A DNA stretch of 44,160 nt, taken from the NCBI GenBank assembly GCA_944389145.1, contig CALXLH010000017.1, forward strand, positions 1-44,160. Reading direction: 5' to 3'. The position numbers and the translations under genes are program-made. The DNA comes from an uncultured Spirochaetaceae bacterium. GTDB lineage: Bacteria; Spirochaetota; Spirochaetia; Sphaerochaetales; Sphaerochaetaceae. The notes beneath the pieces are model-generated. The model had not been told where the DNA came from. It saw only the letters and a program-made list of their open reading frames with translations, and did no database searches. Each line of letters starts with the position of its first letter. Positions within the stretch are counted from its first letter, which is position 1. Below, one piece after another: positions 1-44,160 of this stretch.

Positions 1-25
1 CCTTCGACCACTCGGACACCTCTCC
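1..25 (-). tRNA. tRNA-Ser, 5' part only (cut by window edge)
   Basis: On the minus strand this reads as the 5' acceptor stem and start of the D arm of a serine tRNA (GGAGAGGTGTCCGAGTGG), nearly identical to the neighbouring tRNA-Ser 5' ends. The anticodon lies outside the window, so the isoacceptor is unknown; Ser-GGA is the one not seen elsewhere in the cluster. Confidence 0.85.
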
Positions 26-36
26 AGGGCGTCATT

Positions 37-124
37 CGGAGAGAGAGGGATTCGAACCCTCGGTAATGCAAAGCACTACACCGGATTTCGAGTCCGGCTC
101 CTTCGACCACTCGGACATCTCTCC
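37..124 (-). tRNA. tRNA-Ser (anticodon CGA)
   Basis: An 88-nt class II tRNA with a 7-bp GGAGAGA/TCTCTCC acceptor stem, G discriminator, a TTCGAAT T loop and a variable arm. The anticodon loop CTCGAAA between CCGGA and TCCGG gives CGA, reading UCG. CCA is not encoded. It lies 12 nt from the truncated Ser tRNA and 8 nt from tRNA-Arg, so the cluster is probably one transcript. Confidence 0.95.
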
Positions 125-132
125 AAAGCGTA

Positions 133-206
133 CGAGACCAAGAGGATTCGAACCTCCGACCCTCAGTTCCGCAAACTGATGCTCTATCCAGCTGAGCTAT
201 GGTCTC
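133..206 (-). tRNA. tRNA-Arg (anticodon GCG)
   Basis: A 74-nt class I tRNA: acceptor GAGACCA/TGGTCTC, G discriminator, D arm with AGCTGGATA, anticodon stem TCAGT/ACTGA enclosing the loop TTGCGGA, and a TTCGAAT T loop. The anticodon reads GCG. Most bacteria decode CGU/CGC with an ACG tRNA edited to inosine, so G at position 34 is unusual. The helices are intact, so the gene appears functional. Confidence 0.93.
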
Positions 207-211
207 ATCAT

Positions 212-301
212 CGGAGAGGGGGGGATTCGAACCCCCGGACCCGGGTTTGCCAGGTCATCTCCTTAGCAGGGAGGCCGATTCGGCCTCTCTCGCACCTCTC
301 C
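212..301 (-). tRNA. tRNA-Ser (anticodon GCU)
   Basis: A 90-nt class II tRNA with acceptor GGAGAGG/CCTCTCC, G discriminator and a long variable arm. The anticodon loop CTGCTAA gives GCU, reading AGC/AGU. It sits 5 nt upstream (in transcription order) of tRNA-Arg. Confidence 0.95.
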
Positions 302-314
302 TACTCCACTATGG

Positions 315-399
315 CGGAGAGAGAGGGATTCGAACCCCCGGTGACTTGCGCCACGGCTGCTTTCAAGGCAGCTACCTTAAACCACTCGGACATCTCTCC
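315..399 (-). tRNA. tRNA-Ser (anticodon UGA)
   Basis: An 85-nt class II tRNA with acceptor GGAGAGA/TCTCTCC and anticodon loop CTTGAAA between GCTGC and GCAGC, giving UGA. It is the promoter-proximal member of the cluster. The T stem contains one G-U pair. The long variable arm and G discriminator are typical of serine tRNAs. Confidence 0.95.
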
Positions 400-431
400 T
401 AATGTCTCTGGCAATAACCAGTCAACGCTTG

Positions 432-460
432 ATTATCTTGATTGTCGCACTCTTTGTCAA
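432..460 (-). promoter_or_regulatory. sigma70 promoter of the tRNA cluster
   Basis: On the minus strand a perfect -35 TTGACA is followed after 17 bp by -10 GATAAT (5 of 6). The expected start is about 25 nt upstream of tRNA-Ser(UGA), leaving a short leader. No other gene intervenes, so it should drive the whole tRNA array. Confidence 0.85.
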
Positions 461-530
461 TTTGTTTATAGGTATATTACGTTATAAATATACTCCAAAG
501 CGCTCTATTTCCATTTATCCTTCGTGATTT

Positions 531-854
531 TCAGCCTTTTGGGCAGGTTATCTCCATGAGCCGTTCAAGCGTCTCATGAAGCGTGCATGCTGCCGGTGAT
601 GAGGATGCCCTGTATCTGACTTCCTTCCCGATGCGCCTGGATTGTATGAGTCCGGTCTTCCTCAGCAGCCGCAGATGATGTGACACCGCCGGGCTGGACA
701 TGCCCGTCATCGATGCGACCGATGCGACGCATTCCTCCCGGTGGCAGAGGATCCAGAACACCCTTGCCCTGCTTCCATCGCCAAGCAGCCTGAAAAGCTC
801 GGCCACTTCCCAGAATCGTTCTTCATCTGGCTGATTCATGCCTTTTCCGTCCAT
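531..854 (-). CDS. ArsR/SmtB-family HTH repressor
   Basis: A 107-residue winged-helix protein of the ArsR family. Residues about 15-35 (ELFRLLGDGSRARVFWIL) match the family's first helices, and MTGMSSPAVSHHLRLLRKTG is the recognition helix region. Metal-sensing ArsR proteins often carry a CxC in the third helix. Here there is one Cys in EECVASVA and another near the C terminus in ITCP, so metal or thiol sensing is possible but unproven. Met1 (854) lacks a clear ribosome site; Met6 (839) is an alternative start with a purine-rich stretch in front. The gene diverges from the M28 peptidase, which may be a target. No arsenic or metal transport gene lies next to it. Confidence 0.85.
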   Translation of the reverse strand: MDGKGMNQPDEERFWEVAELFRLLGDGSRARVFWILCHREECVASVASMTGMSSPAVSHHLRLLRKTGLIQSRRIGKEVRYRASSSPAACTLHETLERLMEITCPKG

Positions 855-929
855 GCTGCCATGATAGCATGCGGAAAGAGGATGTCATATACGGGACGGA
901 ATGCCTACTTTCTGCTATATTCACTTCGT

Positions 930-2309
930 ATGGGATTTGGATTGCGGGACCTTGCGAAGGCTGTCAGGAACAAGATCGACAGCTTCGGAAGGAAAGGTAA
1001 GGAAGAAGAGAGGAGCATAGATGAAGGGACGAAGGCCGTCAGGCTCTCCGACCAGGCGCTGTCATTGCTCAATGACCTCTCTTCGGAACTGGGTCCGCGT
1101 CCTGCCGCTTCTCCGGATTCCCGCCGGGCCGCACGCCGTATCGGTGCCGGGATGGAGAAAAGCGGGAATGAGGCGGTACTGACCACCGCCAGGGTATATG
1201 CCAGGGCTGCAAGGGGGATGCTGCTGTTCTCATATCTCTTCCTCATCCTCTCATCCATGCTGGCCCTCGTAGGCCTTCCTTACATCTCGCTCCTGCTGGT
1301 AGGAGCCTACCTTTTCTCGCTTTACGGGGAACTGAAGGGTGATGGCGGATGGCTCAGGTGCTTCATGAGATCTGATGAGGCTACCAACGTCCATGCCGTG
1401 ATAGAGCCTGAGGGGGATGTCAAGGCTACGCTTGTCTTCTCTGCCCATCATGACTCTGCAAGGATACGCAGGACAGGTGAGGGATGGATCGGGAAGATCG
1501 CATCATCTGCCTATATCCAGCCTGCAAGCTTCGCGCTTATGACGCTTTCCCTGCTTGCTTCCTCGATCATGGAGATCGTAGGAGGTACGTTCTGGGGATT
1601 CAATTTTCCTTCCATCCCTGTGATCATCCTGCTTCTGATATCCCTTGCCGCCTCAGCGCTTTCCTTTTCCTATATCAGCCTAGGTGACGAGGAATGCTCT
1701 CCCGGCGCAGGGGACGATCTTTCAGGCGTAAGCGTCGTCTCGACGCTTCTCTCTTATTTCTCGAAAGAGAGGAAAGAAGGCCGGCCGATGCATGGTACGC
1801 GGCTCGTATTCGTATCTTTCGATGGGGAGGAGTGCGGCAGATGCGGAAGCCGCACTTGGTATCATGATAACGCTTATCTTATCGAGAATGGCTATAACCT
1901 CAACTTCGATGGGTTATATGGAGAGGATGATCTTGCCTTCCTTTCCCGTGATGGCAATGGATTCATCCCCCTTTCGGAAAGCCTGGCTTCCCGCTGCTCT
2001 GCGATAGCTTCCTCCATGGGTTACAGGATCCCTGTGGGACGTATCGGTATCCTCGGAGGAGAGACCGATGCAGCCTCTGCGGCAGCTGCCTCGCTTGAGG
2101 CCGTGACTCTGACTGCCATGGCCCCGGGAATCCAGACTCCTGCCCATAGCGCCGATGATACCGTAGACAAGGTCTCGGAGGAGGCTCTTTCCAGAGCTAT
2201 CGCGATAGCGATAAGGCTTGCTGGTGAGATTGATGGGAAGAGGCAGGATGGAGCCGAGGAGTCCGCATTGCTCTCACCTGATAGGAAGTACAAGCTATCT
2301 AGGTATTGA
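930..2309 (+). CDS. Membrane-embedded M28-family metallopeptidase
   Basis: About 459 residues. The two-zinc M28 aminopeptidase core is visible: SAHHDS (first zinc His and Asp), GAGDDLSGVS (bridging Asp), FDGEECG (general base and zinc Glu), NFDG (zinc Asp) and PAHSADDT (last His). Two hydrophobic pairs, one before the first zinc motif and one between SAHHDS and GAGDD, predict membrane segments, so the catalytic domain appears interrupted by transmembrane helices. The reading frame is open further upstream and overlaps the divergent arsR. The start at 930 is chosen because the M28-like sequence begins soon after it; 882 is an alternative, and neither has a strong ribosome site. Substrate unknown. 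The 3' end overlaps the convergent yigZ gene by 11 bp. Confidence 0.82.
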   Translation: MGFGLRDLAKAVRNKIDSFGRKGKEEERSIDEGTKAVRLSDQALSLLNDLSSELGPRPAASPDSRRAARRIGAGMEKSGNEAVLTTARVYARAARGMLLFSYLFLILSSMLALVGLPYISLLLVGAYLFSLYGELKGDGGWLRCFMRSDEATNVHAVIEPEGDVKATLVFSAHHDSARIRRTGEGWIGKIASSAYIQPASFALMTLSLLASSIMEIVGGTFWGFNFPSIPVIILLLISLAASALSFSYISLGDEECSPGAGDDLSGVSVVSTLLSYFSKERKEGRPMHGTRLVFVSFDGEECGRCGSRTWYHDNAYLIENGYNLNFDGLYGEDDLAFLSRDGNGFIPLSESLASRCSAIASSMGYRIPVGRIGILGGETDAASAAAASLEAVTLTAMAPGIQTPAHSADDTVDKVSEEALSRAIAIAIRLAGEIDGKRQDGAEESALLSPDRKYKLSRY

Positions 2310-2895
2310 TGGAGAGGAGGATCCTTCCCTGTCCTATATCCTCGACACCGCTTCTGAGCCTGTCCGCATGCTGTGAGGGAACCAGCCCGCTTATCGTTAT
2401 GTCCATGGCGAAATCCTCTGACTCCGTCGTGGCCTCAGTTTCCTCAAGAAGCCTTTTTATCAGCGTGTATGAAGGATAGGGGAGCGTCATCCTGTAGCGC
2501 AATCGCTCTATGAGCTCCTCGGTATCTACAGCCTTCAGCACTTCCTTTGCGCTGTCGCCATAGGCCTTAACCAGGCCTCCGGTTCCAAGGAGCGTTCCTC
2601 CGAAGTATCTTACGATGCATATCGTGATATTCGTTATGCCTGATCCCTTCAGTACCTCGAATGCCGGTCGTCCTGCGGTATTCTTGGGTTCTCTGTCATC
2701 GGAGAAGGAGTACATCGTCCCGCTTCTGCCTATTACTGAGGCGTGGACCACGTGGCTTGCCGCAGGATGCTCCCTGCGGACTGAATCCACGGCTTTCCTG
2801 ACATCTTCCATCGTCTCTGTGGGTAGAGCGATCGCGATGAACCTTGACTTCCTTACCTCTATCTCGGCTTCCGCCCTTCTGATGAGTACCTTCAT
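2299..2895 (-). CDS. yigZ: YigZ/IMPACT-family protein (UPF0029)
   Basis: A 198-residue protein of the YigZ/IMPACT family. The N-terminal domain has the family signature: KSRFIAIA, then HVVHASVIG, SDDREPKNTAGRPAFEVL and IVRYFGGTLLGTGGLVKAYG. A small ferredoxin-like C-terminal domain follows. Length fits the family (about 200 residues). In eukaryotes IMPACT modulates the kinase GCN2; the bacterial role is not well defined. The start overlaps the stop of the upstream aldo/keto reductase by 4 nt (ATGA), indicating translational coupling. Confidence 0.92.
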   Translation of the reverse strand: MKVLIRRAEAEIEVRKSRFIAIALPTETMEDVRKAVDSVRREHPAASHVVHASVIGRSGTMYSFSDDREPKNTAGRPAFEVLKGSGITNITICIVRYFGGTLLGTGGLVKAYGDSAKEVLKAVDTEELIERLRYRMTLPYPSYTLIKRLLEETEATTESEDFAMDITISGLVPSQHADRLRSGVEDIGQGRILLSINT

Positions 2896-3716
2896 TTCCT
2901 GTTCCAGTCATGGGCGAATATATTATCCGCATCCGTCGTGCTGTCGATCAGCTGAGCCAGCTCCGTCAGCCTCTTCCTCTTATCCTCAGGGATTTCCTTG
3001 ATCCTGTCGAGGATCGAAAGGTCAGGAATGGATGAGAATCCTGATATGATGCCGTACGGCTTCTCTCCATATACCCATGAAAGCGCCATCGCGGCGTCTC
3101 CTCCGAGCTCTGTCATCAGCTTGCCTATATACGGCGATGAGAGAGAGGCAAGGCCATTCCTTGCATCATCGCCTGCATAGCGTCCTGACAGCACCCCCAT
3201 TCCCAGAGGGGCATATGCCAGCGTTCTTATGTCCAGATGCCTCTCCTCTTCCCAGCCCTTGGTCCATATCAGCGAGAGAGGGCGCTCATGGAAGGTTATC
3301 GGGAAGTCCTGCATCGCCTTTCTCAGCAGCCCTGGAGGGAAGTTGCTCACTCCGATTGACAGCGCCTTCCCTTCTTCCTTGAGCCTTTCCAGCTCTTTCA
3401 TGCTGCTGTAAAGAGATTCTTCTTCCGCGGGCCAGTGGATGAGGAGGATGTCCGCATAATCCCTGCCAAGGCGGCGGAGCGTAGCCTCTGCCTTGCGCCT
3501 CATGGTCGGCACGGGCATGACCTTCGATATCACGCGGTAGTCATCGGTACCGATCTCCCTCATCGCGGAGGATAGGATCGCTTCAGCGTCACCATAGCTG
3601 TAGGCGGTATCGAACATCCTTATGCCCTTCCTATAGCCTGATCTGATGATGGCCTTGCCTTCAGCTGGTGCAAGCTTCCTATGGAACTGGCTCTCCGACA
3701 GGTTCCATAGCCCCAT
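2892..3716 (-). CDS. Aldo/keto reductase
   Basis: A 274-residue TIM-barrel NADPH-dependent oxidoreductase. The catalytic tetrad can be placed at D36 and Y41 (FDTAYSYG), K65 (ISKVMP) and H94 (LLIHWP). The 'GVSNFPP' motif and the 'YAPLGMGVLSG' stretch are also typical. The N terminus is slightly shorter than usual because it begins within the first strand. It is followed with a 4-nt overlap by yigZ and preceded by the Nudix gene only 10 nt upstream, so the three probably form one operon. Physiological substrate unknown. Confidence 0.9.
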   Translation of the reverse strand: MGLWNLSESQFHRKLAPAEGKAIIRSGYRKGIRMFDTAYSYGDAEAILSSAMREIGTDDYRVISKVMPVPTMRRKAEATLRRLGRDYADILLIHWPAEEESLYSSMKELERLKEEGKALSIGVSNFPPGLLRKAMQDFPITFHERPLSLIWTKGWEEERHLDIRTLAYAPLGMGVLSGRYAGDDARNGLASLSSPYIGKLMTELGGDAAMALSWVYGEKPYGIISGFSSIPDLSILDRIKEIPEDKRKRLTELAQLIDSTTDADNIFAHDWNRK

Positions 3717-3726
3717 GATGCATTGG

Positions 3727-4671
3727 CTATTCCCTGCCGTACTCGTTCTCTATCTCCTCGTATTCCTCAATGCTGCTGTCAATCATCTCTAGATCGTCGA
3801 ATATGAAGTAGCCGTTGACCTTCCTGCCTGCAAGCGCGAGCGGAAGCCAGAGCCTGTCATCCTCCCACATCCTTGAGTAGTCGAGCGATGCGATGTCAGT
3901 CCAGAATGGCTTTGTCTCCTCGCATTCATCGATCATCGTGCCGGAGTATGTGGATGTGAAGAATACATAGCCGAGCATCCTGAGTCCGTCCTTGAACTGG
4001 AATCGCAGCACTGCTCTTTCCTCGAGGTTGCTGACATCAAGCCCCGTTTCTTCCTTCGTTTCCCTTATGGCGGCCTCCGTCTTTGTCTCTTCGATCTCGA
4101 TGTGGCCGCCCGGTGCGTTGATATACCCGTGGCCTAGCCCGGTCTTCTTCTCTATCATGAGGATCCTGCCGCCGTCGGTGACGTAGGTGAGGACGCATGA
4201 TTCCGTCGGCTCCCAGTTGTCCCAGTCTATGTCGGAGACCTTGTCGGCCGCCGTGAAGGAGCGCTCAAGCTTCTCTCTTGGAGTAAGCTTCTTCTCCTCT
4301 TCCTTCTTCTTTTCCTCCGGATGGGCTTCAAGGTAGCAGCTATGGCAGATGTTGTCGTCGCTGCCGATGATGCTGTTCCATTCGAGCCTCTTGCCGCACT
4401 TGCTGCAGTGGAGGCGGAATGGCCAGAAGACCTTGTGGAATATCGCGATGACGATGAGGCCTATGGCAAGGGATGCCCATTGCGTCCATGTCGGAAGGGC
4501 GAATGTCGAACACATGATGACCATGACGTAGATGATCAGGAACACGACAGCGAGCAGCAGCGTCGCCCTTCTCTTGTTATCTGAATCAGGGATCTTCCTC
4601 TGTGATATATTGATGAGTATCACGAAGAGCATGATCCAGGTGAAGAATTCATAGAAGAAATCAAGCAGCAT
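3727..4671 (-). CDS. Membrane-anchored zinc-finger/MTH1-like Nudix hydrolase fusion
   Basis: A 314-residue protein in three parts. Residues about 5-85 hold three predicted membrane helices. Residues 89-112 carry two CxxC pairs (C89, C92, C109, C112), a likely zinc ribbon, followed by a charged KKKEEEKK linker. Residues about 157-300 are a Nudix domain with an exact Nudix box (G189, E195, R203, E204, E207, E208, G210). Downstream, MWEDDRLWLPLALAGRKVNGYF closely resembles the mammalian MTH1 (NUDT1) C-terminal region, so oxidised nucleotide sanitisation is a reasonable inference. Membrane tethering with a zinc ribbon is unusual for MutT proteins. AGGAG lies only 1 nt before the chosen ATG. Confidence 0.85.
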   Translation of the reverse strand: MLLDFFYEFFTWIMLFVILINISQRKIPDSDNKRRATLLLAVVFLIIYVMVIMCSTFALPTWTQWASLAIGLIVIAIFHKVFWPFRLHCSKCGKRLEWNSIIGSDDNICHSCYLEAHPEEKKKEEEKKLTPREKLERSFTAADKVSDIDWDNWEPTESCVLTYVTDGGRILMIEKKTGLGHGYINAPGGHIEIEETKTEAAIRETKEETGLDVSNLEERAVLRFQFKDGLRMLGYVFFTSTYSGTMIDECEETKPFWTDIASLDYSRMWEDDRLWLPLALAGRKVNGYFIFDDLEMIDSSIEEYEEIENEYGRE

Positions 4672-4750
4672 GCTCCTAGATTAAGGACAAAGGCGTGGCT
4701 GAATCAAGTTCATGATTGCCTTGTGCCTTTCCCCATGGGAGAATGCATGC

Positions 4751-5725
4751 ATGGATGTAGTGCTTTTCGGAACAGGCTGGCGTGCAGGGTTCTTCCTGCG
4801 CATCGCGAGGCTGTGTCCTGATATCATCAATATCGTATCGGTCTATTCGCGCTCTCCCGAAAGGGCCAGGGAGATCGCGGCACAGGGGTTCATTTCCGTA
4901 TCAGATAGGATCAGGGCCTTGGAGGCGGACCACGATGCTGTCATAGTCGCCTCTGGGAAGGAAGGCTTTGCGGAGACGCTCCGCTTCCTCCGTGACAGAG
5001 GAGAGAGGATCATCAGCGAGACGACATTCCTCTCCCTCTCAGGCGAGGAGCTGGATGAGGTCAGCCTGATCGATGGAGGCATGGTCCTGGAGCAGTATGC
5101 CTTCACGCCGCTCTTCGCGTCCGTCATGGCATCCATTCCTCTCCTGGGACATGTCGATCAGATGTATCTTTCCGGACTGCATAACCATCATGCGGCGGCC
5201 ATTGCCCGAAAGGTCCTTTCCCTGGGATATGAGCTTCCAGAGCGTATAGAATCGATGGATTTCAGATCATCCATGCCCTGTACCGGCTCTCGCAATGGCC
5301 TTGAGCGGAACGGGAAGGATGAGGAATACGCGAGAAGTGTCAGGATGATGCGCTTCTCCTCATCCTTCCTCATCACCGATTTCTCCTCCAATCAGTATCA
5401 TTCATATCTCTATGGCAAGCGCTTCGAGATACGCGGAGACAGGGGCGTCATGAATGAGGCAGGCGTCAGCATCGTCGATGGCTGCGGATATCCTGCGTCC
5501 ATGCCTTTCATATTCCATCGCGACGTGTCTGTCGGCAACGGGAGCCTGGCGCTTACCCATGTGACGCTTGGAGAGAGGACGCTCTTCGTGAATCCGTATT
5601 ACCCTGCGGACCTTAATGATGATGAGATAGCGATTGCCCGGATGCTGGAGCTGTATGGGAAGGGAAAGGATATCTATCCCTTCAGGGAAGGGGTTGCTGA
5701 TGCTAGGCTCGGCAGGCTATTGTAG
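4751..5725 (+). CDS. Gfo/Idh/MocA-family oxidoreductase
   Basis: About 324 residues. The N-terminal Rossmann fold starts at once with [17 protein letters not shown], followed by VYSRSPERA and a [12 protein letters not shown] loop as in Gfo/Idh/MocA dehydrogenases. The usual E-K-P motif after the cofactor domain appears altered to ISETTFLS, so the typical catalytic Lys is not evident. ATG at 4751 is chosen because GGGAG stands 9 nt upstream and the fold starts there; the frame is open back to 4712. The substrate cannot be inferred. deoC begins 43 nt downstream and may be co-transcribed. Confidence 0.75.
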
Positions 5726-5768
5726 ATTACATTCTTTTGGCTTAGATTATCCACCCGAGGAGGCTTTT

Positions 5769-6425
5769 ATGGATATTGCGGGATACATCGATCATACGGT
5801 CCTTGCCGCTGATGCGACGAGGGAGAGGATAGAGGCGCTCTGCAAGGAGGCTGCTGAATACGGATTTGCCAGTGTCTGCGTCAATTCATGCTGGGTTCCC
5901 CTTGCGTCGAAGCTGCTTGAGGGATCTTCCGCCAAGGTCTGTACCGTCGTTGGATTTCCTCTTGGGGCGATGGATAGCAGCGCAAAGGCCTTCGAGGCAA
6001 GGAATGCCGTGGATGGCGGTGCCGATGAGATCGACATGGTCATCAACGTGGGTTTCCTGAAATCAGGAATGACCAGCGAGGTCCTTGAGGACATAAAGGC
6101 AGTCAGGGAGGCCTGTGAGGGGCATACTCTCAAGGTGATCATCGAGACCTGCCTCCTTACGGACGAGGAGAAGAGGCTTGCCTGCGAGCTGTCTGAGAAG
6201 GCAGGTGCTGATTACGTGAAGACAAGCACTGGCTTCTCTACCGGAGGTGCGACTGTCGAGGATGTGCGCCTGATGAGGTCGGTCGTCGGAGACAGGCTTG
6301 GAGTCAAGGCTTCTGGCGGCATAAGGGACTATGAGACGGCGCTTTCAATGATCGAGGCAGGGGCTTCGAGGATCGGTGCGAGCGCTGGAGTGAGGATAGT
6401 CAGGGAGCAGGATGAGAACCGTTGA
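5769..6425 (+). CDS. deoC: Deoxyribose-phosphate aldolase
   Basis: A 218-residue class I aldolase that cleaves 2-deoxyribose-5-phosphate to glyceraldehyde-3-phosphate and acetaldehyde in deoxynucleoside catabolism. The sequence shows [21 protein letters not shown] (D89), the Schiff-base lysine K151 in DYVKTSTGF and K180 in GVKASGGI. Length is normal for the short bacterial DeoC. GAGGAGG 5 nt before the ATG at 5769 fixes the start, although the frame is open further upstream. The 3' end overlaps the thymidine kinase-like gene by 14 nt, consistent with a salvage operon. Confidence 0.96.
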
Positions 6426-7554
6426 GAGAGAGAGTCCGGGAACTGATTTCCTCAAATCGCTAGGCTTCCCGACTCTCGATGTCCATGACACGTTCACTCA
6501 TTTTGACTTCACGACGCCGGGACGCCGCGTGCTTCTCATAGGGCCGATGGGCTCTGGCAAGACGGAGTTCGCGGCCCGTGTCTGGCGCGATGCCGCCGTG
6601 GCAAGCCGTAAGAGCGATACGGTAAAGGCTCTGACGAGTACCGGGAATCTCGATAGGCGCAAGGTCTTCTTTATCCGTTCTGATATAGACAGCGTCCGTT
6701 TCACTGATTACCCGGATGATGCGCTTGCCTATCGTTCAGGATATGTTCGCTGCGGCAGCAATATCGCACGCATCCATGATTCCTTTGGATTCGAGGAGGT
6801 GCTTAGGGATAATCCGGACGTCGGGACGTATATCATCGATGAGGCTTCATTCTTCGATGAGCGCCTTGCCTATGTAGCGCGCAATTACGCTATCGAGAAG
6901 GGCTGCATGTTCGTCTTTCCCACCTTGATACTCAACTTCCGCCGTGAGTTCTTCAACTCGACGGCACGTCTCATGCTGGATATCGCGACCGATGTGATAC
7001 CGCTGACGGCGTACTGCGAGCATCCTGATTGCATGGCCCCTGCGTTCTATACCTATCGCTACTACAGCATCGATGGCGTAGAGTGCCCGGCTCTTTATTT
7101 CGATCCCCTGATCGTTGTCGGAGGCGATAAGATCAAGGATGGGGGGCTTGAGCCGAACTATGCGGCACGCTGCGACCAGCATCACTTCCTTCCGGGAAAG
7201 GAGTATACGTTCTTTACTCTCAAGCCCCTTGGAGAGGAGGCTGGCCGCGGTGACAGCACGGCGCTTATGAAGGAGCTTGAGGCACTTCATGAGAAGCCGG
7301 AATCCTCAAGGCTCTATGAGAACCTGATGCATAGCTATGGAGATGACAAGGAGGGTGAGCGCTATCTAAGCTCAATCAGGCCTGGCCATATAGCTGAGAA
7401 AGCCATTGCCTACCTCTTCTGCGAGCAGAATATGATAGGAGAGAGCCTTCTCGTGCGCGTAGCTACCGACCTCTCCCTCGATACCGATTATCTTGAGAAG
7501 GTCCTGTATGAGAACAGGCACCCTGTCTCATTCTCCCAGCATTATCTTCTCTGA
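6412..7554 (+). CDS. Type II thymidine kinase-like protein, extended
   Basis: A 380-residue nucleotide-binding protein. GPMGSGKT (44-51) is the P loop, IIDEASFFD (141-149) corresponds to the DEAQFF motif with the catalytic Glu, and [10 protein letters not shown] resembles the 'GLxxDFRxxxF' motif of type II thymidine kinases. A Cys/His-rich lid (AYCEHPDC and RCDQHH) matches the zinc-bearing lasso domain. Ordinary type II enzymes have about 190-230 residues; this one has a C-terminal extension of roughly 110 residues with no recognised fold. It overlaps deoC by 14 nt, supporting a role in deoxynucleoside salvage. The thymidine specificity is inferred from family motifs only. Confidence 0.75.
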
Positions 7555-7556
7555 TC

Positions 7557-8375
7557 TCAGTGCTGGCAGGCTGGGCAGAACGTGCAGCTACGGCCGCCGA
7601 TGACCGTATGTTCCAGCCTGCTGCCACAGACCTTGCATGGCTCTCCTGCGCGGCCATACGCCTGAAGGAATGGCGTGTTGCGGTAATCCCTTCCCTTCGA
7701 CTCAAGGTATTCCTCAGGGGTTATCGTGTTTTTCTCGATGAAGTAGGAAAGACGTTCCTGGATCATCATGGCAAGGCTTTGCCATTCGCTCTGGCTGAGC
7801 GTACGGGCTTCCCTTCGCGGATCGATCCCTGCGGAGAAGAGTATCTCGTCTGAGTATATGTTTCCTATTCCGGCTATTGCTGACTGGTCCATCAGGCACT
7901 GCTTTATCTTCCTTCTGCTCTTCCCAAGCCTTTGCCGCAGATATGATGCATCGATATGATCGAATGGCTCCGGCCCAAGCCTGTCCATGCCTGTGAGCAG
8001 GTCTTTCCCGTTATCGAGAAGCCATAGCCTGCCGAATCTTCTCGTGTCTGAGAATCGTAGCTCGTTTGAGTCATCAAGCTTCATGATCACATGCGTATGT
8101 GCTTCTTCCGGATATCCTTCTGGAGTTATCAGGAGGCATCCTGTCATTCGAAGATGGACGATGATGCGCATTCCCCGATCCATCCTGATGATGAGGAACT
8201 TGCCTCTTCTGCATAGCTCCTTGATCGTCTTTCCTGCTGTTCCTGCGATGAATTCCGCGGGGGAAGGGTATGCGATCACTCCTGGAGTGCGCACGCTGAC
8301 GGAAACAGCCATGCGGCCTGTAAGCTGAGGCGCGAGCACGCGTCTTATGGTCTCTACTTCCGGAAGCTCCGGCAT
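7557..8375 (-). CDS. mutM: Formamidopyrimidine-DNA glycosylase
   Basis: A 272-residue Fpg/MutM base-excision repair enzyme that removes 8-oxoguanine. It starts with the diagnostic MPELPEVETIRR, whose Pro after Met removal is the catalytic nucleophile and whose Glu assists. A C-terminal zinc finger (CKVCGS and CTFCPACQ) completes the fold. Length is typical. GAGGAGG stands 8 nt before the ATG. Its stop is 2 nt from that of the convergent thymidine kinase-like gene. Together with the MTH1-like Nudix gene 3 kb away it suggests attention to oxidised guanine, though the two are not co-transcribed. Confidence 0.97.
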   Translation of the reverse strand: MPELPEVETIRRVLAPQLTGRMAVSVSVRTPGVIAYPSPAEFIAGTAGKTIKELCRRGKFLIIRMDRGMRIIVHLRMTGCLLITPEGYPEEAHTHVIMKLDDSNELRFSDTRRFGRLWLLDNGKDLLTGMDRLGPEPFDHIDASYLRQRLGKSRRKIKQCLMDQSAIAGIGNIYSDEILFSAGIDPRREARTLSQSEWQSLAMMIQERLSYFIEKNTITPEEYLESKGRDYRNTPFLQAYGRAGEPCKVCGSRLEHTVIGGRSCTFCPACQH

Positions 8376-8408
8376 CGCTTATCCTCCTCTTTAGCCGTTA
8401 AAGTGCAA

Positions 8409-8431
8409 AACCCTGTCTGTATAGACGGGTT
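8409..8431 (-). terminator. Probable terminator of the sugar isomerase gene
   Basis: On the minus strand AACCC-GTCT-ATAC-AGAC-A-GGGTT forms a 9-bp stem with one bulged A, followed by a short T-containing tail. It lies between the stop of the isomerase gene and mutM. Confidence 0.6.
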
Positions 8432-8440
8432 CCGTCAGCC

Positions 8441-9322
8441 TTAGAATCTCTCTAAGGTCTCTGCTGTCCTTCCGGCTGTTGACGGATCATGGTTCTCCAG
8501 AAGCCATGGTACATCAATGGCTCGGGAACGGAGCTCCTCTGCGAAGGCCTGCCATCTGAAGCAGCCAGTCAGGGCCGGTAGATCCCCGATCTTGAAGCCT
8601 GTTTCCGGATCAAGGCGATAATCCTTGCAGTGGATCGCGGCAATCCTGTCTCCGTAGATATCGAGGATATCACGGATGAAGGAACGCTCTGCCTCCTCTG
8701 TCGGAACTTCGAGGGGAACCCCGTCGGATTCGGGTATTCCTGCATAAGGGATGAGGTTGACGGGATCGAGGATGACCTTAAGGCGATCGGTGCCGAACGA
8801 ATCGAGGATCTTTCCCATCCGCTGGGCGCTGGATATCGAGTGGGAGCGGGCGACGGCTTCTATGGCGACGTATGCATCATCCTTCTCCGCCTCATCGAGC
8901 ATCTGGGAAAGGCTTTCCTTGAATATCTCGATGTTCCGGGGATCTGATGTGGCTATCGAGTAGCCGCCTGCGGCGCTTGCGGTTCCCGTTTCCGTCCCGA
9001 CGATAGGGCATCCGAATGCTCCTGTCAGCGAGAGGGATCTCCTGAATCGCCTGATCTCGTCCTTCCTCTTCTCCTCGTCGGGATGGATCGGGTTTATATA
9101 GCATCCGACGATGGCTACGGAGACTCCGTGGGCTTTGAGGCTGGCGGCCATGGATGATATATATTCCTCATCCCACTCCTGCCAGGGGCGGCACGAGGGA
9201 ATCACCTTCTTCAGCGCCAGCTGGATGAAGGCGGGGCATCTGGTCTGGGCTACTCGGCGCCCTAATGCATCGGCCGAGTCGAATGAGCCGAAGTCGTGGG
9301 CTCTGAATCCTATTCTTGGCAT
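8441..9322 (-). CDS. Sugar phosphate isomerase/epimerase (xylose isomerase-like TIM barrel)
   Basis: About 293 residues. The fold of the AP endonuclease 2/xylose isomerase-like family is indicated by IVGCYINPIHPDEEKR, VGTETGTA, VAIEAVARSHS, KVILDPVNLIPYAG, IAAIHCKDYR and LLENHD, the Glu/Asp/His positions that bind metal in this family. The start at 9322 is where homology begins (MPRIGFRAHDFG); there is no ribosome site before it. A weak promoter on this strand (TTGACT, 17 bp, TATCCT) ends about 7 nt before the ATG, so a leaderless mRNA is possible. It diverges from the GH28 gene with 48 bp between, so it may belong to the pectin regulon. Substrate unknown. Confidence 0.78.
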   Translation of the reverse strand: MPRIGFRAHDFGSFDSADALGRRVAQTRCPAFIQLALKKVIPSCRPWQEWDEEYISSMAASLKAHGVSVAIVGCYINPIHPDEEKRKDEIRRFRRSLSLTGAFGCPIVGTETGTASAAGGYSIATSDPRNIEIFKESLSQMLDEAEKDDAYVAIEAVARSHSISSAQRMGKILDSFGTDRLKVILDPVNLIPYAGIPESDGVPLEVPTEEAERSFIRDILDIYGDRIAAIHCKDYRLDPETGFKIGDLPALTGCFRWQAFAEELRSRAIDVPWLLENHDPSTAGRTAETLERF

Positions 9323-9370
9323 ATCGAAAGGATATGACGGGAATCTAGGGAAGTCAAAGCGGAGGTATAT

Positions 9371-10708
9371 ATGGCAGATCACATCTCTCGTGGAATCGTT
9401 CCAGATGGTCGTGATATCTCTCAGAGCCTCATGAAGGCGCTCGGTGAGGAAGGAGAGGTCATCCTTTCCGAAGGCGTGTACATGACCGGGCCGCTCTCCA
9501 TTCCTTCCCATTCACGCCTTATCCTTAAGAAGGGTGCCGTACTGTGCTTCAGGCCGGAGTTCGAGCTGTATGAGCCTGTCTTCACGCGATGGGAAGGCGT
9601 TAAGTGCTGGTGCATGCACCCCTGCCTTTTCGTCGATGAAGGAGAGGATATCACCATCGAAGGCGAGGGAACGATAGATGGCTCTGGAGAGCGATGGTGG
9701 AAGGAATGCCTGAGGAAGAAGGGAAAGGGACTTGGCCCAGATAGCGATCTTGAGCTTAGGTATGCTTCTCTGAATCCTGGCTATAAGGATCAGCCTGGTG
9801 GCGGCGGAGGCCGTGAGTTCCAGTTCATGAGGCCTCCTCTTATCCAGATCAGGAAGAGCCGTGATGTGAGGATAGAGGGCATAACCGTGCAGAATTCACC
9901 GTTCTGGACGATTCATCCGCTCTTCTCTGAGCATATAACGCTTAAGGACCTTAGGGTCCTCAACCCATATGAGGCGCCAAATACCGATGGCATAGATATC
10001 GAGTCATGCTCCCATGTCGCTGTGATAGGATGCCATGTGTTCGTCGGAGATGATGGCATAGCCCTCAAGTCAGGATCGGGCGCGGACGGCATAAGCGATA
10101 ACGTGCCTACGAAGGATATCCTTATAAGAGGCTGTACGGTCAAGGCTGCCCATGGAGGTGCCGTGATAGGTTCCGAGACTGCGGCGGAGATCTCTGGCGT
10201 TACTGTCGAGGACTGCCTCTTCGATGGTACGGACAGGGGAATACGCATCAAGACGAGAAGGGGAAGAGGAGGGCTCATCCATGACCTTGCCTTCAGGCGG
10301 ATAAGGATGCGGAGGAACCTCTGCCCGTTCGTCATAAACATGTATTACAGATGCGGTACCGATGATGCGTCCCTCTTCTCGCTCGATAAGCAGCCTGTCG
10401 TAGAGTCCACTCCGGATATCCATTCCATACTGATAGAGGATTGCCATGGCGATGATTCCTTATCCTCTGCCGGCATGGCCGTGGGACTGCCAGAGATGCC
10501 GATAAGGGATCTGACGATACGGAACTCTTCGTTCTCTGTGGCAGAGGATACCACTGCCTCTGTCGATGACAGCGATATGTACAGAGGCCTCCCTACGCCT
10601 CCTTCCAGAGGCTTCCGCCTGAGGAACGTGGAGGTCAGGCTCGATAACGTAAGCGTAAAGTGCGATGGCGAGCGGATCATAAGGGAAGAAGGGACCGTGG
10701 TCCTCTGA
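9371..10708 (+). CDS. Glycoside hydrolase family 28, polygalacturonase-like, cytoplasmic
   Basis: A 445-residue right-handed beta-helix enzyme that hydrolyses galacturonide linkages. GH28 landmarks are present in order: GEGTIDGSG, VQNSPFWTIHP, NTDGID (204-209) with a catalytic Asp, VGDDG (D227, D228), the AHGGAVIGSE stretch replacing the usual GHG, and RIKT. There is no signal peptide, so it probably acts on imported oligogalacturonides as an exo-enzyme. GGAGG 6 nt upstream supports the ATG at 9371. Length fits bacterial exo-polygalacturonases. It ends at a shared terminator facing the KDPG aldolase gene. Rhamnogalacturonan activity is an alternative within GH28. Confidence 0.9.
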   Translation: MADHISRGIVPDGRDISQSLMKALGEEGEVILSEGVYMTGPLSIPSHSRLILKKGAVLCFRPEFELYEPVFTRWEGVKCWCMHPCLFVDEGEDITIEGEGTIDGSGERWWKECLRKKGKGLGPDSDLELRYASLNPGYKDQPGGGGGREFQFMRPPLIQIRKSRDVRIEGITVQNSPFWTIHPLFSEHITLKDLRVLNPYEAPNTDGIDIESCSHVAVIGCHVFVGDDGIALKSGSGADGISDNVPTKDILIRGCTVKAAHGGAVIGSETAAEISGVTVEDCLFDGTDRGIRIKTRRGRGGLIHDLAFRRIRMRRNLCPFVINMYYRCGTDDASLFSLDKQPVVESTPDIHSILIEDCHGDDSLSSAGMAVGLPEMPIRDLTIRNSSFSVAEDTTASVDDSDMYRGLPTPPSRGFRLRNVEVRLDNVSVKCDGERIIREEGTVVL

Positions 10709-10737
10709 TTCCATTGCGTGTATGTATCATGAAAGGA

Positions 10738-10765
10738 AAGGCCCTGCCGCGAAGCAGAGCCTTTT
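10738..10765. terminator. Bidirectional Rho-independent terminator
   Basis: AAGGCCCTGC-CGCGAA-GCAGAGCCTT forms a stem with one C/A mismatch. It has T residues on the plus strand and A residues ahead of it (T on the minus strand), between the converging GH28 and aldolase genes. Confidence 0.75.
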
Positions 10766-10785
10766 CTTATGCAAGCCTGTGATGC

Positions 10786-11748
10786 TTACTTTACGAGATG
10801 GATAGCGAAGCCTCCGATCTCCTCGTTGAGATAGCAGACCTTCATCCTGCCCTTCGCATCATATGCGACGGTCTCCTCGTTGACGGTGAATCCCTTGTTC
10901 TTGAGGAAGTAGACGGTTCTCTCAAGATCATAGCACCTGAAGGCGAGGTGGCCGTTCTTGCCGAGGTAGTTCTTCTTCATGACCTCGATCTCCTTGTTCA
11001 TGAAGATGGAGCTATTGCCGTTCTTAATCTCAAGGCCAAGCTTAGCGAACTCGTCAGCAACGCCAGCCGCGGCATCCGCATCCGGGAGGTTGATGCCGAC
11101 ATGGGCAAGCTCAAGTCCCTGAAGCTTGACATTAGCTTCCTTGCAGAGCCTTGTGATCTCATCCCAGTTCTCATTGGCGATGAGGTCTGCCTTTACCATC
11201 CATGAGCCTCCGATCGCGAGGACATTGGATGCCTTCGCATAGTCGGGGAGGTTGTTCGGATTGATTCCTCCGGTGGTCATGAACCTTACCTGAGAGAACG
11301 GGCCGGAGAGATCCTTGAGCATTGCGACACCGCCAGAAGCCTCTGCCGGGAAGAACTTGAGGACATCAAGGCCCATGGAAAGACCCATCTCGATCTCAGA
11401 CGGCGTGCATACGCCAGGAACTACCGGGATGTTATGGGAGAGACACCACTCGACCGTCTCCCTGTTGAAGCCTGCGGATACGATGAACTTGGCACCGGCC
11501 GCGACGGCCTTCTCTGCGAGCTGCGGATTGATTACCGTTCCGGCTCCGACGACCATGTCCGGATAAGCCGCGGTAACCTTCTTGATGGCTTCCTCAGCAG
11601 CTGCTGTCCTGAATGTGATCTCGGCTGAGTTGATACCTCCGTCGATCATTGCCTTTGCGAGAGGCACTGCCTTTTCCGCATCATCGATCTTCACCACTGG
11701 AACGATGCCAGAATCATGGAAGAAGGTGTAGAGTTCGTCTCTTGTCAT
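10786..11748 (-). CDS. eda: KDPG/KHG aldolase fused to a VOC (glyoxalase-fold) domain
   Basis: A 320-residue two-domain protein. Residues 1-205 are a class I 2-keto-3-deoxy-6-phosphogluconate aldolase, giving pyruvate and glyceraldehyde-3-phosphate: E43 and R47 in AEITFRT, GAGTV, and Schiff-base lysine K131 in VLKFFPAEASGG, then MTTGGINPNN. Residues about 212-320 begin ELAHVGINLPDADAA and contain NGHLAFRCYDLERTVYFLKNKGF, a VOC/glyoxalase-like repeat. Ordinary Eda has about 210 residues. ATG at 11748 is chosen because AAGGAG lies 9 nt upstream; an in-frame TTG at 11754 is too close. It diverges from kdgK over a KdgR-like site, completing the hexuronate pathway. Confidence 0.93.
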   Translation of the reverse strand: MTRDELYTFFHDSGIVPVVKIDDAEKAVPLAKAMIDGGINSAEITFRTAAAEEAIKKVTAAYPDMVVGAGTVINPQLAEKAVAAGAKFIVSAGFNRETVEWCLSHNIPVVPGVCTPSEIEMGLSMGLDVLKFFPAEASGGVAMLKDLSGPFSQVRFMTTGGINPNNLPDYAKASNVLAIGGSWMVKADLIANENWDEITRLCKEANVKLQGLELAHVGINLPDADAAAGVADEFAKLGLEIKNGNSSIFMNKEIEVMKKNYLGKNGHLAFRCYDLERTVYFLKNKGFTVNEETVAYDAKGRMKVCYLNEEIGGFAIHLVK

Positions 11749-11803
11749 AATCAAACTGCTCCTTATGAAACCTGATGGCTTATCTTATCATAGGACAAGG
11801 AAA

Positions 11804-11822
11804 AATGAAACATCGTTTCGTT
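11804..11822. promoter_or_regulatory. Candidate KdgR (IclR-family) operator
   Basis: AATGAAACATCGTTTCGTT matches the enterobacterial KdgR consensus AATRAAAYRNYRTTTYATT at 18 of 19 positions, with perfect inner arms GAAAC-ATC-GTTTC. It sits 5 bp upstream of the kdgK -35 box and over the -35 region of a possible aldolase promoter (TATGAT at 11787-11792, minus strand). A KdgR-like regulator is encoded at 24015-24788. Confidence 0.72.
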
Positions 11823-11827
11823 TCGCC

Positions 11828-11856
11828 TTGACCACTCTGCGAGTGGAATCTACAAT
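11828..11856 (+). promoter_or_regulatory. kdgK promoter with palindrome in the spacer
   Basis: TTGACC and TACAAT are separated by exactly 17 bp; transcription would begin about 25 nt before the kdgK start. The spacer region contains the perfect inverted repeat CCACTC-TGC-GAGTGG (11832-11846), overlapping the end of the -35 box, which could be a second operator. Confidence 0.75.
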
Positions 11857-11887
11857 AGTTGACTGTAATATCTAATCGGAGGATTGT

Positions 11888-12919
11888 ATGTCCAAATACG
11901 TTACATTCGGTGAAATCATGCTTCGCCTCAGAAGCCCTGAGCTCTATCGTCTTTTCCAGACTCCATCCTTGGAAGCCACGTTCGGTGGCGGAGAGGCCAA
12001 TGTCGCTGTCTCCCTTTCCATCTTCGGAGAGGATGCCGTGTTCGTTTCGGCACTTCCAGAGAATGCCGTAGGCGAGGCTGCCGAGAGGGAGCTGATGAAG
12101 TATGGCGTGGACACCTCTGCTATCAAGAAGGTGAAGGGCGGAAGGCTTGGAATCTATTTCCTTGAGACCGGTGCGAACCAGAGGCCTTCTCTTGTCGTAT
12201 ACGACCGCGCAGAGTCCGCTATCGCGAAGGCTGTTCCTTCTGACTTCGACTTCGATGCGATCATGAAGGGAGCGACATGGTTCCACACCACGGGCATCAC
12301 TCCTGCTATCAGCCAGGGTGCTGCGGATTGCGCGCTTGCGGCTATGAAGGCTGCCAAGAAGGCTGGAGCTACCGTATCTATCGACCTTAACTTCCGCAAG
12401 AAGCTCTGGAACTATGGCAAGACCGCTCCAGAGGTGATGAGAGAGCTTACGAAGTATGCTGATGTGGTCATCGCCAATGAGGAGGATATCCAGAAGTGCC
12501 TTGGAATCGAGGCTGACAGCGATGTTACCTCCGGCAAGCTTGATACGAAGGTCTATGAGGAGCTTGCAGCAAAGGTCAAGGAGCAGTTCCCGAACGTATC
12601 TGTCGTGGCTATCACGCTTCGTGAGTCCAAGAGCGCAGATCACAACGGCTGGTCCGCAGCGCTTTCCGGAAAGACAGGCTTCTATCTTTCCAGGCACTAC
12701 GAGATCACGGATATCGTCGATCGCGTAGGTGGCGGCGACAGCTTCGCAGCCGGCATCATCTATGCTCTCTCTCATTTTGAGGATGAGCAGTATGCGATCA
12801 ACTTCGCAGTCGCATCTTCCTGCCTCAAGCACTCCATCTTCGGAGACTTCAACCTTACCCGCCTCTCTGAGGTCAAGGCACTGGCAGAGGGAGATGGATC
12901 AGGCCGCGTACAGCGCTAA
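11888..12919 (+). CDS. kdgK: 2-keto-3-deoxygluconate kinase (PfkB family)
   Basis: A 343-residue PfkB-family sugar kinase. It opens with the family's FGEIMLRL and [13 protein letters not shown] (substrate glycine motif), has [11 protein letters not shown] typical of KDG kinases, and the C-terminal signature [13 protein letters not shown] with catalytic Asp near 284. It phosphorylates 2-keto-3-deoxygluconate to KDPG, feeding the divergently encoded aldolase. CGGAGG lies 6 nt before the ATG. A hairpin follows its stop, before the esterase gene. General PfkB homology alone would not give the substrate, but the aldolase and uxa genes do. Confidence 0.93.
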
Positions 12920-12933
12920 GCCATTACGCAGGG

Positions 12934-12953
12934 CAGCGTGCTTCGGCACGCTG
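12934..12953 (+). terminator. Hairpin after kdgK (terminator or attenuator)
   Basis: CAGCGTGC-TTCG-GCACGCTG is a perfect 8-bp stem with a stable TTCG tetraloop, followed by TTTCTGT. The next gene starts 23 nt later, so it may only partly stop transcription or protect the upstream mRNA. Confidence 0.65.
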
Positions 12954-12975
12954 TTTCTGTCTCTGAGGAGAAGCG

Positions 12976-13659
12976 ATGTCCAGGATAATGCTTCTTGGTG
13001 ATTCCACATGTGCTGCCAAGAGTCCCGATGCACGGCCGGAGACCGGCTGGGGGGAGATGCTTCCCCGATTCGTCTATGATGGATGGACAGTTGATAACCG
13101 GGCCATCAACGGACTTGCTACCAAGGATATGATAGCCCGGGGGCTCTTTCAGGAAGCCTTGGATAACCTTTCCCCCGGAGATATCGTACTGATACAGTTC
13201 GGCCATAATGACAGTAAGGTTGATGATCCTGCCAGATACTCCGCTCCATGGACGGAGTACATCGTCAATCTCGTTTATATCACAAGCAGGATAAAGGTTA
13301 AGGGGGCCCTTCCCGTTATCATCACGTCCATCGCCAGGCGCAGGTTCTCAGAGGGCCTCATCATAGATACCCATGGCGACTATCCTGCGGCGGCTAAGGC
13401 CGCGGCTCATCAGTCGGGATGTCCCTGCATAGACATGACGGTTCCTACGATGGTCGCCCTGCAGGCGATGGGGGAGGAGGGCTCAAAGGAGTGCTTCATG
13501 CGATTTGACGCCGGGCTCTATCCTAACTACCCGGAAGGGAACTATGATGACACCCACCTCAGGCCGAGAGGGGCGGAGTGGGCCGCCTCCATGATCGCGG
13601 AGAGGCTGAAGCCCCTGTTCCCCGATGTGTTCCTTACTGCTTCCACGAAAGCGGATTAG
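12976..13659 (+). CDS. CE12-type rhamnogalacturonan acetylesterase (SGNH hydrolase)
   Basis: A 227-residue SGNH/GDSL esterase. Block I GDST carries nucleophile S10, the ING at 44-46 gives the block II glycine, GHND at 76-79 is block III, and DDTHLRPRG provides D191 or D192 and H194. The arrangement and size match carbohydrate esterase family 12 enzymes that deacetylate pectic rhamnogalacturonan. No signal peptide is seen, suggesting it works on imported oligosaccharides. GAGGAG is 5-6 nt upstream. Its 3' end overlaps the convergent response regulator gene by 26 bp. Acetyl-xylan or other acetyl substrates remain possible. Confidence 0.87.
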   Translation: MSRIMLLGDSTCAAKSPDARPETGWGEMLPRFVYDGWTVDNRAINGLATKDMIARGLFQEALDNLSPGDIVLIQFGHNDSKVDDPARYSAPWTEYIVNLVYITSRIKVKGALPVIITSIARRRFSEGLIIDTHGDYPAAAKAAAHQSGCPCIDMTVPTMVALQAMGEEGSKECFMRFDAGLYPNYPEGNYDDTHLRPRGAEWAASMIAERLKPLFPDVFLTASTKAD

Positions 13660-14971
13660 TTCCGAATACCTGCCTGTATGTACGGCTGAAGTGCGCCGGA
13701 TCGGAGTATCCGACCAGCTCGGCTATCTGGTAGAGCTTCAGATTCGTGGTCTTCATCAGCTCCTGAGCCTTCTCCATCCTGGCCTTCTTCAGGTAATCCC
13801 TGAATGATATCCCCATCTTCTGCTTGAAGAACGCTGACAGGTAGTTGGGATGCATCTCAAGCATGCGGGCCGTTGATTCAAGTGATATATCCTTGCCTAG
13901 GTTATCGGCTATGTATCTCCGTATCTTCTCAATCCTCATGTCCTCCGCAGGGCTCATATGGGCCTGCTGGATATAGAACGGTATGATCGAGTGCAAGGCC
14001 TCCCGTATCTCGCTTATCGTATGGCTGTTTATCAGGGCCTCGTTGAAGTCCATGTCGGAAAACAGGTTCTTCTGGAGTATATGTATCATGTCCGGATTAT
14101 CCTCAAGCATCTGGTAGAACCATAGCGATATCGAGCGGATCGTGAACTCCCTTGCGGCCCTCTGATAGGCGAAGCTGCCCACGAGCATATCCGCATAGTG
14201 GGTGAAGGTACGCTCCTTTCCCATGGATACCGCTTCCGCCATCTTCCTGAACAGCTCCGTGGCTGATATCTCCGGAAGCTCCCGCGGATGTATGTCGTTG
14301 AATGTGTCGATGAGCCTGGAGCATAGCATGGCGGCAAGCTCATCCCTGTCCATTCCTTCCTCCTCCGCTGCCGGGATGGAAAGGAACGGTGATCGGAAGC
14401 CTTCCATAAGCGGCCTGAACGAGTCGGAGTCGCTTGATAGGATGGTATATTCCCTCTGATACTGCTCTTGATGATAGGGGATATCCTCCGCGGCCATGGC
14501 AGATACCAGCCTCGATAGCAGTGCTGCGCCTTCCTTGCTATCGGTCTGTAGCATTACCGTATGATGCAGAGGGATGATGCCTCCATACTTCTCATTGCCT
14601 TCCGGAATCTCCTCTGATGATATCGTGAGGATGCTTCTTATCGCGGCGATGAGTTCCCCCTGGTTCACAGGCTTGAGAAGATAATCCGATGCTCCGTGGA
14701 GAAGGGCGTTGCGAACCTTCGAGTAGTCATCGTAGCATGATATCACGAGGATGGGGATGGCCCTATCTATCCTCTCGATCAGCTCCTCCCCGCTCAGCCT
14801 CGGCATCTCCATATCCGTGATCACAAGGTCATATGCCCTCTCCTCGATGCTGTTCCAGGCGCTCATGCCATCATAGCATTCCGTTATAGATATCTCAGGA
14901 AAGGCCTCCTTGATCATCATCGACATCCCCTGGGTTATGAGCTTGTCATCATCTGCTATCAGTATCTCCAT
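13634..14971 (-). CDS. Response regulator with AraC-type DNA-binding domain (YesN-like)
   Basis: About 445 residues. An N-terminal receiver domain starts MEILIADDD, with phosphoacceptor D53 in VITDMEMP, the switch Ser in VISCYDD and the conserved Lys in LLKPV. A central region of about 200 residues has no clear fold. The C-terminal 100 residues are two AraC helix-turn-helix motifs (DISLESTARMLEMHPNYLSA and LYQIAELVGYSDPAHFSR). It follows the sensor kinase gene with a short overlap and most likely activates the ABC transporter operon starting at 16842, the usual arrangement for YesMN pairs. An ATG at 14980 in the same frame is an alternative start. Confidence 0.92.
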   Translation of the reverse strand: MEILIADDDKLITQGMSMMIKEAFPEISITECYDGMSAWNSIEERAYDLVITDMEMPRLSGEELIERIDRAIPILVISCYDDYSKVRNALLHGASDYLLKPVNQGELIAAIRSILTISSEEIPEGNEKYGGIIPLHHTVMLQTDSKEGAALLSRLVSAMAAEDIPYHQEQYQREYTILSSDSDSFRPLMEGFRSPFLSIPAAEEEGMDRDELAAMLCSRLIDTFNDIHPRELPEISATELFRKMAEAVSMGKERTFTHYADMLVGSFAYQRAAREFTIRSISLWFYQMLEDNPDMIHILQKNLFSDMDFNEALINSHTISEIREALHSIIPFYIQQAHMSPAEDMRIEKIRRYIADNLGKDISLESTARMLEMHPNYLSAFFKQKMGISFRDYLKKARMEKAQELMKTTNLKLYQIAELVGYSDPAHFSRTYRQVFGTNPLSWKQ

Positions 14972-16712
14972 CGTCCTCATCCTCTATCGTGATCGTTACT
15001 GAACAGCCTTTGCCTTCCACCGCGTTCAGCTCCATGCTGCAGCGGTCCGGGAAGATAAGCGAGAGCCGGCGTCGTATGTTCCCCAGCCCGATATGTCCTT
15101 CCTGAAGCTCCCCATCATCCATGCGCAAGAGCCTCCCTCTGACCTCTTCAAGGCGCTCGCTGTCCATTCCCTCGCCATCATCGGCTATCGTTATGACAGA
15201 GGTCCTGCCGGATCTGTACGCGAATATCGTTATGGTTCCAGACAGCCTGCCTCTGTCGAAGCCATGGATGATGCTGTTCTCTATGATCGGCTGAAGGGTT
15301 ATGCGGGGCAGGCGGAGGCTTAAGCTTCCTTCGATCACGGTGTTCAGCGTTATCTCTCCCTGTGATCTTATGTTCGATATCAGCAAGTAATGGCGCACGT
15401 TCTCCACCTCATCGGAGAGCGTTACGAGATCATTTGACCTTGTCAGCCCGTACTTCAGCAGCTCAGACAGCTCGGTGAGTATCTGGTATACCGTCCTGTC
15501 GTTGTTCCTGTAGGCTGTCATGCGTGCCGAATCGAGGGTGTTGTAGAGGAAGTGCCTGTTGATCTGGCTGCGAAGCACCTGCAGTTCCGACTCCTTCATC
15601 TCAAGGTTCTTCTTGTACACGGTCTGGATCAGATTGCTTATCTCTTCCGACATGCTGTTGAGCGCCGTGCCGATCTCCTGCATCTCAGGTGACTGCAGAT
15701 CCTCTATCCTGACCGAGAAGTCTCCTTTCCCGAGCTTCCTGACAGAGCTGATGATATGGCTCACGGAACTCTGGATGCTCCGTATGATCATCCTGCTGAA
15801 TACCGCCATGAATATCGTGAAGGCAACTGCGAGGAGCAGGATCACTATGGAGGGTATGCTGATGGATCTCAGAAGCGTGAGGTACGGCGTCGCTATTAGT
15901 GTCAGGAAGCGTCCATCCTCCGATAGCGCGAACGAAAGCATATACCCGTCCTCTATGATCCTCCATGGCTGATCCAGGGCGAGGCTGAATCCCAGGGGAA
16001 GGGAGGAGTAGATCATATCCCCGGAAGGTATCTCAAGGAGCGCGGCCCTCTGATCGGCCAGTATGAGGTTTCTCTCGAGTATCCTCTGGATATTCCCGAT
16101 GCTGATTCCCGCTACGACGAATCCTACGGGCATGTACTTCTCTGCGTAGATGATCGCCCTTGCCGCGTAGATCTGATCCCCGTCAGGAAGCCCTATCTCC
16201 CCCGTAAGCAGCACAGGCGTTCCCTTTGCGTCCAGCACTCTCTGCATCCATGGCTGCTCATTTCCTAGATTGATGGTCTCAGAGCGATTGTATGTACGCG
16301 TAAGATCCATGAACATGCCGGTTCCGGCCATATTTACCACGGCGATGGAATCGATGGTTGAGTTCAGGCTCAGTACGTTCATCATCTCCGTCTCCAGTGT
16401 CCTTATCTCCTGATATGAGAGGACGGGCCCCTCCGTGTTGCCAAGAAGCACGTTCATCGTAGCATTCGGCGTGCCGTTCGCTTCCCTAAGCAGCGGGAAT
16501 AGCGTTATCGTCTCCTGCTCATGGTAAAGCTGAGCCGCGCGAGAGGCGGCCTGTTCCGCTATCTGGTCGGACCGCTCCGCGATCGAGCCGATCTCCCCGT
16601 AGTATTCGATGCGCAGTATGAAGATGAGCGACAGGATGGTGAAGATCAGGCTGATGCCTTGCAGAAACAGCAGCTTCCTTCTCAGGCTTATCCCGTGCAG
16701 TAGCGTTCTCAT
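14949..16712 (-). CDS. LytS/YesM-type sensor histidine kinase
   Basis: About 587 residues. One membrane helix near the N terminus (LLFLQGISLIFTILSLIFIL), an extracellular sensor domain, a second helix (SIVILLLAVAFTIFMAVF), a HAMP segment, then a His_kinase domain with H387 and an HATPase with PIIENSIIHGF, DDGEGM and GLGNIRRRL. The phosphorylation motif reads QINRHFLYNTL; relatives nearly always have Pro where Arg stands before the His. The start at 16712 is the first ATG; a TTG at 16748 also lies in frame, and neither has a strong ribosome site. It is divergent to the solute-binding protein gene and probably senses an extracellular sugar. Confidence 0.9.
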   Translation of the reverse strand: MRTLLHGISLRRKLLFLQGISLIFTILSLIFILRIEYYGEIGSIAERSDQIAEQAASRAAQLYHEQETITLFPLLREANGTPNATMNVLLGNTEGPVLSYQEIRTLETEMMNVLSLNSTIDSIAVVNMAGTGMFMDLTRTYNRSETINLGNEQPWMQRVLDAKGTPVLLTGEIGLPDGDQIYAARAIIYAEKYMPVGFVVAGISIGNIQRILERNLILADQRAALLEIPSGDMIYSSLPLGFSLALDQPWRIIEDGYMLSFALSEDGRFLTLIATPYLTLLRSISIPSIVILLLAVAFTIFMAVFSRMIIRSIQSSVSHIISSVRKLGKGDFSVRIEDLQSPEMQEIGTALNSMSEEISNLIQTVYKKNLEMKESELQVLRSQINRHFLYNTLDSARMTAYRNNDRTVYQILTELSELLKYGLTRSNDLVTLSDEVENVRHYLLISNIRSQGEITLNTVIEGSLSLRLPRITLQPIIENSIIHGFDRGRLSGTITIFAYRSGRTSVITIADDGEGMDSERLEEVRGRLLRMDDGELQEGHIGLGNIRRRLSLIFPDRCSMELNAVEGKGCSVTITIEDEDDGDTDSR

Positions 16713-16841
16713 AGGATGATCGTAGCTCTGAATCTTAAGAAATGGCAAGAAATACTATCATCATCCATTTATGTTTGCCCAAGCCGCTATAGAATCGAAG
16801 AAAAAGATGGATATCTGATCTGATTTCACAAAGGAGGAAAC

Positions 16842-18083
16842 ATGAAAAGATTTTCAATCGTTCTGATGATGCTCGCGTGTGTCGCCATGGCTGCGTTCGG
16901 TAGCGGAAGCAGCGAGAGCGCATCATCCGATGGAGTGGTAGAGATAGAGTTCTTCTCGCTTAAGCCAGAGGCCGTTGATTGCTATCAGGAGCTTGTCGAT
17001 GAGTTCAACGCCGCCAATCCTGATATCAACGTGACGCTGACATCCACAGCGGACGCGCAGACGGTATTCCTTACCAGGGTAGCCACCAACACCGTTCCTG
17101 AGTGCTGCTATGTCTTCTTCAACGCCACCTATGAGGAATTCTTCCGTGAGGGACTCTTCATCGATCTTACCGATGATCCTCTTCTTGACCTTGTGCAGCC
17201 GAGCATCGCCGAGATGGCGGAGGTTGATGGAAGGAACTATTCCATCCCTGTCACGCTCTCCCCGAGCGGAATCTACTACAACAAGGATATGTTCGCGGAG
17301 CATGGATGGACGATGCCCGATACCTACGAGGGCCTGATTGCGCTTTGCCAGGAGATGGAGGCCGCGGGAATCCAGCCATTCGCCTTCTCCGATAAGGACG
17401 CCCATACGATCGGACAGCAGGCAGAGAGGCTCATCAATGGAAACATCAACGTCGATGTCATCTCCAAGTTCGAGGCTGTCGGTGCCGGAGAGACCTCATG
17501 GACGAAGGAGCCTGAGATGAGGGAGCTTGCGGAGATGCTTCTTGAGCTGCGCGAGTATGGCCCTGCTGACAACCTCGGAATGAGCCATGAGCAGGCGATT
17601 GCAGATTTCGTCAATGGCAAGGTCGCGATGATCATCTCCGGAACCTGGGCCGCCACGACGATCAACCAGGCCAATGTCACGTTCGACTATGAGATGCTTC
17701 CGTTCCCGTCATATGATGGCAGGCCTGTATACCTCTCAACCTGCCCAGATACCTGCTATGCGATCTCCGCGTCCGCTTCTCCTGAGAAGCAGGAGGCTTC
17801 CAGAAGGTTCCTCGAGTTCCTTCTCTCCTCCGAGGCTCTTGGGAAGTGGCTCCAGACCGACCTTTCCCCGAACATGGCCGTCGAGGCTGATTACAACGTC
17901 GAGTGCTTCAGCGTGATCAACGACATGCTCTCCGAGGGCGCTATGGTGATGCTTCCGTCCGTCCTTCAGCCAGCAGGCTTCAGGGTTGACTGGCAGGTTG
18001 CCGTACAGCAGCTCTTCATCGATCATGACATCGACGCGTTCCTCGCCAAGAGCGATGAGCTGACGGTCGATTACTATAACTGA
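16842..18083 (+). CDS. Extracellular solute-binding protein, family 1 (sugar ABC transporter)
   Basis: A 413-residue periplasmic binding protein. The N-terminal signal peptide (about 20-24 residues) ends AAFGSGSSESASS; no Cys stands at the cleavage region, so it is probably cut by signal peptidase I and left soluble or membrane-tethered by the helix. The fold is of the MalE type: EIEFFSLKPEAVDCYQ, VPVTLSPSGIYYNKDMF-like hinge, SGTWAATTI. AAAGGAGG stands 5-6 nt before the ATG. Two permease genes follow after a hairpin. No ATPase gene is nearby, so a shared MsmK-type ATPase is likely. A pectic oligosaccharide is inferred from context. Confidence 0.93.
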   Translation: MKRFSIVLMMLACVAMAAFGSGSSESASSDGVVEIEFFSLKPEAVDCYQELVDEFNAANPDINVTLTSTADAQTVFLTRVATNTVPECCYVFFNATYEEFFREGLFIDLTDDPLLDLVQPSIAEMAEVDGRNYSIPVTLSPSGIYYNKDMFAEHGWTMPDTYEGLIALCQEMEAAGIQPFAFSDKDAHTIGQQAERLINGNINVDVISKFEAVGAGETSWTKEPEMRELAEMLLELREYGPADNLGMSHEQAIADFVNGKVAMIISGTWAATTINQANVTFDYEMLPFPSYDGRPVYLSTCPDTCYAISASASPEKQEASRRFLEFLLSSEALGKWLQTDLSPNMAVEADYNVECFSVINDMLSEGAMVMLPSVLQPAGFRVDWQVAVQQLFIDHDIDAFLAKSDELTVDYYN

Positions 18084-18099
18084 TCGGTTACCGATCGCG

Positions 18100-18123
18100 T
18101 GCCGCGGCGGCTCTGCCGCGGCA
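18100..18123 (+). terminator. Intercistronic hairpin between binding protein and permeases
   Basis: TGCCGCGGC-GGCTCT-GCCGCGGCA gives a perfect 9-bp GC-rich stem with no T tract. A smaller perfect palindrome GATCGG-TTA-CCGATC stands just before it at 18082-18096. Such hairpins commonly raise the amount of binding-protein mRNA over permease mRNA. Confidence 0.65.
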
Positions 18124-18145
18124 TATATGCAGGAAGATTATCGAG

Positions 18146-19033
18146 ATGCTAGGAAAATCAGTAAAGAACAGAGAGAAATACATCACTTACGCGTTGTATA
18201 TAATACCGGGCTTCGTGCTTTACCTGTGCCTCTTCGTGACTCCGTTGATACTGGGTATCTACTACTCCACGTTCGACTGGAACGGGTTTTCGAAGAAGAG
18301 GGATTTCATAGGCCTTGGAAACTATATCGACGCTCTTACCGATGACAGGTTTACGAGTGCCATCCTCTTCAACCTTCGCTATAGCATCCTTCTGATAATC
18401 TCCATCATCGTCATAAGCATGGTGCTTGCGCTCCTGCTGAACAAGGATCTGAAGGCGAGGGGATTCATACGTTCCGTGTATTTCTTCCCCGCGGTGGTCA
18501 GCATGCTTACGGCGAGCCTCATATTCAATGAGATATACTTCCGCGCCATTCCCGCCGTCGGAGATCTCCTTGGTATCGCGGCATTGCAGAAGAGCGTCCT
18601 CTCCTCGCCATCCACCGCGATATACGGAATACTCTTCGTCCACGTGTGGCAGGGCGTGGCCATACCGACAGTGCTTTTCCTGGCTGGGCTTCAGACGATT
18701 CCGGGGGAGATCCTGGAGTCCAGCCTTATCGATGGCGCCTCGAAGTGGCAGCAGTTCTGGAAGATCACGATACCGTACCTCCTTCCTGTCGTCAGCGTCG
18801 TGCTTGTCCTTGTCCTGAGAGACGGACTGATGGTCTTCGATTACATCGTGGGCCTTACCGATGGCGGCCCGGGCGGAGCCACGACAAGCATAGTCATGCT
18901 CGTTTACAGGCAGGGCTTCGAGGAGATGAAGTTCAGCTTCGCGATCGCAGAGGCCCTGATGATATCGGTGGTGCTGATAGCAGTATCGGCGTTCCAGATG
19001 ATCGTTATAAACAGGAAAAGCATAGAGGACTGA
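18146..19033 (+). CDS. Sugar ABC transporter permease (UgpA/MalF type)
   Basis: A 295-residue inner membrane protein with six predicted helices. It shows the CUT1 first-subunit pattern: IPGFVLYLCLFVTPLILGIYY near the start, FIGLGNY, and the EAA loop ESSLIDGASKWQQFWKITIP that docks the ATPase, followed by GLTDGGPGGAT. It lies between the binding protein and the second permease (3-nt gap), so it is the first half of a heterodimeric channel. Confidence 0.95.
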   Translation: MLGKSVKNREKYITYALYIIPGFVLYLCLFVTPLILGIYYSTFDWNGFSKKRDFIGLGNYIDALTDDRFTSAILFNLRYSILLIISIIVISMVLALLLNKDLKARGFIRSVYFFPAVVSMLTASLIFNEIYFRAIPAVGDLLGIAALQKSVLSSPSTAIYGILFVHVWQGVAIPTVLFLAGLQTIPGEILESSLIDGASKWQQFWKITIPYLLPVVSVVLVLVLRDGLMVFDYIVGLTDGGPGGATTSIVMLVYRQGFEEMKFSFAIAEALMISVVLIAVSAFQMIVINRKSIED

Positions 19034-19036
19034 GAG

Positions 19037-19882
19037 ATGAAGCAGAAAGGATCTTATATAAACCGTGCCAGATGGTATGTCTACGCCATCCTGGCAGTCG
19101 GAATACTTATCATAGCGCTGCCGTTCTACCTGACGGTCATCACGCCGTTCAAGACCTCGTCTGAGATCCTGGGAAACTTCTTCTCCTTCCCTAAGAGCTT
19201 TTATCTGGGGAACTTCATGAAGGTCCTCTCCAAGCCTGATTATTACTATGCCATCGGCAACTCCATCATCATAACCGGCATCGCTGTAGCGATCATGTCG
19301 ATACTCCTTCCGATGCTTGCCTATCCGCTTTCGCGAGGCATGAGGGAGAAGCGGATCTTCAAGGTCATCTACTTCATCATCGTCTGCGGCATATTCGTGC
19401 CGTTCCAGGTCAGGATGCTGCCGCTGATGAAGCTCGTCAACGCGCTGGGGCTGATGAACATACCGGGAATAATAGTCCTCTATGTCGCCACCTCCGTCTG
19501 TGAGGGAACGTACCTTTATGTCGGGTACATGGCCTCGATGCCGACCTCGATGGAGGAGGCCGCGTATATCGACGGAGCAAGCACGAACAAGACCTTCTGG
19601 ATGATCGTGTATCCGCTGCTGCGTCCGATAACCGCCACGGTGCTGATCAAGAACTCGCTCTGGATATGGAACGACTTCTTCATGCCGCTCCTTGTCCTCA
19701 ACCGTTCTTACAAGCTTCACACGATCACGCTGTTCCAGCACTCGTTCAAGACTGCGTACACGACGGATTACACGCTGGCGTTCACCACGTTCCTCATGTC
19801 GATACTGCCTATAATGCTCGTGTACATATTCGCTCAGAAGCACATCATCAGCGGCCTCACCAATGGTGCGGTGAAGGGCTGA
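19037..19882 (+). CDS. Sugar ABC transporter permease (UgpE/MalG type)
   Basis: A 281-residue inner membrane protein of the CUT1 second-subunit type. Visible features are PFYLTVITPFKTSSEI after the first helix, six predicted membrane segments, the EAA loop SMEEAAYIDGASTNKTFWMIVYP and the C-terminal QKHIISGLTNGAVKG typical of this subunit. It starts 3 nt after the first permease and is followed after 11 nt by the CE15-like esterase, so transport and esterase genes are probably one operon. Confidence 0.95.
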   Translation: MKQKGSYINRARWYVYAILAVGILIIALPFYLTVITPFKTSSEILGNFFSFPKSFYLGNFMKVLSKPDYYYAIGNSIIITGIAVAIMSILLPMLAYPLSRGMREKRIFKVIYFIIVCGIFVPFQVRMLPLMKLVNALGLMNIPGIIVLYVATSVCEGTYLYVGYMASMPTSMEEAAYIDGASTNKTFWMIVYPLLRPITATVLIKNSLWIWNDFFMPLLVLNRSYKLHTITLFQHSFKTAYTTDYTLAFTTFLMSILPIMLVYIFAQKHIISGLTNGAVKG

Positions 19883-19893
19883 GAGGAGGAAGG

Positions 19894-20988
19894 ATGAAGA
19901 CTATAGACGACAGGCTACCGAAGATCGGCGTGGCCTTTGACGGAACCAGGATAGCCACCAAGGAGCAGTGGGAGGGTAAGAGGAGGCCTGAGATCCTCGG
20001 CTTCTTCAAGGACGAGGTATACGGGAACTTCCCTGCCCGCCCGGAAGATCTCTCGTTCCGCGTCGTATCATCAGAGCGTTCTGTCTTCTCCGATGATGTC
20101 ACGACCGAGGTCCTGGAGGCTTCATTCTCCGGGGATAGGGGAACCTTCTCCTTCCCGTTCTATATGTTCATCCCCCGTTCAGATAGGCCCGTGCCTGTGA
20201 TGCTGCTCATCTGCAACAGGAGCAAGGCGGAGAACATCGACCTCTCGCGTCAGATACATACCGACTTCTTCCCAGTCGAATATCTCACTAGCCATGGTTA
20301 TGCCGCTGTCTCCTACTGGGTCGAGGATCTCGATACCGACAGGGATGATGGCTCGGTGAATGGCGTCCAGCAGGCGTTCTCGCTCTCCGGCGATCATGCC
20401 TGGGGAACGATCGCGGCCTGGGCCTGGGGCGCTATGAGGGTGATGGATCATATAGAGACGGATCCTCGCCTCGACAAGAGCCGCGTTGCCGTGGTTGGTC
20501 AGTCAAGAGGCGGCAAGACCGCGCTTTATGCCGCGGCCTGCGATGAGCGCTTCAATGCCGTGTACTCCAGCTGCTCTGGCTGCACGGGCGCCGCGCTCTC
20601 ACTTTATAAGGATGGGGAGACGATAAGGCAGATCAACGAGGTCTTCCCGTATTGGTTCTGCAAGGCATATAGGAAATATGATGGCAACGAGGTTGCTCTC
20701 AGGTGCGATCAGCATGAGCTTCTTTCCCTCATAGCTCCGCGCTGCCTCTATGTCGCCAGCGCATCCATGGATGACTGGGCTGATCCGAAGGCCGAGTACG
20801 CCTCTGCCTATCTTGCGGGAGAGGCCTATGGCTACTACGGGCTCAAGGGGCTTGAGAGCGATGTGCAGCCACGGCCTTGCCTGCAGGTCACGGGCGATAG
20901 GGTAGGCTATCATCTGCGGCCAGGGGTGCATGACCTGACGCTCTATGACTGGCAGATGTTCATGTCGTTCCTTGAAAGCAGGAAGTAA
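19894..20988 (+). CDS. CE15-like alpha/beta-hydrolase esterase, cytoplasmic
   Basis: A 364-residue alpha/beta hydrolase. The nucleophile elbow GQSRGGKTA (S204) closely resembles the GCSRxGK signature of CE15 glucuronoyl esterases, and LLSLIAPRCLYVAS and VHDLTLYDW fit the acid/His region of the same superfamily (also called acetyl xylan esterase-like). There is no signal peptide, unlike the secreted CE15 enzymes that cut lignin-carbohydrate esters. In this locus a uronate ester of a pectic oligosaccharide is a plausible substrate. The true start is ATG 19894, 11 nt after the permease stop with GAGAGGAGG in front; the frame is open much further upstream but overlaps the permease. Confidence 0.8.
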   Translation: MKTIDDRLPKIGVAFDGTRIATKEQWEGKRRPEILGFFKDEVYGNFPARPEDLSFRVVSSERSVFSDDVTTEVLEASFSGDRGTFSFPFYMFIPRSDRPVPVMLLICNRSKAENIDLSRQIHTDFFPVEYLTSHGYAAVSYWVEDLDTDRDDGSVNGVQQAFSLSGDHAWGTIAAWAWGAMRVMDHIETDPRLDKSRVAVVGQSRGGKTALYAAACDERFNAVYSSCSGCTGAALSLYKDGETIRQINEVFPYWFCKAYRKYDGNEVALRCDQHELLSLIAPRCLYVASASMDDWADPKAEYASAYLAGEAYGYYGLKGLESDVQPRPCLQVTGDRVGYHLRPGVHDLTLYDWQMFMSFLESRK

Positions 20989-21000
20989 TCCAGGTCGGAT

Positions 21001-22185
21001 ATGATCTCAAGGGATTCTGCGAAGGTCCTTGTCCTAGATGCCGTGTCATTGCTAGGGCAAGGCGTGATATACATGATCAACCTCGCCCTGGTGTACTATC
21101 TGAGGTATTCGAATGGTATCCCATCGGGGATTGTCGGGCTTGCCGCCAGCACATATACCCTGGCATTCTTCCTGGGATGCATGTTCCTGTATCCGATATA
21201 CGCCCGTTTCTCCGGGCATGTGCTGATTGGCGCGTCATTCCTGGGGATGTCCCTCGCGATCCTTGCGCTGCTGCAGGCTGAGGCGATCTGGCTTATCTTC
21301 CTCTGCCTCGCTCTCTATGGTCTCTTCATGAGCCTCCTATGGGCGCCTCTCGAGGCCTGGCTGATGGATTCTGCCGATGAGCGTTCGATAAACAGCATCC
21401 TCGGCTCGTTCAACCTCTCATGGAGCCTTGGCGTGGGGCTTTCCCCGCTGATCACGACCTGGATCGTGAGCATGGATCCCCGCAATGTATTCATCATCGG
21501 TATCGCGGTATTCGTCATGCTATGGCTGACCACCTCGATCCTTGCGCGCTTCTGCCGCCCTGCCAGGCCCTCATCTGATGAGAAGTCGATCGACCCGACG
21601 ATAGGAGCGGCTTCAAGGAGGGTGCTTGCCATACGCGTTATATCATGGAGCGTCGCGTTCATGGCCTACGCGGTACAGGCGATACTCCTTAATATCTTCC
21701 CGATGTTCGCGAAGGATATCCTTGGGGTTTCCGACCAGATGAGCGGCACGATATTGTTCCTGAGGGGGATGGCGGCCTGTGCCTCCTTCTTCTTCCTCTC
21801 GCACACGTCCTGGTGGCAGCTGAGGTTCAGCAGGATCCTCGGAGCGGAGGCGCTGATCGCCATTCTCATGATCGTGCTGTCCGCATCCCGCTCAATAGCC
21901 GTGATCGCCATCTCCATCCTGATCTATGGCCTGGTCTTCTCGCTCTGTGCCTCGTTCAGCTCGTTCCACAGCGCCTGCGGAATCGGAGATAAGGTCCGGA
22001 CGATGCGTATACATGAAGGCGTCATTAACCTGGGTTCCGTGGTTGGCACGGCCCTTGGCGGAGTCATCTATGAGAGGGCGGGGTATAGTGCGGTATGGCT
22101 GATGCTCATCATCATGCTCGTGCTGCTCGCCTCCGTCCAGATCGCATATTACCTGCATGAGACGAAGGAGGAACGATACATGTAG
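21001..22185 (+). CDS. Major facilitator superfamily transporter
   Basis: A 394-residue membrane protein with about 11-12 hydrophobic segments. GLFMSLLWAPLEAWLMDSADE and the polar central loop (RFCRPARPSSDEK) divide it into two six-helix halves as in MFS carriers. It starts 12 nt after the esterase stop, so it may be the last gene of the transporter/esterase operon, possibly handling a mono- or disaccharide product. No family motif gives the substrate. The ribosome site is weak. Confidence 0.82.
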   Translation: MISRDSAKVLVLDAVSLLGQGVIYMINLALVYYLRYSNGIPSGIVGLAASTYTLAFFLGCMFLYPIYARFSGHVLIGASFLGMSLAILALLQAEAIWLIFLCLALYGLFMSLLWAPLEAWLMDSADERSINSILGSFNLSWSLGVGLSPLITTWIVSMDPRNVFIIGIAVFVMLWLTTSILARFCRPARPSSDEKSIDPTIGAASRRVLAIRVISWSVAFMAYAVQAILLNIFPMFAKDILGVSDQMSGTILFLRGMAACASFFFLSHTSWWQLRFSRILGAEALIAILMIVLSASRSIAVIAISILIYGLVFSLCASFSSFHSACGIGDKVRTMRIHEGVINLGSVVGTALGGVIYERAGYSAVWLMLIIMLVLLASVQIAYYLHETKEERYM

Positions 22186-22276
22186 AGAGATAGCCCATTC
22201 CCTTAACATGACAATCGCTTCTTCTGTCCCTGCCTTGAGAAAATACGATTAAAATGCAAGGCCGGTTGTCTTTTCT

Positions 22277-22305
22277 TTGCATTGATTCCGTTTGTTGTGT
22301 ACACT
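22277..22305 (+). promoter_or_regulatory. Probable promoter of the proline symporter gene
   Basis: TTGCAT and TACACT are spaced by 17 bp, about 30 nt before the putP start. The 150-bp gap after the MFS gene and a terminator after putP suggest a single-gene unit. Confidence 0.55.
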
Positions 22306-22335
22306 GGATTGAAATTACGCTTCTTGGAGGGAGAT

Positions 22336-23898
22336 ATGAGTACATCCTCAGCCCAGATGCTTATCTCGATGGTTCTCTATATGAGCGTCGTGATCGGCAT
22401 CGGCGTTTACTTTGCTAAGAGGGCCAATCAGAACAGCGATAACTATTATCTTGGCGGACGTTCCCTTGGTCCATGGGTCGCCGCATTCAGCGCGGAGGCC
22501 TCCGATATGTCCGGCTGGCTCCTGATGGGGCTCCCGGGACTTGCTTACTGGACAGGGCTTGCCGACGCGTTCTGGACGGCGATCGGACTTGCGATCGGAA
22601 CGTATGTGAACTGGCTTCTGGTAGCCAAGAGGCTTAGACGCTATTCGCATGTCGCCGGTAACTCTATAACGATTCCGGAATTCTTCAGCAACAGGTTCCA
22701 TGAGAAGAAGAAGGTGATACTCACGATCTCTTCGCTCTTTATCCTCGTCTTCTTCTGTGTCTATGCCTCCAGCTGCTTCGTGACCTGCGGCAAGCTCTTC
22801 TCCTCGATATTCGGTGCTGACTACAGGGCAATGATGCTCTGCGGTGTCGCGTTCGTGGTAGTCTATACATTCCTTGGCGGCTTCCTCGCTGAGAGCGTCA
22901 GCGACTTCATGCAGGCTATCATCATGGTCTTCGCCCTCGTCGTCGTGCTTGTCTCCGGCACTGCCGCTGCTGGTGGCATAGGGCAGGTCTTCGATAACAT
23001 CAGGAACATCCCCGGCTTCCTGGAGTTCTTCCATATCGCATCTCCGGCTCTTAATGAGGCCGGCGAGCAGATCATGTCTGGCGGCGTTCCTGTATTCAAT
23101 GATGCCGTTCCGTATCCTCTCCTTTCCGTCGCATCGATGCTTGCATGGGGGCTTGGCTATTTCGGCATGCCTCAGGTCCTGCTGCGCTTCATGGCCATCA
23201 GAAAGTCTGATGAGCTTACCAAGAGCCGCCGCGTGGCGACTGTATGGGTGCTCATCTCTCTCCTGTCTGCAGTGACGATCGGCCTTGTAGGAAGGGCCTT
23301 TGATCCGACAGTGTTCAATACCGCGTCCGATTCGGAGAATATCTTTTCTTACCTTGCCAGCGTGCTGATGCATCCGCTGTTTGCAGGCCTGGTGATGGCA
23401 GGCATCCTTGCCGCTACGATAAGCAGCTCCGATTCCTACCTTCTTATTGCTGCATCGGCATTCTCGAAGAACCTCTTCCAGGGTGTCTTCCATACCAAGG
23501 CCAATGACAAGCAGGTCATGGTCGTGTCGAGGGTCACTCTCATCGTGATAGCCCTTATCGGAGCGCTCATCGCCCTTGATGAGGATAGCATCATATTCAC
23601 TATCGTGAGCTTCGCATGGGCAGGATTCGGAGCGACGTTCGGTCCTCTGATGCTCTTTTCCCTCTTCTGGAAGAGGACGACGAGGCAGGGTGCGATCGCT
23701 GGAATGCTCTCAGGAGGCATCATGGTCTTCGCCTGGAACTTCCTTATCAAGCCGATGGGCGGGATATTCGGCATCTATGAGCTTCTTCCTGCATTCATCG
23801 TATCATCTCTTTTCATAGTCATCGTCTCGCTCATCACTCCTGAGCCGGACAAGGCGATACTCGATGAATTCGAGAGTGCAAAGACATTCGAATGCTGA
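22336..23898 (+). CDS. putP: Sodium/proline symporter
   Basis: A 520-residue SSS-family symporter with about 13 predicted helices. It closely follows PutP: NYYLGGRSLGPWVAAFSAEASDMSGWLLMGLPG at the sodium/proline site (residues about 37-70), a cytoplasmic loop KRLRRYSHVAGNSITIPEFF, YTFLGGFLAESVSD, and AGILAATISSSDSYLL with the sodium-binding serines and threonine. GGAGGGAG lies 4-5 nt before the ATG; the frame is open upstream to 22282 but without a ribosome site. It interrupts the pectin genes without an obvious functional link. Confidence 0.93.
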   Translation: MSTSSAQMLISMVLYMSVVIGIGVYFAKRANQNSDNYYLGGRSLGPWVAAFSAEASDMSGWLLMGLPGLAYWTGLADAFWTAIGLAIGTYVNWLLVAKRLRRYSHVAGNSITIPEFFSNRFHEKKKVILTISSLFILVFFCVYASSCFVTCGKLFSSIFGADYRAMMLCGVAFVVVYTFLGGFLAESVSDFMQAIIMVFALVVVLVSGTAAAGGIGQVFDNIRNIPGFLEFFHIASPALNEAGEQIMSGGVPVFNDAVPYPLLSVASMLAWGLGYFGMPQVLLRFMAIRKSDELTKSRRVATVWVLISLLSAVTIGLVGRAFDPTVFNTASDSENIFSYLASVLMHPLFAGLVMAGILAATISSSDSYLLIAASAFSKNLFQGVFHTKANDKQVMVVSRVTLIVIALIGALIALDEDSIIFTIVSFAWAGFGATFGPLMLFSLFWKRTTRQGAIAGMLSGGIMVFAWNFLIKPMGGIFGIYELLPAFIVSSLFIVIVSLITPEPDKAILDEFESAKTFEC

Positions 23899-23903
23899 CA
23901 GTC

Positions 23904-23927
23904 GAGGGTGGCTAGGTGGCCACCCTC
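23904..23927. terminator. Terminator after putP
   Basis: GAGGGTGGC-TAGGTG-GCCACCCTC is a perfect 9-bp stem, 5 nt after the putP stop, followed by ATGCTTTCT. It separates putP from the convergent kdgR gene. Confidence 0.75.
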
Positions 23928-24014
23928 ATGCTTTCTGAGCAGAATATCAGTAGGCTGAAGGCACAGGGATATCTATGATTGCCTTTTCTGCCTGCCTACG
24001 GCCTTCAGTGACGT

Positions 24015-24788
24015 TCAGCCCTTCTCGTAGCCGAGTATCGAGGAAAGCTCTGCCGCAGCTTCCATTATCTTCCCTGTGATCTTGCTCTGGTCGCAATCCT
24101 CGAAGCGGAAGAGCGGCCATGATACGGATATCGCGGCGACGGTCCTTCCGGAATAATCCCTGACAGGGGCTGCGATGCATTTTATGTTCATCTCATGTTC
24201 CTCATCATCGATGGACCAGCCTCGCTCGTGCGTCTTCCTCAGCTCTTCCTTCAGGGCCTCTTCCGTCCGTATCGATTTCGGCGTGAATGGCTTCAGCGGA
24301 TGCCCGCTGATGTAATCATCAAGCGCTTCATCGCTCATTTCGGAGAGGAATATCTTGCCAATGGCGGTACAGTACAGTGGTATCCGCTTTCCTACCTGCG
24401 AATACATCCTGAGAGTGTATATGGACTCCTCCTTCAGCACATAGACAGCGGTATCGCCTTCGAGTATGCCCATATGGACAGTCTCTCCAAGCTCCCTGGC
24501 AAGGTTCTTCGCGAACGGCTTTGCCGTGGTTACCAGGTCTATGTGCGAAAGGGAGCGTGATCCCGTTGAGAACATCTTCAGCGTGAGATGATACAGATCG
24601 CCATCATCACGCATGACATACCCAAGGGAGATAAGGGTAGAGAGGAATCGGAGAAGCGTGGCCTTGGGCAGTCCCGTAGCCTTCGCGAGATTCTCAAGGT
24701 TTATCGACTCAACGCGCGATAGCGCCTCCAGTATGGAGATAGTGCGCTGTACCGCGCTCATCTGCTTCTCGTCATCCTTCTCTTTCAT
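24015..24788 (-). CDS. kdgR: IclR-family regulator, KdgR-like
   Basis: A 257-residue IclR-family protein. The N-terminal winged helix (residues about 13-75) contains LPKATLLRFLSTLISLGYV, and the effector domain has YTLRMYSQVGKRIPLYCTAIGK and RGWSIDDEEHEMNIKCIAAPV. From memory these stretches and LYHLTLKMFSTGSRSL align closely with enterobacterial KdgR, the 2-keto-3-deoxygluconate-responsive repressor of pectin catabolism. It is the last gene of the transporter-uxaB-uxaA-uxaC operon, starting 4 nt after uxaC with GAGGG 8 nt upstream. A near-consensus KdgR operator lies between the aldolase and kdgK genes. The KDG effector is inferred by homology. Confidence 0.88.
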   Translation of the reverse strand: MKEKDDEKQMSAVQRTISILEALSRVESINLENLAKATGLPKATLLRFLSTLISLGYVMRDDGDLYHLTLKMFSTGSRSLSHIDLVTTAKPFAKNLARELGETVHMGILEGDTAVYVLKEESIYTLRMYSQVGKRIPLYCTAIGKIFLSEMSDEALDDYISGHPLKPFTPKSIRTEEALKEELRKTHERGWSIDDEEHEMNIKCIAAPVRDYSGRTVAAISVSWPLFRFEDCDQSKITGKIMEAAAELSSILGYEKG

Positions 24789-24792
24789 CAGA

Positions 24793-26193
24793 TCAGCCCT
24801 CGAAGTATCTCTGCGCGTTGTTGAAGGAGATATTCCTGACTATCTCTCCAAGCTGATCCATATCTGCAGGGAACTCACCGTTCTCTACCCAGCCTCCGAT
24901 GACGTTGCAGAGTATCCTCCTGAAGTATTCGTGGCGCGAGTAGGAGAGGAAAGAGCGGCTGTCCGTGAGCATGCCGACGAAGAGCGGAAGCGCTCCGACG
25001 TTGGCAAGGACCTTGATCTGCTCCTCCATGCCATCCCTGTGGTCGCAGAACCACCATGCGGAACCGAGCTGCATCTTGCCTCTGATTCCTCCCTGGTAGC
25101 AGCCCATGAGGGTTGCGAGAGAGTAATAGTCCTTCGGGTTGAGCGAGTAGAAGATCGTCTTAGGCACCTCATCGGTCTCTGAGAGTGAGCCGAAGAATGC
25201 GGAGATGTTGGCTGCAAGCTCCACATCGTGGGATGCGTCGTAGCCTGTATCTGGTCCAAGCAGGCGGTACATCGTCCTGTTATTGTCCCTGATCGATGCG
25301 AAGTGGCACTGGAAGACGACGTTGTTCTTATGATATGCGCGGGCGAGGGCTGAGAGCACGAATGTCCTGTAGGCATCCGCCTCATCTGCCGTTACCGCAT
25401 CTCCTGCCATCCTCTTCTCGAATGCGGCGTTGACAGCCTTCTCATCCCAGAAGGTATGCGGGCAGGTAATGAGCGCGTGGTCAGAGGCCTTGCAACCCAT
25501 CTCGACGAAGAATTGGAGTCTCTTCAGAAGGGCATCGATGACGTCAGAGACGCTCTTTATCTCGACTCCTGCAGCCTTTCCGAGCTTGGCGATATACTCC
25601 GCGAAGTCAGGCTTCTCGATGTTGAGCGCCTTGTCCGGACGATAGGAAGGGATGACCTTTGCCGGGCACTTTCCCTCGTCCTTGATGATCTTGTGGTATG
25701 CAAGGTCATCCGCAGGATCGTCTGTGGTGCCTACCGCGTACACCTTGAATTTCTTCATGATGCCGAATACTGAAAGCTCAGGATTGCTCTTGAACTGCTC
25801 ATTGGCGTTGTCATAGATCTTCCTGGCATTCTTGCGGCAGAGGATATCATTGATACCGAAGTATCTCTGCAGCTCAAGGTGCGTCCAGTGGTAGAGCGGG
25901 TTTCCGATGAGGTTCTCCATCGTCTCAGCCCATGCGAGGAACTTATCATAGGGATCGGCATCGCCTGTGATGAGCTTCTCATCGAAGCCGCATGCCCTCA
26001 TCATCCTCCACTTATAGTGGTCGCCGCCGAGCCATGCATCGGTAATCGTCGTGAATCTCTTGTCTGTCGCGATCTGCTCTGGGATGAGATGGCAGTGATA
26101 GTCGAAGATCGGCATATCAGCAGCATGCTCATGATAGAGCGTCCTAGCGGTTCCTGTCTCCAGGAGGAAGTCCTTGTCCATAAATTCTTTCAT
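24793..26193 (-). CDS. uxaC: Glucuronate/galacturonate isomerase
   Basis: A 466-residue uronate isomerase of the amidohydrolase-like barrel. The N terminus MKEFMDKDFLLETG, FDYHCHLIPEQIA (metal His pair), GGDHYKWRMMRACG and GNPLYHWTHLELQRYFGI follow E. coli UxaC closely, and HDVELA, SRHEYFRRILC complete it. It converts D-galacturonate to D-tagaturonate (or glucuronate to fructuronate), the first cytoplasmic step of the pathway. It overlaps the uxaA stop by 4 nt, indicating coupled translation, and is followed by kdgR. Confidence 0.97.
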   Translation of the reverse strand: MKEFMDKDFLLETGTARTLYHEHAADMPIFDYHCHLIPEQIATDKRFTTITDAWLGGDHYKWRMMRACGFDEKLITGDADPYDKFLAWAETMENLIGNPLYHWTHLELQRYFGINDILCRKNARKIYDNANEQFKSNPELSVFGIMKKFKVYAVGTTDDPADDLAYHKIIKDEGKCPAKVIPSYRPDKALNIEKPDFAEYIAKLGKAAGVEIKSVSDVIDALLKRLQFFVEMGCKASDHALITCPHTFWDEKAVNAAFEKRMAGDAVTADEADAYRTFVLSALARAYHKNNVVFQCHFASIRDNNRTMYRLLGPDTGYDASHDVELAANISAFFGSLSETDEVPKTIFYSLNPKDYYSLATLMGCYQGGIRGKMQLGSAWWFCDHRDGMEEQIKVLANVGALPLFVGMLTDSRSFLSYSRHEYFRRILCNVIGGWVENGEFPADMDQLGEIVRNISFNNAQRYFEG

Positions 26194-27704
26194 AGCACTA
26201 CACCATCCTTAAATATCGAAATCTCGGAGTATCCGTTGATCTCATTCTTCGTATGCTTCTCACCGTTGGCAATCGCTCCGATCAGCTTGATGAGCTCGTT
26301 CGTTACCTTCTCCGGATCCTCCCTGAGCATCGGTGAGGCATCGAAGTCGATCCAGTCAGCCTTATGCTCCGCGAGGGCATGGTTCGTCGCGATCTTCACC
26401 GTTGGGACGGGCGCGCCAAGCGGGGTGCCACGACCTGTCGTGAAGAGGATCATATGCGCACCGGCCGCGGTCATGTCGGTTGTTGATACGATATCATTGC
26501 CGGGACCGGAGAGCAGGGTGAGCCCTGGGGTGGTAACTCTTTCGCCATAGCCGAGAACCGAGGTGACAGGAGCCCTTCCTCCCTTCTGCACGCATCCGAG
26601 GCTCTTGTCCTCAAGCGTCGAGATTCCGCCAGCCTTGTTGCCGGGCGATGGATTCTCGTATACGACCTGGCCGTGGGACGTGAAGTAATCCTTGAAGTCC
26701 TGCACCATCGCGACCGTCTTCTCGTATATCTCCTCGCTGACGGCCCTGTTCATCAGCATCTGCTCCGCGCCGAACATCTCCGGAACCTCTGTGAGGATTC
26801 CTGTTCCTCCCATTGCCGTAAGATCGTTGCAGAAGCGTCCGACAAGCGGATTCGCGGTTATGCCGGAAAGCCCATCCGAGCCTCCGCACTTGAAGCCTAC
26901 GACAAGCTTCGACATCGGCTGCGGCTCCCTCCTGTCTCCCTTCATGACCTCTGCGATCTGGAGCATCAGGCGCCTTGCATCACCGATCTCGTCCTCTGAT
27001 TCCTGCGTGATGAGGAACTTCACCCTTGATTCGTCTACGGGGCCGAGAAGCTCCTTGAAGGAGTCCATCGTGTTGTTCTCGCATCCGAGTCCGATGACCA
27101 GCACGCCTCCGGCATTCGGGTGATGGACGAGGCCTGCAAGTATCTTCCTCGTGTTCTCATGGTCGCCGCCGAGCTGTGAGCAGCCGAATGGATGCGTCCA
27201 CGCATGTACCCCATCCTCCAGGCCGAGCGTCTCATTGCCCCATGCTTCGAGCTTCATGGCGATGCGGTTGACGCATCCGACCGTGGGAACGATCCAGAGC
27301 GAGTTGCGGATACCGATGCGTCCATCCTTCCTGGCATAGACGTTGATGGCGGGAACATGGCCCTTCCACCTGAGCTTGTCCACCTCGGCTTCCCTCATGC
27401 ACTCCTCTGCCACGCTTCTGTCATAGCTGTAGGCCGCGCTTTCGGAAAGCAGCGTCGAGATATTGAAGGCATGCACATGCTGGCCCTTCCCGATATCTTC
27501 CTTCGCAGCGCCGATAGGGTAGCCATATTTGATTACCTTCTCTCCCTTCCTGATATCCTGCAGGGCGATCTTATGCCCTGCCGGGATGTCTGAGAAGGCC
27601 GTGAAGGTATCCCCGGCGACTGTCACGACCTCTCCCTTCATCACGGGAGAGATCGCTACTGCGACATTGTCGCGATCCGTTATCTTGATGAGCTTCTGAT
27701 CCAT
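26190..27704 (-). CDS. uxaA: Altronate dehydratase
   Basis: A 504-residue UxaA/GarD-family dehydratase that turns D-altronate into 2-keto-3-deoxygluconate. The N-terminal SAF domain (residues about 1-90) includes KYGYPIGAAKEDIGKGQHVHAFN. The large C-terminal domain shows NRIAMKLE, the Cys-containing HPFGCSQLGGDHENT and VIGLGCENN (likely iron site), GFKCGGSDGLSGITANPLVG and TTGRGTPLGAPVPTVKI. Length is as expected. It sits 6 nt after uxaB and overlaps uxaC. Confidence 0.97.
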   Translation of the reverse strand: MDQKLIKITDRDNVAVAISPVMKGEVVTVAGDTFTAFSDIPAGHKIALQDIRKGEKVIKYGYPIGAAKEDIGKGQHVHAFNISTLLSESAAYSYDRSVAEECMREAEVDKLRWKGHVPAINVYARKDGRIGIRNSLWIVPTVGCVNRIAMKLEAWGNETLGLEDGVHAWTHPFGCSQLGGDHENTRKILAGLVHHPNAGGVLVIGLGCENNTMDSFKELLGPVDESRVKFLITQESEDEIGDARRLMLQIAEVMKGDRREPQPMSKLVVGFKCGGSDGLSGITANPLVGRFCNDLTAMGGTGILTEVPEMFGAEQMLMNRAVSEEIYEKTVAMVQDFKDYFTSHGQVVYENPSPGNKAGGISTLEDKSLGCVQKGGRAPVTSVLGYGERVTTPGLTLLSGPGNDIVSTTDMTAAGAHMILFTTGRGTPLGAPVPTVKIATNHALAEHKADWIDFDASPMLREDPEKVTNELIKLIGAIANGEKHTKNEINGYSEISIFKDGVVL

Positions 27705-27710
27705 ACTACC

Positions 27711-29189
27711 TCAGAGGCTTTCCACGGCAGCCTTCATGCCCTTGGTCCAGATTGTCTCAAGGTGTCCTGCGATCGTCTTCTCGAGTCCCTCGATCCTTGT
27801 GAGATCCTCTCCCCACCATGACGCATCTGAGAGTACCGCGTGCGCGATCTTCCCAGCCTTGTCTGCCGCATCCTTGTACTCTGCCTTGTACAGAGAAGCG
27901 AACTTCTCGAGTACTTCCGGGCTGTCGTTGATCAGATATTTCTCGCCGTTGCGGCTACCGACGAGCGCTGGTCCCTCATATTCCGTGCCGTTGTAGAATG
28001 AGATTAGGGCTGCAAGCGAGAACGGAAGCACCACCGGGAGCTTTCCTTCCTTCCTCACATAACCGATGAGGGATGGCAGGTCGCGCGTCTTGAACTTGGA
28101 GACGCTGTTGAGCGAGATGGAGAGGCAGAGATGGACGATGTACGGGTTTGCGAACCTGTTGAGTACGTCTCCCGCATATTCTTCCAGCTGCTTCTTATCC
28201 CCATCCATCGATGGGATGATCTCCTCAAAGAGGCCACGCTTCATCATCGGGAAGATAACTGGACTCTTGATGCATTCCTCTACGGTATTGAGTCCCATCT
28301 GGTATGCTGCGAGCACGGACATGGTATGGGCGCCGTTGAGGATGCGCACCTTGCGAGTGCGATAGAAGGACATGTCGTCGGTCCAGATGACATTCACGCC
28401 GGCCTTCTCGGTCGGAAGCTCATCCTCATGGGTCTTTCCGTGGCACTCTATGACCCAGAGAAGGAAAAGCTCCGCCTTGTCTAGGAGGTTATCCTTGTAG
28501 CCAAGCTCCTCACAGAGCTTATCTGCCTCATTCCTGGGGTATCCCGGGACGATCCTGTCTACGAGGCTGTTGCAGAAGTCGCATGCATTGTCGAGCCAGC
28601 TCTTGAATCCATCCTCAAGTCCCCATTCGTCGGCATATCTCTTGACGATTGCCTTGAGGTTGTCTCCGTTCTTGTCTATAAGCTCGCATGGGATGGCGAT
28701 GATTCCCTTATCCTCGGCGCCGTTGAAGTGCCTGTATCTCCTGTAAAGGAATGCACAGACCTTTCCCGGGTATGAGATCTGCGGCTTGTCATCAAGCTTA
28801 TCGCCCTCATGATACGCGATGCCGGCCTCTGTAGTGTTGGAGATGATGAACCTGAGGTCGGGATTCTCCGCCTGGGCCATGTACTTCTCATATTCCGTGA
28901 ATGGATTGATGCATCCTTCGACGCTGGTGATGGTCCTGAACTCCTGGACCGGCTTGCCGTCCACGATTCCGCTGAGGACTGTCGTGTAGAGGCCGTCCTG
29001 GTCATTGATCATCTCCCCCATGCCGTTCTTGAGCGGCTGGATCATCATCACGTTGCCATTGAAGTCTCCCTTCTCGTTGAGAAGGTCTACGATCCAATCC
29101 ACGAATGCCCTGAGGAAGTTTCCCTCTCCGAACTGGAGGATCTTCACAGGTCTCTGAGGCTTCTTGACGGTTTCCTTGATGCTTTTCAT
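27711..29189 (-). CDS. uxaB: Tagaturonate reductase (altronate oxidoreductase)
   Basis: A 492-residue NAD-dependent mannitol dehydrogenase-family enzyme that reduces D-tagaturonate to D-altronate. The Rossmann region holds KILQFGEGNFLRAFVDWIVD, with ISNTTEAGI later, and the catalytic domain has the family stretch RVRILNGAHTMSVLAA (normally KxxxLNxxHS/T). Length fits UxaB (about 480). It overlaps the stop of the upstream BASS transporter by 4 nt, placing it second in the operon. Confidence 0.96.
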   Translation of the reverse strand: MKSIKETVKKPQRPVKILQFGEGNFLRAFVDWIVDLLNEKGDFNGNVMMIQPLKNGMGEMINDQDGLYTTVLSGIVDGKPVQEFRTITSVEGCINPFTEYEKYMAQAENPDLRFIISNTTEAGIAYHEGDKLDDKPQISYPGKVCAFLYRRYRHFNGAEDKGIIAIPCELIDKNGDNLKAIVKRYADEWGLEDGFKSWLDNACDFCNSLVDRIVPGYPRNEADKLCEELGYKDNLLDKAELFLLWVIECHGKTHEDELPTEKAGVNVIWTDDMSFYRTRKVRILNGAHTMSVLAAYQMGLNTVEECIKSPVIFPMMKRGLFEEIIPSMDGDKKQLEEYAGDVLNRFANPYIVHLCLSISLNSVSKFKTRDLPSLIGYVRKEGKLPVVLPFSLAALISFYNGTEYEGPALVGSRNGEKYLINDSPEVLEKFASLYKAEYKDAADKAGKIAHAVLSDASWWGEDLTRIEGLEKTIAGHLETIWTKGMKAAVESL

Positions 29190-30184
29190 CGCTTGTCTCC
29201 TTTGACGTTATCTATCTTTTCCGGCTTTCTTCCAAAGAGGATATGGGCCGAGAGCGCGCATGTCGATTGCTGCAGCACTATACCGAATATGATAGGCAGT
29301 ACTGCCCCCGGAGGGAAGAAGTCTATCGCTATTACCATCGCGGCTGAGATGTTCTTCATGCTGGACGCGAAGGTCATTGAGATCAGTTCCTTGTGCTCCA
29401 GCCGTCCTATGCGTCCGACCGCGTAGGCTATGAAATAGCCGGAGAATGCGAATGCGAACGATGTCAAGAACTGAGGCACGCATGCCAGGGTGAGGGATTC
29501 CATGAGCTCCTCTGCCACCTGGCTTGAGTTGATGATTATCACCAGCAGCAGGGCTACCTTCGTAAATGGCTTGAGGCAGGGTACCGCGTGCCTTGTGCAT
29601 GTTCCCTTCGTAGCCGCGTTGATGGCTATCCCGATCACGGATGGGATCACGACCATCCATAGAAGGGAGAGCATCATGCCTGACACATCCATAGATATCT
29701 CGGAAGAGGAGAGGAGGCGTACCGTATAGGGCGTCATTATAGGCGCAAGGAGCGTGCCTATCACGAGCATGGCAAGGCTGAGCGCCGCGTTTCCGTCGTA
29801 TATCCCGGACCATACGCTTCCTACCACCGCGGTCGGTATCGCATAGAGCAGGATGAATCCGGCTACGGTATCCGGGCTTGAGGGGAACAGGAGATGCGCG
29901 ACTGTCGTCACTATCAGCGGGAAGACGATATAGGCGCAGAGCATGAAGAGGAATATCGGCTTCGGCTTCCGTATGACGCGGCCGAAATCGAGGACTGAGA
30001 CTCCCATGCCGTTGACGAGCGTCAGGAAGGCGAAGAGTGGGGTCACGATTGGCTTGAGAGGCTTGAATAGGAATGCAAGCAGGATGCCGAGTATTACGCC
30101 AGTAGGCGTAATTATTGGCATTGAGCGTTCAAGGAAGCCGTTTGTCCTCTTCAATCCTTGTTCGATGGCCGAAAAACGGAACAT
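29186..30184 (-). CDS. BASS-family (bile acid:sodium symporter-like) transporter
   Basis: A 332-residue membrane protein with nine to ten predicted helices. ILGILLAFLFKPLKPIV near the start, YAIPTAVVGSVWSGIYDGNAALS, the crossover-helix stretch MTFASSMKNISAAMVIA and PIIFGIVLQQ correspond to the sodium/bile acid symporter fold. As the first gene of the uxaB-uxaA-uxaC-kdgR operon, translationally coupled to uxaB, it is a candidate hexuronate or keto-deoxygluconate carrier; this is inference from position. The ATG has no ribosome site; a TTGACA-16 bp-TAAACT promoter on this strand ends about 5 nt ahead, so a leaderless mRNA is possible. Confidence 0.85.
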   Translation of the reverse strand: MFRFSAIEQGLKRTNGFLERSMPIITPTGVILGILLAFLFKPLKPIVTPLFAFLTLVNGMGVSVLDFGRVIRKPKPIFLFMLCAYIVFPLIVTTVAHLLFPSSPDTVAGFILLYAIPTAVVGSVWSGIYDGNAALSLAMLVIGTLLAPIMTPYTVRLLSSSEISMDVSGMMLSLLWMVVIPSVIGIAINAATKGTCTRHAVPCLKPFTKVALLLVIIINSSQVAEELMESLTLACVPQFLTSFAFAFSGYFIAYAVGRIGRLEHKELISMTFASSMKNISAAMVIAIDFFPPGAVLPIIFGIVLQQSTCALSAHILFGRKPEKIDNVKGDKR

Positions 30185-30193
30185 GGTTTCAGT
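30175..30193. promoter_or_regulatory. Degenerate KdgR-like site over the transporter start codon
   Basis: AACGGAACATGGTTTCAGT fits the KdgR consensus at 15 of 19 positions and covers the ATG of the BASS transporter. It is weaker than the kdgK site and could be chance, but it stands at the head of the operon that contains kdgR itself. Confidence 0.35.
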
Positions 30194-30202
30194 TTAATCT
30201 AA

Positions 30203-30238
30203 TAAGGAACTCTGTCAAATGAAAACTTTTGTTCCTTA
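30203..30238. promoter_or_regulatory. Inverted repeat in the divergent transporter/hybrid-regulator promoter region
   Basis: TAAGGAAC and GTTCCTTA form perfect 8-bp inverted arms 20 bp apart. The left arm lies inside the spacer of the minus-strand promoter (TTGACA at 30214-30219, TAAACT after 16 bp). The right arm overlaps the -35 (TTGTTC) of a plus-strand promoter whose -10 is TACAAT at 30253-30258. It is well placed to bind a dimeric regulator such as the adjacent AraC hybrid. Confidence 0.5.
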
Positions 30239-30277
30239 ACGTATCGGTGTTGTACAATAACGACATCAGGAGGGATG

Positions 30278-33200
30278 ATGGGCAGGCGCATAGGATTCTT
30301 GCTGGCGAATGTTTATCAGGGATCGAGCACATCCATGTGGAAGGCCATGGCTGGTGCTGCCTCAGGCGATGATGGCAGTGCCCTCTTCGTTTTCCCCGGA
30401 GGCCGCCTGCGCTATGTCCCTGGCAATGAGTATCTCAGGAACGGGATCTATGATCTTGCCAACTCCTCATCTCTAGATGGCGCGGTTATCTGGACATCAG
30501 CCCTCTCCGGTTCCGTCGGCGCCGATGAGGCTGCCATGTTCGCCAGGGAGAAGGCCCGGGAGATAAGCGTAGTCTCCCTTGGAATGCTGGTCGACGGATG
30601 TCCCAGCGTCGACTTCGATGCCTATAGCGGCATGCTTGCCGAGGTCGGTCATATGATATCGGTGCATGGTGACCGGAAGATCGCCTTCATCAGGGGCCCT
30701 GAGAGCCATAGGAGCGCTGAGGACCGGCTCAGGGCGTATAGGGATGCCCTTCAGAAGGCGGGGATAGCATATGATGAGCGTCTTGTCTCGTCCCCGTATC
30801 CATGGGCTGAGGGAGCTGCCGCTGCGAAGGAGCTGATCGATATGCGCGGCCTCGTGCCTGGCCGTGACTTCACCGCGCTTGTTGCCGCTTCTGACATGCT
30901 CCTCCTTTCCGCCTTCCGCTATCTTGAGGCGTCTGGCATCAGGATTCCCCGCATGCTGCATGTCGCAGGATTCAATGATAACGACGAGAACACGCTGATG
31001 TCCGTTGAGCCTACTACGGTGAGGCTCCCGATAACAAGGCTGGCCGTCTCCTCCTACGGCCTGATCTCTTCGCTATGCAGTGGCGGGAGCTCCCCGGATA
31101 TCCTTCTCTCGACCGATCTCATCGTGCGTCACTCATGCGGCTGCACCGGGCTCTTCGGAACCGAGGGAAGGACATTCTCCGTCGATGATGATGAGCTGTG
31201 GAGGATCCTCTGCCTTCATCTTGAGAATCCTGCCGCAGAAGCTGCGCTCAGGAGGATATTCTCCTATCTTCTCGGAGACGGCGATGATTCACTGCTCTTT
31301 TCCTCCTGTGAGGATTTCATAGCCTCTGGCGGCGATCCTGCTGCCCTGTTCGAGACCGTGCCTGTCCTTTCGGGCCAGATCTCGCAGGAGAGGAAGGACC
31401 GGCTCTTCCTGAGGTTGATCTTCGAAGAGCGGCGCGCCAGGGCAAAGGAACGGCAGCGCATGCGGATGCTCACCACATCCCTCGACCTCTTCAAGACCCG
31501 CCTGCTCGCGGCAAAGGCCTATGATGAGCTGCCCGCCATAATGCAGTCCACATTCGGCAACCTCGGCATCTCCAAGTGCTTCGTGATGCTCTATGCGGAT
31601 TTCTCTGAGACATTGTTCGCAGGAGGCTTCTCCGATGAGGTGATCTATGATGGAGGTGAGCATTTTTCCCGCTCTCTCATAGCTCCGCCGTCTCTCTCCG
31701 CTGAGGTAGAGCGCGGAATCTTCGTGATAGAGCCGCTTTTCTATGATAGCCAGGAGCTTGGATATATCGTGGTGGGTACCAGATGGTGCGAGGGCTATGT
31801 CCTGGAGGATATCAGGACATCGCTCTCTTCCGCGCTCAAGGGCATAAGCCTCTTCGAAGAGGCAAGAGAGGCTAAGGAAAGGGCCGAAGAGGGGGAGCGG
31901 AACGCGGAGGAGTTCTATGCCAGGCTTTCCGAAGGCGTCATGCAGCCGCTGTCGCAGATGCGCTCGTCGCTTATGCGGAAGGGGAGGCTTCCCCGCACAG
32001 GGCTTCTCCGTTCCATACTCGGTGCGGAGCATCTGCTTGAGCTTGCGCTTGCAGAGCGTGGCGAGCTGTCGGTAACCCTTTCCCTGCAGCCTCTCTCTCC
32101 GCTGGTTTCCTCGCTTGTAAGCGATGGATTGTCCGTAGAGGCTCCGTCGCGGCTTCCATTGCTGGAAATCGACCGTGACAGGTTATCTGAGGCACTGCTG
32201 ATCATGTGTTCATCCCCGTCCGGAATCAGCGGACGGATCTCCATATCACTTTCGGAGGATGGGCTTCTGTTTTCGATAAATGATGGACCTGCGGATCTTG
32301 AGGATACTGCGCTGAAGCTTGTCGAGCAGATAGTCGTGATGCATTCGGGCGTGATGGACAGAAGCGGAGAGACGGCATCCATCACCATTCCTTATCCACG
32401 TCTTGCAGAGGGAAGCGTCAAGGGAGAGGGAATCATCTTCCTCGAGGGCGGGAATGGCCTGATGCCCGATGGCCTTGATGCAAGAGGCGTCGGCTGTGAT
32501 GATCTCTCTTCTGTCTCGCCCCGTGCCGTGGCCCTCCTTGATGATAACCGGCAGGGGGCTGCGGCGCTGCTTGCCTCCCTTTCCCTCCGCCCGGTCTCAG
32601 TGATCCTCTTCTCCGAGAGGGAGGAATTCTCTCTCCGGACCGCGCTTGAGTCGATCGCTTCCTCGAATGAGCGCCTGCTCCTGCTGCTTGGGCCTTCGGC
32701 ATCGCTCCCTCCATCGCTTGAGGATATAGGACGGACCATCGTTGCCGATAGCCTTGATGGCGCTCTCTCCCTCAAGGAGAGCGTGAGCCTCATCGTCCTC
32801 TCCTCCGTCGATGATGAGGCGGTTGCGAGGATCCGCTCATCGCAGCGCCTGTCTTCCATCCCTGTGCTGATTGTCCGTGAGCGCTTCTCAAGGAAGGATA
32901 TCGACAGGATCGCGCCTGTCCCGAACGTAATCATCGCCAATCCATCGATACTCGAATCAAAGGATTTCCTGTCACGCCTTGTATCGATAGCCGATGGCAG
33001 CAGCATCCTTCCACCTTTTACGGGATTTATCGTGAAACGGGCTATCGTTTACCTGAATGAACATGCCACGCAGCCTATATCGCGCTGGCAGCTCGCGGAG
33101 GCGGTCAGCATAAGCGAGGACTATCTTGCTCGGATATTCCGCAAGGAGCTTGGTCTCTCTCCGTGGGATTATCTCAACCGCTATAGGATACAGCTCTCAG

Positions 33201-33337
33201 TATCCCTCCTGCTGGGTTCCGGCAGGACGCTATCAGAGATAGCGAGGGACTCCGGCTTCCAGGATCAGGCGTACTTCTGCAGGGTCTTCAAGAAGATAAA
33301 GGGGTTCTCTCCGAGCCATGTGCGTCAGCGCAGATGA
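30278..33337 (+). CDS. Large hybrid regulator: LacI-type sensor, kinase-like middle, AraC DNA-binding end
   Basis: About 1019 residues with no membrane segment. Residues 1-280 resemble the sugar-binding half of LacI/GalR regulators without the helix-turn-helix (GFLLANVYQGSS, HGDRKIAFIRGP, RAYRDALQKAGI, VAGFNDND). Residues about 400-540 look GAF-like, flanked by charged coiled coils (AREAKERAEEGERNAEE). Residues about 560-720 resemble a decayed histidine kinase, with ISINDGP-like N box remnants but no clear phospho-His. About 770-900 resembles a receiver lacking its acidic pocket. The last 100 residues are an AraC domain (SRWQLAEAVSISEDYLARIF, LSEIARDSGFQDQAYFCRVF). AGGAGG favours ATG 30278 over 30275. 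It precedes an ABC importer and probably controls it on binding a cytoplasmic sugar. Confidence 0.85.
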   Translation: MGRRIGFLLANVYQGSSTSMWKAMAGAASGDDGSALFVFPGGRLRYVPGNEYLRNGIYDLANSSSLDGAVIWTSALSGSVGADEAAMFAREKAREISVVSLGMLVDGCPSVDFDAYSGMLAEVGHMISVHGDRKIAFIRGPESHRSAEDRLRAYRDALQKAGIAYDERLVSSPYPWAEGAAAAKELIDMRGLVPGRDFTALVAASDMLLLSAFRYLEASGIRIPRMLHVAGFNDNDENTLMSVEPTTVRLPITRLAVSSYGLISSLCSGGSSPDILLSTDLIVRHSCGCTGLFGTEGRTFSVDDDELWRILCLHLENPAAEAALRRIFSYLLGDGDDSLLFSSCEDFIASGGDPAALFETVPVLSGQISQERKDRLFLRLIFEERRARAKERQRMRMLTTSLDLFKTRLLAAKAYDELPAIMQSTFGNLGISKCFVMLYADFSETLFAGGFSDEVIYDGGEHFSRSLIAPPSLSAEVERGIFVIEPLFYDSQELGYIVVGTRWCEGYVLEDIRTSLSSALKGISLFEEAREAKERAEEGERNAEEFYARLSEGVMQPLSQMRSSLMRKGRLPRTGLLRSILGAEHLLELALAERGELSVTLSLQPLSPLVSSLVSDGLSVEAPSRLPLLEIDRDRLSEALLIMCSSPSGISGRISISLSEDGLLFSINDGPADLEDTALKLVEQIVVMHSGVMDRSGETASITIPYPRLAEGSVKGEGIIFLEGGNGLMPDGLDARGVGCDDLSSVSPRAVALLDDNRQGAAALLASLSLRPVSVILFSEREEFSLRTALESIASSNERLLLLLGPSASLPPSLEDIGRTIVADSLDGALSLKESVSLIVLSSVDDEAVARIRSSQRLSSIPVLIVRERFSRKDIDRIAPVPNVIIANPSILESKDFLSRLVSIADGSSILPPFTGFIVKRAIVYLNEHATQPISRWQLAEAVSISEDYLARIFRKELGLSPWDYLNRYRIQLSVSLLLGSGRTLSEIARDSGFQDQAYFCRVFKKIKGFSPSHVRQRR

Positions 33338-33413
33338 GCATGTCGGAATTGTACAATGAGTGGATTGGATTATCCGTAAGATGCCTCTTAGACTTGACTT
33401 ACGAGGTAGACTT

Positions 33414-34367
33414 ATGGACATTGGAAAATCCGGAAGCAAGGCTCCGTCGACGGCTCTTTCCAAGAGCAGGCTGCGGAGGGAGATTGCCAGGCATCGCTCT
33501 GTGTATCTCCTGGCTCTCATTCCGCTCATCTATTACATAATATTCAAGTATGTTCCAATCTGGAATGCCCAGATAGCCTTCAAGGACTTCATGGCAAGGC
33601 GCGGGGTGCTTGGCTCTGAATGGATAGGGCTGGAGAACTTCAGGACTTTCATCAACAGCTTCTACTTCTGGTCCCTTATCCGCAATACAGTGATGTATTC
33701 GGTCGGTAAGATACTTATCTCGCTGCCGCTCTCGATCATACTCGCCATATGCGTATATGAATGCACGCGGCCGGCACTGCGCAAGGTCGTCCAGACGCTG
33801 GCGTACCTGCCTCACTTCCTGTCGTGGGTAATCATGTATGGTATCCTCCTGGCGCTCCTGGCTCCCGGGGATGGCGTAGTGAATGACCTGATCAAGCTCT
33901 TCGGCGGACAGCCTCTTGATTTCCTTTCCAACGTGAAGACATTCCCATGGGTTGTCCTGTTCTCCGATGCCTGGAAGGAGATGGGATGGTCTGCGATCAT
34001 CTTCATAGCCGCTCTCATGGGCATAGACGTGTCGCTCTTCGAGGCGGCTATGGTGGAAGGGGCCAACAGCTGGCAGCGCGTCAGGTACATAACGATTCCT
34101 GCGATCCTTCCCGTCATAGTGACGGTACTCATCCTCAAGCTCGGAACGATCCTCGATGCCGGATTCAACCAGATCTTCATGCTCTACTCGCCCCAGGTCT
34201 ATTCCGTCGGAGATATCATCGATACCTGGGTATACAGGCAGGGCCTTCTGGAATTCGAGTTCGGGCTTGCTACGGCGGTGGGACTCTTCAAGGGAGTCTT
34301 CGGCATGGTCCTCGTGCTTCTTGCGAACTGGCTGTCCAGGAAGCTCACCGAGAGCTCGCTATTCTAA
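33414..34367 (+). CDS. ABC transporter permease (LplB/YtePlike, first subunit)
   Basis: About 317 residues with six predicted helices. SVYLLALIPLIYYIIFKYVPIWNAQIAFKDF and IGLENFRTFI are characteristic of the LplB/YteP group that imports complex oligosaccharides. The EAA loop is FEAAMVEGANSWQRVRYITIPAI. GAGG 7 nt before ATG 33414 supports this start; the frame is open to 33360 without a better site. The gene lies 76 nt after the hybrid regulator and is followed 11 nt later by the second permease. Relatives in Bacillus serve rhamnogalacturonan uptake, which fits the GH105 gene downstream. Confidence 0.93.
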   Translation: MDIGKSGSKAPSTALSKSRLRREIARHRSVYLLALIPLIYYIIFKYVPIWNAQIAFKDFMARRGVLGSEWIGLENFRTFINSFYFWSLIRNTVMYSVGKILISLPLSIILAICVYECTRPALRKVVQTLAYLPHFLSWVIMYGILLALLAPGDGVVNDLIKLFGGQPLDFLSNVKTFPWVVLFSDAWKEMGWSAIIFIAALMGIDVSLFEAAMVEGANSWQRVRYITIPAILPVIVTVLILKLGTILDAGFNQIFMLYSPQVYSVGDIIDTWVYRQGLLEFEFGLATAVGLFKGVFGMVLVLLANWLSRKLTESSLF

Positions 34368-34378
34368 GGAGGTTTCAG

Positions 34379-35296
34379 ATGGCAGATAAGAAGCAGAGGC
34401 ATCTGAAGCCGCAGATGCAGAACAGCAAGGTAAGGCTGACTGCAGCCGATCATACCTTCAATGTGATCGTAAACATATTCATGGTCTTCATCCTGATCGT
34501 CATACTCATCCCGGTCTGGTCCACGATCACCCTCTCGTTCAGGCCCAATGATTATCTGGGGTCTAACCTGGAAGGCATGTTCCTCCCTCCTTGGGAATGG
34601 TCCACGGACGCCTATACGGCGCTTCTGGGCAATGATGGATTCCTTGACGCGTTCCTCAACAGCTTCAAGATCCTTGTCGGAGGAGTGTTCTGCGCCTTGG
34701 TCCTGACGATTCCGATGGCGTATGTCCTCTCGGTGCAGAGCCTTCCCGGACGCAAGATCATAAACATGATCGTGATCATCCCATATGTCTTCAACGTGGG
34801 CATGATTCCGACGTATCTCCTTGTCCGCGACGTGGGCCTGATGAACCACCTGCCTGCAGTCTTCCTTCCCGGTGCGATATCCACATACAACTGCATAATC
34901 ATGAGGCAGTTCTTCGTCGGCATCCCCAATGAGCTGAAGGAATCAGCAAGGATCGACGGATGTACGGAGCTGCAGGTGCTTTTCAGGATCATCCTGCCTC
35001 TGTCAAAGGCCATCGTCATGACGATCGGGCTATACTATGGAGTCTCGTTCTGGAATGACTTCTTCCATGCGATGCTCTATCTGAACGATAACCAGCCGCT
35101 GCCGATCCTCCTCAGGAACATACTCCTTGCCTCCGGCATGAATGAGTATGTCGAGGTCAATGCATTCGGCAATGCTCCGGTGAGCGCTATCAAGGCGGCA
35201 TCGGTATTCATGAGCGCTATCCCGATGATCGTGGCATATCCGTTCATACAGAAATACTTTACTAAGGGAACTCTCCTCGGATCAGTCAAGGGCTGA
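34379..35296 (+). CDS. ABC transporter permease (YtcP/LplC-like, second subunit)
   Basis: A 305-residue inner membrane protein of the YtcP/LplC group: PVWSTITLSFRPNDYLGS after the first helix, IIPYVFNVGMIPTYLLVRDVGLMN, EAA loop NELKESARIDGCTELQVLFRIILP and a C terminus FIQKYFTKGTLLGSVKG. AAGGAGG lies 6 nt before the ATG at 34379. It is coupled in one operon with the preceding permease and the binding protein that starts 26 nt after its stop. Confidence 0.95.
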   Translation: MADKKQRHLKPQMQNSKVRLTAADHTFNVIVNIFMVFILIVILIPVWSTITLSFRPNDYLGSNLEGMFLPPWEWSTDAYTALLGNDGFLDAFLNSFKILVGGVFCALVLTIPMAYVLSVQSLPGRKIINMIVIIPYVFNVGMIPTYLLVRDVGLMNHLPAVFLPGAISTYNCIIMRQFFVGIPNELKESARIDGCTELQVLFRIILPLSKAIVMTIGLYYGVSFWNDFFHAMLYLNDNQPLPILLRNILLASGMNEYVEVNAFGNAPVSAIKAASVFMSAIPMIVAYPFIQKYFTKGTLLGSVKG

Positions 35297-35322
35297 TGCG
35301 GAGAACATAAAAGGAGGAAAGA

Positions 35323-36906
35323 ATGAGAAAGCTTAGAAACATCCTCATGATCACCATCGCGGTGCTTATGGTCATGCCTGCATTCGCTGGCGGAAGCAGC
35401 GAGAAGGCCTCAGCTGCGGCTGGCACCCCTGATGATCCTGTGACGATAGACCTTTGGTTCGGCGCTGCCGTGACCGAGGCTGGCATGATCCCAGATGACT
35501 GGGTAGGCTATGATATCATCCGCGAGAAGCTGGGCATCGATCTTAATCTGACGATGCTTCCTTCCAACGAGTCCGATCAGGACGTTAGGATCCAGGCCGC
35601 GGGTGCCGCTGACAGCCTTCCTGATCTCTTCATGGTCCGCCGTCCGGTTCTCACGAACCTCGTTGAGCAGGGACTGGTGGCGGAGGTCAGCGACTGCTTC
35701 GAGAAGATGCCTGTCCGCACGGCACAGCAGTATGATGCCAACTCCATCGCGCACACCACTATCGATGGCGAGGTCTTCGGCTTCGCTTCTCCTGGAGCTA
35801 TCGCTAAGAACGAAGGCCTCCTGATAAGGAAGGACTGGCTCGACAACCTCGGCCTTGAGGTTCCGACCACCATCGATGAGCTCCTTGAGGTCGCAAGGGC
35901 GTTCACATTCAACGATCCCGACGGGAATGGAAGGAACGATACCTATGGATACGGCGCGTTCGTCGAGACCGATGCCACGCTCAAGGGCTATCCTGGCTCA
36001 AGGCTCTGGCCGATCATGGGAGCATACGGAGTCGAGGGTCTCTGGAGCTTTGACAGCGAGACTGCCGGACTCTCGATCTACAAGCCTGAGTTCTATGACT
36101 TCATGGTGACGCTTAAGACGATGTGCGATGAGGGCATCATCGATCCGAACTGGCTCTCATACAAGAAGGATGACTTCCGCGCTGCATGGAAGCAGGGCAG
36201 GTTCGGTATCATGTATGAGCAGAACGCCGCTTATGCCGCGACTGCCAACTATGCTCCGTTCGACGCTAACTTCCCTGATGGCGAATGGATCGTCATTGAC
36301 GCTGTCTCAGGTCCTGAGGGACATGCTGCGATAGGTGCATACGATATGAACTATCGTATCTATGCCGTAAGCCAGAATGCTGCGGATGCAGGCAAGCTCG
36401 ATAAGATCTGCGAGCTTCTTGAATGGATGAGCAGCGATGAGGGATATTACCTCTGCGGCTGGGGACAGGAAGGCGTGAACTATGTCCTGGATGAGAACGG
36501 CATACCTGTTGCCGGAGATCTTGGGGATAATGCATTCACAGGTCCTAAGGGACAGGTCTATACGCAGCTGAGGAACATGGTCTTCTATAACGGGGACGTT
36601 GAGCTTGCTTCCCGCTATCCGACCTATGTGACCGAGGTTTCCGGAAAGACGATGTCTGCCCTTACGACGCTCCGTGAGATGCAGGCGAAGAAGTGGACGA
36701 GCGCTATCGGATCGGGAACGATGCCGACCCCGAATGCCGATGTCCAGAGATACTACGACCAGAGCCTTGCAGAGTTCCTTACCGGAGCAAGGGCGCTTAC
36801 TCCTGAGAACTGGCAGGCCTTCCTCGATCAGTTCAACGCCATCGGCGGAGCTGCCTGGAATGCTGAGGGACTTGAGAAGATGGAGGCCGATGGCCTTATC
36901 CGCTGA
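35323..36906 (+). CDS. Extracellular solute-binding protein (LplA/YtcQ-like)
   Basis: A 527-residue binding protein of the large type that pairs with LplB/YtcP permeases. The signal peptide ends PAFAGGSSEKASA, cleaved after A-F-A with no lipobox Cys. DPDGNGRNDTYGYG (near residues 204-217) is an EF-hand-like calcium loop seen in oligosaccharide-binding proteins of this class, for example alginate-binding AlgQ. AAAGGAGG precedes the ATG by 6-7 nt. The following GH105 gene makes an unsaturated rhamnogalacturonan or galacturonan oligomer the likely ligand, an inference from context. Confidence 0.94.
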   Translation: MRKLRNILMITIAVLMVMPAFAGGSSEKASAAAGTPDDPVTIDLWFGAAVTEAGMIPDDWVGYDIIREKLGIDLNLTMLPSNESDQDVRIQAAGAADSLPDLFMVRRPVLTNLVEQGLVAEVSDCFEKMPVRTAQQYDANSIAHTTIDGEVFGFASPGAIAKNEGLLIRKDWLDNLGLEVPTTIDELLEVARAFTFNDPDGNGRNDTYGYGAFVETDATLKGYPGSRLWPIMGAYGVEGLWSFDSETAGLSIYKPEFYDFMVTLKTMCDEGIIDPNWLSYKKDDFRAAWKQGRFGIMYEQNAAYAATANYAPFDANFPDGEWIVIDAVSGPEGHAAIGAYDMNYRIYAVSQNAADAGKLDKICELLEWMSSDEGYYLCGWGQEGVNYVLDENGIPVAGDLGDNAFTGPKGQVYTQLRNMVFYNGDVELASRYPTYVTEVSGKTMSALTTLREMQAKKWTSAIGSGTMPTPNADVQRYYDQSLAEFLTGARALTPENWQAFLDQFNAIGGAAWNAEGLEKMEADGLIR

Positions 36907-36913
36907 CACGATC

Positions 36914-36935
36914 AGGCCGCTCTTCGGGGCGGCCT
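36914..36935 (+). terminator. Intercistronic hairpin between binding protein and GH105
   Basis: AGGCCGC-TCTTCGGG-GCGGCCT is a perfect 7-bp stem without a T tract, 7 nt after the binding protein stop. It likely stabilises the upstream mRNA or limits read-through into GH105, as after the other binding protein gene. Confidence 0.6.
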
Positions 36936-36957
36936 TGCACCTGGAGGTCATTGATCT

Positions 36958-38055
36958 ATGAACGAAATGCCTCTCTCGATGAAGATCGTGAAAAGCGTCG
37001 AGAGAAGATACAGGCCGGGTATGATGAAATGGCACTATGAGCATGGCCTTGTGCTCTATGCCTCGCTCTCTGCTGCCCGGCTCCATGGCGATGATGCGGT
37101 CTATCCATGGGTATACTCGATGTATGATCCGATGATAGCCCCTGATGGTACGATCGCGACATATCGCAAGGGGGAGTATAACCTTGACCAGATAAATGCC
37201 GGGAGGACGCTCTTCGAGCTGTATGACAGGAGCGGTGAGGAGCGTTTCATGCGTGCCGCAGATCTCCTTCGCTCTCAGCTTGAGACGCATCCGAGATGCA
37301 GGTGCGGAGTCTACTGGCATAAGGAGATCTATCCCTGGCAGATCTGGCTTGATGGCCTCTATATGGAAGGACCATTCAATGCCGAGTATGCCATGCGCCA
37401 TAGGGATGACAAGGAGGCCGATGATGTGGTGCGGCAGCTTATCACGACATATGAGACGATGCGCTGCGGCCGCACGGGCCTTCTGTACCATTGCTACGAT
37501 GAGTCTCGCGGAATGAAGTGGTCGGATGATGAGACGGGGCTTTCCCCTCATTTCTGGTCACGCTCGATCGGATGGTATCTGATGGCCGCTATCGATATCC
37601 TGGACTATCTTCCCGCAGGTCATGATGCCCGTGGAGATATCATCAGGATAATAAGGGATCTGTCCTCTGCCATCGCAGCCTTCCAGGATGAGAGCGGCAT
37701 GTGGTATCAGGTGACCGATGAGGGGGGAAGGGTAGGCAACTACCTTGAGACATCAGGCACCTCGATGTTCGCATACTCATTCCTGAAGGGCGTACGCCTT
37801 GGCTATCTCGATGATAGCTACACGGCCCCTGCCATGAAGGCGATCGAAGGTACGAAGGAGAGATATCTCACAGAAGATGATGACGGGGAGCTTCATCTTG
37901 GCGGCATATGCTCAGTCGCAGGACTTGGAGGAAACCCTTATCGAGACGGCTCCTTCAGATACTATATAAGCGAGAAGGTCGTTCAGGACGACTTCAAGGG
38001 CGTAGGCCCGTTCATCCTTGCCTGCACCGAGGCGGAACAGCGTTCCGGCAGCTAA
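36958..38055 (+). CDS. GH105 unsaturated rhamnogalacturonyl/galacturonyl hydrolase
   Basis: A 365-residue alpha/alpha-barrel enzyme of glycoside hydrolase family 105 (YteR/YesR type) that removes the terminal unsaturated uronate left by pectate or rhamnogalacturonan lyases. WLDGLYM carries the catalytic Asp (D132); YNLDQINAGRTLFELY, PHFWSRSIGWYLMAAID and LETSGTSMFAYSFLKG are typical of the family. It lacks a signal peptide, so it cleaves imported oligomers. GGAGGT stands 9 nt before the ATG. The product would need KduI and KduD, which are not in this window. Confidence 0.95.
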   Translation: MNEMPLSMKIVKSVERRYRPGMMKWHYEHGLVLYASLSAARLHGDDAVYPWVYSMYDPMIAPDGTIATYRKGEYNLDQINAGRTLFELYDRSGEERFMRAADLLRSQLETHPRCRCGVYWHKEIYPWQIWLDGLYMEGPFNAEYAMRHRDDKEADDVVRQLITTYETMRCGRTGLLYHCYDESRGMKWSDDETGLSPHFWSRSIGWYLMAAIDILDYLPAGHDARGDIIRIIRDLSSAIAAFQDESGMWYQVTDEGGRVGNYLETSGTSMFAYSFLKGVRLGYLDDSYTAPAMKAIEGTKERYLTEDDDGELHLGGICSVAGLGGNPYRDGSFRYYISEKVVQDDFKGVGPFILACTEAEQRSGS

Positions 38056-38091
38056 CAAACCTCGATAGTCTATCTCGTGTCCTAGGACACC

Positions 38092-38110
38092 GCGGGCCTT
38101 CCTGGCCCGC
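38092..38110 (+). terminator. Terminator of the ABC-GH105 operon
   Basis: GCGGGCC-TTCCT-GGCCCGC is a perfect 7-bp stem followed by ATGCCTTTCT. A separate perfect 14-bp palindrome GTGTCCTAGGACAC stands just before it at 38077-38090. Confidence 0.75.
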
Positions 38111-38157
38111 ATGCCTTTCTATGTAATTTCAGCTGGTAATTCAGATAGTATCTTAGT

Positions 38158-39513
38158 TTAAGAGTATATGTCTTCAAGCGTTATGTACTCATAGCCCTCT
38201 GGCATTCTCTCGAAGCCTTCTGCAGAGGCGAAGCCTATGCTTATGTCGCCAAGTGCCTTTATGTTCCTTATCTTTTCTGCCTCTTCTTCCATCTCACCGG
38301 GTGTCATAGGGCGGGAAAGGAACTTGGCCTCATATACCGTATAGCCAGCAGGATGCCTTACTACGCAATCGAATTCACCGTTCCTCTTCGTATCCTTGTC
38401 ATCACACCAGTATGTTCCGATATCCAGGATCGGAGATGAGGAAGCCTTGCGTTTAAGATAATCTCTGACGATTGCCTCGAATCTATAGCTTATGAATGTC
38501 GTAAGGGATGGAATGATATATCTCCCATAGAAAGCTTCTTCCCCGATATTCCGCAGTTCGCTTGTGTATGGCTGTATGTATGCGAAATAGAATCTTATGA
38601 GGTTGTCATTTATCGAATAGAAGGTCTTTTTCTCATCGTCTTTCCTGTTTATTGGCCTGCTGCGTCCTATAAGCTCCATCTGCTCAAGAATGCTGAGGTA
38701 TTTGCTTAGGAGCCCATTTGACTTGAGATTCAGGCTTGCTTCTATCTGCGAGTATCTAAGCTTTCCGTTTCCTATGATGCGAAGGATGTCATTCAGATAG
38801 CTTACCTTGCCGATTTCCTTGAATAGGATGAATTCGATGTATGTCCTGACGATTCCAGTGGGGTTGAGTATGAGCCGCCTGACATTTTCCTCTAGGGACG
38901 AGTTTTCGTCTATCGCTTCTAGTATGAACGGTGATCCCCCGAATATCGCATAGAAGCATACGGAATCCCTGTATGATAGCGATGGATAGAATCCTCTGCT
39001 TGTAAGATAGTCGAGTTCCTTTATGTTCTGTATGAGCTGAAAACGCCCGAATAGCGGATTCTCATAGCTTAATATCTCCTTCATCTTCGTGAGATAGGAA
39101 CCTGTGAGTATGAGTTTTATGTTTTCTGGAAGATTGTCTATTATCTGCTTGAATTCTGAGTCTATGCTGTTATCCTTGCGGCTCATCTTCATGTATTGGT
39201 ATTCATCTAGCACTATGACAAGCCTTTCCTTTGTCATGTTCAAGAGCGTGAACAGGTCAATGAATGATCTGAATCTGCCCATCGGCAGGCCCAGCTTATC
39301 AGAGAGAAGCTGGTTGAGCATGCCTAGATTTGTCTCATATTCAGCCTCAAGAGCTTCGAAGAATATATGGTTTACCTTCTTCTCTTCTAGCACTGTCTTT
39401 ATAAGCGTTGTCTTTCCTATGCGGCGTCTACCGTATATAAGGGCAGCCTTGGTCTTGTCTGATGAGATGAAAGCCCAAAGGTCCTCCTTCTCTATTTCTC
39501 TTCCTATGAACAT
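38158..39513 (-). CDS. AAA ATPase with DUF234-type C-terminal domain
   Basis: A 451-residue protein of the archaeal-type ATPase family. GRRRIGKTT (28-36) is the Walker A motif, VIVLDEYQYM (99-108) the Walker B, and LTGSYLTKM a sensor-like motif. A winged-helix stretch follows (KLRYSQIEASLNLKSNGLLSKYL). The C terminus holds GEFDCVVR and YTVYEAKF, an Asp then E-x-K arrangement like the restriction-endonuclease fold reported for DUF234. Cellular role unknown; such genes are common in mobile or defence-like settings. The coding sequence is more AT-rich than the pectin genes. A TTGACA-17 bp-GAAAAT promoter (39549-39577, minus) lies within repeated CACTGAA elements. Confidence 0.88.
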   Translation of the reverse strand: MFIGREIEKEDLWAFISSDKTKAALIYGRRRIGKTTLIKTVLEEKKVNHIFFEALEAEYETNLGMLNQLLSDKLGLPMGRFRSFIDLFTLLNMTKERLVIVLDEYQYMKMSRKDNSIDSEFKQIIDNLPENIKLILTGSYLTKMKEILSYENPLFGRFQLIQNIKELDYLTSRGFYPSLSYRDSVCFYAIFGGSPFILEAIDENSSLEENVRRLILNPTGIVRTYIEFILFKEIGKVSYLNDILRIIGNGKLRYSQIEASLNLKSNGLLSKYLSILEQMELIGRSRPINRKDDEKKTFYSINDNLIRFYFAYIQPYTSELRNIGEEAFYGRYIIPSLTTFISYRFEAIVRDYLKRKASSSPILDIGTYWCDDKDTKRNGEFDCVVRHPAGYTVYEAKFLSRPMTPGEMEEEAEKIRNIKALGDISIGFASAEGFERMPEGYEYITLEDIYS

Positions 39514-39776
39514 AGCCGCCTCACACTGAAAGATTTTTCACTGAAGATATTTTCAGTGTAATTTCCTTTTTTGTCAATTTCCTTCGTGCTGACAATCGTC
39601 TTGAACCATCCTTCGATCGGTAGACACGAAAGCCTTGTCATTACAGGACCGTCTCTTAGGAGCATCCTATTCCTGAGTTCTACGGGAGAAAGATAGCCGA
39701 GCCCCTTCTGTATATACCATCCGATGTATCTTCTGGCCGTCACCAGAAGATTGGCATCACTTCGATTCAGATGGGG
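39504..39776 (-). pseudogene. Remnant of an IS3-like transposase C terminus
   Basis: On the minus strand the stretch ARRYIGWYIQKGLGYLSPVE (near 39675-39740) resembles the end of IS3-family transposases, where a conserved 'YxxWYN...R.HSxLGYLSPVEY' occurs; the Asn-to-Ser part seems deleted. The frame is open upstream to about 39776 and the downstream tail (to 39504) has no transposase character. No DDE motif, inverted terminal repeats or start are present. It overlaps the ATPase start by 10 nt. It could instead be a chance short frame, but the C-terminal motif is fairly specific. Confidence 0.45.
39523..39559. repeat. Repeated CACTGAA elements at the ATPase promoter
   Basis: ACACTGAAA (39523-39531) and TTTCAGTGT (39551-39559) form perfect 9-bp inverted arms, and a third CACTGAA copy (39539-39545) lies between them, 15 bp from the first. 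The element overlaps the predicted -10 and leader of the ATPase gene, so it could be an operator. Confidence 0.6.
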
Positions 39777-39806
39777 ACATCTTATTCTCTTTCATTACAC
39801 TTTTTA

Positions 39807-39834
39807 TTGACAGATGATTAGGGGAGGGTATGAT
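39807..39834 (+). promoter_or_regulatory. Promoter of the large lipoprotein gene
   Basis: Perfect -35 TTGACA and -10 TATGAT are spaced by 16 bp, about 30 nt before the start codon. A GGGGG ribosome site stands between them and the ATG at 39864. Confidence 0.75.
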
Positions 39835-39863
39835 ATTAACATCAATAATTCTGGGGGTTTGAC

Positions 39864-42116
39864 ATGAAAAGAAACTTGCTCGTCATGCTAAGCATCGTAG
39901 CGATGCTTCTTGCTTTCATCTCATGTACAAATGACAATTCTTCAGGGCTTCCCGATACGGAGGCCAGCGCTGTTGCTGAGAAGATCGATCCCGTCCAGCT
40001 CATGAATGATGCTCTTGCCGGGAAGGTCGACGGGGCCACCGTAAAGTTCAGGCAGGCAAAGGATGTGGCTACCCTGATCGCTGTCGTTGAGTTCAAGGAT
40101 GCGACATATAACGGGTTCATGATCAGCACGGGACGCCTGAGCTACACCCTTACGGGTAATCTTACAGGCTCCAGCTTCAGGGCGACTTCCTACGCGGTAA
40201 CGACAGAGGTCGAGCTGAGTATCTCCGAGGCCTCTACGGGAGCTACGGCGACGACTGTCTCGATAGAGGTTCCTGAGACGACTACGACCTCTACAGGAAG
40301 CACGGTTACGGCAACCGTTACCACGGACACGGAAGGAGAGGTTACGGTATCTGTAAGCAATGTATCCATCTCTCTTCCGTCATCCGGGGCGCAGGTTACG
40401 GTAGGCGGCAATGATGTTACGGAAACCATCGATCCAGAGCCGGATGATCGGGAGCCTGAAGTGGTCAACAACTGGCCAATACGCGTTAGCATTGGTAAGC
40501 ACCCGTCCTATGAGGCTAATGCGAAGCTTTCTTCTGCATCTTATTCCAACAGAATAATTACAGTCACGACGACACTTGATGATCTTGATTCATATCCGAG
40601 TGATGATCCTTCACAGGAGGGAGATGCTAAATGGATAGGCCTTCTGATTTCTGTCGATGGCGTTGATATCAAGAGCGTATCCTATGGAGACCATGATATT
40701 GGCGATGCTGATGTTGCAGAAGCAATAGGCGCTGGTGGTACGGAAGATGACTTCGTGCTCTGGATCAGGGCTGAGGAGGTTCTTACAACTCCAAAGACAT
40801 TCACCCTCTCAAGAGCTGGCGTAGAGGATATCACGATAACCGTTAATGTGATAGATCAGGGATCAGAGAGTCATCCTATAGAGATTGATGCCTCGAATTT
40901 CAACATCTTAGGGGAATCCAAATCGAATCTCCATTATGTCTTGACCTCTGATATAACGTTGCCAAAATCTGCTGGTATCGAGGAATTCTATGGGGTGTTC
41001 AATGGTAATGGCCATACCATTTCATTCTCGGATTCCTCTGCCGATACTGAGATGCCGACTCTTTTCGGTGTTCTTTATAACGGTGCAAGGATAGAGAATC
41101 TCAGCATTGATTATGGTGATAACAGTTCCTTCATCAAGCCATTGTCTTTCGGGTGCGCTGGAACCGTAGTCATAGATGATGTGACGATTGATGGCACTGT
41201 TGTTGCTAAAGAAAATAATACAGCTCCGTTTGTTGTTTATCTTGGGTATGACTATACAGATACTCCTTTTGATCTGACATTGTCGAATTGTGTTAATTCC
41301 GTTGATATCGAGGATTCGACGAATACGCATTGGGGAATCGGACCATTCATATCTGGTCCTAAGTATCTGCATGATGACGTACTTGCGGAAAGCTCTGTAA
41401 CGATTACCGATTGCCATAATGAAGGTATCATATCTGGCGGCCAGGTAGGTTGGGCTTTTGGAAATAACGATGGAGTTTCCAGCTTGAATAAAATAACCAT
41501 CTCTGGATGCTCTAATAGAAAAGGTGGTTCTGTGACTGGCTATATTTCAGCAGGGGCAATTGCTTATGATGGGGATGCTTCTCTTACAAAATATGACAAT
41601 GCTGATGTTGATGATAGCTTCACTGATGCAAGTATGGTAAACGATCTTGGCTCTGCTATGAATGGAAGTACTGCCAGCTATACTGCAGAAGGTGCCGTAA
41701 CAGTGAATTTCTCATCATCGCTTCCGACCATAACCTCTGCGAAGGTGATAGGAAGGTATTTCATAGAAGCTTTTGCCGATGAAGCTTGCATGAAAAAGCT
41801 TGGTCATATGACATATAGTATCGTGCTTGCTGAAGCAGAAACATCCGGAAGTTCTTCATTGTCAATGCAGATGGGTGCTGTAAATGCGGTTGATGATGAA
41901 TATGAGGGAATAACCGGACCGCTGAAGACAGGTACAATAATTACCATCGGAGATCAGCATTATGTTTATGTTGGAGACATGATTCAGGATTGGGGTACTG
42001 TGCATTCATGCCTTGATAAAGGTAAAACTCATACATCCGATCCTTCCAGTGTTTTCGTTATCCTCTACGACGGTGATGAGGCTGTTGGATCGATAAAGGC
42101 TACCCTCGCCAACTGA
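39864..42116 (+). CDS. Large putative surface lipoprotein
   Basis: A 750-residue secreted protein of unknown function. The signal peptide ends LLAFISC with lipidation Cys21, followed by a Ser/Asn-rich spacer. Residues about 90-185 are rich in Thr, Ser and Val with short beta-like repeats (TTTTSTGSTVTATVTT). Residues about 370-480 contain FYGVFNGNGHTISF and TLFGVLYNGARIENLSIDY, resembling beta-helix or GLUG-like adhesin segments. The first 640 bases use GC-rich codons like the neighbours, while the rest is visibly more AT-rich, suggesting a mosaic gene. An adhesin or glycan-binding role is possible but unproven. Confidence 0.8.
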   Translation: MKRNLLVMLSIVAMLLAFISCTNDNSSGLPDTEASAVAEKIDPVQLMNDALAGKVDGATVKFRQAKDVATLIAVVEFKDATYNGFMISTGRLSYTLTGNLTGSSFRATSYAVTTEVELSISEASTGATATTVSIEVPETTTTSTGSTVTATVTTDTEGEVTVSVSNVSISLPSSGAQVTVGGNDVTETIDPEPDDREPEVVNNWPIRVSIGKHPSYEANAKLSSASYSNRIITVTTTLDDLDSYPSDDPSQEGDAKWIGLLISVDGVDIKSVSYGDHDIGDADVAEAIGAGGTEDDFVLWIRAEEVLTTPKTFTLSRAGVEDITITVNVIDQGSESHPIEIDASNFNILGESKSNLHYVLTSDITLPKSAGIEEFYGVFNGNGHTISFSDSSADTEMPTLFGVLYNGARIENLSIDYGDNSSFIKPLSFGCAGTVVIDDVTIDGTVVAKENNTAPFVVYLGYDYTDTPFDLTLSNCVNSVDIEDSTNTHWGIGPFISGPKYLHDDVLAESSVTITDCHNEGIISGGQVGWAFGNNDGVSSLNKITISGCSNRKGGSVTGYISAGAIAYDGDASLTKYDNADVDDSFTDASMVNDLGSAMNGSTASYTAEGAVTVNFSSSLPTITSAKVIGRYFIEAFADEACMKKLGHMTYSIVLAEAETSGSSSLSMQMGAVNAVDDEYEGITGPLKTGTIITIGDQHYVYVGDMIQDWGTVHSCLDKGKTHTSDPSSVFVILYDGDEAVGSIKATLAN

Positions 42117-42137
42117 TAAAGCCGCTTATCATTTACT

Positions 42138-42165
42138 GAGTCCGTTCCGATTTCGGTTCGGGCTC
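42138..42165 (+). terminator. Probable terminator after the lipoprotein gene
   Basis: GAGTCCG pairs with CGGGCTC (one G-U pair), with an inner CCGA/TCGG pairing, followed by TTTCT. It begins 22 nt after the lipoprotein stop. The adjoining sequence also reads as protein in one frame, so the call is not certain. Confidence 0.55.
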
Positions 42166-42178
42166 TTTCTATGATGTA

Positions 42179-42929
42179 ATGATGCAGGAATTCATGACGG
42201 CACTTGCGAATGTGAATAATAACTTCACTCTTGACCCAGGGGCAGAATTCTAAGATTGTTGGGTCCAAGGCTGTTGTGGAATATATCTACGAAGAAGGTA
42301 CTGCTGATGACATGTACATCAATCTCGGCAACTTTGGTACTGTTACAAGCGTTGGCCTGCTGGGAAAGGAATATACCTCTACCGATGATATCATGCCTGT
42401 CTCCATCGGAAATTCTGTGTTCTATCGGGATAAGGTATACAAGTCCGATTCGGAAGGAAACCTCCTTGTTAACAAGGCAGCGCTCATGTTCTCGCTGATA
42501 GCTGATGAAGGTATTTCAGTTAATGATGAGACTCTTGAAGGCTATTCACTTTATGCAGCCTCGGATACTGATCTTTCGATTACGGAAGTTTCAACAGCTT
42601 CTGGTTCTGGAACTGTAGAAGAAGGTGCTGCTGGTACATATGATGTCAACCTGACTGGTCCGAATGTTAATATCAGATACAAGTATGGTAACATGACGAG
42701 TGGAGATATCATCTATGTCCTCACGAAGCAGGGCGATGAGATAACACAGAATTCATTGCTCATTGCAGATGGCAATGGAGCGTATGTATATCTTACGCCA
42801 TGGAATGAGGCTGTAGAGGCTGGACAGTCTTGGATAGCTGGCAAGGTCGGTACTGTTCTTAATGCTGATGGAAGCTATAAGGAAACGTATAACCTTACAT
42901 TCAACGTCACGACTGGTTCTCAAGCCTGA
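42179..42929 (+). pseudogene. Frameshifted surface-protein-like gene or remnant
   Basis: From ATG 42179 a frame reads MQEFMTALANVNNNFTLDPG and stops at 42251. The overlapping frame from 42231 (TTG) runs to 42929 and encodes about 230 residues rich in Gly, Ser, Thr and Asp, such as EGTADDMYINLGNFGT and GTYDVNLTGPNVNI. Removing one base in the GGGG run at 42239-42242 joins them without a stop, so a one-base insertion in an ancestral gene, or a sequencing error, is likely. No signal peptide or clear ribosome site is present, hence it may be a truncated 3' portion of a secreted protein. Composition matches the AT-rich half of the preceding lipoprotein gene. Function unknown. Confidence 0.5.
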
Positions 42930-42951
42930 TGTGTAGTCATTAGTTGCTTCC

Positions 42952-42973
42952 GGGGAGTCCATCTGGGCTCCCC
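42952..42973 (+). terminator. Terminator that marks the intron insertion site
   Basis: GGGGAGTCC-ATCT-GGGCTCCCC is a 9-bp stem with one T-G pair, followed by TTGTTGTTT. The group II intron begins directly after this T-rich stretch. Confidence 0.8.
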
Positions 42974-42982
42974 TTGTTGTTT

Positions 42983-44160
42983 GTGTGACTGGCATGGCTC
43001 ATTGCTAGAGGGTGAAAGACCCTTGAGAGAGTTGCAGTGCTTATCTCTAGCTGAACAGCAAGGGTGTCCATCGCGAGGTGGAATCTGAAGGAAGCTGTAG
43101 GCAAAGCCACGGGCCTGTGATGAGTGAGGCATCCATGGGTGGATGAGGGGACGAAACAAACCGAAATCCAACACTGCACGGAACCCATGGATGTAGATGT
43201 CTTAGGCTATATGGGGCGAAAGCAATGAATCTTACCCAGTGAGGTCTTGCCAGCGCCGAGGCTGCAATATCGCTTATGACAGCGTAGTAACAACGAATGG
43301 CGAGAAGTCAGCAGAGGTCATAGTACCGCCGAAGATGGATGAGGCGGGAAGGACTGAACCTAAGTCAGGATGAGTACAGATGGAAGTACCGAAGCAGAAA
43401 GACATCCGAAATGAACAGTTAGAACTGGAGCTGTTTCCTGAGGAGGCGACGGAATCGCCAAAAGAGGAGCAGTCGGAGATGACTGCGGAGAAGGAACCGG
43501 AGAGAAAATCCAGCGATGAAAGAGCCATCAGGAACGGAGACATTGCCCTCAGAAATGAGACGATGTCGTTCATCGTCTCCTATAAGACGATGGAAGATGC
43601 CTTTCGGAAGGTAGCGTCCAACAAAGGCTCAGCCGGAGTAGATGGAATGACGTGTGATGAACTCATGCCACATTTCCATAAGCACTGGCAGGAGATAAGG
43701 GAAGCGCTGTTAGGAAGGACATACAAACCCACACCTGTCAAAAGGGTGGAAATACCGAAGGATAACGGGAAGACAAGAAGCCTTGGGATACCCACTGTCA
43801 TAGACAGAGGAGTACAGCAGGCAGTAGCTACGGTACTGTCATGGATATATGAACCGATGTTCAGCGACGGCAGCTTCGGCTTCAGACCGGGACGGAGTGC
43901 CCATGATGCCCTCAGAAGATGCATCCAGTATGCGAATGATGGGTATGAATGGGTAGTCGACATGGACCTTGAGAAATATTTTGATACAGTACCGCAGAGC
44001 AAATTACTGGAGATGGTAAGCCAGACGGTGAAAGACGGAAGGGTCATCTCCCTTCTCTATAAGTTCATGAAGGCAGGAGTCGTGATGACTGATGGAGTAG
44101 TCATAGGCAGTGAGCAGGGCATACCGCAAGGAGGACCTCTTTCGCCGATACTAGCGAACA
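42983..44160 (+). mobile_element. Group II intron (5' part; runs past the window end)
   Basis: The element starts with GTGTG, matching the group II 5' consensus GUGYG, right after a Rho-independent terminator. About 397 nt of non-coding, structured sequence (42983-43379) correspond to ribozyme domains I to III and the start of domain IV, containing paired G-rich stretches and no gene. A reverse transcriptase frame follows at 43380. Insertion behind a terminator hairpin is typical of group IIC introns. Domains V and VI and the 3' splice site are outside the window. Confidence 0.82.
43380..44160 (+). CDS. Group II intron reverse transcriptase/maturase (partial)
   Basis: The first 260 residues of an intron-encoded reverse transcriptase, cut by the window end. 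After a charged 55-residue leader it shows NKGSAGVDGM (RT0/1), VKRVEIPKDNGKTRSLGIPTV-type RT1-2 region, FGFRPGRSAHDALR (RT2a), VVDMDLEKYFDTV (RT3, first catalytic Asp) and GIPQGGPLSPILAN (RT4). The YADD catalytic box and maturase domain X should lie beyond the end. ATG 43380 is preceded by CAGGATGAG, a modest ribosome site. It would splice and mobilise the surrounding intron. Confidence 0.93.
   Translation, partial: MEVPKQKDIRNEQLELELFPEEATESPKEEQSEMTAEKEPERKSSDERAIRNGDIALRNETMSFIVSYKTMEDAFRKVASNKGSAGVDGMTCDELMPHFHKHWQEIREALLGRTYKPTPVKRVEIPKDNGKTRSLGIPTVIDRGVQQAVATVLSWIYEPMFSDGSFGFRPGRSAHDALRRCIQYANDGYEWVVDMDLEKYFDTVPQSKLLEMVSQTVKDGRVISLLYKFMKAGVVMTDGVVIGSEQGIPQGGPLSPILAN

Follow-up and report, generated by a model that had tools for sequence, protein, structure and literature searches.

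E. coli XylR is a soluble regulator with an N-terminal LacI-type domain that lacks the LacI HTH and is fused directly to a C-terminal AraC domain. DivL and RetS are pseudo-histidine kinases that retain the HisKA-HATPase fold and act on other kinases, and DivL is without the normal His. In the hybrid two-component systems (HTCS) of Bacteroides, a sensor, HisKA, HATPase_c, a receiver and an AraC domain lie in one membrane protein that is encoded near polysaccharide-use genes. One of these, BT4236, has a Gln at the phospho-His site and has been proposed to act independently of phosphorylation (PMC11253607), and the share of HisKA domains without the His is only 0.9% (PMC12632262). Finally, atypical response regulators, or pseudo-receivers, have the receiver fold and a DNA-binding output without the phosphorylation residues, and how they switch has been termed a mystery (PMC12632262).

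Here we describe a regulator encoded in a 44,160-nucleotide stretch of an uncultured Spirochaetaceae bacterium (the window; contig CALXLH010000017.1) that has something in common with each of these systems. The window protein has the domain series of the HTCS in one chain near polysaccharide-use genes. However, it shows no transmembrane stretch, its sensor is a cytoplasmic LacI-type domain followed by a GAF/PAS-like domain, and throughout its family the phospho-His has been lost along with both the ATP site and the receiver pocket. It shares with XylR the soluble form, the HTH-less LacI-type domain and the C-terminal AraC domain (in which it matches the XylR structure, 4fe4), whereas the direct junction of XylR is replaced by about 620 residues of kinase/receiver relic. 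The HisKA-HATPase fold is common to the window protein, DivL and RetS, and DivL is among the best structural matches; unlike these two, the window protein also contains a dead receiver and a DNA-binding domain, and lacks an ATP lid. Compared with the pseudo-receivers, it has a covalently joined ligand sensor, which is an obvious candidate for the switch. The protein may thus resemble XylR in its working and a hybrid two-component system in its construction. A literature search of open-licence papers returned no description of this spirochaete regulator family.

A soluble regulator with a LacI-type sensor and an AraC domain

The regulator gene has two candidate ATGs (30275 and 30278), the second of which is better spaced from the AGGAGG at 30268 (Table 1). 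Full-length, colinear homologues were detected in 106 of 139 same-family genomes (E<=1e-30). A homologue is also known from a relative in culture, Sphaerochaeta halotolerans (L088). Searched alone, the window protein has Pfam matches at both ends only, and its kinase and receiver regions have none. A sequence-only reading of this DNA had proposed a LacI-type sugar sensor without its own DNA-binding domain, then GAF-like, kinase-like and receiver-like regions, and a terminal AraC domain. Both ends are as proposed. The sensor matches PF13377 (E 3e-19) and its model adopts a PurR-like fold (Z 26.7 over 271 residues; CelR-cellobiose, Z 26.1). No LacI HTH is present upstream of it, since the open frame extends merely 24 residues further. 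The AraC domain is recognised through HTH_18.

The AlphaFold models have a mean pLDDT of 88.7 for the whole chain and 89.1 for the middle region, which was folded separately because the whole-chain fold search was dominated by LacI-type structures. Residues 412-505 match the phytochrome photosensory module (Z 11.5) and DosP (Z 11.8) in the fold search, so that GAF/PAS-like is a fair label for the region that had been called GAF-like. The top 19-residue hydrophobicity is just 1.74, located in the receiver-like region, and therefore no transmembrane segment is apparent. Between the CA and REC relics, the model tentatively points to a probable first, incomplete receiver-like unit. A comparable incomplete unit appears to lie at about residues 812-950 of L160, a homologue with intact catalytic motifs, and would already have been in the intact relatives; the layout recalls the two-receiver ShkA.

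Table 1. Features of the regulator gene and its surroundings in the window
Feature	Position	Strand	Basis or remark
Divergent uronate operon: IclR regulator, uxaC, uxaA, uxaB-type reductase, SBF-family transporter	24015..30184	-	Pfam
Regulator gene, 1019 aa + stop	30278..33337	+	stop ends at 33337; alternative start 30275
LacI/PurR-type ligand-binding domain without HTH, residues 1-290	30278..31147	+	PF13377, PurR-like fold
Helical linker, residues 300-411, with terminal long helix 370-411	31175..31510	+	AlphaFold model
GAF/PAS-like domain, residues 412-505	31511..31792	+	model and fold matches
DHp (HisKA) relic, residues 506-597, two long helices	31793..32068	+	profile, fold, HisKA matched in 13/67 members
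H-box relic EEFYARLSEGVMQPL, residues 544-558, within DHp			
Glu552 codon, at the phospho-accepting His position of intact homologues	31931..31933	+	family alignment column
CA (HATPase_c) relic, residues 598-706	32069..32395	+	profile; CA-domain fold matches, Z about 12-13
Probable first, incomplete receiver-like alpha/beta unit, residues 715-797	32420..32668	+	secondary structure and L160 sequence; tentative
Receiver (REC) relic, residues 798-906	32669..32995	+	fold match 2qxy; phospho-Asp position is Ser842
AraC-type DNA-binding domain, residues 913-1019	33014..33334	+	HTH_18, E 2e-21 (Pfam)
ABC importer, downstream of the regulator, probably co-transcribed	33360..36906	+	Pfam
Importer permease	33360-34367	+	Pfam
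Importer permease	about 34394-35296	+	Pfam
Importer solute-binding protein	35323-36906	+	Pfam
GH88/GH105-type unsaturated uronyl hydrolase	36958..38055	+	PF07470, E 4e-92

Kinase and receiver ancestry of the middle region

We built a profile from residues 291-918 of 67 homologues and searched it against the sequences of solved structures. Clear matches are the kinases and pseudo-kinases HK853, DivL, GacS and RetS (E 6e-6 to 7e-11; HK853, 1.6e-10), the best among the solved histidine kinases lying at E 7e-11 to 2e-10, and 13 of the 67 members match HisKA individually in Pfam. The model of the middle region matches HK853 over 161 residues of DHp-CA (Z 14.2) and DivL with Z 13.0 and an rmsd of 2.7, and the model of residues 798-906 matches the response regulator 2qxy (Z 11.9, rmsd 2.4, 106 residues). 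The sequence profile gives weak support for the receiver part (E 0.04 and above), and the receiver argument is therefore carried by the fold and by the intact homologues.

In the window protein, the DHp-CA and then the receiver folds precede the AraC domain, in the order of the hybrid kinases. Like pseudo-histidine kinases, the protein shows HisKA-HATPase homology but has lost one kinase function or more, and like pseudo-receivers it has a receiver fold without phosphotransfer residues. These profile and fold matches indicate that the middle of the window protein is kinase and receiver by ancestry, in agreement with what had been called kinase-like and receiver-like from the letters of the sequence.

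Loss of the phosphorylation residues

Catalytic positions were read from an alignment of the 67 family members together with the intact homologues. The phospho-His column holds Glu in 28 members, Ser in 15, Asn in 10, Asp in four, His in three, Gly in three, Ala in two, and Val and Thr in one each; the window protein has Glu552. The catalytic Asn of the N-box is found in none of the 67, the F-box/ATP lid is a gap in 66 of them, and the G1 and G2 glycines are lost; all four elements are missing from the CA relic of the window protein. In the receiver, the first acidic residue is replaced by Gly (49 of 67) or Asn (11 of 67), the acidic pair is gone, the conserved Thr and Lys are substituted across the family, and the beta3-alpha3 loop is five alignment columns shorter. 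With the gap ignored, the phospho-Asp position is Glu in 18 of the 67, Thr, Asp or Asn in nine each, Ser in seven and other residues in the remainder; in the window protein it is Ser842.

The window protein lacks three features that define functional hybrid two-component systems, namely the phospho-His, the boxes and lid of the ATP site, and the receiver residues (acidic pair, phospho-Asp, Thr and Lys), and is therefore not a functional member of that class. The missing residues rule out an ordinary active hybrid kinase: the window protein has no intact His, ATP lid or phospho-Asp, and the same holds for 118 of the 121 full-length homologues counted as distinct, judged by patterns that require all motifs. 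Across these 121 the motifs come as a complete set or not at all, save for isolated regex matches in four. The sequence-only reading had suggested such a loss for the window protein; it turns out to hold for the whole 67-member family. Asp occurs at the phospho-Asp position in nine of the 67 members and His in the H-box in three, and none of these has an ATP site or the other receiver residues. The three with the His (L079, L082 and L085, with LEHEL or LEHKL) are from termite-gut treponemes; this His may be either a chance return or a relic.

Intact homologues and origin

A phylum-wide profile search and two family searches turned up the three homologues with complete catalytic motif patterns, L159 and L160 (f4) and L194 (f8, another family). 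All three are full-length and have the domain order of the window protein, with every domain recognised by Pfam. They carry SHELR[T/A]P, NLL.NA, D.G.GI, [I/V]FEPF and G.GLGL in the kinase, and DDD, VLDL..P, the Thr and the Lys in the receiver. The L159 and L160 genes immediately precede a permease, permease and solute-binding protein set, and L194 is beside a GH88/GH105 gene. These three proteins are thus like the window protein in domain order and neighbouring genes, but with all catalytic motifs present, and are apparently working versions at matching transporter and/or uronyl-hydrolase genes.

Phylogenies were based on the sensor and GAF-like region, with other LacI-sensor proteins as the outgroup; a careful tree left out L161 (a likely domain swap) and L179 (a very long branch). 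The degenerate proteins (n=69) form a single clade (support 99/93, 98% of bootstraps), and both L159/L160 and L194 branch between it and the outgroup, the branching order of L194 versus L159/L160 having weak support (84/55). The simplest reading of this topology is that the loss happened once, at the root of the degenerate clade. The hybrid two-component ancestry first suggested from the window alone is supported by the three homologues that carry all motifs, share the domain order and neighbouring genes, and fall outside the degenerate clade; the window protein would descend from an intact cytoplasmic hybrid two-component form.

Conservation, selection and later derivatives

The AraC domain is the most conserved part of the chain, with an invariant FQDQAYFCRVF, and conservation is lowest in CA and REC. 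The core of DHp is kept without the His: E537 is invariant, and A536, F546, L554 and P557 are conserved at 90% or above, which fits a role as a dimer rod. For DHp, CA and REC, every pair in which dN/dS could be computed gives a value under about 0.5, and most values are <0.2 (eight pairs, in several of which dS is saturated or undefined, making those ratios rough). The low ratios indicate that the dead domains are maintained by purifying selection, under a constraint looser than that on the sensor and the AraC domain.

Two derivatives, L214 (711 residues) and L216 (777 residues), have no CA region and keep the sensor, the GAF-like region, the receiver relic and the AraC domain, and L216 also retains the DHp helix. 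They are placed in separate branches within the degenerate clade. A third example, which has diverged further, is L179. Judging from these sequences, the dead kinase is mostly deleted in at least two derivatives; since L214 and L216 do without CA, its catalysis is dispensable.

In L161 (L161:2478-6203, +), the LacI/GAF sensor of the family sits on an intact HisKA-HATPase-receiver-receiver-Hpt chain. The protein groups within a termite-gut treponeme clade of dead-kinase proteins, and a domain swap has likely given it back a live kinase. Some treponemes encode sensorless proteins of 232-249 aa in which the receiver relic and an AraC domain make up the whole chain (L176:4332-5078, L177:3818-4531, L178:3978-4691, L181:4019-4714 and L182:3741-4436), away from pectin genes; an HD-type hydrolase-like gene adjoins those of L176 and L177. 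The LacI-type sensor and GAF-like region also occur with other outputs (L164, L166, L170, L171, L172, L173, L174, L175, L180 and L188), which include live histidine kinases, HisKA_3 kinases, a SpoIIE phosphatase chain and chemotaxis (MCP) domains. The soluble LacI-sensor superfamily thus appears to be broad in spirochaetes.

Alternative roles of the dead domains

Selection on the dead domains and the deletions of CA bear on what these domains do. The main alternative is that they take a second input (a nucleotide, c-di-GMP, a partner kinase or a phosphoprotein) that is integrated with the sugar, so that the protein would be more than a switch for one ligand; we regard this as possible but rather unlikely. 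Purifying selection acts on all of the dead domains, degenerate CA and REC folds are able to bind ligands, and the ligand-binding pseudo-receivers of ShkA and CikA are precedents (PMC12632262). Full-length ShkA (DHp-CA-REC) is matched with Z 12.3, but with an rmsd of 17, because the domain arrangement differs. However, at least two lineages have deleted CA and kept the rest, which argues that CA is not essential, and CA and REC are the least conserved parts of the chain.

That phosphate control persists, with acetyl phosphate or another kinase acting in trans as the donor to the receiver, could be proposed from the Asp found at the aligned position in nine members. It is very improbable given Ser842 in the window protein, the missing acidic pair, Thr and Lys, and the shortened beta3-alpha3 loop. 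The end domains are identical in kind to those of XylR, and the protein could in principle be a XylR-type LacI-AraC regulator that acquired unrelated middle domains and never was a kinase. We give this little credence: in DHp-CA-REC homology and order the protein agrees with intact hybrid kinases that share its end domains and its neighbouring genes, and in the tree rooted on LacI-sensor proteins the intact forms diverge before the degenerate clade. Least credible is that the middle is the decaying sequence of a pseudogene or of a recent inactivation without function, as its low identity to the window protein (19-54%) might suggest; this is contradicted by dead-domain dN/dS values well under 1, by open, full-length, colinear frames in 118 distinct members over several families of the phylum, and by the confident predicted fold.

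A pectin and uronate locus

The regulator and the first importer permease are 22 bases apart. Given the enzyme families encoded around it (Table 1), we take the pathway of the locus to be the uptake and breakdown of pectin-derived hexuronides. Near family members, in 80 loci of which many end early at contig ends, we detected the two permeases in 56 and 54 loci, respectively, the solute-binding protein in 48, uxaB in 40, the GH88/GH105 hydrolase in 35, uxaC in 32 and uxaA in 28. The full-length colinear homology and the conserved pectin/uronate neighbours together mark an orthologue set, and the locus (uxaBAC, ABC transporter and GH88/GH105 hydrolase) is conserved widely in Spirochaetota. For gut and rumen spirochaetes, this protein is likely a master regulator of pectin use.

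No AraC-type direct repeat common to the family was found in the upstream regions of 68 loci. A palindrome, GGAACATGGTTTC, at about 30177-30192 overlaps the start of the SBF transporter gene and adjoins a TTGACA-like -35 of the uxa promoter, and a variant (GAAACATNNTTCC or GTTTC) is present in about ten related loci. We rejected it as the operator of the regulator itself, as it is better suited to the neighbouring IclR protein; it looks like the operator of this adjoining, KdgR-like regulator.

Proposed mechanism

Domain order, predicted folds, catalytic loss, intact ancestry, the conserved locus and purifying selection were all computed. With these in hand, we consider it very likely that the window protein is a hexuronide-gated, phosphorylation-free regulator of pectin uptake, with a cytoplasmic hybrid two-component system as its ancestor. 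Its LacI-type domain would bind a cytoplasmic sugar, most likely an (unsaturated) galacturonide from the neighbouring importer or the neighbouring hydrolase. Closure of the sensor would act mechanically on the receiver-like and AraC domains, by way of first the helical linker, then the GAF/PAS-like domain and then the DHp helix pair. In a presumed dimer, the paired AraC domains would be repositioned and their contact with a putative operator altered, with no ATP binding, autophosphorylation or phosphotransfer. The regulator would then activate the importer operon, activation being the presumed sign of control.

On the scale of the family, it is probable that a hybrid phosphorelay was inactivated whole, once and early in a large spirochaete lineage, and was retained as a rod that couples the sensor allosterically to the AraC domain. 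The dead kinase would later have been pruned in some descendants and one live kinase regained by swap, and live and dead orthologues would control the same importer genes.

Significance

Pseudo-kinases and pseudo-receivers have so far been known singly, whereas here a sensor, a dead kinase, a dead receiver and an output are joined in one soluble chain, and the dead form is accompanied by live orthologues at the same genes and by derivatives with the kinase deleted. The direction of change is opposite to the usual story, in which one-component regulators give rise to two-component systems. The family makes one question directly testable: to what extent two-component signalling works through conformation, the phosphate step being one that can be taken out. 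If the proposed history is true, the live and dead orthologues on shared importer genes would be a natural before/after pair.
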